Below are positions 1 through 38,787 of a DNA stretch of 38,787 nt, one piece after another. The notes beneath the pieces are model-generated. The model saw only the letters and a program-made list of their open reading frames with translations. It made no database searches and was not told the DNA's origin. The stretch is from contig NVTD01000003.1 of the NCBI GenBank assembly GCA_002401445.1, positions 1-38,787 on the forward strand. The letters run 5' to 3'. The first letter of the stretch is position 1, and each line of letters opens with the position of its first letter. Origin of the DNA: Candidatus Wolfebacteria bacterium (GTDB lineage Bacteria > Patescibacteriota > Minisyncoccia > Phycocordibacterales > GCA-2401445). The position numbers and the translations under genes are program-made.

Positions 1-104
1 CAAACGGTCTATGGGCTCAAAAGAGTCGTTACGCCATTGCGGTTGAAAGTAGCTATATCCTCGTTATGGTAGTCATTATGATTGCGGCACACGCACTGTT
101 TTAA
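1..104 (+). CDS. C-terminal end of a membrane protein (partial)
   Basis: An open frame enters from the left edge (first full codon at base 3) and stops at TAA 102-104. The visible 33 residues end in a hydrophobic stretch (SSYILVMVVIMIAAHALF), which looks like a last membrane helix with a very short tail. An intrinsic terminator follows about 30 bp later, which supports a real gene end. The family cannot be recognised from this fragment. Confidence 0.55.
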   Translation, partial: NGLWAQKSRYAIAVESSYILVMVVIMIAAHALF

Positions 105-133
105 ATCCGTAGCAAGATAAACCTATATATTAC

Positions 134-164
134 AAAACCCCGCAGTACACGCGGGGTTTTGTTT
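134..164 (+). terminator. Intrinsic terminator after the partial membrane gene
   Basis: AAAACCCCGC at 134-143 pairs with GCGGGGTTTT at 151-160 around a 7-nt loop, followed by a T-rich run. The T-run leads directly into the TTGACA -35 box of the next gene. Confidence 0.85.
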
Positions 165-190
165 GACAAATGGGCAGAAATTGTTAAAGT
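163..190 (+). promoter_or_regulatory. Sigma70-type promoter of the gene at 276
   Basis: TTGACA at 163-168, a 16-bp spacer, and TAAAGT at 185-190. The -35 box overlaps the end of the preceding terminator's T-run. The predicted leader is about 80 nt. Confidence 0.65.
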
Positions 191-275
191 ACGTCTAGAA
201 AATAGATCACTCGAGCATGAGTGTGTTCGATACAAATGATCTAGTCAAGTGGACATAAAACACAAAAAAAACGAA

Positions 276-644
276 ATGAGTGATTCACTAACAGAAAACG
301 TAGCCCGGCTATACCGTGCAGGTTCAGAACATTCACAACAAACCAAGAAACTTCGTAAGGCAGTTGACCAACTACTCAGTTGGATTAAGGATAATGTTCC
401 GCTAGGATTTCAACTGCCAATCGGACAAATATTCCCAAGTGGAGAATTTGTGTTTACCTGTCCCACAAGCACCCACGAAATAAAAATAACAATAGGAGAG
501 GAGCATCTATTGCTCGATCTACAGTCATTCTCAGGAATAATCGCTTATGGATTTCTAGATGAATTGAGTGACTCACTAGAAGAGAGCGCTGGAAGTCTCG
601 AATCTACCTCCAACACAATCGAATCTTTTCTTTCAACGAGGTAG
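276..644 (+). CDS. Hypothetical protein, 122 aa
   Basis: No family recognised. The protein starts MSDSLTENVARLYRAGSEHSQQ, is soluble, and has an acidic, serine-rich C-terminus (DELSDSLEESAGSLESTSNTIES) that probably forms a short amphipathic helix or stays disordered. I prefer the ATG at 276 over the in-frame GTG at 249 because neither has a Shine-Dalgarno sequence and ATG is the stronger start. With the GTG the protein would be 131 aa. It has its own promoter (163-190) and terminator (681-710), so it is a single-gene transcription unit in a run of similar small unknown genes. Confidence 0.6.
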   Translation: MSDSLTENVARLYRAGSEHSQQTKKLRKAVDQLLSWIKDNVPLGFQLPIGQIFPSGEFVFTCPTSTHEIKITIGEEHLLLDLQSFSGIIAYGFLDELSDSLEESAGSLESTSNTIESFLSTR

Positions 645-680
645 GTACCAGAAAGCCAGCCTCAATATCTCAACATAAAA

Positions 681-710
681 CCGCCCTACATAAGGGCGGC
701 TTTTTTCTTT
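681..710 (+). terminator. Intrinsic terminator
   Basis: CCGCCC at 681-686 pairs with GGGCGG at 694-699 and is followed by TTTTTTCTTT. It closes the gene at 276-644. Confidence 0.85.
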
Positions 711-747
711 CCATCTTGACTTTCTGTTATAGTGTGCTTTTATATAC

Positions 748-1023
748 ATGGCTCATGTAAATAAACAAATCAAAACGGAGAAACATATTGTGCACATACT
801 CATAGGTCCAGGAATTTTTCACATTGTCGAAGTTAATGAACTTCCACAAGATCGAGATGAATTACCTCTAGCAAGCGCCCTGCTCACCAAGGGTGTATAT
901 CAAGTCAACCAAAAAGGCACCCAGGAATGGGGTGGCGAAACTTACAATTATTTTACACACACCCGAATCGGTGATGTACCCTCAGGTACAAAAACACTCC
1001 CAATAGCGGTCATGAACGTTTAG
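748..1023 (+). CDS. Hypothetical protein, 91 aa
   Basis: No family recognised. It is a small soluble protein with a predicted beta-rich core (HIVHILIGPGIFHIVEV) and a conserved-looking ending (GDVPSGTKTLPIAVMNV). It starts at ATG 748, shortly after a TATAGT box at 728-733, so its leader would be only a few bases. It ends just before a bidirectional terminator shared with the convergent typA gene. Confidence 0.6.
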   Translation: MAHVNKQIKTEKHIVHILIGPGIFHIVEVNELPQDRDELPLASALLTKGVYQVNQKGTQEWGGETYNYFTHTRIGDVPSGTKTLPIAVMNV

Positions 1024-1040
1024 CATCGCCTAATTTCAAA

Positions 1041-1071
1041 AAAACCGAAAGCATTTGCTTTCGGTTTTTTT
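1041..1071. terminator. Bidirectional terminator between a convergent gene pair
   Basis: AAAACCGAAAGC at 1041-1052 pairs with GCTTTCGGTTTT at 1057-1068 around a 4-nt loop, with A-run and T-run on the two sides. It serves the gene at 748-1023 (plus) and the gene ending at 1073 (minus). Confidence 0.85.
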
Positions 1072-1072
1072 C

Positions 1073-2857
1073 TTACCTCTTCGACTTTACTCTATCATTC
1101 TCCTTCAAAAATTGCTTTCTCAATCGAACAGCATCCGGTGTAATTTCTACATACTCATCACTCCCCATAAATCCGAATGCTTTCTCAAGGGTCAGCTCTA
1201 GAGGTGGTGCAAGCTTAATAGTTTCATCAGTTCCAGACGCACGCATGTTTGTAAGTTGCTTTCCTTTTGTTGGATTAACCATCATTTCCTCCCCCTTTGA
1301 TGTATTTCCAACAACCATTCCTTCATATACTTGTACTCCGTGACCAACGTACAATGTTCCTCTATCCTGCAGATTTCCTAGTGAGAAACCAAGTACTTGT
1401 CCTGCTGCCATCGATACCATACTTCCTAGCTCTGTTTTTTGTACAGAACCAGCATATGGGCCAAAGTGACTAAATATAGATGTCAGAATACCTTCTCCTT
1501 TAGTATCAATGATAAATTCGTTTCGGTATCCAAGAAGCCCACGAGTCGGTACTTCAAAAGTGATTCTCACTTCCCCGTGTTCCTGAATCATATTTGTCAT
1601 TACTCCACGGCGCTTGCTTAGCTTTTCAATAACGGCACCAGAAAATTCGTCTGGGACCAAAACACTTACTTCTTCATATGGCTCAAGCTTCTTACCTTCT
1701 TCTTCCTTAAATATAACCTCTGGTTGAGATACCGCTAGTTCAAATCCTTCGCGTCGCATATTTTCAACCAGTACGGCAAGGTGTAGCTCTCCTCGCCCTG
1801 ATACTTTCATACGCAAGCTGTCCGCAAAATCAACACGAAGACCTACGTTTACTTCAAGCTCTTTCTCTAGTCGTTCACGGATTTGTCGTCCAGTCACATA
1901 CTTACCAACCTTTCCAGCAAATGGTGAGTCATTTACGAACATAAAGAGTGACACTGTGGGTTCATCAACAGCAATAGCAGGCAAAGACTCACCGTCTGCA
2001 TTTTCAAGAAGAGTCTGCCCAATGAAAATTTCTGGTAGTCCTGCGATCATAACAATATCTCCTGCATGCGCCTCACTAACTTCTTTTCGATTAAGACCTT
2101 CAAATGTGAACAATTTTGAAACCTTTCCTTTAAATTCCTTACCAGCCGAATCTTTTACAACGATCTCTTGTTTCTCTTTAATTACTCCATCATATATACG
2201 TGCGATTCCCATTCGTCCAAGGAAATTGTCATACGCAAGGTTGAACACCTGTGCTTGAAGTGGCTTTTCTTTCTTCTCATCTCCAGAAACTGCTGGAACT
2301 TTCTCAAGAATAGTATCAAGTATAGGTGTAAGGTCCACAGCGTTGTCTTCCATTTTTCGCTTTGCAATACCATCACGTCCAACTGCATAAAGAGTTGTAA
2401 AATCAAGTTGTTCATCTGTTGCTCCGAGGTTAAGAAACAACTCATACACAGCTTCCTCTGCCATATCAACGTCAGCTGCTGGCTTGTCTATTTTATTTAA
2501 AACAAGGATTGGCTTGAGACCCAATTCAAGCGATTTCTTTACAACAAATTTTGTCTGTGGCATTGGACCTTCAGCTGCATCCACTATCAAAAGAACTGAA
2601 TCGATAGATCGTAGTACTCGTTCAACCTCAGATCCAAAGTCAGCATGCCCAGGAGTATCAAGAATATTTATCTTTGTGTCTTTGTAGAAAATGCTAGTAT
2701 TCTTTGCATAGATAGTAATCCCTCGCTCTTTTTCGATAGCATCGGAATCCATAGAAACACCCTCCTTTCCAGCTCCAGTTTGCGCCAAAAAAGCATCGGT
2801 AAGCGTAGTCTTACCGTGGTCAACGTGTGCGATTATTGCTATGTTTCGTATTTCCAT
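1073..2857 (-). CDS. typA: Ribosome-associated GTPase TypA/BipA
   Basis: A translational GTPase of the EF-G/LepA superfamily that acts on ribosomes under stress and during 50S assembly. Clear G-domain motifs are visible: AHVDHGKTT near residues 10-18 (P-loop), RGITI at 45-49 (switch I), DTPGHADF at 67-74 and NKID at 121-124. Domains II, III and V and the BipA-specific C-terminal domain follow, including SGRGELHLAVLVENMRREG and ATGTDE-like (SGTDETIKL) segments. At 594 aa it is close to the usual 600 aa. It is transcribed alone on the minus strand from a TTGCAT-N17-TATAGT promoter (2901-2929). The leader (2858-2894) contains a small CCGC/GCGG hairpin followed by six Ts, which may be a weak attenuator. 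Confidence 0.96.
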   Translation of the reverse strand: MEIRNIAIIAHVDHGKTTLTDAFLAQTGAGKEGVSMDSDAIEKERGITIYAKNTSIFYKDTKINILDTPGHADFGSEVERVLRSIDSVLLIVDAAEGPMPQTKFVVKKSLELGLKPILVLNKIDKPAADVDMAEEAVYELFLNLGATDEQLDFTTLYAVGRDGIAKRKMEDNAVDLTPILDTILEKVPAVSGDEKKEKPLQAQVFNLAYDNFLGRMGIARIYDGVIKEKQEIVVKDSAGKEFKGKVSKLFTFEGLNRKEVSEAHAGDIVMIAGLPEIFIGQTLLENADGESLPAIAVDEPTVSLFMFVNDSPFAGKVGKYVTGRQIRERLEKELEVNVGLRVDFADSLRMKVSGRGELHLAVLVENMRREGFELAVSQPEVIFKEEEGKKLEPYEEVSVLVPDEFSGAVIEKLSKRRGVMTNMIQEHGEVRITFEVPTRGLLGYRNEFIIDTKGEGILTSIFSHFGPYAGSVQKTELGSMVSMAAGQVLGFSLGNLQDRGTLYVGHGVQVYEGMVVGNTSKGEEMMVNPTKGKQLTNMRASGTDETIKLAPPLELTLEKAFGFMGSDEYVEITPDAVRLRKQFLKENDRVKSKR

Positions 2858-2900
2858 AATGTTTCCAACAAAAAATCCGCGTCTGCGGTATTAAGGTAAT

Positions 2901-2929
2901 ACTATACATTAAATAATCATGTCATGCAA
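2901..2929 (-). promoter_or_regulatory. Promoter of typA
   Basis: On the minus strand, TTGCAT (2929-2924), a 17-bp spacer and TATAGT (2906-2901). Transcription would start about 35-40 bp upstream of the typA ATG. Confidence 0.6.
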
Positions 2930-3007
2930 GACCATATGCAATATGCTATCATCTCTTCAGAGATAGATTTATAGTTACAGATATAAACCCGAACCAAAGG
3001 TAAAATA

Positions 3008-3475
3008 ATGAATTCAGATGGTGACACGATATACAGATATGCAGCTCGAATGATGGAAGGACATGATTTGAACACTGCAACTGACGACATGCTTACAGTG
3101 GTTGAAATACTCGAGAAATCGGGCTACATCATACCAAATAAATCAAAAAATGGATTTATTGGTAGGGCCATAGAACCACAGGAAAATGTACACGGGGAAT
3201 ACTCTACGAAAGAAATCCTTATCTCAATACAAATTCTACTCGGCTTATCCCATGTACGAGGACTCGCAAGTCCTGGGTGGGTAGCTGCATATCTCAACCA
3301 TGAAGTGCCCGACATAATGGGAAGGGCTATGCACAACAATCTGATACGGGAAGCTCTTGTCGCAAGTCTTAAAGAACTTGGCTCACCTCAGAGTAAAAAC
3401 ATTGTAGATGATAAAACTCTCGAAAAATGCCTTCGCGCACTTGCAGTGGAAGAGCCAGCTAAACAAGGTAAATAA
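3008..3475 (+). CDS. Hypothetical protein, 155 aa
   Basis: No family recognised. It appears to be a soluble, mostly alpha-helical protein (MNSDGDTIYRYAARMMEG at the start, a basic KQGK end). The start ATG at 3008 has a weak Shine-Dalgarno-like AAAGG about 8 bp upstream. A strong terminator follows at 3489-3522, so it is transcribed as a single gene, divergent from typA. Confidence 0.65.
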   Translation: MNSDGDTIYRYAARMMEGHDLNTATDDMLTVVEILEKSGYIIPNKSKNGFIGRAIEPQENVHGEYSTKEILISIQILLGLSHVRGLASPGWVAAYLNHEVPDIMGRAMHNNLIREALVASLKELGSPQSKNIVDDKTLEKCLRALAVEEPAKQGK

Positions 3476-3488
3476 TACAAAAGATTTC

Positions 3489-3525
3489 ACACCCGCGAGC
3501 AGCAAGCTCGCGGGTGGTTTTATTT
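3489..3525 (+). terminator. Intrinsic terminator
   Basis: ACCCGCGAGC at 3491-3500 pairs with GCTCGCGGGT at 3506-3515 around a 5-nt loop, followed by GGTTTTATTTT. Confidence 0.85.
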
Positions 3526-3543
3526 TCCTCCCCTCATACTTGC

Positions 3544-3549
3544 TATACT
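3544..3549 (+). promoter_or_regulatory. Extended -10 box for a leaderless DUF1801 gene
   Basis: TG-C-TATACT ends 6 bp before the ATG at 3556. The expected transcription start therefore falls on or next to the start codon. There is no good -35 box and no Shine-Dalgarno sequence. Confidence 0.55.
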
Positions 3550-3555
3550 AGTGTT

Positions 3556-3993
3556 ATGGCCAAGGCGAAACTTAAAACAACAAAAAATAAGGCGAGTGTT
3601 GCAGAATTTCTGAATGGTATTACAGATCCCGAAAAGAAGCGCGATGCAAAGAAGGTCCTCGCTCTTATGAAAGAAGTCACTAAAGAAAAACCTATGATGT
3701 GGGGTGAGAATATTGTTGGATTTGGCGAGTACCACTATAAATACGCAAGCGGTCGCGAAGGTGATTTTCTCATGACAGGATTCGCACCACGTGCTCATGG
3801 TCTCTCTATATATATTATGCCGGGGTATACATTTCCTGAACAACAAAAACTTTTAAAGAAGCTTGGCCCACACACTATAGGAAAATCATGTCTCCTTATT
3901 AAACATCTTAATGATATTCATTTACCAACACTAAAAAAGATTATCGAAAAAGGTTATCGAGATATTAGCAACACGCCATACGTGCAGACATAA
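3556..3993 (+). CDS. DUF1801 (YdhG-like) domain protein
   Basis: The central segment MMWGENIVGFGEYHYKYASG plus REGDFLMTGFAPRAHGLSIYIMPG matches the DUF1801 family signature (WG..IVGFG.YHY.Y.SG.EGD...GFSPRK..LTLYIMPG), which belongs to the YdhG/YjbR-like fold. Members are small cytoplasmic proteins of uncertain role. The N-terminus is a lysine-rich helix. I chose the ATG at 3556 (145 aa) rather than an in-frame upstream start at 3514, because that start lies inside the preceding terminator and upstream of the -10 box at 3544-3549. Confidence 0.85.
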   Translation: MAKAKLKTTKNKASVAEFLNGITDPEKKRDAKKVLALMKEVTKEKPMMWGENIVGFGEYHYKYASGREGDFLMTGFAPRAHGLSIYIMPGYTFPEQQKLLKKLGPHTIGKSCLLIKHLNDIHLPTLKKIIEKGYRDISNTPYVQT

Positions 3994-4096
3994 TCTCAGA
4001 TATATACAAAATAATTATGGTCTACAAACATGCTATTATTTTAATAGATTTATTTAAATACCCACACCATACACAGACCCTCAACAAAAGAGAACT

Positions 4097-4363
4097 ATGT
4101 TTTTTGATAAAGAATGTACCAAACCTGCCGCCATTCAACCTGGTGATGAGGTGCAAATAGATGTAGACACTGGCACCATCCGTATTTTGCACGAGCATAC
4201 AGAATTGTACTGGGCACGCAACAAAACAAAAATATCACTAGGAAAATCTATGATTATAAAATCATCACTGTCACATATCGACAAAATATGTAAGGCTAAC
4301 AATCTAAAATACAGGCAGATATTTGATCAGAACGCTAGTATTCTTCGCTACAAATTTCGATAG
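4097..4363 (+). CDS. Hypothetical protein, 88 aa
   Basis: No family recognised. It is a small, basic, soluble protein; the first half looks beta-rich (QPGDEVQIDVDTGTIRIL) and the second half is a helix with several lysines. ATG at 4097 has no clear Shine-Dalgarno sequence. The gene stands alone and ends before the terminator at 4393-4420. Confidence 0.55.
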   Translation: MFFDKECTKPAAIQPGDEVQIDVDTGTIRILHEHTELYWARNKTKISLGKSMIIKSSLSHIDKICKANNLKYRQIFDQNASILRYKFR

Positions 4364-4392
4364 AATCCCTGGCATAATTGATTGGATATTTA

Positions 4393-4420
4393 AAAGCACC
4401 CACTAGGGTGCTTTTTCTTT
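4393..4420 (+). terminator. Intrinsic terminator, AAGCACC type
   Basis: AAAGCACCC (4393-4401) and GGGTGCTTT (4406-4414) form a hairpin followed by TTCTTTT. Two further terminators at 4950 and 5957 use nearly the same stem. Confidence 0.85.
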
Positions 4421-4423
4421 TAC

Positions 4424-4451
4424 TTGACCCATAAGTAATCCGGAGTAAACT
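4424..4451 (+). promoter_or_regulatory. Promoter of the gene at 4476
   Basis: TTGACC (4424-4429), a 16-bp spacer and TAAACT (4446-4451). The -35 box sits a few bases after the preceding terminator. Confidence 0.6.
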
Positions 4452-4475
4452 GAGAAAGGAAAGGAAATTGCAAAA

Positions 4476-4931
4476 ATGAATATAGAACAAATAGAAGAAG
4501 ATATGCTTTTAGTCATTCTGACGTCTAATGCAAAAGTTGCTCACAGATTTGAAGGAATGATCCACCATATCGAAACCGTTCGGGATTTTAATCTAGATCC
4601 AGAGAAATTTTACGTAAAACTTGCAAAAGAGGTCCCTGTTCTCCCCCATATTGAAATTGAAATTATATTACCTAAAGTATGGGAGCACCAACATGAAAAT
4701 GAAATTCACTATCAACCCACACCTAACAGAGAAACTCACTTTGTTTGTATTCCAGCCAGAATTGAAAGTGCAAGACAAGCTCTAATAATGTTCAGAATCT
4801 GGTCGACTGGTACACTGTACACCATGGAAACCGGCAAGGATTTTACTGATCTTCTTAAGGCTTTGAGTGGAAACACAGATCAATTCTTTGAACATCTAAA
4901 AGACAAACATGGCATATCGATAGTAGTATAA
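4476..4931 (+). CDS. Hypothetical protein, 151 aa
   Basis: No family recognised. It is a soluble protein of mixed predicted structure (MLLVILTSNAKVAHRF at the start, then EIEIILPKVWEHQHE in the middle). The ATG at 4476 follows a purine-rich GGAAAGGAA stretch about 10 bp upstream that may act as a Shine-Dalgarno sequence. It has a private promoter (4424-4451) and terminator (4950-4976). Confidence 0.65.
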   Translation: MNIEQIEEDMLLVILTSNAKVAHRFEGMIHHIETVRDFNLDPEKFYVKLAKEVPVLPHIEIEIILPKVWEHQHENEIHYQPTPNRETHFVCIPARIESARQALIMFRIWSTGTLYTMETGKDFTDLLKALSGNTDQFFEHLKDKHGISIVV

Positions 4932-4949
4932 TACTCTCGACTAAAGTAC

Positions 4950-4977
4950 AAAGCACCTCTCCGGGTGCTTTTTCTTT
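4950..4977 (+). terminator. Intrinsic terminator, AAGCACC type, fused to the next promoter
   Basis: AAAGCACC (4950-4957) pairs with GGTGCTTT (4964-4971). The T-run TTTCTTT runs straight into the TTGACA -35 box at 4976. Confidence 0.85.
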
Positions 4978-5003
4978 GACATTGGCCAATAAAGTTGTAT
5001 AAT
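4976..5003 (+). promoter_or_regulatory. Near-consensus promoter of the IMPase-like gene
   Basis: TTGACA (4976-4981), a 16-bp spacer and TATAAT (4998-5003). It is one of the strongest promoters in the window. The leader is about 33 nt and contains ACGGAAAAGAAAG. Confidence 0.8.
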
Positions 5004-5042
5004 CAAATTAGACAAAAACAAACGGAAAAGAAAGACTGAACT

Positions 5043-5933
5043 ATGGAAAATGAAATAAATCTAGGAATATTAAACGGGCATGCTGCTGCACTTATATTTA
5101 AGGAATTAATGCGACGTGCCCTGGCGACAATACGCGGTCAACGTGCTATTTTTGAAACTACTCAAAAGGCAGATCGCTCTGGGGACATGACTGATGTATG
5201 CACTACTGCTGATACATTGGCACAGGAAATTTATAAGAAGGGTCTTCTTGAGTCCTTTCCAACATTCGGAATCATTGGTGAGGAAAATCTTCATGTTGAG
5301 CCGGCGAAAGGTGAAAACTCATATTTTACCGTTGATCCTCTTGACGGGACCAAAGCATTTACTCGACGTCAATCAACTGGCGTCGGAACTATGTTTTCGC
5401 TCGTGGTAGATGGAGAAATAATTTCTGCCTATGTTGGTGATGTGTTTACCAATGAAATATATGGTTATCGACCTGGATCAGATCATGTACATCGAATCAC
5501 TGATTTCAACGATGCTGAGAGATTGACACATGTTCGCCCTCATGACCCACTAAAAAGCCATATGCTCTTGCGAGATCCGTTGGATAAATATTCGGAATTA
5601 GCGCAAAACTTTGTACTTAGCAACTTCAAAAGTCACGAGGTTGGTGGCGGAAGTATCGGAATATGGATGGCACGTTTGTGGAAGCGAGAGGTTGCTTGTG
5701 TAATCATGCCTCCCGGAGGAGGAACACCATGGGATACAACTCCTATTGTTGGTATTTCACAAAAGCTTGGCTACGTGTTCTTGCGACCGAGTACAATCGA
5801 TCCAGGAAAATGGGAAGCATACGAGCCACCACTGTATACAGGAGAAGGAGATCGAAATCACGACACACTAATTGTGCACATAAATGATATGCGCTCGGTT
5901 GGACTTGGCGAGACTCTAGATGTCGCAGCATGA
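5043..5933 (+). CDS. Inositol monophosphatase / CysQ-fold phosphatase
   Basis: A Mg2+-dependent phosphatase of the IMPase / 3'(2'),5'-bisphosphate nucleotidase / FBPase superfamily. Metal-binding motifs are visible: GEE near 79-81, DPLDGT at 98-103, and PWD with Asp231 near the C-terminus. An upstream acidic motif (ADRSGDMTDVCTTAD) completes the site. Its length of 296 aa is normal. The substrate cannot be read from sequence: inositol-1-phosphate, PAP and histidinol phosphate are all possible. It is transcribed alone from a near-consensus promoter and ends in TGA, which is evidence that TGA is a stop in this genome. Confidence 0.85.
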   Translation: MENEINLGILNGHAAALIFKELMRRALATIRGQRAIFETTQKADRSGDMTDVCTTADTLAQEIYKKGLLESFPTFGIIGEENLHVEPAKGENSYFTVDPLDGTKAFTRRQSTGVGTMFSLVVDGEIISAYVGDVFTNEIYGYRPGSDHVHRITDFNDAERLTHVRPHDPLKSHMLLRDPLDKYSELAQNFVLSNFKSHEVGGGSIGIWMARLWKREVACVIMPPGGGTPWDTTPIVGISQKLGYVFLRPSTIDPGKWEAYEPPLYTGEGDRNHDTLIVHINDMRSVGLGETLDVAA

Positions 5934-5956
5934 TAAATATATATAGTATTCACTAC

Positions 5957-5985
5957 AAGCACCCCAACTCGGGTGCTTTTTTCTT
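5957..5985 (+). terminator. Intrinsic terminator, AAGCACC type
   Basis: AAGCACCC (5957-5964) pairs with GGGTGCTT (5971-5978), then TTTTCTTT. Its end touches the stop codon of the convergent metallopeptidase gene. Confidence 0.85.
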
Positions 5986-6560
5986 TACCTCATCACATAC
6001 TTCGACAACCTCTCCTCCCTCTCTTCATAATCAGGTAAAATACTCTCTACCAAATCCCAGAATTTCTTTCCGTGGTTCATTTCTTTCAAATGGCACAATT
6101 CGTGCACGACTATATAGTCAACTAAATCTCTCGGTAGGAAAACAAGCTTTAAATTGAAATTCAAATTCTTTTTTGTAGAGCAACTCCCCCACTGGCTTTT
6201 CATTACTTTTATATTAATATCCCCGTAATAGAAATCGTGCGATTTACTAAAGTACATAACTCTCTCTTCCAACAGCACTCTCGCTTCCTCAACATAAAAC
6301 TTTCTATTATGTTTAGTAATAGCTTGCAACGTAATAGCCGGCTTTGCAACTATTTTCTGTAATTGCCTATCAATCCAATCACGTTGTTGTTGTACCAAGC
6401 GTGTTGCTGCAAGAACCGTACGAAACCACGGAATAGTAGCGACCAAACGCCCATCTGGATAAAGTGTGAGACTTGATCGTTTTGCACGCTTGCTCTTGCG
6501 AATCTCGTATTCAGCAAGTGTTCCTGACCGTAATTGAATTGTTCGTACTTCGTTAGACAT
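5985..6560 (-). CDS. YgjP-like (DUF45) zinc metallopeptidase
   Basis: A putative zinc metallopeptidase of the YgjP/DUF45 family (SprT/M48-like clan). The metal site HELCHLKEMNH is visible, with His153, Glu154 and His157 in the HExxH core and His163 as third ligand. The family landmarks WGSCS (124-128), NLKLVFLPRDLVDYIVVHELCHL and FWDLVESILPDYEE are also present. At 191 aa it is slightly shorter than E. coli YgjP-type proteins. It is cytoplasmic, with no signal peptide. The physiological substrate of this family is not established. It lies downstream of the MazF-like gene but has a 100-bp gap and a small hairpin in front of it. Confidence 0.9.
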   Translation of the reverse strand: MSNEVRTIQLRSGTLAEYEIRKSKRAKRSSLTLYPDGRLVATIPWFRTVLAATRLVQQQRDWIDRQLQKIVAKPAITLQAITKHNRKFYVEEARVLLEERVMYFSKSHDFYYGDINIKVMKSQWGSCSTKKNLNFNLKLVFLPRDLVDYIVVHELCHLKEMNHGKKFWDLVESILPDYEEREERLSKYVMR

Positions 6561-6654
6561 TATTGTTTAGAAAATTACTTGACATCTTTTATTTATCTTA
6601 ATAATATTTAAATACAAATGGCTTCGGCCCTCCTCTCTTTTTGAGAGGTATAAA

Positions 6655-6690
6655 CCCAAAAGCTCATGCAATTAATTGCATGAGTTTTTG
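6655..6690 (-). terminator. Hairpin overlapping the end of the MazF-like gene
   Basis: CTCATGCAAT and ATTGCATGAG form a perfect inverted repeat centred near 6673. It includes the stop codon of the gene at 6664. A second hairpin, CCTCTC/GAGAGG (6633-6649), lies just downstream on the minus strand. Both could terminate the EVE/MazF-like operon. Confidence 0.5.
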
Positions 6691-6999
6691 TTTTAAACCA
6701 TCGAAATCCTTTTTTGAAACCATACCACTCTTGTAGGAAAATCTCTTCCCATCTATCAATCTAATCTGAGAAAGTATTGCAGTACTTGATTGACTCTTGG
6801 AATATTGAAATTGATTATTAAATTTCTTAACAACTACGACTGGTCGTAGATATGTATCACCGTCTCCATCCTGTTCAAATCCAATATTTGTACCAAGAGA
6901 GCAAAACCAAACTTCCCGGATATGAAAATACGGACGTTCCTTATCGGCGTGTATTTGTGACTTAACGTCAGTCCACTGTAGAAGATTTTTACTATTCAT
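6664..6999 (-). CDS. Internally shortened MazF/PemK-like toxin
   Basis: Two blocks match the PemK/MazF endoribonuclease family as seen in CPR genomes: an N-terminal block REVWFCSLGTNIGFEQDGDG followed by YLRPVVVVKKFNN, and a C-terminal block STAILSQIRLIDGKRFSYK followed by SGMVSKKDF. From memory of the family, about 30-50 residues (the loop with the IPLS/LTS strand and following strands) normally lie between them, giving about 160-170 aa. Here they are joined by only QFQYSKSQS, and the protein is 111 aa. This points to an in-frame internal deletion, and activity is doubtful. No antitoxin gene is adjacent. It is separated by 1 bp from the upstream EVE gene, so the two are co-transcribed. Confidence 0.75.
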   Translation of the reverse strand: MNSKNLLQWTDVKSQIHADKERPYFHIREVWFCSLGTNIGFEQDGDGDTYLRPVVVVKKFNNQFQYSKSQSSTAILSQIRLIDGKRFSYKSGMVSKKDFDGLKQKLMQLIA

Positions 7000-7000
7000 A

Positions 7001-7456
7001 TTATTTCAACAATGTCTCTAGATATTTTCCATACTTCTCTTCAATAGGCATTACCGACAGCCTTTGGCCACGTTGTAACAATCGCATTCCTTGTAATTTT
7101 TTATCACTCTTTAATTCAGTAAGTGTTACGGGTGCTTTGTATTTTTTTACAAATTGTATATCCACCAAAAACCACGTTGGATTACCTTTTTTTGATTTTG
7201 GATCAAAGTGCGAATCATTCTTGTCGAAAGCAGTTATATCAGGATGTGACTCCCTACAAACCGCGGCTAACCCAACGATTGCCGGTGGGTTCGCATTGGA
7301 GTGATAGAAGAACACTTTGTCTCCGACACGCATATCATCTCGCATAAAATTGCGCGCTTGATAATTACGTACACCGTCCCACGATGCTTTCTTCTCGCTT
7401 GCCAAATCATCGATTGAATAATCGTTGGGTTCGCTTTTCATAAGCCAGTAGTTCAT
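7001..7456 (-). CDS. EVE domain protein
   Basis: A PUA-like EVE-domain protein (THYN1 family), expected to bind modified bases in DNA or RNA. Family landmarks are the start NYWLMKSEPNDYSIDDL, WDGVRNYQARNFMRDDMRVGDKVFFYHSN, and the central PTWFLVDIQFVKKY. At 151 aa it is a stand-alone domain of normal size. Starting at ATG 7456, it lies 6 bp downstream of an extended -10 box (7468-7463), so the mRNA is probably leaderless. The MazF-like gene follows after 1 bp. EVE proteins are often found near defence or toxin genes, but this context alone does not prove a role here. Confidence 0.92.
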   Translation of the reverse strand: MNYWLMKSEPNDYSIDDLASEKKASWDGVRNYQARNFMRDDMRVGDKVFFYHSNANPPAIVGLAAVCRESHPDITAFDKNDSHFDPKSKKGNPTWFLVDIQFVKKYKAPVTLTELKSDKKLQGMRLLQRGQRLSVMPIEEKYGKYLETLLK

Positions 7457-7462
7457 ACAGAC

Positions 7463-7468
7463 AGTATA
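7463..7468 (-). promoter_or_regulatory. Extended -10 box of a leaderless EVE gene
   Basis: On the minus strand TG-A-TATACT ends exactly 6 bp before the ATG at 7456. No convincing -35 box is visible. Confidence 0.55.
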
Positions 7469-7564
7469 TCAATTCTGTAGACTGAATATACAGATTGACA
7501 ATACATACAATAGGTAGTAACTTGCAATAAGTTCTAGACAAGATCGTAAACCTTGAAAGGAAAT

Positions 7565-7801
7565 ATGCCAAATAGAAGCAAAACACGTGACTCGAGATCC
7601 TGGGAAAAATGGAGGGATGGAGGCGCAACTCGTTATGAACCTCCCATACATTTCCGACTGCCTCACGGTGGTGCTGCTTGCAAAGAGCCAGGCGCAATTA
7701 TGTTTGATAAAGAAGCATTTTTGCGAGTGCGGGGCAACAAGTGTCCAGAATGCCAAAAAGTACTGGATTCCATTCCACCACCAAGAGAGTACTGGCGATG
7801 A
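7565..7801 (+). CDS. Hypothetical protein with CPxC motif, 78 aa
   Basis: No family recognised. The basic N-terminus (MPNRSKTRDSRSWEKW) is followed by a His/Cys-containing segment: LPHGGAACKEPG and, about 20 residues later, NKCPECQKV. One His and three Cys could bind a zinc ion. I chose ATG 7565 because it has AAAGGA immediately upstream. An in-frame TTG at 7553 lies upstream of that site. It is divergent from the EVE gene and closed by a terminator at 7829. Confidence 0.6.
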   Translation: MPNRSKTRDSRSWEKWRDGGATRYEPPIHFRLPHGGAACKEPGAIMFDKEAFLRVRGNKCPECQKVLDSIPPPREYWR

Positions 7802-7828
7802 GGACCTCTCCACACAATTCAAAACAAG

Positions 7829-7860
7829 CCACCTATGTACACTTCATAGGTGGTTTTTTA
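7829..7860 (+). terminator. Intrinsic terminator
   Basis: CCACCTATG (7829-7837) pairs with CATAGGTGG (7845-7853), followed by TTTTTTATT. Confidence 0.85.
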
Positions 7861-7934
7861 TTAATTAGACAACTGTGGACAACTCCTGTTAAAAATGATG
7901 TATCATTAAAGCAATTATCACTTAGCTTATTATT

Positions 7935-8765
7935 ATGGATCCACAAGAACAACCTCAGCCGCAAACTCCTCAAGAGCAACCTGTTGCTCCAGTAGCTCCC
8001 GTAACTCCAGTAGAACCAGCCGCCCCACCAGCAACAGCAGCACCGATAGTTGCACCTGGAACAATACCTGAAGGTGATATTAATCATAAGAATATACTTC
8101 CTGTACTTATTACAATTGCTGTACTTATCGCAATTGCATCTGGAATTTTCTGGTGGATGGCGAAGGACAGTAATCTACCCGAGAAACAAATATCATCACC
8201 ATCATCTCCAGTGGTTAAAGAAACCCCAGTGACACCTGTAAGTCACACTGTTCTATCTCTTTCTGAAACAAATAAAATTGTTTCTGCTCTTAGCAATAGT
8301 GATCTTGATCTATTTGCTGATTTTGTCAGTCCTGCAAGAGGTGTTCGGATAAGTCGAGATACCTCTGTCAACAAAACTAAAGATGTTATCCTTAATCAAA
8401 GCCAAATTAAAAATGCAAAGGCAAACAAGACTATATGGTTATGGGGTTACACCGACGGAAAAGGTGATCCAATACAAGATACAATTCAAAACTACCTGAC
8501 AGTAACAGTTCCTAATCGTGATTACATAAACGCTGATGAGATAAGGATAAACGAACCTAGATCCGTATCTCCCGAATCAACAGACAATAGGTATGAACAT
8601 ATTTCATCAGCATACCCAGATTCAGATATTGTTGAATATCATTTTACTGACAGCGAAACAGGCGACTCGAATGGATTTGGATGGAGTTCCCTATACCTAA
8701 TACTGGAAAACGTTGGAGATCGATACTATCTAATTGGAATAGTTAACGGTAACTGGTCAATATAA
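7935..8765 (+). CDS. Membrane-anchored protein with a lipoprotein-type extracellular domain
   Basis: 276 aa. Residues 1-50 are a Pro/Ala/Gln-rich disordered segment, 53-75 form one transmembrane helix (ILPVLITIAVLIAIASGIFWW), and the rest is expected to be outside. The outer domain (ALSNSDLDLFADFVSPARGVRIS, IWLWGYTDGKGDPIQ, YINADEI, VEYHF, LYLILENVGDRYYLIGIVNGNWSI) resembles, from memory, a domain found in uncharacterised Firmicutes lipoproteins (KGVRFSPY..., WGYYDGSGEPI..., YLVGIIHDQWTI). No function is known for it. It is transcribed alone, with a terminator at 8777. Confidence 0.7.
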   Translation: MDPQEQPQPQTPQEQPVAPVAPVTPVEPAAPPATAAPIVAPGTIPEGDINHKNILPVLITIAVLIAIASGIFWWMAKDSNLPEKQISSPSSPVVKETPVTPVSHTVLSLSETNKIVSALSNSDLDLFADFVSPARGVRISRDTSVNKTKDVILNQSQIKNAKANKTIWLWGYTDGKGDPIQDTIQNYLTVTVPNRDYINADEIRINEPRSVSPESTDNRYEHISSAYPDSDIVEYHFTDSETGDSNGFGWSSLYLILENVGDRYYLIGIVNGNWSI

Positions 8766-8776
8766 GTAATTAATTG

Positions 8777-8812
8777 AAAAAACCGCCCAGCCCTCAGCTA
8801 GGCGGTTTTTTA
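8777..8812 (+). terminator. Intrinsic terminator
   Basis: AAAAAACCGCC (8777-8787) pairs with GGCGGTTTTTT (8801-8811). Confidence 0.85.
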
Positions 8813-8841
8813 GCGAATGAGTAAAATGAGTAAACCCCCCA

Positions 8842-8870
8842 TTGACAAATAATTCTATCCATGCTAGAAT
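8842..8870 (+). promoter_or_regulatory. Promoter of the cold-shock gene
   Basis: TTGACA (8842-8847), a 17-bp spacer and TG-C-TAGAAT (8865-8870). It would give a leader of about 94 nt before the ATG at 8971. Confidence 0.8.
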
Positions 8871-8970
8871 ACCCCTATCAAATTTAGAGCTGTACTGGAG
8901 AAGCGTAGTCGAATTATCTTGGTATACAGAGTCTTGTTTGAATATATTACTGAGTTAATTTCGAATCAAA

Positions 8971-9171
8971 ATGAGTCAAGGAACAATCGCGCGTCTTACA
9001 GATCGTGGATTTGGCTTCATCACCCCAGAAGGTGCAGATAAGGATCTCTTCTTTCATGCAAACGAGTTGCAAGGAGTAGAGTACAATGATCTGAACGTTG
9101 GTGATGCAGTTACTTTCGAAACTGCAGAAGGACAAAAAGGTCCTAACGCAGTGAACGTAAGCAAAGCGTAA
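8971..9171 (+). CDS. cspA: CspA-family cold-shock protein
   Basis: A 66-aa single cold-shock domain, an OB-fold RNA/ssDNA chaperone. RNP-1-like GFGFITPEG (13-21) and RNP-2-like DLFFHANEL (25-33) motifs are present. The length is normal for the family. The transcript has an unusually long leader for this genome (about 94 nt, 8877-8970). In other bacteria such leaders fold differently in the cold and control translation, so the same may hold here. A strong terminator follows directly. Confidence 0.95.
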   Translation: MSQGTIARLTDRGFGFITPEGADKDLFFHANELQGVEYNDLNVGDAVTFETAEGQKGPNAVNVSKA

Positions 9172-9182
9172 GCTATAAAAAA

Positions 9183-9212
9183 GAGCCGGCCCCTCGGGGC
9201 CGGCTTTTTTTG
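9183..9212 (+). terminator. Strong intrinsic terminator of cspA
   Basis: AGCCGGCCCC (9184-9193) pairs with GGGGCCGGCT (9196-9205), followed by TTTTTTTGT. Confidence 0.9.
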
Positions 9213-9226
9213 TCTCTTAGAACCTG

Positions 9227-9255
9227 TTAATAATAGATAATAAAGATGCTACAGT
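9227..9255 (+). promoter_or_regulatory. Promoter of the leaderless DUF2914 gene
   Basis: TTAATA (9227-9232), a 17-bp spacer and TG-C-TACAGT (9250-9255), 6 bp before the ATG at 9262. Confidence 0.5.
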
Positions 9256-9261
9256 ATTCAT

Positions 9262-10374
9262 ATGGTGCTATTCACAAGAATAAAAGAACATTCAAATACT
9301 TTTAAGAAATACTACAGTGAGAACGAGCGCGTAATGATGCTCGGGGCTTTTTTTCTTGGTTTCGTTTGGGATAGTCTCACCCTCACACGTATCGACCTCA
9401 CCTATGACACGATGGTTCTTTTCACCTATATTTTACTTGCGGGTAGCAGTATTGTGATACTGAACCTGCACGATGCAAAATACCTTAATTCACGATTCAT
9501 ATCTAGAAATATTCACTGGGTAACACTTGTGATGCAGTTTGGTTTCGGTGGTCTCTTTAGTGGCTACATCGTTTTCTATTCACGTAGTGCAACCTTGATT
9601 ACAAGCTGGCCGTTTCTCCTTTTTCTTATCCTTCTCATTGTCGGTAATGAACTGTATAAACAGCATTACTCTCGCCTTACCTTTCAGATGAGTATTTTCT
9701 TCATCTCTGTCTATTCGTTTTTTATTTTCTATATACCTATCGTTGTACATCGTCTTGGTCCATGGATATTTCTTACAAGTGGTATCATCAGTATACTCGT
9801 CATCATCGCACTTGTCCGAGGTATGCATTCACTCATCCCAGAACATATTAATGCAAGCCGTCGCTACATCGTCATGAGTACAACAAGTATCTTTTTGCTT
9901 TTTAACTTTTTCTATTTCACTAATATTCTACCTCCATTACCACTCTCCATAAAAGATATTGGCATCTACCATTTGGTCGAGCGCACATCGAATGGCGGAT
10001 TCGCTGTAACATTTGAAGAAGGCAAATGGTATCAGCCTTTTAAAGACTCTGATAATACATTCCACAGATCGAATGGAGAACCAGTATATGCATACGCTTC
10101 TGTGTTTGCACCAACTGATCTACGAACCAAGATATTGCATCGCTGGTCATACTTTGATGAATCAACAAATAGATGGGTTATTTCGAGTGAAGTACCATAT
10201 GAAATTACTGGGGGTGCAGATGGAGGGTCTCGTGGATTCACCTATAAAGAGCACGTATTTGATGGAACATGGAGAGTTGATGTCATTACTGAACGCGGTC
10301 AGGTACTCGGACGAGACATATTTAAAATTGATTCATTTGGAGAGCCAAGACCACTTGTGACCGAAATGAGGTAA
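9262..10374 (+). CDS. Polytopic membrane protein with C-terminal DUF2914
   Basis: 370 aa. About seven transmembrane helices are visible (approximately residues 25-42, 50-68, 85-105, 113-128, 140-163, 166-186 and 201-222). They are followed by a soluble C-terminal domain of DUF2914 type: VYAYASVFAPTDLRTKILHRW, YFDESTNRWVISSEVPYEI, and GTWRVDVITERGQVLGRDIF. The function is unknown; the C-terminal domain is probably extracellular. The gene has its own promoter, whose -10 box is 6 bp from the ATG, and is closed by a bidirectional terminator. Confidence 0.85.
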   Translation: MVLFTRIKEHSNTFKKYYSENERVMMLGAFFLGFVWDSLTLTRIDLTYDTMVLFTYILLAGSSIVILNLHDAKYLNSRFISRNIHWVTLVMQFGFGGLFSGYIVFYSRSATLITSWPFLLFLILLIVGNELYKQHYSRLTFQMSIFFISVYSFFIFYIPIVVHRLGPWIFLTSGIISILVIIALVRGMHSLIPEHINASRRYIVMSTTSIFLLFNFFYFTNILPPLPLSIKDIGIYHLVERTSNGGFAVTFEEGKWYQPFKDSDNTFHRSNGEPVYAYASVFAPTDLRTKILHRWSYFDESTNRWVISSEVPYEITGGADGGSRGFTYKEHVFDGTWRVDVITERGQVLGRDIFKIDSFGEPRPLVTEMR

Positions 10375-10375
10375 G

Positions 10376-10406
10376 AAAAAACCCGAGAAACTTTCTCGGG
10401 TTTTTG
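10376..10406. terminator. Bidirectional terminator
   Basis: AAACCCGAGA pairs with TCTCGGGTTT around a 5-nt loop, with an A-run before and a T-run after. It serves the DUF2914 gene and the convergent receiver-like gene. Confidence 0.85.
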
Positions 10407-10421
10407 AATGGTGCACGATTC

Positions 10422-10958
10422 CTATCGCCAATGCTGTACAGGCAATCGCATGATTGCACTCATGTACTCGACAAATAATGATGCCACATAGGGACGTTCC
10501 CTAATTGCACTCTTGCTGCAAAAACTATGTTCAAATCCCCCAAGTTGTGTAGCAGTTGTAGATACGAGATAGGGTTTGTTTCGAGTAACACCAGCATATA
10601 TAGATGTCACAGCTTTGTCCGTCATTCTCTCATCAGCGGTGTCGCCATCAATGAGAAGAATATCTGGAGAAAGATCAACAGCAGATCTAACATCCTCTGG
10701 ATCACGTACGAGCAAAAAGAGGCACGTAACTCCCGGCCATAAGCGAAGAATTTCAATCATACCCCGCGCATTTGATTCATCGTCATCAACGACAATTATT
10801 ATTCTCCTCCTCATGGGCGCGGTCATCATTTCCCATAATTCTGGTGTGACAATCGAATCTGCGATTAAATCTGAGATTCTTGCTTTTTCGATTCTTGCTT
10901 CTGAGATTCTTGCTTCTGCGACTCTTGCTGATTCTGGAAAATCTGCGGTAGAATACAT
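10422..10958 (-). CDS. Receiver-like protein with pentapeptide-repeat N-terminus
   Basis: 178 aa. Residues 50-150 look like a CheY-type receiver: RRIIIVVDDDES with the acidic cluster at 58-60, LLIDGD with the likely phospho-acceptor Asp104, LVSTTAT with the switch Ser/Thr near 123-125, and Lys139. There is no DNA-binding output domain. The N-terminus instead carries four tandem ARxxE/K-type pentapeptides (ARVAE ARISE ARIEK ARISD, residues 11-30), probably one long charged helix. No histidine kinase is nearby. The start has a good Shine-Dalgarno GGAG about 8 bp upstream and a TTGACA promoter. Confidence 0.7.
   Translation of the reverse strand: MYSTADFPESARVAEARISEARIEKARISDLIADSIVTPELWEMMTAPMRRRIIIVVDDDESNARGMIEILRLWPGVTCLFLLVRDPEDVRSAVDLSPDILLIDGDTADERMTDKAVTSIYAGVTRNKPYLVSTTATQLGGFEHSFCSKSAIRERPYVASLFVEYMSAIMRLPVQHWR
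10876..10935 (-). repeat. Four tandem 15-bp units inside a coding region
   Basis: On the plus strand, units ATTCTTGCTTTTTCG, ATTCTTGCTTCTGAG, ATTCTTGCTTCTGCG and ACTCTTGCTGATTCT follow without gaps. Fifteen bases equal five codons, so gain or loss of a unit keeps the reading frame of the receiver-like gene. Confidence 0.85.
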
Positions 10959-11010
10959 TTCAACTCCTTTTGTTTAGATTTCAATTGAGACTACACTCGT
11001 GTCTAAAGAC

Positions 11011-11038
11011 ATACTATGCTTAAGTGGTTCATTGTCAA
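11011..11038 (-). promoter_or_regulatory. Promoter of the receiver-like gene
   Basis: On the minus strand, TTGACA (11038-11033), a 16-bp spacer and TAGTAT (11016-11011). Confidence 0.7.
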
Positions 11039-11046
11039 TGCATAAC

Positions 11047-11089
11047 AAAAAACACCCGGCAAGGCCTTAAGGCCTTGCCGGGTGTTTTT
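11047..11089. terminator. Long perfect hairpin terminator
   Basis: A near-perfect palindrome centred on CCTTAAGG near 11068, with about 18 bp per arm and A-run/T-run ends. On the minus strand it terminates the zinc-ribbon gene and precedes the receiver-like promoter. Confidence 0.85.
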
Positions 11090-11098
11090 AGATTTACA

Positions 11099-11362
11099 TT
11101 AGAACCCCTTCTCTTTCTTGAAACAATCCATACACTTTAGATTGCTCGTATCTCGTGGTTCAAATGGTAGCTGACTGATGCCACTACCACAACCTGCACA
11201 TTTCCAATCTCCTTGGTACATCTGCTTTTCCTTTCGAGGAGCGTTGCCTCGTGATTTTGAGTGGCAATCTCTACACATTAGATTACTTGTATCACGTGGC
11301 TCAAATGGCAATTCGCTAATTCCTGCATTACATCCACTACATGTCCAGTTCCCTTGATGCAT
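11099..11362 (-). CDS. Tandem CxxC zinc-ribbon protein
   Basis: 87 aa made of two almost identical zinc ribbons: QGNWTCSGCNAGISELPFEP with CRDC, then QGDWKCAGCGSGISQLPFEP with CMDC. Each has CxxC-x(about 18)-CxxC, and both contain the phrase LPFEPRDTSNL. Single-copy ribbons of this type are common in CPR proteins; the exact role is not known, with nucleic-acid binding one possibility. I chose ATG 11362 because GGAGA lies about 8 bp upstream. In-frame upstream ATGs lack such a site, and one of them overlaps it. The hairpin element at 11446-11623 lies just upstream. Confidence 0.75.
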   Translation of the reverse strand: MHQGNWTCSGCNAGISELPFEPRDTSNLMCRDCHSKSRGNAPRKEKQMYQGDWKCAGCGSGISQLPFEPRDTSNLKCMDCFKKEKGF

Positions 11363-11445
11363 CTGGCGTTCTCCTTCCATATACTCTATACTTTTTATTT
11401 TTAAACATACCTCCACCGACACGTAGCAGGTAAACAAGAATTATC

Positions 11446-11623
11446 AGAACACATCCACAATCTCATGCTGTGCTGAAATTATCAAAATTTTTAGCTACAA
11501 ATTATAGTTTTCGCCGAGGCAATGTAAGCATTGTTGAGAAGAAAAGGATAATTTGTAGCAAAAATTTCGTAATTCTCAGCCAGCAAGTTTGTTTTTGCTA
11601 CGTTGAGATTGTGGATGTGTTCT
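11446..11623 (+). repeat. Structured hairpin element, copy 1
   Basis: The outer arms 11446-11465 and 11604-11623 are perfectly complementary over 20 bp. An inner stem pairs 11472-11481 with 11570-11580 (GCTGA, AATTA), 11485-11492 with 11560-11567, and 11494-11505 with 11548-11559 (12 bp perfect). A T-run/A-run helix (11508-11512 with 11541-11545) leads to an apical hairpin CAATG-TAAG-CATTG (11520-11533). A single A at 11493 bulges out. The same fold and apex occur at 20039-20196 (inverted) and 22884-23045. I do not recognise a named RNA or mobile-element family. Confidence 0.8.
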
Positions 11624-11817
11624 TGTATTCTATATAGAAATGGTAGCACATGTTTACAAGTTAATACATACTAAATAGTTGCCAGATTAAATACTAGTAT
11701 GTTATTGTATGGCCAGATTTCTGTTATTTGCGGAGTATCTGAAAGAAACAGAATAGTATCCTAGACCCGACAATCCTGTGATACACCAAAAGATACTCTA
11801 AGATCCTATCTAAGCCA
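11624..11817. other. Non-coding stretch, no gene recognised
   Basis: Between hairpin copy 1 and the terminator of DUF378 there is no open frame longer than about 20 codons. It contains a local stem (TTCTGTT near 11718 with AACAGAA near 11742). Because it ends in a bidirectional terminator, a plus-strand small RNA is possible, but I cannot identify a convincing promoter. Confidence 0.3.
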
Positions 11818-11858
11818 TAAAAACCCGGACAGTATTTCGCACTGTACGGGTTTTTTTA
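11818..11858. terminator. Bidirectional terminator downstream of the redox operon
   Basis: AAAACCCG and ACAGT pair with ACTGT and CGGGTTTT (about 11818-11857), with a T-run on the plus side and A/T-rich flanks on both. Confidence 0.8.
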
Positions 11859-11880
11859 TTTCCTTATTTCGTGGAAATCT

Positions 11881-12090
11881 CTATTTTGCTTTGCATGCCT
11901 TGCAATTTGCCTTGTGCTTTGCTAATTCATAGAGAGCTGAAATACCAACGGCTCCGTAGAATACGTCTCCCCAGGTTGATCCTGCACCACCTAAGAAATC
12001 AGTTAGGTTCCACCAATCAAGCAAAATTAGTCCATAATTAATACCGCCCAAAATAAGCAGTAGAAATGTTATGCAATGTAATCCTTTCAT
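11881..12090 (-). CDS. DUF378 small membrane protein
   Basis: 69 aa. It matches the DUF378 (YuzA-like) pattern: LHCITFLLLILGGINYGL, then a tryptophan-rich loop (LDWWNLTDFLGG) and VFYGAVGISALYEL, giving two membrane helices. Unlike typical members it ends in a CxxC motif (ANCKACKAK). Its position 41 bp behind VKOR suggests it belongs to the truB-dsbA-VKOR transcription unit, so the extra CxxC could be redox-linked, but this is an inference. Confidence 0.85.
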   Translation of the reverse strand: MKGLHCITFLLLILGGINYGLILLDWWNLTDFLGGAGSTWGDVFYGAVGISALYELAKHKANCKACKAK

Positions 12091-12131
12091 AATTAGGTTA
12101 CAAAATTAGTTGTGTTGTTAATAGTCGACTT

Positions 12132-12566
12132 TTACCTATTAACTATACCAGTGTGTGTATTATGTGCATCTGTGTTTTCCACAGTCCTCAACACAAGAAC
12201 TCCCAGAATAAATAGGAGAGTTGAAGTAAGAGCAGATCCCATACAATACAGACATATAGCGTGTAGTACGAATAATTGTATATATACAAAACCTAGTGAT
12301 GCGATAAATCCCAAAATAGTTAATTTGGCAGCAATTTTCAATACGCGTGTATTTTTTGTATCAAGAAACACAATTGTCATTACAACTATCAGTAAATAGT
12401 ACAAAGCTCCCAGCAATGCAACAGGTACTCCTCCGATAACCGCAAAATTACTAGTTAATACTTCCTCGCACCCACTAACTAAAGAGCATGGCGGAATAGA
12501 GTTCAGAAAATGCTCCACAGCTAAATACGTTGCATCTAAAAATCCTAGGACACCGATTGTTAACAT
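12132..12566 (-). CDS. VKOR-family quinone-linked disulfide oxidoreductase
   Basis: An integral-membrane vitamin K epoxide reductase homologue. In bacteria it reoxidises DsbA-like thioredoxins and passes electrons to quinone, replacing DsbB. With the start at ATG 12566 the protein is 144 aa. The loop cysteines are Cys27 and Cys33 (PPCSLVSGCEEVLTS) and the active-site CxxC is Cys105-Cys108 (AICLYCMGS). Landmarks GGVPVALLGALYYL and LGFVYIQLFVLHAICLYC are typical, with four membrane helices. ATG 12566 has AAGG about 8 bp upstream; an in-frame ATG at 12659 would overlap the dsbA-like gene by 77 bp. It lies 16 bp after that gene. Confidence 0.92.
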   Translation of the reverse strand: MLTIGVLGFLDATYLAVEHFLNSIPPCSLVSGCEEVLTSNFAVIGGVPVALLGALYYLLIVVMTIVFLDTKNTRVLKIAAKLTILGFIASLGFVYIQLFVLHAICLYCMGSALTSTLLFILGVLVLRTVENTDAHNTHTGIVNR

Positions 12567-12582
12567 CCATATTGCCTTATTT

Positions 12583-13362
12583 TTATAGTTTGGATTGTTC
12601 TTCACGAATGATTGAAATAAATTCCTCTGCAGTACTAAAACCAGACATTTTCTGTCCATTCAAAAAGAATGTTGGTGTTGAGGCAACGCCAGCCTTTAGT
12701 CCATCTCTATAATTATCACGCACAATACCTGTTACATCATTGTCATCCAGATCACTGTTAAATTGATCCATATCTAACCCAAGTCCTACTGCGTACCGGG
12801 CAAATTCCTCACGTACGTCTGCTGCAGTCATGGATCCCCACGTCGGTTGTTGATTAAACAATTCATCATGCATCTCCCAAAACATTCCTTGCTCACCTGC
12901 AGCTTCCGCTATCTCCGCAGCAAGTGTTGCGTTTGCATGTATCTGCGCGAGTGGAAAATGTCTATATACAATGGCTATTTCATCACCAAATTCTTCTGCA
13001 ACCTGTTGTACAAGTGGAAAGAATGATCGACATGCTGGACACTGAAAATCACTGTATTCTATAAGAACTAAATTAGAATCTCTATTACCTTTTACATTGT
13101 CACTTTCAGATACCTCGCTCACACTTGTACTAAGTCCTCCTCCATTATCTGTATTGTTGTACGAAACAATTGATATCATCCCCCACACAATAAATCCCAC
13201 GACTAAAATAACACCAGTCCACATACCGAATCTTTTCGTAGCCCTACTTCTCGTTTGAGAATCTCGTTCATTCTGCCTATCTTGTTTCCTTAATTCTTTC
13301 CTCTCTCTATTAGATAAATGTACATCTCCTTCTATTGGGGAATTTTGTTGTTCGTTTTCCAT
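12583..13362 (-). CDS. DsbA-like membrane-anchored thiol oxidoreductase
   Basis: 259 aa. A charged cytoplasmic N-terminus (1-44) is followed by one transmembrane anchor (about 46-67) and an extracytoplasmic DsbA/thioredoxin-fold domain. The active site is CPAC (108-111) in EYSDFQCPACRSFFP. The cis-proline loop is VASTPTFFLNGQ, and the helical insert (HANATLAAEIAEAAGEQGMFWEMHD) is typical of the DsbA/Com1 group. It should introduce disulfides into exported proteins, with the adjacent VKOR as its oxidant. It lies 7 bp after truB and 16 bp before VKOR on the same strand. Confidence 0.93.
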   Translation of the reverse strand: MENEQQNSPIEGDVHLSNRERKELRKQDRQNERDSQTRSRATKRFGMWTGVILVVGFIVWGMISIVSYNNTDNGGGLSTSVSEVSESDNVKGNRDSNLVLIEYSDFQCPACRSFFPLVQQVAEEFGDEIAIVYRHFPLAQIHANATLAAEIAEAAGEQGMFWEMHDELFNQQPTWGSMTAADVREEFARYAVGLGLDMDQFNSDLDDNDVTGIVRDNYRDGLKAGVASTPTFFLNGQKMSGFSTAEEFISIIREEQSKL

Positions 13363-13369
13363 AATAAGG

Positions 13370-14023
13370 CTATATTACCATATCAACATCACTAATCTGA
13401 AATTCTCCTATACTCGTACGTCTCAAAGATGACAATGTTGCTGGAATACCTAATCGATTTCCTATTTCTTCTGCAATAGATCTAATATAACTACCACTAG
13501 ATACTTTGATATCAAACGCAACTGAAGGACAATTATCAGTACTATTCTGATCAGAAAGTTTTGCATTCTCAATCCAAAAAATCTCCATTTCTCTTGTTGG
13601 AGTGTTCACAACCTCTCCCCTTCGTGCTTTTTTATACAAGGCTTCTCCCTTTTGCTTAATAGCAGAATATGCAGGAACCTTTAGCAATACCTTTCCGACA
13701 AGACCATTCAAAACGTCTTTATAATTTGCGACGATGTCAGAACTTGTACATTCTTGTTCTTCAATTGTCTTTCCTGTTATGTCACCAGTGTCTGTACGAA
13801 TTCCAAATTGAACTTCCGCCCTATACACTTTGGACATGCCAATATATTCTGTTAGCTTTTTTGTACCTTCATTAACACCAATAATCATTAGCCCACTCGC
13901 AAGTGGATCAAGAGTACCTGCATGACCCATTTTTCTAATACCAAGCTTTTTACGAAGCTTTCGTATTACATCAAACGAGGTAATTCCCGTTGATTTATCA
14001 ATAAGGAGAGTAGTTTTGTTCAT
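13370..14023 (-). CDS. truB: tRNA pseudouridine(55) synthase TruB, catalytic domain only
   Basis: Converts U55 to pseudouridine in the tRNA T-loop. The catalytic motif GHAGTLDPLASGLMIIGV carries Asp39. Other TruB landmarks are KSTGITSFDVIRKLRK, VPAYSAIKQKGEALYKKARRGE and VSSGSYIRSIAEEIGNRLG. At 217 aa it lacks the C-terminal PUA domain of the E. coli enzyme. It is probably the first gene of the truB-dsbA-VKOR-DUF378 operon. A TG-G-TACTAT box about 13 bp upstream of the ATG may be its promoter. A second, diverged TruB lies at 22110-22868. Confidence 0.94.
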   Translation of the reverse strand: MNKTTLLIDKSTGITSFDVIRKLRKKLGIRKMGHAGTLDPLASGLMIIGVNEGTKKLTEYIGMSKVYRAEVQFGIRTDTGDITGKTIEEQECTSSDIVANYKDVLNGLVGKVLLKVPAYSAIKQKGEALYKKARRGEVVNTPTREMEIFWIENAKLSDQNSTDNCPSVAFDIKVSSGSYIRSIAEEIGNRLGIPATLSSLRRTSIGEFQISDVDMVI

Positions 14024-14057
14024 AATTTAAAGAGTAATAGTACCACGCTAAAGACTA

Positions 14058-14087
14058 TTGTGTCGAGTCCAGATCACGTAGTATAAT
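14058..14087 (+). promoter_or_regulatory. Promoter of the RND efflux operon
   Basis: TTGTGT (14058-14063), an 18-bp spacer and TATAAT (14082-14087). It lies back to back with the truB start region. Confidence 0.6.
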
Positions 14088-14113
14088 TGCCACTCAATAA
14101 CTACCCAATATAC

Positions 14114-15733
14114 ATGAACTCCATTAAGGAATTAGTAAAGAACAACAAAAAAGTTTCGTTCACAATCACTGTTTTAGTGCTTATTTTACTATGGACGATA
14201 ACAAGACCTTCTTCTGTGGACACTTCTCAAATCGGATCACAGATACGAAGCGTGCAACTTACAAGTATTGCAATGCTTGCAGAGAGGGAGAGTACGATAC
14301 CTCTTACAGGACAAGTAAAATCTGAGAATGAGACAGCTATCAGATCACAAGCAAGTGGTGAAATAGTTCAAAACGCTATACCACGTGGATCTAGTGTTCG
14401 AGCTGGTGACATTATCGCAAGTATAGAAAATGCTTCAGAAAGAGCTTCCCTGACTCAAGCTCTCGGCACACGTTCGATAGCACAAGCACAACTTGCTAAA
14501 TTAAAAAGTGGTGCACAGGATGAGGAGCTATCAATACTAAAGGCAAACACTCGCACTGCAGAGAGTTCCCTTGAGACCAGCAAGACAGAAATATTTACGT
14601 CAGTAAGAAATGTTTATGAGGTTAGCGAGGATATCATTCGCAACAACATAGATCAGATGCTTATAAATCCAAGAAGTAAATACCCAAAAACAATTTTCTT
14701 TGTCTCCAATACTCAACTAGGAACAAAAATAGAGGACGCTAGATTCTTTATTGAAAAAATGTTGAAAACAAAGACAATATCAAACTGGATTCCAACAGTA
14801 ATTATCGTTCCTGCACCTGCTAATCTAAATGCGGAAATAGAACAAGCAAAAGAACGCCTCACCGCAACAGATTCATTACTAGATAACATGATCATTGCAG
14901 TTAACAGACTGACAGAGACTGCGACACTTTCTCAATCAACGATTGAGGCATGGAAGGGTTCCCTTTTTGGAGCACGTACAAAACTGACGTCCGCAGTTAC
15001 AAAACTAGATGATTCAATCACAGCACTCGAGAGTCCGCAGAACAATCTAATCATCGCCATAGAAAACGAAGTACTGGGTGTCCGTGGTGCTCGTTCTGAA
15101 GATATAGCAATAGCTGAAGCTTCAGTACTACAAGCACAAGGAGTATACGCATCAGCAAGAGCTCGTTTTGAAAAAACTCTCATACGTACACCGATTAGCG
15201 GAACACTTAACTCTCTTTCAATTGAACTTGGTGACATTGTAAGCAATAACGATATTGTTGGAATAGTATCTAATAACAGCACGCTTGAAATAGTTACCTA
15301 TGTGACAGGTGACGAGGTACCGAACATTAATGTTGGAAATACAGTAATCATTAGTAATGTGCACATTGGGTCCGTTACTTATATTGCCCCTGCAATAGAT
15401 AGAGATACCAAAAAAGTTGAAATTCGTATTGATGTACCTAGCTATATAAAACTTCTGAACGGACAGAGTGTATCAATTGAAATTACTCGCAATCCCATAC
15501 AGCTAGATACAATAGATGATATTCGAATACCTCTATCTGCTCTAAAGATTGCATTTGATGAGCACCTTGTATTCACAGTAGATGAAAACAATGCACTCAT
15601 TGCAAACAAAGTTACTACTGGATCCCTCATTGGAAACGACATAATCATACTAGAAGGAATATCACCAACTATGAATATAGTAACGGATGCACGAGGCCTC
15701 AAGGAAGGAGACATAATAACTATATTAAAATAG
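14114..15733 (+). CDS. RND efflux periplasmic-adaptor (HlyD/MFP family) subunit
   Basis: 539 aa from the ATG at 14114. A single N-terminal anchor (about residues 12-30, VSFTITVLVLILLWTI) is followed by the first half of a lipoyl-like domain (IPLTGQVKSENETAIRSQASGEI, then VRAGDIIASIENASERASL). A long helical hairpin and a second lipoyl half come next (FEKTLIRTPISGTLNSLSIELGDIV). The C-terminal beta-barrel/membrane-proximal part contains VIISNVHIGSVTYIAP and LSALKIAFDEHLVFTVDEN. The hairpin (about 100-330) is longer than in AcrA. The upstream TTG at 14087 is rejected as a start because it lies within the -10 box. The RND pump gene begins 1 bp after the stop. Confidence 0.88.
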   Translation: MNSIKELVKNNKKVSFTITVLVLILLWTITRPSSVDTSQIGSQIRSVQLTSIAMLAERESTIPLTGQVKSENETAIRSQASGEIVQNAIPRGSSVRAGDIIASIENASERASLTQALGTRSIAQAQLAKLKSGAQDEELSILKANTRTAESSLETSKTEIFTSVRNVYEVSEDIIRNNIDQMLINPRSKYPKTIFFVSNTQLGTKIEDARFFIEKMLKTKTISNWIPTVIIVPAPANLNAEIEQAKERLTATDSLLDNMIIAVNRLTETATLSQSTIEAWKGSLFGARTKLTSAVTKLDDSITALESPQNNLIIAIENEVLGVRGARSEDIAIAEASVLQAQGVYASARARFEKTLIRTPISGTLNSLSIELGDIVSNNDIVGIVSNNSTLEIVTYVTGDEVPNINVGNTVIISNVHIGSVTYIAPAIDRDTKKVEIRIDVPSYIKLLNGQSVSIEITRNPIQLDTIDDIRIPLSALKIAFDEHLVFTVDENNALIANKVTTGSLIGNDIIILEGISPTMNIVTDARGLKEGDIITILK

Positions 15734-15734
15734 C

Positions 15735-18700
15735 ATGTTTCCGGTCTGGAACTTTTTCCTGAGAAAAAAGCAATTCACATTTTTACTTGTTGGTGCTCTT
15801 ATTCTGGGTGGGTTTATTTCACTTCTCTCTATTCCAAAAGAATCAGCACCTGAAATTCAGATTCCAATAGGTATAGTTTCAACATTCATGCGCGGCGCAA
15901 GTCCAACAGATATTGAAGAACTCGTCACTAATCCTCTTGAAGACGAAATAACAAACTTGGACAACTTAAAAGAAATTACCTCTTCATCACGAGAGGCCTT
16001 CTCTACTATAGTTGTAGAGTTCAAGGCAAGCGCTGACATTGACGAATCAATAGAAGACCTAAAGGATCTCGTTGATAGGGCGAAAGCCCAACTTCCAAGA
16101 GATGCTGAGGAACCAACAGTTAGTGATGTGAATTTTGCTGATGAGCCAATACTACTTATTTCGATTGCTTCTGACATTCCAATAGCATCATTCTCTTCCC
16201 TATCAGAAACACTGGTGAGAGATCTGAAATCAATTTCTGGTGTGTCACGTATCGCATCAAGCGGTATCCCAGAAAAAGAAATACAAGTCATAGTGAGAAA
16301 AGAGGAACTTGAACAATTTAATCTTCGTCTTGTTGATGTTGTTAGTGCAATTTCCTCTGCTGATCTATCTATTCCTATTGGAACCATTACAACAAACAAC
16401 ATAGAGTACAGTATTAACCTAAAAAATAAAGTTGATACGGTAGAGGATATTGCAAGCATAACCATCACAGAGAGAAATGGTCATCCAATTTTTGTAAGAG
16501 ATGTAGCCTTCATATCAGATGGTATTGCAAAGACAAGTTCAAAATCTCGTTTAAGTGTAAATGGAAATCCGGCAGAGCAATCTCTTACTCTAACTGTGTT
16601 CAAAAATCGCGGAGCAAATATACTCGCTGTTACCGATACCATCGAAAAACGCTTGGTAGAACTTGAGGAAACCCTACTCAAAGACACTGTCGTACTCAGT
16701 ACTTTTTCTTCAGCAGAATTTATACGCGCGGACTTGAGCAATCTGAGTCGTAGTGGATTACAAACCGTATTACTTGTTATATTACTGCTGCTCATAACGA
16801 TTGGTTGGCGAGAATCTCTTATTGCAGGCCTTGCTATACCCCTATCCTTCCTTATATCATTTATTGGACTGCTACTTTCTGGAAACACTATTAATTTTAT
16901 TAGTCTTTTCGCACTCATACTAGCCGTAGGTATTTTGGTTGACTCTGCAATTGTCGTGACAGAAGCAATACACACAAAAGTAGACAATGGCACTGATTCA
17001 AAAACAGCAGCCAGAGAAACTCTCCGAGAATTTAGCTGGCCTCTCATATCAGGAACAATGACCACAATTGCGGCATTCTTTCCACTGTTCTTTATCTCTG
17101 GAATTACAGGGAAATTTATTGCAAGTATTCCTTACACAATCATTTTTGTGCTGTCAGCTTCATTGATAGTTGCCCTTGCGATCATACCTCTTGTTGCAAG
17201 CACGTTCATTCGCAGACGAAATACGCACACGTCCCTAAGGAAAAAACAAGAATACTATACACATTGTCTACAAAATTGGTACCGAGAGAAAATACACAAA
17301 CTACTTGGACATAGGAAACGAGAAAATATATTTCTAGTTGGAATTGTAGTTGCTCTTCTGTTGAGCTTTATACTTCCTGCTACTGGTGCGGTTCGGGTAA
17401 TATTCTTTGCACAAGACGATCAAGACTTTTTGTTTATTGATCTTGAGGCACGTGAAGGAACCACAATAGACCAGACTGATTTGGCTACACGAGCAGTTGA
17501 GGAAGTACTTTATGATGAGCCAAATATTGAATCATTCGTTACGACAATCGGTAGTACTAGCAACTTTACCAGTGGTCAGTCTGGTGGAAAGTTCGCAAAC
17601 ATTAGTATCAACCTTTACAAAAACAGAAGCGAAACGAGCGTTGTAATACTTAATCGCCTCAGAGAAAACACTATTGGAATACATGGCATAGACGTGTCAC
17701 TAGATCAACCCACCAACGGCCCTCCGGTCGGAAAACCTGTTGTTATAACATTCCTTGGACATGACGGGGAAGAGCTTGCTCGCGTGGCCGAGGGCGCGGA
17801 AAAGATACTTAAGGACATTGATGGTACAACCGACGTAGACACCAGCAGCAAGAACGACAGTATTGATATCATATTAACTATTGATAGAACAAAGACTATT
17901 GAAGTTGGACTGTCTCCACAAATAGTGGCTCAAACGCTTCGTAGTGCTGTTGCTGGAAGTGTCGCAACAACTGTTCGAAAAGATGGAAAAGACGTAGATA
18001 TTGTTGTTGCTTTAAATCTAAATAAAGACTACAGAAACCCACATGAACATGCACACGTAACCATAGATTCACTACGTCAGATGACAATAGAAGGTCCAAA
18101 GGGTTCAGTACTTATAGGGTCACTTATTACTGCAACTCCTCAAAAAGGAGCTGGCGTTATTTCACACAAAGACAGAAAACGTACCACATCAGTTGAGAGC
18201 GAACTCCTCGACGGATTTAGTGCACGAGAAATTAACAAAGAATTCACTGCTAGACTAGACGAACTGAATATTGGAAATTCAGTCACTCTAGATATTGGTG
18301 GAGAAAGTGAGGACCTTGATCAGTCATTCCGTGATATGTTTGTTGCCCTCATTTTTGGATCGGTATTAATGCTGAGTATATTGATACTCCAATTCAACTC
18401 GTTCCGATATGCATTCTTTATCATAATAATCGTTCCCTTCTCGCTTATTGGTATCCTTGTAGGTCTTGCAATAAGTGGAAAGGCACTATCATTCCCTTCT
18501 ATCATGGGATTCATAACACTCTCCGGTATTGTGGTAAATAATTCAATTATTCTTATAGACGCTATAAACCATAGACGAAGAGCGCACCCAGAAATTGAAA
18601 TCAGAGAACATGTTATAGAAGGAACAGTGTCGAGACTACGTCCCATTCTGCTTACAACGGTAACAACGGTTATTGGTATATTCCCTCTTGTGTTCGCTTC

Positions 18701-18821
18701 TGATCTATGGGGACCACTTGCTTACGCTGTTATGTTTGGACTTTCGTTCGCGGTGATACTTACTCTTATTCTAGTTCCGCTACTTTACAATAGATGGCCA
18801 GGGAAAGAACTCCCTGAATAA
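15735..18821 (+). CDS. RND-family (AcrB/HAE1-like) efflux transporter
   Basis: 1028 aa, full length for the family, with 12 predicted membrane helices and two large extracytoplasmic loops. It begins with the usual short helix and first TM (WNFFLRKKQFTFLLVGALIL). The TM4 motif reads AVGILVDSAIVVTE (Asp403-Ser404), where AcrB has two Asp. The TM10 region reads SGIVVNNSIILIDAIN (about residue 935), with Asn where AcrB has the relay Lys. Such variants occur in other RND subfamilies, so the protein may still be active. It forms a 1-bp-spaced operon with the adaptor gene. No outer-membrane factor gene is present. The substrate is unknown. Confidence 0.92.
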   Translation: MFPVWNFFLRKKQFTFLLVGALILGGFISLLSIPKESAPEIQIPIGIVSTFMRGASPTDIEELVTNPLEDEITNLDNLKEITSSSREAFSTIVVEFKASADIDESIEDLKDLVDRAKAQLPRDAEEPTVSDVNFADEPILLISIASDIPIASFSSLSETLVRDLKSISGVSRIASSGIPEKEIQVIVRKEELEQFNLRLVDVVSAISSADLSIPIGTITTNNIEYSINLKNKVDTVEDIASITITERNGHPIFVRDVAFISDGIAKTSSKSRLSVNGNPAEQSLTLTVFKNRGANILAVTDTIEKRLVELEETLLKDTVVLSTFSSAEFIRADLSNLSRSGLQTVLLVILLLLITIGWRESLIAGLAIPLSFLISFIGLLLSGNTINFISLFALILAVGILVDSAIVVTEAIHTKVDNGTDSKTAARETLREFSWPLISGTMTTIAAFFPLFFISGITGKFIASIPYTIIFVLSASLIVALAIIPLVASTFIRRRNTHTSLRKKQEYYTHCLQNWYREKIHKLLGHRKRENIFLVGIVVALLLSFILPATGAVRVIFFAQDDQDFLFIDLEAREGTTIDQTDLATRAVEEVLYDEPNIESFVTTIGSTSNFTSGQSGGKFANISINLYKNRSETSVVILNRLRENTIGIHGIDVSLDQPTNGPPVGKPVVITFLGHDGEELARVAEGAEKILKDIDGTTDVDTSSKNDSIDIILTIDRTKTIEVGLSPQIVAQTLRSAVAGSVATTVRKDGKDVDIVVALNLNKDYRNPHEHAHVTIDSLRQMTIEGPKGSVLIGSLITATPQKGAGVISHKDRKRTTSVESELLDGFSAREINKEFTARLDELNIGNSVTLDIGGESEDLDQSFRDMFVALIFGSVLMLSILILQFNSFRYAFFIIIIVPFSLIGILVGLAISGKALSFPSIMGFITLSGIVVNNSIILIDAINHRRRAHPEIEIREHVIEGTVSRLRPILLTTVTTVIGIFPLVFASDLWGPLAYAVMFGLSFAVILTLILVPLLYNRWPGKELPE

Positions 18822-18837
18822 ACCTGCAACAAAAAAT

Positions 18838-18876
18838 TACCCACCCTCTGATTTACAAAGGATGGGTTTATTTTTG
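18838..18876 (+). terminator. Intrinsic terminator of the RND operon
   Basis: ACCCACCCT (18839-18847) pairs imperfectly with AGGATGGGT (18859-18867), followed by TTATTTTTG. Confidence 0.65.
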
Positions 18877-18883
18877 TGGGTAA

Positions 18884-19141
18884 CTATACTTCGCAAGAAG
18901 CCTTCTGTTGTCGCTCATAAATGTAGGTGATTAATTGTTCAGCCGTCCATGTCCTACCGTTACTCTTGATGGTAATATTAAGATCGGAGCCGAGTTCCTT
19001 GAGTGTCGCATCAAGGACTTTCGGTACATCTTCACTCCTGATTACCGCTTCAAGATTCATATCACTCACTTGATTATGCGTACACTCAGCAATCACGCGC
19101 TGCATTCGAGTACGAATCCAATCTATTTCACATGTATTCAT
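18884..19141 (-). CDS. Hypothetical protein, 85 aa
   Basis: No family recognised. It is a small soluble protein; the end (SNGRTWTAEQLITYIYERQQ) loosely recalls acyl-carrier-type helices but there is no DSL phosphopantetheine motif. The start is decided by a textbook Shine-Dalgarno AGGAGG placed 8 bp before ATG 19141. An in-frame GTG at 19150 overlaps that site and is rejected. Three cysteines are present near the ends. Confidence 0.65.
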   Translation of the reverse strand: MNTCEIDWIRTRMQRVIAECTHNQVSDMNLEAVIRSEDVPKVLDATLKELGSDLNITIKSNGRTWTAEQLITYIYERQQKASCEV

Positions 19142-19227
19142 ACATCTCACCTCCTTTCTTTTTTAGGTTCAATCACGCCCTGTACTTACTGTAATCATAT
19201 ACCTCATTATAAATTACACAAGTAAGA

Positions 19228-19256
19228 AAAAACCCCGCAAAAAACGGGGGTTTTGT
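19228..19256 (-). terminator. Intrinsic terminator
   Basis: AACCCCG pairs with CGGGGGTT around an A-rich loop; on the minus strand it is followed by TTTTTTCTT. It closes the gene at 19268-19945. Confidence 0.75.
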
Positions 19257-19267
19257 TAAGCAATCGG

Positions 19268-19945
19268 CTATCGAATTGCTGTAAATGCTTCTTTTATAGC
19301 ACACATTGTACTCGTGTGTGCATATATTCTCTGTGTTTCTGAAATGTTCGTACCACTCCGTCTTACAATGGGCTGCAATTTTTCATTAGGGTGACCAAAG
19401 TTAAATAAGTGTCCATTTCGCTCCCCAACTCTGCGAAAACCAAGTGATGATGATCTACAACAAGTGAGCATTCCGCTTCCTTCTTTGTACAAAATTTCTG
19501 GAGGTATGTACAATGCGAAAAATGTACGATGCCATACTTGATTAGTTTTTTTGTAGACATCCCGATTGGTAATAACTTCTTTAACCTCGCTCAAATGGGT
19601 TAAATAATAGAATGCCATACGCCAACTAACTTCACTGACTATAAACCGCACAAGGGCAAACTTTCTAAACTTTTCTCTTGTAAACATCCAAAGGTCATGT
19701 TTATTTAGTTGTCCATGCACAAGAGCTTCCGCAGAATATGCACCTCGACGACTCCTTCCTGTCTTTGGATCATCCTCCGCTTTTGGCAAAATATACAAGA
19801 ATAAATTTTCTGGATCCCTATTCACCTTAACACCACTTGTTACCGCCTTTCCCTTATTGTCATGACTTAATACGAACAGTCCTACACAGAAATTTTTCTG
19901 CTGTTTTGTATCCATTATATTTTTTTTATCAAAAACCAAAAACAT
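19268..19945 (-). CDS. Hypothetical protein, 225 aa
   Basis: No family recognised. It is soluble and basic, with aromatic-rich segments (WRMAFYYLTHLSEVKEV, VWHRTFFALYIPPEILY) and a paired Cys (LTCCRSSSLGFRR). The start is uncertain: ATG 19945 gives 225 aa and ATG 19915 (MDTKQQKNF) gives 215 aa; neither has a Shine-Dalgarno sequence. A CGACAC/GTGTCG hairpin (19960-19975) and the structured element copy 2 lie directly upstream. The gene is a single unit with a terminator at 19228-19256. Confidence 0.6.
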   Translation of the reverse strand: MFLVFDKKNIMDTKQQKNFCVGLFVLSHDNKGKAVTSGVKVNRDPENLFLYILPKAEDDPKTGRSRRGAYSAEALVHGQLNKHDLWMFTREKFRKFALVRFIVSEVSWRMAFYYLTHLSEVKEVITNRDVYKKTNQVWHRTFFALYIPPEILYKEGSGMLTCCRSSSLGFRRVGERNGHLFNFGHPNEKLQPIVRRSGTNISETQRIYAHTSTMCAIKEAFTAIR

Positions 19946-20038
19946 CCCACTAAATCGTACGACACACTCGTGTCGATATATAGACGATTTGTAGTTTGGT
20001 GCCTATTTTCCAGTATACCACTCTTATCGCACACCTAC

Positions 20039-20196
20039 GATCTCAACGAGATTAGTAAAAAATGAATCTTGCCGACTGAAATTAGCAAAATTCCCACTAC
20101 AAATCAGTGTATTTTCTCTCACTAATGTTCACATTGCCTCGCAAAAATACATAATCTGTAGCAAAAATTTTGTCAATTTCAGCACGACATGAGATC
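20039..20196 (-). repeat. Structured hairpin element, copy 2 (inverted)
   Basis: Read on the minus strand it follows copy 1 closely. Pairings: 20039-20045 with 20190-20196 (GATCTCA/TGAGATC); 20076-20083 with 20175-20182 (CTGAAATT/AATTTCAG); CTACAAAT 20097-20104 with 20154-20161 (one mismatch); TATTTT 20110-20115 with AAAATA 20144-20149; and AATGT/ACATT (20124-20128 with 20131-20135) at the apex. The GCGAGGCAATG apex flank is the same as in copy 1. The element lies upstream of the unknown gene at 19268-19945. Confidence 0.8.
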
Positions 20197-20234
20197 ATAG
20201 CTGTGCTCATATAAAATAAGTAACCTTTTTTTAA

Positions 20235-20810
20235 CTATCCGTCAATATCAGATAATCCATCATGAATATGATCTTTTATAGCCTTGCCATGTGCCTTAAA
20301 AATAACTCGCTTTACTTTTCTTGGATTTGCCATTCCTCTCATCTCAAAATTTCTCCCTGCTCCAGCAGTCTGAACATGTATTGTGCCAAATTTCAAAAGT
20401 GTCGGAATAATACCATTCATTTCTACTGTAACATCCTGAATGCGCCGCAACCTAAAACTAGAAACATTTCTATTAAAAATTCCTTTTTGTTCGATATCAA
20501 ATATACGCTGATTAGTAACGATCCAAACATCCAAATAATAGTCAGTCCAGATCAAGAAAAATACAGTCAAAGTGACCAGCAACCATCCACTATATATAAA
20601 AGCAAAAAGAGTTTCTGGATTCGCAGAGAAAATCGCAATAGCGTCGCTACCAAAAATGAACGTAAGGCCATTTATAAGAACATCCAAAAATGGTGTAAAA
20701 AATATTGGAAGTAACCCAGCAACAATAATAAATAACGCTTCCAAGACAAATATCAACCAGTGTTTGCGTGCCTTCATTATTACATGTTCATTTTTATGTA
20801 AACTTATCAT
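20235..20810 (-). CDS. Membrane protein with bacterial PH domain (YdbS-like)
   Basis: 191 aa. Two membrane helices (about residues 19-38 and 72-92) precede a bacterial PH (bPH2/YdbS) domain: VWIVTNQRIFDIEQKGIFNRNVSSFRLRRIQDVTVEMNG, then GTIHVQTAGAG. The end is basic. The start ATG 20810 overlaps the stop of the upstream small gene as ATGA, which indicates translational coupling. A longer reading of the frame upstream is rejected because it would overlap that gene almost completely. The role of the family is unknown. Confidence 0.88.
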   Translation of the reverse strand: MISLHKNEHVIMKARKHWLIFVLEALFIIVAGLLPIFFTPFLDVLINGLTFIFGSDAIAIFSANPETLFAFIYSGWLLVTLTVFFLIWTDYYLDVWIVTNQRIFDIEQKGIFNRNVSSFRLRRIQDVTVEMNGIIPTLLKFGTIHVQTAGAGRNFEMRGMANPRKVKRVIFKAHGKAIKDHIHDGLSDIDG

Positions 20811-21043
20811 GTTGCTATAAGTGCTACTGTCGATATATAAAATGCAACTAACAAAACAGCTCCGAGTACCAAAAATATAGTTTGCATTACAGGTATCCAT
20901 TTGTCTCCTTTTAATCTGTATCTTTTCCAATGAAAAAGAAGTATAAGAGACATGATTAAAAATAGAGCAACAACAATCCAAAATGTAATCCAGATACGGT
21001 CTGGGGTAATAGATACTGTTAGAGCATTGGAAATGTCATTCAT
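20807..21043 (-). CDS. Small two-helix membrane protein
   Basis: 78 aa with two predicted membrane helices (about 18-37 and 53-75) separated by a short basic loop (HWKRYRLKGDKW). No family recognised. It is coupled by an ATGA overlap to the PH-domain gene, so the two products probably act together at the membrane. The -10 box TACAAT (21055-21050) ends 6 bp before the ATG. Confidence 0.75.
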   Translation of the reverse strand: MNDISNALTVSITPDRIWITFWIVVALFLIMSLILLFHWKRYRLKGDKWIPVMQTIFLVLGAVLLVAFYISTVALIAT

Positions 21044-21049
21044 AAACTT

Positions 21050-21055
21050 ATTGTA
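21050..21055 (-). promoter_or_regulatory. Extended -10 box for a leaderless membrane gene
   Basis: On the minus strand TG-C-TACAAT is followed by exactly 6 bp and then the ATG at 21043. Confidence 0.55.
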
Positions 21056-21175
21056 GCAAGCCAGGATGTCCTAGCAATGTACTACTGTATATATTGCAGC
21101 CCGACATCATAAATAAATGGTGAATGCTCCCATTACCTGATACCATATACAAATTACTAGTTAGGGAATAAAAAT

Positions 21176-21493
21176 ATGAGTAAATTTATATTGCTAATTA
21201 AAGGCGGTAGTCCAGATGATTCTAATAGAGATGAAATTATGGGTAACTGGAAATCTTGGGTGGGTGGTTTGAGAGAGAAAAGTGTTTTGGAAGACATGGG
21301 CGCATTTGAGGAAAACGGAAAAAACATAACCGGATCAGACAAAACGGTATCTGACTACGTGGCTGAGGTTGGAGGATACATGATCATAAATTCAGATAGC
21401 TTAGACTCTGCAACCGAAATAGCAAAAGGATCACCTTCACTTACTCTTGGAGGTAGTGTTGGGGTACATCCAATCCAAGACATGGGTCTGTAA
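21176..21493 (+). CDS. YCII-related domain protein
   Basis: 105 aa matching the YciI/DGPF family: KFILLIKGGSPDD, WKSWVGGLREKSVLEDMGAF, and the C-terminal VGGYMIINSDSLDSATEIAKG with LGGSVGVHPI. These are small alpha/beta ferredoxin-like proteins, some with proposed enzymatic roles. The exact function is unknown. It precedes a SRPBCC protein of the same strand, separated by an inverted repeat; both families often occur together in small-molecule or stress contexts. Confidence 0.85.
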   Translation: MSKFILLIKGGSPDDSNRDEIMGNWKSWVGGLREKSVLEDMGAFEENGKNITGSDKTVSDYVAEVGGYMIINSDSLDSATEIAKGSPSLTLGGSVGVHPIQDMGL

Positions 21494-21525
21494 GAAATAC
21501 GTCAACCTGAACATAAGCGAGTATT

Positions 21526-21561
21526 AATAATGGAGACGGCCTATGGTGGCTGTCTCCATTA
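21526..21561 (+). terminator. Inverted repeat after the YCII gene
   Basis: ATAATGGAGAC pairs with GTCTCCATTAT with an imperfect inner stem. There is no long T-run after it, so it may be a weak terminator or an mRNA stabiliser. Confidence 0.5.
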
Positions 21562-21575
21562 TCTATCCCTATTAT

Positions 21576-21604
21576 TTCTGACACCTTTTACTAATTAATA
21601 CTAT
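21576..21604 (+). promoter_or_regulatory. Promoter of the SRPBCC gene
   Basis: TTCTGA (21576-21581), a 17-bp spacer and TACTAT (21599-21604). The -10 box ends 5 bp before the ATG, so the mRNA is probably leaderless. Confidence 0.5.
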
Positions 21605-21609
21605 TTAAT

Positions 21610-22011
21610 ATGTCACAAATCGAAGAAACACGGGTATACAGTGCCACACCAGCAGAAGTCTGGGACAAAATAGGAGACCCAGGAAAGATAAACGAATGGC
21701 ACCCGGTAATCCCAAAGTGTGAGACAGATGGAGACAATCGTACTTGTACTCTTTCTGATGGAGCTGTTATTAAGGAGCAAATCATAAGCCATGATGATGA
21801 GAAGATGATTTATACTTACAAAATTCTTGAGAGCCCTCTTCCGATACGCAATTATGAATCCAGTGTCTCGGTTACGCCTGAGGGTGATGGAGCTAAAGTT
21901 ACATGGGCAAGTCAATTTGAAGTAGTTGATGCTCCTGCGGATGAAATAGAAGGGGCTATACGCGGCATATATGTAGCAGGATTAGAAAACCTTGATACAA
22001 AATTTTCGTAA
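21610..22011 (+). CDS. SRPBCC (START-like) protein
   Basis: 133 aa. It fits the SRPBCC/polyketide-cyclase-2 pattern: VYSATPAEVWDKIGDPGKINEWHPVI near the start, CTLSDGAVIKEQIISHDDEKMIYTYKI in the middle, then VTWASQFEVVDAP and a C-terminal helix. The fold is a helix-grip hydrophobic pocket. The ligand is unknown. A strong terminator follows at 22047. Confidence 0.85.
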   Translation: MSQIEETRVYSATPAEVWDKIGDPGKINEWHPVIPKCETDGDNRTCTLSDGAVIKEQIISHDDEKMIYTYKILESPLPIRNYESSVSVTPEGDGAKVTWASQFEVVDAPADEIEGAIRGIYVAGLENLDTKFS

Positions 22012-22046
22012 AGATACATATAATTTTCTTACATCAGGGGTGGATC

Positions 22047-22076
22047 ACAAAACACACGCAATTGCGTGTGTTTTTA
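22047..22076. terminator. Intrinsic terminator (perfect palindrome)
   Basis: ACACACGCAA pairs with TTGCGTGTGT with flanking A-run and T-run. It lies between the SRPBCC gene and the convergent second TruB gene. Confidence 0.85.
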
Positions 22077-22109
22077 ATGCAAAAATAATATTTTTTTACT
22101 TATCTAAAA

Positions 22110-22868
22110 CTATTCCGAATCCTCCACAGAATAGTTCCCTACCCTAATACGTTTCAATTCTAGAATACACGCAGGTATCCCAAGTCTCTGTCCTAGCTCG
22201 TGTACAATGGTTCTCACGTAAGTACCACTAGAGCAATGAATAGTGAATGTCGCTTCAACATATTTCTTATTCACATCAATCACATCCTCCCATCGTTTTG
22301 CTATTACCTCTTGTCTAAAATCTCCCTTAACATCTGCGACACGACTTTTGATTATTTCCAATATAATATCTCCAGATTGTTTTTCATAATTATTCAAAAC
22401 TATTCCACCAACAGTCACAGAACGTTTTGGTCTTTCAATAGTATGTAATGCACCGTCCCGTGCGAATCGAAACAATGGTTTCCCATTAACCGTCTTTGAT
22501 GAATACGGGGGGTATGTTTGATCATACGTTCCAATAAAAAACTTCGACTGCATTTCTATTTCCTTTTTATTTGGAACAGTATCAACTTGCGTCATTACCT
22601 CTCCCAAAATATCATATGTATCCGTAGAAAATCCAAACAAGACTTTTACGACATACTCCTTTCCCAATGCGAGATACTTATTTTTTTCATATCTCTCTTC
22701 ACCGGCAAGTACAAGCAAGACGCCTTCTGCTATTGGATCGAGACGTCCCGCATATGTCATGGGCACATCAATATATTCTTTGTGCGTATCACGAAAACGC
22801 TCGATGCAGGCAAGTGGTGTTTCTCCTTTTCTTTTGTATAAATTGAGAACCTTGTTCATGATATGCAA
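22110..22868 (-). CDS. Second TruB-family pseudouridine synthase
   Basis: 252 aa, a diverged TruB-family enzyme with the catalytic motif TYAGRLDPIAEGVLLVLAGE (Asp44). Other landmarks are YPPYSSKTVNGKPLFRFAR, CSSGTYVRTIVHELGQRLG and ILELKRIRVGNYSV. Like the first TruB it has no PUA domain. The motif differs from the classical GHxGTLDP (here YAGRLDP), so its target base may differ. The start is ATG 22868 or the in-frame ATG 22859 (MNKVLNLYKRKGETP); neither has a Shine-Dalgarno sequence. The gene is divergent from hisS, and element copy 3 sits between them. Confidence 0.87.
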   Translation of the reverse strand: MHIMNKVLNLYKRKGETPLACIERFRDTHKEYIDVPMTYAGRLDPIAEGVLLVLAGEERYEKNKYLALGKEYVVKVLFGFSTDTYDILGEVMTQVDTVPNKKEIEMQSKFFIGTYDQTYPPYSSKTVNGKPLFRFARDGALHTIERPKRSVTVGGIVLNNYEKQSGDIILEIIKSRVADVKGDFRQEVIAKRWEDVIDVNKKYVEATFTIHCSSGTYVRTIVHELGQRLGIPACILELKRIRVGNYSVEDSE

Positions 22869-22880
22869 ATCGGATACACT
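22852..22880 (+). promoter_or_regulatory. Candidate promoter of hisS
   Basis: TTGTTC (22852-22857), a 17-bp spacer and TACACT (22875-22880). The predicted start near 22887 falls at the 5' base of hairpin copy 3, so the whole element would be the hisS leader. Confidence 0.4.
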
Positions 22881-22883
22881 ATA

Positions 22884-23045
22884 AGAACTCAGAGACTATA
22901 TCATGTCAGGGCGAAATTCTAGAAATTTTTGCCACATCATGTGTTTTTTGAAGAAACAATGCAAATGAGCATTGTTGATGAGAAAAACGCAGGATGTGGT
23001 GAAAATTAATGAATTTCACCCCACATGAGATGGTGGAAGAGTTCT
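22884..23045 (+). repeat. Structured hairpin element, copy 3, abutting hisS
   Basis: Pairings: AGAACTC 22884-22890 with GAGTTCT 23039-23045; TCATGT 22901-22906 with ACATGA 23023-23028; GAAATT 22913-22918 with AATTTC 23012-23017; AATTTT 22924-22929 with AAAATT 23002-23007; CCACATC 22932-22938 with GATGTGG 22993-22999; GTTTTT 22943-22948 with AAAAAC 22983-22988; and apex CAATG 22957-22961 with CATTG 22970-22974. The CATTGTTGAtGAG flank matches copy 1. The main stem differs in sequence but keeps pairing, which is the mark of a conserved structure. Confidence 0.78.
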
Positions 23046-23048
23046 ATA

Positions 23049-24284
23049 ATGAAGGAGAAAGGTGAAAAAAATCTATCAACAGAACCGTACAAAGGTGTAC
23101 GGGATTTTTATCCTGAAAGCCAAAGTATACAGAACTATATTACAGACGTCTGGAAAGCCACAGTTGAGAGCTTTGGATACCAAGAATACAATGCCTCAAT
23201 ACTTGAGCCATCAGACCTTTATAGGGCCAAAACTGGCGAGGAAATCGTCAATGAGCAAACATATACATTTACAGACCGTGGGGACAGAGAAGTCACTCTC
23301 AGGCCAGAAATGACCCCTACAGTAGCCCGTATGATCGCTAAAAAGCGCAAAGAACTCTCTTTTCCTCTACGATGGTACTCAACGCCTAATCTATTCAGAT
23401 ATGAACGCCCGCAGCGTGGTCGTTTGCGTGAGCACACCCAGCTAAATGTAGACTTTTTTGGTATTGATACTATCGATGCAGAAATCGAGCTTATTTCTAT
23501 TGCGAGCACATTATTAACCAATTTTGGGATGAGCCCAGAGCAATTCGAAATACGTATAAACGATCGTGCTGGAATGAGTAAAGCATTCAGTGAAATGGGT
23601 CTATCTGATGACCAAACATACAAAATGTACAAATTACTTGATCGCAAAAAGAAAATTGATAACTTCGATGAAGAGGCAGAGAAAATAATAGGAGCCCCTC
23701 TTGATCTTTCAAAAGTGAAAAGCATTGCGGTTACTAAACTCATCAGACAGTTAAACGAAATTGGCATAACGAATGTTAAATACGACCCCTCAATAATTCG
23801 AGGATTTGATTATTACACCGGTATTATTTTTGAAGTGTTCGACACAAGTTCAGAGAACAATAGATCACTATTTGGTGGAGGACGTTACGATAACCTTCTG
23901 GATATTTTTGGAGTTGACCCTGTTCCCACTGTCGGATTTGGAATGGGAGACGTAACTATACGAGACGTTCTTGATACCTATGGTTTACTTCCAGAAGTAA
24001 TATCTACAACTGACCTTTCGATATGTGTTACAAAACCAGAATACAGAGATTTTGCAACCCTGCTTGCCAAAGACGTTCGTGCACAAGGAGTAAACGTATC
24101 TGTGAATTATTCAAACAAAAAAGTTGGCGACCAGATACGATATGCGGACAACAAAAAAATCCCCTACATCACCTGTATTGGTGATGATGAGGTAAAAGGA
24201 GAAACGTTTAAAATAAAGGAGCTTGCTACAGGAAAGGAAACTGAAGTGACTAGAAACACTGTCACGGAAGCATTTGTTGAATAA
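23049..24284 (+). CDS. hisS: Histidyl-tRNA synthetase
   Basis: A class II aminoacyl-tRNA synthetase that charges tRNA-His. Motif 2 is RWYSTPNLFRYERPQRGRLRE, followed by HTQLNVDFFG. The histidine-specific motif is RGFDYYTGIIFEVF, and motif 3 is GGGRYDNLLDIFG with TVGFGMG. A C-terminal HGTP anticodon-binding domain follows (LSICVTKPEYRDFATLLAKD). From ATG 23049 the protein is 411 aa, the usual size. An in-frame ATG at 23025 lies inside the hairpin element and is rejected. The stop overlaps the start of the exonuclease gene (TAATG). Confidence 0.95.
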   Translation: MKEKGEKNLSTEPYKGVRDFYPESQSIQNYITDVWKATVESFGYQEYNASILEPSDLYRAKTGEEIVNEQTYTFTDRGDREVTLRPEMTPTVARMIAKKRKELSFPLRWYSTPNLFRYERPQRGRLREHTQLNVDFFGIDTIDAEIELISIASTLLTNFGMSPEQFEIRINDRAGMSKAFSEMGLSDDQTYKMYKLLDRKKKIDNFDEEAEKIIGAPLDLSKVKSIAVTKLIRQLNEIGITNVKYDPSIIRGFDYYTGIIFEVFDTSSENNRSLFGGGRYDNLLDIFGVDPVPTVGFGMGDVTIRDVLDTYGLLPEVISTTDLSICVTKPEYRDFATLLAKDVRAQGVNVSVNYSNKKVGDQIRYADNKKIPYITCIGDDEVKGETFKIKELATGKETEVTRNTVTEAFVE

Positions 24285-24862
24285 TGAGAAAAATAACGTT
24301 TGATATAGAGACAAGTAATATTTTTAGTGAGGTTGCGAGCAACAATGCCCGTGATTTAGATTTGTCTGTTATATGTATTCATGACTCAGAGACAGGTGAA
24401 TACAGCAGTTACAAACAAGAAGAGCTTTCGAAGCTGTGGCCCATTATGGAAAAGGCTGATATGTTAATCACATTTAATGGAGACCATTTTGATATTCCTC
24501 TGTTAGATAAATACTATCCAGGAGACCTAACGCAAATAAAGAGTTTGGATTTATTGAAGGAGGTTCGTGCTTCTCTTGGACGACGTATTAAATTAGACAC
24601 TCTTGCACAGGCGACATTAGGCTCACAAAAAAGTGGTAACGGATTAGATGCTGTCACGTGGTGGCGTAATGGTGAATATGAGAAAGTAATCAAGTATTGT
24701 ATTGACGATGTAAAGATCACAAAGCAAATTTATGAATATGCACGCAAAAATAATTCTCTTAAATATCTCGATCTTCCATCGCGAAATGTTAAAGAATTCA
24801 AACTAGACGCTAGTAATTGGGAGGAAAAAGAAGATCATATAATGACACATACGTTGTTCTAG
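24284..24862 (+). CDS. DnaQ-like 3'-5' exonuclease
   Basis: 192 aa, RNase H-fold exonuclease of the DEDDy type (YprB/predicted PolB-exonuclease group). Visible motifs: Exo I FDIETS (Asp7, Glu9), Exo II ITFNGDHFDIPLL, and Exo III YCIDDVKITKQIYEYA with the Tyr-x3-Asp arrangement. It is a stand-alone nuclease without a polymerase domain. Its ATG overlaps the hisS stop codon by 1 bp, so the two are co-transcribed and coupled. A functional link to HisS is not known. Confidence 0.87.
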   Translation: MRKITFDIETSNIFSEVASNNARDLDLSVICIHDSETGEYSSYKQEELSKLWPIMEKADMLITFNGDHFDIPLLDKYYPGDLTQIKSLDLLKEVRASLGRRIKLDTLAQATLGSQKSGNGLDAVTWWRNGEYEKVIKYCIDDVKITKQIYEYARKNNSLKYLDLPSRNVKEFKLDASNWEEKEDHIMTHTLF

Positions 24863-24889
24863 TAATTAGTAGCTGGTAGATGGTAAATG

Positions 24890-24918
24890 AAAATACAGGG
24901 GTCAGACCCCTGTATTTT
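24890..24918 (+). terminator. Perfect hairpin with GGGGTCAGACCCC core
   Basis: A perfect palindrome with arms AAAATACAGGGG and CCCCTGTATTTT. It follows the exonuclease gene and can act as its terminator. The core GGGGTCAGACCCC resembles REP-like sequences that I recall from many bacterial genomes. Confidence 0.7.
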
Positions 24919-24943
24919 GACCTCGGTATAGTTGGGGTTTTCT

Positions 24944-24971
24944 TTGACACAATTCGTTAGAGGAGTACACT
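24944..24971 (+). promoter_or_regulatory. Promoter of the small membrane gene pair
   Basis: TTGACA (24944-24949), a 16-bp spacer and TACACT (24966-24971). The leader contains AGGAAAGGA before the ATG at 25009. Confidence 0.75.
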
Positions 24972-25008
24972 AAATCTAGAAACCTTAACCAGGAAAGGAA
25001 TTTGTTCT

Positions 25009-25248
25009 ATGCAATTGCAATTAACATCAGTAGTAAGATTTTGTACTTTATTTATTATCACCCTTCTGATTTCTATCGGATTTGGAATAAACTCAATAAA
25101 CTTTACCAATGAGCACATAAGCAATGCTGCACGGTATGCATCGCTCGTGTTTGCATTGGCTCAGGTCTGCACAGTGATTGGTATATTAATCATGGAGGAC
25201 CGTTGGTTTTACCTCTTTAAACCTCTCAAAAGAAAGGTTGTCATGTGA
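25009..25248 (+). CDS. Small two-helix membrane protein
   Basis: 79 aa, two predicted membrane helices (about 8-28 and 42-62) and a basic C-terminal tail ([10 protein letters not shown]). No family recognised. It has a good promoter and a Shine-Dalgarno-like AGGAAAGGA about 9 bp upstream. The ATG TGA ending overlaps the GTG of the next gene. Confidence 0.65.
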   Translation: MQLQLTSVVRFCTLFIITLLISIGFGINSINFTNEHISNAARYASLVFALAQVCTVIGILIMEDRWFYLFKPLKRKVVM

Positions 25249-25484
25249 ATGTATTCAAATCAGCGTTAATAATATTGGTTGCGTTCATGTGCATATTACT
25301 TCTAGGAGCAGTTGCGTTTATAACAATATTCTCTAATTGGAAAGTTGCCTTTAGCAACTTTAGCAATAGGTATACGAACACAGAATATCAACCTCCTCCC
25401 CAGTCGGATTACTTTTCCGAACTTAGAAGAGCCCTGTCACATGACTGGGCTCTTTTTTTGTTGTTACATACCTTCTTCGCGTAA
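25245..25484 (+). CDS. Small membrane protein whose stop lies past a terminator
   Basis: 79 aa from a GTG start that overlaps the previous stop (GTGA). One N-terminal membrane helix (about 5-30, [23 protein letters not shown]) is followed by a polar segment ([19 protein letters not shown]). The last 18 or so codons coincide with a strong intrinsic terminator (25427-25459), and the stop codon at 25482-25484 lies about 23 bp beyond its T-run and inside the end of dnaJ. Either the transcript usually ends without a stop codon, or the protein is shorter in reality. No family recognised. Confidence 0.5.
25427..25460 (+). terminator. Strong intrinsic terminator inside an open frame
   Basis: AGAGCCC (25428-25434) pairs with GGGCTCT (25447-25453) and is followed by TTTTTTT on the plus strand. 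On the minus strand it may also terminate the grpE-dnaK-dnaJ operon, but the T-run is weaker there. Confidence 0.8.
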
Positions 25485-26552
25485 CTGCTCAATAAGTTTT
25501 TTGGAATCTTTTGAAAGTTTCTTTGGCATATCAATCTCGATTCGTATCATCAGATTTCCTCTCCTATTTCTGTTATTAGGAATTCCCTCATCCTTAACTC
25601 GCAATATTTCACCATGCGTTACTCCACTAGGAATTTTAACAGTTATCCCTCCATCAATAGTATCAATAGAATATTCAGATCCAAGAAGAGCATCCGAGAG
25701 TTTAACAGATAATGTCATGTGCAAATCATTTCCTTGTTTGGTAAACACCGCATGAGGTTTTGTATGAATCTTGATATATAAATCTCCTGCAGTTCCACCA
25801 GAAACAGCTTCTCCTCCTCCTGTCATTCGTATCATTTCACCATTACTTATTCCAGATGGAGTTTTAATAGTTATTTCATCCTCTCGCTTATGAACTCCCT
25901 TACCACTACAGGTATCACATTTTTCTTTTGGTATCTTTCCACTACCATGACAGTCTTCACAAATACGCTCAGATGAAAATATGCCAAACAGTGATCGCTT
26001 TGTTTCGTGAAGACTTCCCTGTCCATTACATTTACCACAAGCCATATCCTCGCTTCCCTTTTTAGCTCCGCTTCCTGTACATGTTTTACATACTGATACT
26101 TTGTTTAAAAGAATTTTACGCTCTGCACCAAAAACTGATTCCTTGAAAGTCAGTTCAATGTCTATAGAAATGTCGCGACCTCTCTCACCACCTTGACGTC
26201 CTCGGCCTCTACCTCCAAACGCCTGACTAAAAATATCTCCGAGATCAAATTCTACATTTCCACCTTGCCCTTGAGTAAACTGAGAAAAATCAAAACCGCC
26301 GAACCCACTATTGAATCCAGCATTTCCACCACCTCCTCCACCAGCGAAAGTGTGCCCATATGTATCATACTCAGCTCGCTTTTTTTCATCTGAAAGCACC
26401 GCATAGGCCTCACTCATTTCATTAAAGCGCTCTTTATCACCACCCTTCTTATCAGGATGATACTTATGCGCAAGCTTTCGAAATGCTTTCTTTATCTCAT
26501 CCTTTGATGCCTTTTTATCAACACCGAGAATATTATAGTAGTCTTTTCCCAT
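25464..26552 (-). CDS. dnaJ: Chaperone DnaJ
   Basis: Co-chaperone that stimulates the DnaK ATPase and delivers clients. 362 aa. The J-domain has HPD at 32-34; a Gly/Phe-rich linker spans about 70-125. Four CxxCxGxG zinc repeats are visible at CKTC 155-158, CGKC 172-175, CEDC 198-201 and CDTC 212-215. The C-terminal substrate-binding domains follow. It is the last gene of the grpE-dnaK-dnaJ operon, 12 bp behind dnaK. Confidence 0.97.
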
Positions 26553-26564
26553 GTCGATTATATA

Positions 26565-28628
26565 TTACTTATTTTGTCCTGAGCCTGTCGAAGGATTTCC
26601 CTTGTTGCCCTTTCCCTTTCCTTGGTCCTCTTTGGGTGAGCTTGTCGAATCCTTCGAAGGATTTTTCTTTGATGTAGAATCTTCTTTTTTTACTTCTGCT
26701 TCACGCACGTTATCTTCTTTTCCCTGTTCTGAGCTTGCCTGCGGTGAGCCAGTCGAATCCGTCGAAGTATTTTCTCCTTCCTTTGCTCCAGCTTCTTGCC
26801 CTGAGCTTGCCGCAGCGGTTTCCTGTGCAGCCTTGTTTAATATCTCACCAATCTTTTGCATTTCAGTAGAAAGCTCGGCTGCTGCTGTCTTAATCGATTC
26901 TCCATCATCGCTATCCTTTACTTTCTTAAGGGCTTCAATCTTTTCCTCAATCGTTTTCTTTGTATCTTCAGGTATTTTTCCCTCTGCATCTTTCAATGCC
27001 TTTTCTGCCGTATAGATCAACTGCTCAGAAATATTCTTTTGCTCAACTCCTTCTTTCTTTTTCTTATCTTCCTCCTCGTGTATTTCAGCATCCTTCTTCA
27101 TCTTTTCAATGTCCTCATCAGTAAGACCAGAACTTGCTTCGATTCGAATTGTTTGTTCCTTACCACTTGTCTTGTCCACCGCCTTTACATTAAGAATTCC
27201 GTCAGCATCTACATCAAAAGAGACTTCTACTTGTGGCATACCTCGTGGCGCTGGTGGAATTCCATCCAGAATAAACCGTCCAAGAGATTTGTTATCTCCC
27301 GCCATAGCCCGCTCTCCCTGCACAATATGAATTTCTACTGAAGCTTGATTATCAGCTGCTGTTGAAAATGTTTGTGATTTACCTGTTGGGATAGTTGTAT
27401 TCTTTTCAATTAGTTTTGTCGCTACACTTCCCATGGTTTCAATACCAAGAGACAATGGAATAACATCGAGAAGTAGAACATCCTTCACATCTCCCGCAAT
27501 AACGCCTCCCTGGATCGCAGCCCCGAGTGCTACTACTTCGTCAGGATTAATAGATTTATTTGGCTCTTTATTAAAGTATTCTTTAACACGCTCCACGATT
27601 TTTGGCATACGTGTCTGTCCACCAACAAGAATTACCTCATCGATATCTCCAACCTTAAATGGAGATGCCTCTATTGCTCGCTTTGTAATCTCTAATGCTC
27701 GATCAATATATTCACTCGCCAATTCCTCCAATTTCGCTCGAGTAAGCTTCAGCAATAAGTGCTGTGGCCCATCTGCATTTGATGTAATAAATGGAATATT
27801 TATTTCACTTTCTGCTGTAGTTGATAGTTCAAGTTTTGCCTTTTCAGCAGCTTCGTCTAAACGCTGAAGAGCGAGAGGGTCCGAACTAATATCGACTCCA
27901 CTTTCCTTTTTAAATTCAGCTACAATCCAATTAATAATTTTTTGATCGATATCCTTTCCTCCCATGTGTGCATCTCCATCTGTTGATTTTACTTCAACGA
28001 CATCATCTCCCACCTCGAGCACTGAAACATCAAATGTTCCACCACCAAAATCGAACACAACAATTTGCTCGTCTTTCTTTTTATTAAATCCGTATGCAAG
28101 AGCCGCCGCCGTTGGTTCATTGATTATTCGCTTTACATCTAGACCTGCAATTTTTCCAGCATCTTTTGTTGCTTGTCGTTGACTGTCATTAAAATATGCA
28201 GGAACAGTAATAATAGCCTCGGTAATTTTTTCACCGATCTTTGTTTCTGCATCAGTCTTCAACTTTTGCAATATCATAGCACTGATCTCCTCTGGACGAT
28301 GCTTTTTTCCACCCATCAATACAGAAACTCCTCCATTTTTTGCCTTCTCAATTTCAAATGGAATAATCTTCTTATCTTGCTGCACTACTTTGTCATCAAA
28401 TGAGTGCCCAACAAAACGCTTAATACCGAAAACAGTATTCTTTGGGTTAGTAACCGCTTGTCGCTTTGCAAGCAAACCAACTAAACGTTCATCATTTTTT
28501 GATATTCCTGCGATAGAAGGTGTTGTACGTGCTCCCTCTGCATTTTCTATAATCTTTGGTTCACCATCCTCAATGATTGCCATTGCTGAATTGGTTGTTC
28601 CAAGATCGATTCCTAAAATTTTGCTCAT
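26565..28628 (-). CDS. dnaK: Chaperone DnaK (Hsp70) with repeat-derived tail
   Basis: Hsp70 chaperone, 687 aa (E. coli 638). The ATPase domain begins [20 protein letters not shown]; phosphate and connect motifs [33 protein letters not shown] and [13 protein letters not shown] are intact. The substrate-binding domain has [13 protein letters not shown]. The lid is followed by an unusually long disordered tail (about residues 600-687) rich in Ser, Lys and Gly. Parts of this tail ([31 protein letters not shown]) are encoded by REP-like DNA repeats in this frame. The usual EEVDV-like end is absent. Confidence 0.97.
26575..26595 (+). repeat. REP-like repeat in dnaK tail, copy a
   Basis: GTCCTGAGCCTGTCGAAGGA, a very close match to the widespread GTCCTGAGCTTGTCGAAGGA repeat. 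It is translated as PSTGSGQ. Confidence 0.8.
26634..26662 (+). repeat. REP-like repeat in dnaK tail, copy b (decayed)
   Basis: GTGAGCTTGTCGAATCC followed by TTCGAAGGAT, a variant or double form of the same repeat, translated as [10 protein letters not shown]. Confidence 0.65.
26723..26767 (+). repeat. REP-like repeat in dnaK tail, copy c (long form)
   Basis: GTTCTGAGCTTGCCTGCGG, then TGAGCCAGTCGAATCCGTCG, then AAG. It is a longer composite version of the repeat, translated as [15 protein letters not shown]. Confidence 0.65.
26795..26818 (+). repeat. REP-like repeat in dnaK tail, copy d (partial)
   Basis: CTTGCCCTGAGCTTGCCGCA followed by GCGG, half of the composite form, translated as AAASSGQ. 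Confidence 0.5.
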
Positions 28629-28653
28629 ATAAATATAAAACTAATTAACAAAT

Positions 28654-29238
28654 TTATTTGGCCTCGCCTGCATTCCTGCCCCCAATCTCATATACTTTCA
28701 CTCGTGCTGGTCGAACTATCTTTTCTCCCATTTTATACCCTTTACTTATAACACTTGAAATCTTTCCATCTTTACTAACATCATCTGTTTTCTCTGTATC
28801 AACTGAATCATGCTCACTCGGACTAAACATCTCATTTTCTGGATTAATCACTGTGACACCATTATCAGTAAGAACTTGTTGCAATTGACTATAGATATGT
28901 TCAATACCAGTGCGCCATACTTTGTCTACTTTTTCCCAGACTTCTTTGTTGGACATGGCTATATCAAAGCTATCAATCGCGGGTAACAAATCATTTATGA
29001 TGCCCTCCTTCGCAAATCTAACGAAATAATTTCTTGATTCCTCATCACGTTTCCGTGAATTTACAAAGTCAGCTTTGTCTCGTTGCCATCCGGCTAGATA
29101 TTCTGCAGATTTCTCCTTGCTTGCCTTTAACTCCGCGCGAAGTTTTTTCATCTTGGAAGATGAAGCTTCATCCGTGACAACTTCTTCGGTTGGTTCAAGC
29201 TCAATATCTAACTCTTCAATTGGTAGTTTTTTACTCAT
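28654..29238 (-). CDS. grpE: Nucleotide exchange factor GrpE
   Basis: 194 aa. An acidic N-terminus and a coiled coil (SSKMKKLRAELKASKEKSAEYLAGWQ) are followed by RDKADFVNSRKRDEE and the GrpE signature region (DLLPAIDSFDIAM, GVTVINPENEMFSPSEHDSVD). The end VISKGYKMGEKIVRPARVKVYE is typical. I chose ATG 29238 (MSKKLPIEE), because the upstream in-frame ATG at 29259 precedes the TATAAT -10 box. First gene of grpE-dnaK-dnaJ; no hrcA gene or CIRCE element is seen. Confidence 0.95.
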   Translation of the reverse strand: MSKKLPIEELDIELEPTEEVVTDEASSSKMKKLRAELKASKEKSAEYLAGWQRDKADFVNSRKRDEESRNYFVRFAKEGIINDLLPAIDSFDIAMSNKEVWEKVDKVWRTGIEHIYSQLQQVLTDNGVTVINPENEMFSPSEHDSVDTEKTDDVSKDGKISSVISKGYKMGEKIVRPARVKVYEIGGRNAGEAK

Positions 29239-29279
29239 AATTAAGAACACATTATACATGATATTGTGTCAAATGTACA

Positions 29280-29318
29280 CCCCTCACCTTTTTTTGTCAC
29301 ACAAAAAAAGGTGAGGGG
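29280..29318. terminator. Perfect 18-bp hairpin upstream of grpE
   Basis: 29280-29297 is perfectly complementary to 29301-29318 (arms CCCCTCACC... and ...GGTGAGGGG) with T-run and A-run inside the stem. It separates the ribosomal-protein operon end from grpE. Confidence 0.65.
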
Positions 29319-29356
29319 TAAACCTTTATCCCATGAGCTAGTCAGAAATACATACA

Positions 29357-29398
29357 AAAAACCGCATCCGCCAGCTGACGGATGCGGTTTTTTCTTTT
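29357..29398. terminator. Terminator of the ribosomal-protein operon
   Basis: AAACCGCATCCG pairs with CGGATGCGGTTT; on the minus strand it is followed by TTTTTGT. It ends the transcript that contains rpsI. Confidence 0.85.
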
Positions 29399-29422
29399 TA
29401 TATAAATTATCGCTTTGACCAT

Positions 29423-29452
29423 CCTTCAACGATGCTCAGGATTCCGCAAGCT
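29423..29452 (+). repeat. Decayed REP-like repeat at the end of rpsI
   Basis: CCTTCAACGATGCTCAGGAT followed by TCCGCAAGCT, similar to the repeat family in the dnaK tail with a few substitutions. It touches the rpsI stop codon. Confidence 0.5.
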
Positions 29453-29861
29453 ATCGCTTACTCCATTGAGCCGCTTTACGCGCTTTCTTCAATCCAAACT
29501 TCTTTCGCTCTACACTTCTTTGATCTCGAGTAAGAAATCCCTTTGCCTTTAAGCCTTTACGTAATTCAAGATCGAACTTTAAAAGTGCTCTGGCGATTCC
29601 GTGTCGAACAGCTTCAGCTTGTGCACTGACACCACCACCGCGAACGTGTGCAGATACTGCAAATTTCTGACCCTCTGATTCATCGAGTGCTTGTGTTGCA
29701 ACCATTTGTAAATGCTTTGTTGGGAAATATGTTGCAAGATCTTTACTTTCGTTAATAAGGAAAGATTGCTTACTTCCTTCAGTCAACCGAATACGGGCAA
29801 CCGCTTGCTTGCGTCGTCCTACTGCTTCTAGATATGCCTTTTTGCTTTTTGTTTCTGCCAT
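29451..29861 (-). CDS. rpsI: 30S ribosomal protein S9
   Basis: 136 aa. The pattern AVGRRKQAVARIRL near the start, HVRGGGVSAQAEAVRHGIARAL in the middle and the end TRDQRSVERKKFGLKKARKAAQWSKR is diagnostic; the basic C-terminal tail reaches the ribosomal P-site tRNA. It follows rplM by 11 bp and is the last gene of the operon. Confidence 0.97.
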   Translation of the reverse strand: MAETKSKKAYLEAVGRRKQAVARIRLTEGSKQSFLINESKDLATYFPTKHLQMVATQALDESEGQKFAVSAHVRGGGVSAQAEAVRHGIARALLKFDLELRKGLKAKGFLTRDQRSVERKKFGLKKARKAAQWSKR

Positions 29862-29872
29862 ACGTACTAGAG

Positions 29873-30220
29873 TTATTCGGTAACTATTAAATTCTTCAAC
29901 ATAATCGGTTGCAATTTGTTCTTTGGTAACATTCCCTTAACAGCTTTTGAAACTATCGCCTTATATCCCTTTCGCGCTGAAAGTTTTCCTAATGACTCGA
30001 ACTTCAATCCTCCTGGATATCCAGAATATCGTCCATACATTTTCTCGTCTGCCTTTTTACTTGAAATATCAAGCTGAGACGCATTCGCTACAGTTACTTC
30101 TACATTTGGTGCTGTATTCTTTGCGAAATCAGTTGTGTTTTTACCAATCAAAATAGCCGCCGCTTCTGAAGCGATTCGTCCCAATTTCTTTCCTGTTGCA
30201 TCAATAGTATATGTTTTCAT
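29873..30220 (-). CDS. rplM: 50S ribosomal protein L13 (short form)
   Basis: 115 aa, about 25-30 residues shorter than E. coli L13 at the two ends. Landmarks: IDATGKKLGRIASEAAAILIGK, VEVTVANASQLDISSKKADEKMY, and AVKGMLPKNKLQPIMLKNL. It sits between rplQ (3 bp) and rpsI (11 bp), as in other bacteria where L13-S9 are paired. Confidence 0.95.
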   Translation of the reverse strand: MKTYTIDATGKKLGRIASEAAAILIGKNTTDFAKNTAPNVEVTVANASQLDISSKKADEKMYGRYSGYPGGLKFESLGKLSARKGYKAIVSKAVKGMLPKNKLQPIMLKNLIVTE

Positions 30221-30222
30221 AA

Positions 30223-30576
30223 TTATACAAATTCAATTCGAGCCATCTTACTTGCGTCTTTTTGTCGTGTTGGCATTTTCGTAATACGAGTATACCCTCC
30301 GTTTCGATCTTTATACTTTGGACCGAGTGTTGTAAAAATCTTTTGTACTGCCTCGCTATTGTTATCAAGACGTGCTGACACCATTCTCCGAGCTGCAACA
30401 CTATCAGATTTTCCCTTTGTTATCAATTTCTCAACAAATGGACGAAGCTCCTTGGCTTTTGCCTCGGTTGTATTAATACCCTCTTCGAGCACCAAAGAAC
30501 GTGCAAGCCCCTTCAAAAGCGCACTTCGCTGTCGAGTAACTCGTCCCAATTTTCGTCCTGATTTACGATGCTGCAT
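30223..30576 (-). CDS. rplQ: 50S ribosomal protein L17
   Basis: 117 aa with the L17 pattern MQHRKSGRKLGRVTRQRSAL and LVLEEGINTTEAKAKELRPF, ending in NGGYTRITKMPTRQKDASKMA. It follows rpoA by 4 bp, the standard order. Confidence 0.97.
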   Translation of the reverse strand: MQHRKSGRKLGRVTRQRSALLKGLARSLVLEEGINTTEAKAKELRPFVEKLITKGKSDSVAARRMVSARLDNNSEAVQKIFTTLGPKYKDRNGGYTRITKMPTRQKDASKMARIEFV

Positions 30577-30580
30577 ATTA

Positions 30581-31567
30581 TTAGTCCTTAAATCCTACAC
30601 CGAGCTTTGTCAGTGCCTCCTTAATTTCCTCGACTCCTTTAGCTCCCATTCCTTCTAATGAAAGAACTTCATCTTCTGCCTTACGAACCAAACCGCCAAC
30701 TGTTCGGATATTTGCTCCAGCAAGTGCATTACCTGTACGAGCAGAAAGTCCTAACTCCTCAATCCTCGTCTTTAACAATTCTGTATCGATTTCTGTGTCA
30801 TTTGAAGAAACCTCCTCAGATTCACCTTCTACTTCATCAACAACGTCAGTCATTGTATCTGTAACAGGCTCATCTTCTTGGAAACCAACAATCGCCTTCA
30901 ATTGATTGATCATAATCTCAATAGCCTGCTCAAGAGCTTCTCTTGGCATAACAATACCATCTGTCTCTATAGAAATTCGCAGCTTATTGAAATCAGTTCG
31001 ATCCCCAACTCGCATATTTTCTACTTCATAGTTAACACGTCGAATTGGTGTAAAAATTGCATCAAGTGCAACGATTCCAATATCAACACGATCTTTTTGT
31101 AAAACTTCCTTTGGAATATATCCAATTCCTTTTTCTACAGTTAATTCCATGTCGAGTTCTGCATTCTTGTCACTCAATGTTGCAATCTCTTGTTCTAGAT
31201 TCAAAACCTCTACTTGTCCAGGAACTTGCAAGTCTGCTGCTGTAACAGATTTTGGACCAGTAACTTTCAGTTTTAATATCTGAGGCTCATCTGTAAGCAT
31301 TTTAATTCGAACCTTCTTTAGGTTAAGAAGAATTCTAATAACATCCTCCTTAACACCTTTTAGTGTTGCAAACTCGTGATTAACTCCATCAATCTTAACT
31401 GCAGTAATAGCAGAACCAGGTAATGATGAAAGAATAATACGTCGAATAGAGTTCCCTAGAGTGTGACCATACCCTGGGTAAAGTCCATCCACCTCATATA
31501 CACCCGTGAATCCTTCTTCACGAATTACTTTTGGTTGTGATGGCAATACGATGTTGTAATCAAGCAT
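30581..31567 (-). CDS. rpoA: RNA polymerase alpha subunit
   Basis: 328 aa. The N-terminal assembly domain has GYGHTLGNSIRRIILSSLPGSA and VKIDGVNHEF. An acidic linker (about 240-265) leads to the C-terminal DNA-binding domain (LSARTGNALAGANIRTVGGL and EEIKEALTKLGVG). Fully conventional. It has a likely internal promoter (31603-31631) in the gap after rpsD, which also contains a GAGGTA/TACCTC inverted repeat. Confidence 0.97.
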   Translation of the reverse strand: MLDYNIVLPSQPKVIREEGFTGVYEVDGLYPGYGHTLGNSIRRIILSSLPGSAITAVKIDGVNHEFATLKGVKEDVIRILLNLKKVRIKMLTDEPQILKLKVTGPKSVTAADLQVPGQVEVLNLEQEIATLSDKNAELDMELTVEKGIGYIPKEVLQKDRVDIGIVALDAIFTPIRRVNYEVENMRVGDRTDFNKLRISIETDGIVMPREALEQAIEIMINQLKAIVGFQEDEPVTDTMTDVVDEVEGESEEVSSNDTEIDTELLKTRIEELGLSARTGNALAGANIRTVGGLVRKAEDEVLSLEGMGAKGVEEIKEALTKLGVGFKD

Positions 31568-31595
31568 ACTTTTAAAATTAGTTAACTTTTGAAAT

Positions 31596-31612
31596 GAGGT
31601 AAACTATACCTC
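31596..31612. promoter_or_regulatory. Inverted repeat overlapping the rpoA -10 box
   Basis: GAGGTA (31596-31601) and TACCTC (31607-31612) surround the TATAGT -10 box. It could be an operator or an mRNA stem; no regulator is evident. Confidence 0.4.
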
Positions 31613-31631
31613 GTTTTTGCTAGTTGCGCAA
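31603..31631 (-). promoter_or_regulatory. Internal promoter before rpoA
   Basis: On the minus strand, TTGCGC (31631-31626), a 17-bp spacer and TATAGT (31608-31603), in the 69-bp gap between rpsD and rpoA. Confidence 0.55.
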
Positions 31632-31636
31632 TACTA

Positions 31637-32245
31637 TTATCGACTATAGTACTCAAGCACAGAGGTTATATCGAATAGTAATTCCTCTTCGCCTTGCTTA
31701 GGCATTCCCTGAACTTCACCTGACAGTGTCTTTGGATCAAACTTTACCCAAGTGACTGGTGTTGTATTTGCAAGCTTATCTACTAATCCTTCAAATACTT
31801 TCTTTTCTTTGCTTCCCTCTCGAACAGCTATCTTGTCTCCTACTTTCAATGCGTATGAAGGAATGGTTACTTTGCGACCATTTACTGTAATGTGTCCGTG
31901 GGATGAAAGTTGTCTTGCAAGTGCTCGTGTGTGGGCTAGCCCCATTCGGAATACGATATTGTCTAATCGTAATTCAACATCCTGATAAAGCATTTCGCTC
32001 GGAACTACTCCTTTCTTACTTGTAGCTTTTGCAATGTAGTTTGAAAATTGCTTTTCGTATAGTCCATATACATAACGCATCTTTTGTTTCTCCATCAACT
32101 GACGTCCATATTCTGAAAGTTGCTTTCGTCGCTTTGTGCGCTTGCCTCCACGATTTTTTGACAGAGCAAACTTTGGCGTTTGAGTCTTCTCAAACACTGG
32201 TGCTCCAAGTCGCTTTGCAATTTTGTATTTTGGTCCGGTAATCAT
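31637..32245 (-). CDS. rpsD: 30S ribosomal protein S4
   Basis: 202 aa. Landmarks: LSEYGRQLMEKQKMRYVYGLYEKQF, the S4 RNA-binding domain LRLDNIVFRMGLAHTRALARQL with SHGHITVNGRKVTIPSYALKVGD. No zinc-binding cysteines at the N-terminus, so it is a C-minus form. It lies 9 bp after rpsK. Confidence 0.97.
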   Translation of the reverse strand: MITGPKYKIAKRLGAPVFEKTQTPKFALSKNRGGKRTKRRKQLSEYGRQLMEKQKMRYVYGLYEKQFSNYIAKATSKKGVVPSEMLYQDVELRLDNIVFRMGLAHTRALARQLSSHGHITVNGRKVTIPSYALKVGDKIAVREGSKEKKVFEGLVDKLANTTPVTWVKFDPKTLSGEVQGMPKQGEEELLFDITSVLEYYSR

Positions 32246-32254
32246 AAAAATATA

Positions 32255-32689
32255 TTATACGCGCCGAGGCTTAGGTGGGCGTGGTCCATTAAATGGTACT
32301 GGGGTAACATCTGTAATCTTTTGTATATTTATACCTTTTGATCCAAATGCTCGGATTGCTGACTCACGTCCTGAGCCAACTCCCTTAACAATTACGTTTA
32401 CCTCCTTTACTCCAATTTGTGCTGCTTTTTCACCAATCAATTCTCCTGCTTTTGCTGCTGCGAATGGTGTTCCTTTCTTTGCACCCTTGAATCCAAGAGC
32501 TCCAGTTGAAGACCATGTAACAACATTTCCACTATTATCAGTAAGAACTATCTTTGTGTTGTTATAGGTTGCTTGAATGTATAATCGTCCACTGGCGATC
32601 TTTCGCTTTATTGTACGAGCAAGAGACCGAGACTTTCGTCCCTGATCCATTTCTCCACCAGCTTTTTTTGCAACTTTTTTCTTACCCAT
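32255..32689 (-). CDS. rpsK: 30S ribosomal protein S11
   Basis: 144 aa from ATG 32689 (MGKKKVAKK). Landmarks: GRLYIQATYNNTKIVLTDNSG, WSSTGALGFKGAKKGTPFAA and RAFGSKGINIQKITDVTPVPFNG, then PPKPRRV. An in-frame ATG at 32725 lies in the AT-rich intergenic region and is rejected. The 111-bp gap upstream contains a 16-bp perfect inverted repeat. Confidence 0.97.
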   Translation of the reverse strand: MGKKKVAKKAGGEMDQGRKSRSLARTIKRKIASGRLYIQATYNNTKIVLTDNSGNVVTWSSTGALGFKGAKKGTPFAAAKAGELIGEKAAQIGVKEVNVIVKGVGSGRESAIRAFGSKGINIQKITDVTPVPFNGPRPPKPRRV

Positions 32690-32718
32690 AAATTTAAATT
32701 CTAAAAAATTTAAAACAT

Positions 32719-32790
32719 TTGACATGTGACCATTAACCTTTGACTACCACTTCGTCCTGTCTTGTCCTTAAGTCAATGGTCACATGTCAA
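32719..32790. repeat. 16-bp perfect inverted repeat between rpsM and rpsK
   Basis: TTGACATGTGACCATT (32719-32734) is perfectly complementary to AATGGTCACATGTCAA (32775-32790). The 40-bp spacer adds a TGACT/AGTCA pair (32741-32745 with 32771-32775). No T-run follows on either strand, so it is not a standard terminator. It lies in the only large gap within the infA-rpsD block. Confidence 0.85.
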
Positions 32791-32800
32791 TTGTTAATCG

Positions 32801-33181
32801 TTATTTTTTGTCTACCTTAGTTCGTCCAGATCCCATAGTCTTTCGGACGTTACCACGAACTGTACGTGAATTACTCTTTGTTCGTTGTCCACGAAGTGGC
32901 AATCGCTTATTGTGTCGAGAACCTCTATAGCTCTTCACATCTTTGAGTCGCTTGATATTACCCGAGATCTCTCTCTTAAGATCTCCTTCAATAACAAATT
33001 TCTCAACTTCCTCTCGAATCTTATTCTCTTGCTCAGCAGTCAGTGTAGTTGGCTTTGTGCCATGCTCGATTTTTGCTGCATCAAGAATAGTATGTGCACG
33101 TGCTCGTCCAACTCCATAGAGTTCGGTAAGTGCAATCTCTAGTCTCTTCTTATCTGGTAGTGTAATTCCTAAAATTCGCAT
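32801..33181 (-). CDS. rpsM: 30S ribosomal protein S13
   Basis: 126 aa. Landmarks: MRILGITLPDKKRLEIALTE, LYGVGRARAHTIL, and the basic end SYRGSRHNKRLPLRGQRTKS. It starts 5 bp after rpmJ. Confidence 0.97.
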   Translation of the reverse strand: MRILGITLPDKKRLEIALTELYGVGRARAHTILDAAKIEHGTKPTTLTAEQENKIREEVEKFVIEGDLKREISGNIKRLKDVKSYRGSRHNKRLPLRGQRTKSNSRTVRGNVRKTMGSGRTKVDKK

Positions 33182-33186
33182 AATAA

Positions 33187-33300
33187 TTAACCTTGACGCT
33201 GTTTATGGCGTGGATTACTACAAATGATACGAAGACGCCCCTTTCGTCTAACGAGTTGGCATTTCGTACACATTTTTTTAACTGAGCTTTTAACCTTCAT
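33187..33300 (-). CDS. rpmJ: 50S ribosomal protein L36
   Basis: 37 aa: [20 protein letters not shown] followed by [17 protein letters not shown]. Three Cys and one His (C11, C14, C27, H32) form the zinc site, so it is the zinc-binding form. The frame is open far upstream, but the L36 start at ATG 33300 is clear from the family. It lies between infA and rpsM, the usual order. Confidence 0.96.
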
Positions 33301-33346
33301 ATTTAAACAAAAAAACACATCGACAATATAAACATGTGCAAATCGA

Positions 33347-33592
33347 TTAATTTCTGAATCGCTTAGTGATACGGGCCTTCCCGCCATATGGGTCGATTTC
33401 AAGGGAAACCTTGTCTCCAACCAACACTCGTATACGATGCAAACGCATTTTTCCTGAAAGATAGGCAAGAATTGGTTCTTCACCCCCCTCATCCAGTTTT
33501 ATGCGGAACAGTGTATTTGGAAGGGCCTCTGTGACCACTCCCTCAACCCCGTTATCCTTAATCCCTTTATTGTTACTATTGTTACTATCCAT
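33347..33592 (-). CDS. infA: Translation initiation factor IF-1
   Basis: 81 aa. S1/OB-fold protein that binds the ribosomal A site during initiation. Landmarks: [36 protein letters not shown] and [18 protein letters not shown] short Asn-rich N-terminal extension ([15 protein letters not shown]) makes it about 9 residues longer than the usual 72. First gene of the operon, with a promoter at 33609-33638. Confidence 0.96.
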
Positions 33593-33608
33593 GTATAGAT
33601 GCCCACGT

Positions 33609-33638
33609 ATACTAGCAGAAATTATGCTAATACGTCAA
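33609..33638 (-). promoter_or_regulatory. Promoter of the infA ribosomal operon
   Basis: On the minus strand, TTGACG (33638-33633), an 18-bp spacer and TG-C-TAGTAT extended -10 (33614-33609). An inverted repeat CCTAA/TTAGG lies just upstream (about 33655-33670). Confidence 0.65.
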
Positions 33639-33688
33639 GCTCTTTTTGATTAATCCTAATTAGTTAGGATAATGCCAGATTTAGATGA

Positions 33689-35035
33689 CTATTCAGCGTC
33701 ACGAACCTTGATACGTGTGATCCTCTCTGGGAAGAATTTTTTCCAAAATGGACGTATAACTATCTCTGCAGAATCAATACCTGGGTGCAATGCAAGTATT
33801 TTTTCAACATCTAGCTTTGGTTGACCTGCAAGATCTTCACGTAATTTATCTCCATCATATGTCCATCTAATATGTGGAGTTCCAGCCATAGTGAAAGACA
33901 CACTAGTATCCTCTGCGGGAACAGCCGCATCTTTATCTAGAAATGCAACCTCCAAAGTATTTATGTTATCTATAATCACCGTGTTCCCATCAAAATCTGC
34001 AACACTTTGACTAGCAATATATCGACTCAAATCTTTCGTATCAAACATCACCGCATGCAGCGTAGCTTTTTCATTAACAATCACTGAATCTGAGCTGTCT
34101 TCAACAAGAGGGAGTTGATCAAATGTAAAGAAATATGAATCAGGATAGATGACAAATTGCTCTGGCTTTTGAGCAACTGTCTCTTCTAACAACTGTTCTC
34201 GCAATTCTGTTTGTAATATTGTTCGCGCCTGGTTTAAATCAGATTCGCTTGCAGTAGGCACTGTACCAGAAAAACCTCCTGCCATTGCAGTCTTTGATCT
34301 CGCAAATATCTTACCTTCCCTGGGATCATTTTTTAATCCCGGTATTGCGAAATCAACCATATCTATATTGTATTCGTCCCCAGGAAAATCAGCATATACC
34401 GTAACCTCTATACTGCCGGGAATAACTTCACCATTTTTTGTTTTCTGACCCGGTACAAATATAGATCGATCGATGCGGTAGATCAGTCCATCTGGACTTG
34501 AAAATCGTGTGTTAGTAATTAGTTTTTGCGATGTATCACTAAATGTATTAAATATAACTATTTTTCCTGATGCGCGTCTTTCTATTTTCTCTGAACCCGT
34601 TGCCCCAATAGTTTTGCTGCTCTCTTTTGTAAGAGTCATTATTTGATACGCCAACTCTCCTGAACCAGGATCCTTGTAGGCCACAAAAGTTCCTTCCAAT
34701 ACTGCTGGAACCTTCTTTGCTTCTACTGTTATTCGCGCACCAGAGAATAAAAGGGATACCGCGAATATAAGAAACAGTATAGAAAATGCTCCACTCACAA
34801 CGAATGTCCATCGAGGGAGACCTCGTCGTACTCGTGAACTTCTTCGCTTTGATTTTGCAGGAATTGCCTTTTTTTCGACAACCTCTTCTTCTTCGTACAC
34901 TTCCTCTGGCTCACGCTTTTGTGCAGGAGCAGCAGCCTTTGCGGCAGAGGTTCGTCTGGTGCCACGTTTTACTGTGACATTGCGTATGCTTCGTCCTTCT
35001 GGAGGAACGACATCTTGTAGAGGTATTTTGGTCAT
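33689..35035 (-). CDS. Membrane-anchored protein with baseplate-J-like segment
   Basis: 448 aa. A basic and acidic disordered N-terminus (1-72) precedes one membrane helix (about 76-99), and the rest is predicted outside. The segment ASGKIVIFNTFSDTSQKLIT, TRFSSPDGLIYRI, and GSIEVTVYADFPGDEYNI resembles the repeat seen in baseplate-J/gp47-like and related surface proteins. A phage origin is not implied, because this architecture occurs in CPR proteins with no phage context. It follows a PilM/FtsA-like gene by 43 bp on the same strand. An internal TG-A-TATAAT box (35059-35054) precedes it. Confidence 0.6.
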   Translation of the reverse strand: MTKIPLQDVVPPEGRSIRNVTVKRGTRRTSAAKAAAPAQKREPEEVYEEEEVVEKKAIPAKSKRRSSRVRRGLPRWTFVVSGAFSILFLIFAVSLLFSGARITVEAKKVPAVLEGTFVAYKDPGSGELAYQIMTLTKESSKTIGATGSEKIERRASGKIVIFNTFSDTSQKLITNTRFSSPDGLIYRIDRSIFVPGQKTKNGEVIPGSIEVTVYADFPGDEYNIDMVDFAIPGLKNDPREGKIFARSKTAMAGGFSGTVPTASESDLNQARTILQTELREQLLEETVAQKPEQFVIYPDSYFFTFDQLPLVEDSSDSVIVNEKATLHAVMFDTKDLSRYIASQSVADFDGNTVIIDNINTLEVAFLDKDAAVPAEDTSVSFTMAGTPHIRWTYDGDKLREDLAGQPKLDVEKILALHPGIDSAEIVIRPFWKKFFPERITRIKVRDAE

Positions 35036-35053
35036 ATGTTGTTTACGAGCACC

Positions 35054-35059
35054 ATTATA
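35054..35059 (-). promoter_or_regulatory. Extended -10 box before the gene at 33689-35035
   Basis: On the minus strand TG-A-TATAAT lies in the 43-bp gap after the PilM/FtsA-like gene. It suggests an extra promoter. Confidence 0.45.
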
Positions 35060-35078
35060 TCACGATTTGTACAAAAGA

Positions 35079-36314
35079 CTACTTGTCCATTCCTTCTTTA
35101 TCTGTATACATTTTGTTAAAAAACAATGCTTCTGTGGATAAAAAAGGGCTGCGGTATGCACCTTCAGAGAAATTACAAAATGAAGAAAATGTATGTTCAC
35201 CTAATAGAGCAACGCTAAACGTCTGTCCATGGACAACTATTTCTTTGGGTTTTGAACTCCCTGAAAATACATTCATCCATGATAGGACCTCTTCATCAGA
35301 TATCACGAATACTTGCGATGGTAATAAATGGTTTTCTGGATATTCAGAAATCTGCTTATCAAAAATAGATACGATGTTGTCTACAATGCTCCCTAATACA
35401 GTATTAATCGTTGACGTTGATTTTGCATCTCCACGCCCCTCCGCATATAGGCGTAACAGAGAATGCGCCTGTGTTGGTGAAATATTCAAAGATGCACCTA
35501 CGTTACGTATAATGTGATTTCTCCCAACAGCAACCGGCAATGTCTTTTCCAATATACCTGTGTGCATAATCATAACTTCGCTCATTTCTCCACCGACTGA
35601 CAATACAATAAACGAATCGTCGACACTAACCATATCTCGCAATACAGTACTAGCAATAACAGGAAAAGCATTAAAGATTATATTTCGCACACCAATAGTT
35701 AAATCTATATGGCGGCGAATCGTGTTAAGGATCTTCTTGGGAGAAATACTTACAAATACAGAGGCCTCTAAATGATCCACCTCACCCTTGTATTCTGGTT
35801 GTGACTCATACCCATTGAGCAAGAGACGCATGACGCTTTGATCAATGACCTCAAGAACTTCTGGCTTATGAACAAGAGATGCTTTTGTTGTCGCTTCCTT
35901 TTTAATTATCTCTTCTACTTCTTGATTAACTAATGAGCTCAACATTGTTGGAGATACAGTAAAAGGAGTTCCTTGTTCATAAGTGATTGTACGTGTCTCT
36001 GAATGTACCCATGGCGCCGCAATAGTCACCGCAACTTTTTTTATTGATTCTTGACAATACCCATGTCGAAGGAGGGCATCCACTCCATCTGATTCAACAC
36101 GATGCAAAACAATGGTGAGAGTTGCGGACATTTCATTTGCCAATTTTACAAGAGAAAGGTTCTGCCCAGTCTCAAGCACATGATTAACGCTAAATAAAAT
36201 TTTGGGAGTAAAACCCGCATTCAGTTCTATCAATGCTGCACTAATACGAGAACTGCCTATATCAAGAGCGAGAATAATATCGTGCTTATTTTTTGAAGAA
36301 GAAAATAGACTCAT
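35079..36314 (-). CDS. PilM/FtsA-like actin-fold ATPase
   Basis: 411 aa from ATG 36314. The start SLFSSSKNKHDIILALDIGS, SRISAALIEL is the phosphate-1 motif of actin-fold proteins of the FtsA/PilM group. Further landmarks are VLEVIDQSVMRLLLNGYESQ, a second phosphate-like motif SFIVLSVGGEMSEVMIMHTG, and VFVISDEEVLSWM. In type IV pilus systems PilM sits on the inner membrane and binds PilN. No pilN or pilO gene follows, so an assignment to pilus or to cell division is not possible. The upstream TTG at 36323 is rejected. A TG-C-TACAAT box ends 8 bp before the ATG. Confidence 0.7.
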   Translation of the reverse strand: MSLFSSSKNKHDIILALDIGSSRISAALIELNAGFTPKILFSVNHVLETGQNLSLVKLANEMSATLTIVLHRVESDGVDALLRHGYCQESIKKVAVTIAAPWVHSETRTITYEQGTPFTVSPTMLSSLVNQEVEEIIKKEATTKASLVHKPEVLEVIDQSVMRLLLNGYESQPEYKGEVDHLEASVFVSISPKKILNTIRRHIDLTIGVRNIIFNAFPVIASTVLRDMVSVDDSFIVLSVGGEMSEVMIMHTGILEKTLPVAVGRNHIIRNVGASLNISPTQAHSLLRLYAEGRGDAKSTSTINTVLGSIVDNIVSIFDKQISEYPENHLLPSQVFVISDEEVLSWMNVFSGSSKPKEIVVHGQTFSVALLGEHTFSSFCNFSEGAYRSPFLSTEALFFNKMYTDKEGMDK

Positions 36315-36322
36315 GTATACCA

Positions 36323-36328
36323 ATTGTA
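36323..36328 (-). promoter_or_regulatory. Extended -10 box of the PilM/FtsA-like gene
   Basis: On the minus strand TG-C-TACAAT lies immediately after the T-run of the terminator at 36337-36366 and 8 bp before the ATG. Confidence 0.5.
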
Positions 36329-36336
36329 GCAGTAAA

Positions 36337-36366
36337 AAAGACCGCCGGGAAACCCGAACGGTCTTT
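36337..36366 (-). terminator. Intrinsic terminator of the zinc-ribbon/HTH gene
   Basis: AAAGACCG (36337-36344) pairs with CGGTCTTT (36359-36366) and the loop forms a second CGGG/CCCG stem; on the minus strand TTTTTTACT follows. Confidence 0.85.
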
Positions 36367-36384
36367 GTTCAAATAAATATATGA

Positions 36385-37014
36385 TCAGCCTCCAATTCTA
36401 ATTGCCTCATTTTGTTTACTGTACCCAGTGATCCGCAACTTCCGACGCCACGTACGAATCACATGCTCTGTCACTCCTACACACTCACCAATAACACGGT
36501 CAGAGGCTCGCCCAAGGAAAGGCTGGACTTTTGCTTTCCAATCATCAATCTGATGTACGTAGATATTACCGATTTTGCGGAATGCATTTTCCAATGTACC
36601 AAAATGAAGAAGTGCTGAACGGACAACCGATATATTTTCAACCATAAGCTCATCAGGTGTACGATCACTTCTCTTCTCTTGTCCCAGCCAATGAAGTACT
36701 TGCTGAGGACACCAAAATTGAACTCTGGTTGAAGAGAAATCTCCTCGCGCAATCAGATATGCCTGAAAACGATCACCGCAATTTGGACACACGGTTGTGG
36801 TGTCATATGAATTATCAAGGAATCCTCGCATGATAACTATCGGAGCCGGAGTATGTCTACATTTAGGACATTCTCCGATCGGAGTAAAATGATCACCGTG
36901 TACCGCATTTGTAATTTCAATCAGTAAATCAAGCTGACATTCTAAACGTTGACTGCGTGAAATTTTACGGACATGTGCCTGTTTATGCCTAATAGCGTGA
37001 CCTATACCTATCAT
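36385..37014 (-). CDS. Zinc-ribbon protein with C-terminal HTH-like region
   Basis: 209 aa. Two CxxC pairs (GECPKCRHTPAP and TTVCPNCGDRFQAY) form one zinc ribbon around residues 49-83. The C-terminal part, RASDRVIGECVGVTEHVIRT followed by WRRKLRITGY, resembles a helix-turn-helix, so the protein may bind DNA. I recall similar uncharacterised proteins in CPR genomes. The start has AAAGGAAA about 8 bp upstream. The leader contains a 35-bp pentanucleotide satellite, which could make its expression variable. Confidence 0.6.
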   Translation of the reverse strand: MIGIGHAIRHKQAHVRKISRSQRLECQLDLLIEITNAVHGDHFTPIGECPKCRHTPAPIVIMRGFLDNSYDTTTVCPNCGDRFQAYLIARGDFSSTRVQFWCPQQVLHWLGQEKRSDRTPDELMVENISVVRSALLHFGTLENAFRKIGNIYVHQIDDWKAKVQPFLGRASDRVIGECVGVTEHVIRTWRRKLRITGYSKQNEAIRIGG

Positions 37015-37026
37015 AATGTTTCCTTT

Positions 37027-37061
37027 CGTTTCGTTTTGTTTTGTTTTGTTTTGTTTTGTTT
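37027..37061 (-). repeat. Pentanucleotide satellite in the leader
   Basis: Seven 5-bp units (plus strand CGTTT twice, then TGTTT five times) lie between the promoter and the Shine-Dalgarno site of the gene at 36385-37014. The flanks (GATTT, TATTT) look like decayed units. Confidence 0.9.
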
Positions 37062-37101
37062 GATTTTATTTAGTTGTGTAAAGTTCAAATATCGATGACA
37101 C

Positions 37102-37130
37102 TTTATATCATTAATAATAGTCTATGTCAA
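37102..37130 (-). promoter_or_regulatory. Promoter of the zinc-ribbon/HTH gene
   Basis: On the minus strand, TTGACA (37130-37125), a 17-bp spacer and TATAAA (37107-37102). It starts just after the dinB stop codon and gives an 80-nt leader containing the satellite. Confidence 0.75.
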
Positions 37131-37136
37131 TCTATA

Positions 37137-38246
37137 CTACAACAACACACCTTGATGATATTTAATTTGTTGTGACAATTTCTCTACACGTAGACCGAGC
37201 ATACGTATATTCTTTTTATGTGGATTCTCTTGTCTGTCCATAAAAGGCAAGAGAAGCTTGATCGCTTGTCTCTCCAACTCGCGCTCTGTTTCCATTTCTA
37301 CCTTTACGGTAAGTGATCGGGTAAATGTCTCAAAATCACTAAACCGAACTGTAATAACAACTGTTCGAAAAGACACAAATCCATCAGCTTTAAATCGTGA
37401 ATATACTTCATCCACTATATCCTTTATTGATTTCATAAGTGTCCTTAGCGCCAGAGTGTCTTCCATAAACGTATCGTGTACTCCTACAGATTTTGCTACA
37501 TCTTTTTTGGTCTGTATTGTTCGCGAGTCAATTCCACGCGCTCGATCATATAAATCACTTCCCCATTTTCCTAAACGTTTTATCAAAGACTCTCGTGAGA
37601 ATTTTCGAATGTCTCCAACTTTTCGAATACTTAATCGCATTAGACTTTGTGCTGTCTTGGGACCGATACCTGGAATCGCTCGAATCGGAAGTGGTTCCAA
37701 AAAACTCTCCACATCTTCCTTATTCACACTAGTGATGCCATAGGGCTTCTTAATATCAGAAGCTATCTTTGCAACGAGTTTGCTCGGCGCGATACCGAGT
37801 GAACACGTAAGGTTTTCTTGCTTTTTTATTTCACTCTGTATTTTCTTTGCGAGTCTTTCTGCATCACGCATATTTCTGCAATGCGAAAAATCTAAATACG
37901 CTTCATCGACGCTTACTTGTTCAACAGACTTTACATGTTTACGAACTATCGCAAATATTTTGCTTGAAACTTTTCCGTACTTTCCGTGGTGGGGTGTTAT
38001 AAAAATACATTCTGGTTCGCCGCGCCTCTTTGCATCCTCTGAAAACTTCCACGCACGTGTAATCGGAAGTGCTGAACCAATACCGTATTTCCGTGCGGCG
38101 TAATTTGCAGTCGCAACAACTCCGCGACCTTTACCACCATCAGGATCACTCCCCACAGAGATGGGAAGTCCTTTTAGATACGGCTTGTCACGCTCTTCAA
38201 TAGAGGCAAAGAAAGCGTCCATATCGAGATGAGCTATTATGGGCAT
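37137..38246 (-). CDS. dinB: DNA polymerase IV (Y family)
   Basis: 369 aa translesion polymerase. Catalytic residues: Asp8 in AHLDMDAFFAS and Asp114-Glu115 in VSVDEAYLDF. Other landmarks are GVVATANYAARKYGI, PHHGKYGKVSSKI, the helix-hairpin-helix PIRAIPGIGPKTAQSLMRL and the little-finger domain after about 240. The -10 box TATAAT ends exactly 6 bp before the ATG, so the mRNA is probably leaderless. No LexA-like operator is evident to me. Confidence 0.96.
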   Translation of the reverse strand: MPIIAHLDMDAFFASIEERDKPYLKGLPISVGSDPDGGKGRGVVATANYAARKYGIGSALPITRAWKFSEDAKRRGEPECIFITPHHGKYGKVSSKIFAIVRKHVKSVEQVSVDEAYLDFSHCRNMRDAERLAKKIQSEIKKQENLTCSLGIAPSKLVAKIASDIKKPYGITSVNKEDVESFLEPLPIRAIPGIGPKTAQSLMRLSIRKVGDIRKFSRESLIKRLGKWGSDLYDRARGIDSRTIQTKKDVAKSVGVHDTFMEDTLALRTLMKSIKDIVDEVYSRFKADGFVSFRTVVITVRFSDFETFTRSLTVKVEMETERELERQAIKLLLPFMDRQENPHKKNIRMLGLRVEKLSQQIKYHQGVLL

Positions 38247-38252
38247 TGATCT

Positions 38253-38258
38253 ATTATA
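38253..38258 (-). promoter_or_regulatory. -10 box of a leaderless dinB
   Basis: On the minus strand TATAAT is followed by exactly 6 bp and then the ATG at 38246. Confidence 0.55.
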
Positions 38259-38276
38259 CGCTTCTTTGTGAATGTA

Positions 38277-38304
38277 TTGACAAATCCATATTCTCTGGTA
38301 ATGT
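38277..38304 (+). promoter_or_regulatory. Promoter of the gene at 38346
   Basis: TTGACA (38277-38282), a 16-bp spacer and TAATGT (38299-38304). It overlaps the upstream region of divergent dinB. Confidence 0.55.
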
Positions 38305-38345
38305 AATTTTGGACTTACTACAACAAAACAACCCCAAGCAACATT

Positions 38346-38648
38346 ATGAAACTAGTACTAAGTGATAATACAGCAACCAGCATACTGCCAGGTGACGTGG
38401 CTAATTTTGAACCAGAACACAAACTACTATCTTTTTTCAGACTCTCTAATTCCTCAGGAAGTTCCAGACTTTTAATGATCAAGTTGACTGGACCAGACGA
38501 CAAGATACTAGTTTCAGCCTCTAGTGGTAATCAAATACGTACAATATTGGAACTCATGACATTAGCATCTCCAACTCCACTTACTGTTGACATAGAGGAG
38601 CGATCGACCGATACCGACTACTGGTTCAAATTTGTTACATCAGAGTAA
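38346..38648 (+). CDS. Hypothetical protein, 100 aa
   Basis: No family recognised. It is small and soluble, with a beta-rich pattern (MKLVLSDNTATSILPGDVAN, LLMIKLTGPDDKILVSASSG) and an acidic end. It is divergent from dinB, has a TTGACA promoter and a terminator at 38671, and fits the set of single-gene units of unknown function in this genome. Confidence 0.6.
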   Translation: MKLVLSDNTATSILPGDVANFEPEHKLLSFFRLSNSSGSSRLLMIKLTGPDDKILVSASSGNQIRTILELMTLASPTPLTVDIEERSTDTDYWFKFVTSE

Positions 38649-38670
38649 CTACACTCTATACTGCAACAAT

Positions 38671-38700
38671 AAACCCCTACTTCGTAGGGGTTTCTTTTTT
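38671..38700. terminator. Intrinsic terminator
   Basis: AAACCCCTAC pairs with GTAGGGGTTT around a 2-nt loop, followed by CTTTTTT. It overlaps the stop codon of the convergent partial gene. Confidence 0.85.
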
Positions 38701-38787
38701 GCTCATCGCATACACAACATCCTTTCTCTCCACAACAATCTCCCATCCATTACGTTTCGCATGTTTATATAATTTTTTATTTGGATT
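38677..38787 (-). CDS. C-terminal end of a possible HAD-family protein (partial)
   Basis: A minus-strand frame enters at the right edge and stops at TAG 38679-38677. The 36 visible residues start NPNKKLYKHAKRNGWEIVV, which resembles the region near the last helix of HAD-IB phosphatases (NP..KLR..A...GWEI). The rest is beyond the window, so the call is tentative. Its stop codon lies in the terminator stem. Confidence 0.5.
   Translation of the reverse strand, partial: NPNKKLYKHAKRNGWEIVVERKDVVYAMSKKETPTK

Follow-up and report, generated by a model that had tools for sequence, protein, structure and literature searches.

Three long hairpins in the window, by which we mean the whole 38,787-nucleotide stretch of Candidatus Wolfebacteria DNA that was analysed, are best explained, with a probability of roughly 0.85, as non-autonomous miniature inverted-repeat transposable elements (MITEs) of an IS5-family insertion sequence (IS), with a folded strand that would be part of the MITE's own propagation. 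The first-pass annotation had considered a mobile MITE-like hairpin, a structured cis-regulator, a small RNA and a DNA cruciform. The mobile element is borne out by the many copies, by terminal inverted repeats (TIR) and duplicated 3-bp targets, by an IS5-family transposase that matches the hairpins, and by the lack of any Rfam family for them.

The three copies in the window

The ends and parts of the three copies are listed below, where z compares folding with dinucleotide-preserving shuffles, R1 is a covariance model of the family, and R2 is a model of its interior alone.

11447 to 11622, plus strand: copy 1, whole element (GAACA...TGTTC), 176 bp; fold z −11.4; R1 177.8 bits; R2 E 7.6e-15
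11447 to 11465, plus strand: copy 1, left TIR GAACACATCCACAATCTCA, perfect complement of 11604 to 11622
11466 to 11585, plus strand: copy 1, conserved interior hairpin, the match to R2
11586 to 11603, plus strand: copy 1, 3′ side arm, unpaired or short, from the interior hairpin to the right TIR, placed by alignment and fold
11604 to 11622, plus strand: copy 1, right TIR
20027 to 20208, minus strand: copy 2, whole element, 182 bp; R1 147.1 bits; fold z of the inner part −7.5
20190 to 20208, minus strand: copy 2, left TIR (5′ end on the minus strand)
20070 to 20189, minus strand: copy 2, conserved interior hairpin; R2 E 1.4e-10
20027 to 20045, minus strand: copy 2, right TIR (3′ end on the minus strand), decayed in part
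22885 to 23044, plus strand: copy 3, whole element, without the 3′ side arm, 160 bp; fold z −11.1; R1 122.1 bits
22885 to 22903, plus strand: copy 3, left TIR
22904 to 23025, plus strand: copy 3, conserved interior hairpin; R2 E 1.5e-7
23026 to 23044, plus strand: copy 3, right TIR, ending 4 nt upstream of the likely hisS start codon (23049)

None of 200 shuffles folded as well as the corresponding copy, and the three copies can be aligned as a single family, in agreement with the shared architecture that had been described for these segments. The limits first drawn for them have been refined to the ends given above, copy 2 having been about 12 nt too short on each side, and the GAG-type flanks noted at the apex correspond to conserved G/A mismatches surrounding the apical stem. 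The statement that every copy precedes a gene holds only loosely, the orientation to genes being random across the family. The left TIR of copy 1 closely resembles the TIRs of IS5-family elements, for example GAACCCATCCACTATCT of genome G349.

Distribution of the family

A DNA search of the window's own genome with copy 1 as the query returned many further copies, and R1 was built after 17 own-genome copies had been oriented and aligned. The model search for further copies, which the first-pass annotation had proposed together with comparison to Rfam and a check for target-site duplications, placed the element at 28 positions in the 1.12-Mb genome (E < 1e-6) and in 29 of the 148 genomes searched, the own genome counted in; these copy counts are based on sequence and model searches. 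The majority of these insertions are probably old. RNAalifold applied to the 17 copies gave a single long hairpin, in which a 20-bp outer stem is followed by an inner rod, with a short arm between them on the 3′ side that is unpaired or forms a hairpin. The elements measure 160-185 bp, typically about 180 bp, and contain no plausible coding genes. No Rfam family reached the gathering score in the window, and the elements gave just sub-threshold matches of unrelated kinds.

The interior-only model R2, from which the TIR and all sequences of the window's genome were excluded, recovers all three window copies; of 380 genomes from throughout the Patescibacteria phylum, it detects the interior hairpin in 47, some with 8-9 copies scored. 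Distant lineages carry the same interior between diverged ends (GAGACCTCTGCG..., GGTGGTCTAAAAAC... and GACCTACTGCTTAA...) and in two builds, one of ~185 bp with the 3′ arm and one of ~162 bp without it, and some elements appear to have gained extra hairpin arms at internal positions. There are also 75-bp deletion derivatives, which have lost most of the hairpin and kept their ends; several such copies with duplications exist, so transposition does not depend strictly on the hairpin. Many young copies in the relatives lie at contig ends, as expected because such repeats break assemblies.

Ends and target-site duplication

Every copy has a 19-20-bp TIR, GARCC...GGYTC, around a long imperfect hairpin, and the element sits between TWA trinucleotides. 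Among 88 elements with recognisable ends, 23 are flanked by TAA/TAA and 17 by TTA/TTA, mixed pairs being rare, and the middle flank base is identical on both sides in 61 (69%), compared to 41% expected by shuffling (z 6.1). Other duplication lengths gave no signal in the same 88 elements. An independent scan of GTDB genomes with the left-end pattern yielded 64 stretches, nearly all from Patescibacteria; the partner end could be located for 56 of them, of which 47, by manual count, are flanked by the same TWA at either end and four have swapped TAA/TTA flanks. The target-site duplication is seen as TWA at intact copies across the family; the three window copies are old, with decayed flanks that lack the full duplication. 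Viral contigs of IMG/VR searched with the end pattern gave no match, and phage records gave short chance matches only.

The left-end pattern also caught three Betaproteobacteria. In Brachymonas, 74 and 76 such ends were found, mostly paired ~160-190 bp apart, with the duplications TAA, TTA, TCA and TGA, that is, TNA. The elements of these Betaproteobacteria are not matched by R2, so they share the ends, the target and the overall shape with the family, without detectable homology in the interior. By eye only, their GCAAATC...GATTTGC and G/A loops have an apparent likeness to the family interior.

The probable partner, an IS5-family transposase

A 44-nt query made from both ends led to Xanthomonas plasmids and a gene annotated as 'IS5 family transposase'. 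The plasmid IS is 849 bp long, with the TIR GAACCTGTTCACGATCTT and the target-site duplication TTA, and, when the 397 genomes of the window's order were searched with its DDE protein, two proved to encode homologues (62-63% identity), besides one weak match. Within this order, genome G045 contains a full 859-bp IS with the TIR GAGCCTGTTCACAATCT and two more end fragments at contig ends, and G349 contains a truncated IS whose end, the sequence likened above to copy 1, differs from the ends of two MITEs of the window's genome at one of 17 positions. In G487, an IS (GAACCTGTTCAAAATCT, duplication TTA/TTA) and a MITE (GARCCTGTTCAAAATCT) have common ends within a single genome. The element ends are common to IS5-family elements of Xanthomonas, G045, G349, G457 and G487, and because these autonomous elements have the same TIR and duplication, the hairpins are taken to be IS5-derived MITEs.

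The partner IS is ~850-910 bp in length and encodes a transposase that is split across two frames; those of G045 and Xanthomonas combine DUF4096 (PF13340) with DDE_Tnp_1 (PF01609) and match NCBIfam NF033580 (transpos_IS5_3). Such elements resemble the hairpins in their terminal 16-18 bp, which are identical or near-identical in some lineages, and in the 3-bp TNA-type duplication, but they code for a transposase and lack the hairpin interior. The mobilising elements probably belong to an IS1031-like group; the IS1031 group of IS5 elements has a 3-nt insertion site (PMC2516522).

Over the 380 phylum genomes, the link between NF033580 genes and the hairpin is weak: 16 genomes have a match, several of them weak matches, and 5 of the 16 carry the hairpin (Fisher p 0.036). 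The window's genome has no match to PF01609, PF13340 or NF033580, and the partner-type transposase was found neither there nor in 17 other element-bearing genomes tested, all 18 of which lack PF13340. The PF01609 transposases of element-bearing relatives were considered as the partner and rejected, being mostly of another kind with the ends ACTTTGAATTACGAAA. The absence of such a transposase from the own genome is where the case for mobility is weakest; it implies that mobilisation there is past or is due to an enzyme missing from the assembly.

Covariation and selection on one strand

In the MAFFT alignment of the 17 own-genome copies, 31 of 63 pairs show two-sided change, compared to 16.3 in shuffled alignments and 7-12 in slid registers, and 45 of 61 pairs do so among 32 copies from relatives; like the strand figures below, these counts come from related, non-independent sequences and are strong indications, not formal probabilities. 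The compensatory change reported from the three copies is thereby extended to the family. The direction of the departures distinguishes between the strands, because a G-T mismatch in one strand is an A-C mismatch in the other and a cruciform uses both strands equally, so that a cruciform or arm-to-arm conversion would be expected to give equal numbers of both. When single steps away from the most frequent pair are counted, the ratio of G-U to A-C is 95:12 in the own genome and 69:12 in relatives. The excess arises from A-U as well as G-C pairs (66:8 and 29:4 in the own genome, 25:5 and 44:7 in relatives), so a single directional mutation is no explanation, and it is also present in the TIR stem alone (30:6). 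The relatives' counts were taken from the MAFFT alignment A6; the alignment fitted to the covariance model (A4) gave 179 G-U and 155 A-C, the latter inflated by misregistered pairs.

The better-folding strand is the top strand in 21 of 21 own, 65 of 67 related and 24 of 24 phylum-wide elements, or 110 of 112 in Patescibacteria, with the orientation of each element assigned by sequence and not by energy, and the asymmetry in folding energy is greater with RNA than with DNA parameters. The most conserved positions include unpaired G/A residues around a single C-G/G-C pair adjoining the apical stem, and likewise the unpaired G/A in the GCGA/GCAGC internal loop; the single pair between loop G/A residues swaps between C-G and G-C (13:19). 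Collectively, sequence comparison shows that selection on how one strand folds, with the TIR stem included, has kept the interior hairpin throughout the phylum. A plain DNA cruciform, which would constrain both strands equally and had been raised for the near-palindrome, is contradicted as the selected form by the G-U:A-C counts and the fold asymmetry.

Alternative explanations and a possible mechanism

It is rather unlikely that the hairpins are ordinary MITEs in which template switching or gene conversion between the arms preserves the symmetry of the palindromic interior, with a functionless folded strand. By its ends the element is indeed a transposon, arm-to-arm conversion can yield two-sided changes in palindromes, and the hairpin-poor derivatives occur in several copies with duplications. 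Conversion is strand-neutral, yet G-U outnumbers A-C in both data sets and 110 of 112 elements favour one strand; moreover, the unpaired loop G/A residues are among the most conserved positions, the single pair between them swaps in direction, and the interior is recognisable phylum-wide. Comparably improbable is a structured RNA, similar to NEMIS or ERIC RNA, that has spread by transposition and works for the host within adjacent mRNAs, either in cis-regulation or as a processing signal. The copies are intergenic and near gene ends, copy 3 could provide the ribosome-binding site of hisS from its position 4 nt before the probable start, and a structure on one strand is compatible with RNA. The structure is strand-specific, but the copies show no preferred direction relative to adjacent genes (30 same-sense, 32 antisense, 15 convergent and 16 divergent), and occurrence among related genomes is patchy (29 of 148). 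Without orientation bias relative to genes, a fixed host riboregulator is rejected, and the structured cis-regulator that had been suggested does not hold as a property of the family. The small RNA that had also been suggested would fit the selection seen on one folded strand.

That a Y1 transposase moves the hairpins in the form of single-stranded DNA, in the manner of IS200/IS605- or REP-type elements, is very improbable. Y1 systems show selection on hairpins of one strand, as seen here, and Y1/RAYT genes are present in 32 of 49 genomes, with three in the window's genome. Insertion by Y1 leaves no target duplication, and a Y1/RAYT mobiliser is rejected because the 3-bp duplication exists and some copy-rich genomes, such as G138 with 11 matches, have no Y1 gene. 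In addition, the ends match IS5-family elements, and the orientation of the elements shows no leading- or lagging-strand bias relative to the GC skew of the flanks.

For the favoured reading of the hairpins as IS5-derived MITEs, an IS5-type DDE transposase acting in trans would recognise the ends and move the copies, the enzyme of the own genome having presumably been lost or being absent from the assembly. Selection on one strand and random gene orientation together suggest that the fold is important for the cycle of the element itself and not in host mRNAs. The folded strand may act in propagation, where it could bind the transposase or a host factor, for instance, or protect an intermediate, and its role would not lie in the regulation of neighbouring host genes. 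We infer from sequence that the acting strand is most likely a full-length RNA, favoured by the larger asymmetry with RNA parameters and the conservation of the G/A loops, and less likely single-stranded DNA. A more specific proposal, that the RNA or single-stranded DNA is a functional structure in the IS5-type DDE mobility cycle and the element a SINE-like bacterial parasite recognised by its full-length fold, ends included, is tentative. Equally speculative is the part of this SINE-like proposal in which one interior module would have been combined with diversified transposon ends.

Comparison with known elements and significance

The folded form of the family recalls several small repeats of other bacteria, among them bcr1, which has a folded RNA structure. 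RUP of Streptococcus pneumoniae is a 107-bp MITE of IS630-Spn1, intergenic and present in many copies, whose TIR is common to the autonomous IS that is thought to mobilise it in trans (PMC2229807). Like RUP, the family here consists of short, intergenic, multi-copy elements that probably borrow an IS transposase. It differs in the IS family and target (IS5 and TWA/TNA, against IS630 and TA), in spanning the whole phylum and Betaproteobacteria, where RUP is described in one species, and in its conserved one-strand interior structure. The Correia/NEMIS, ERIC and YPAL elements are ~100-200 bp long, with transcripts predicted as long stem-loops, and such small mobile palindromes have 5′-TA termini or, for YPAL, 3-26 bp duplications (PMC2229807). 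Their size and folded form are alike, but their ends, targets and sequence differ from those of the family here, and none of their type from Patescibacteria appeared in the literature searched. The bcr repeats of the Bacillus cereus group (100-400 bp) have mobile features tied to TTTAT motifs, and bcr1 averages 39 copies per strain (PMC6542083). In size, folded form and mobile features bcr1 is similar, whereas its link to TTTAT and confinement to one species group contrast with the IS5-type ends and TWA target described here.

A literature search, mostly without subscription papers, found no such elements in Patescibacteria. Within that literature, this would be the first MITE family from the phylum, with the family of its mobilising enzyme named, and it provides evidence for selection on one folded strand of a bacterial MITE. 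Evidence of this kind separates an RNA or single-stranded DNA function from mere palindromy, which is an old doubt about ERIC and NEMIS. The covariance model is a phylum-wide marker that may be used with RNA-seq of the few co-cultured Patescibacteria.

Enlarged, nested and shortened elements

Besides the standard element of about 160-185 bp, long versions of 281-402 bp carrying nested hairpin modules were found, and all four come from one Taylorbacteria genome (coordinates are those of the extracted loci):

L165, 1001-1402, long element
L166, 1001-1349, long element
L167, 1001-1369, long element
L168, 1001-1281, long element

Their modules comprise a unit of ~34 bp, GTCGACA...TGTCGACACCTGTAGAC, present at several positions, a branched insert of ~90 nt, and a GC-rich arm, CCCGCCCG...CGGGCGGG. 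In three genomes, the window's among them, this arm occupies an identical internal-loop position (ATTTG^CAGC-like):

L044, 1501-1713, arm carrier
L108, 928-1145, arm carrier
L168, 1001-1281, arm carrier

In L170 (1001-1344), a standard element contains a second element, with TATA on the flanks, which has different ends (CCCTCCCCAATTAA) and a similar core (AAATTTCGAGCGAAA...TTGTAGCCGAAATTT). Derivatives of 75 bp (L179, L184, L248 and others) have lost the inner hairpin and retained both ends, and occur in multiple copies with target duplications.

Related elements and other repeats

The Betaproteobacteria Brachymonas, Crenobacter and Herbaspirillum (L267-L296) also carry hairpin elements, which share their ends with the patescibacterial ones and have TNA duplications. 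These elements reach about 75 copies in a genome of 2.4 Mb, and their interiors show strand asymmetry of the same kind as the patescibacterial elements.

In the patescibacterial order of the window (genomes G000-G147), RAYT-like Y1 transposases are common; they measure roughly 205-290 aa and often occur as several diverged copies in one genome. Another inverted repeat, distinct from the elements, lies between ribosomal protein genes at window positions 32714-32795; its 24-bp arms are 92% complementary and enclose a 34-nt loop.

Insertion surroundings and the hisS start

One copy interrupts a 14-bp inverted repeat, CCCATACTGTCCTT...AAGGACAGTATGGG, in the window's genome (G000:C14:37490 region, L018/L033), and several others adjoin intrinsic terminators; these locations could reflect a target preference.

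At window positions 23025-23055, the first ATG of the hisS ORF, at 23025, falls within copy 3, the third element of the window, and the ATG at 23049 is the more probable start. With that start, the right terminal inverted repeat of copy 3 would supply the upstream GGAAGAG, a possible ribosome-binding site 7 bases 5′ of the ATG.
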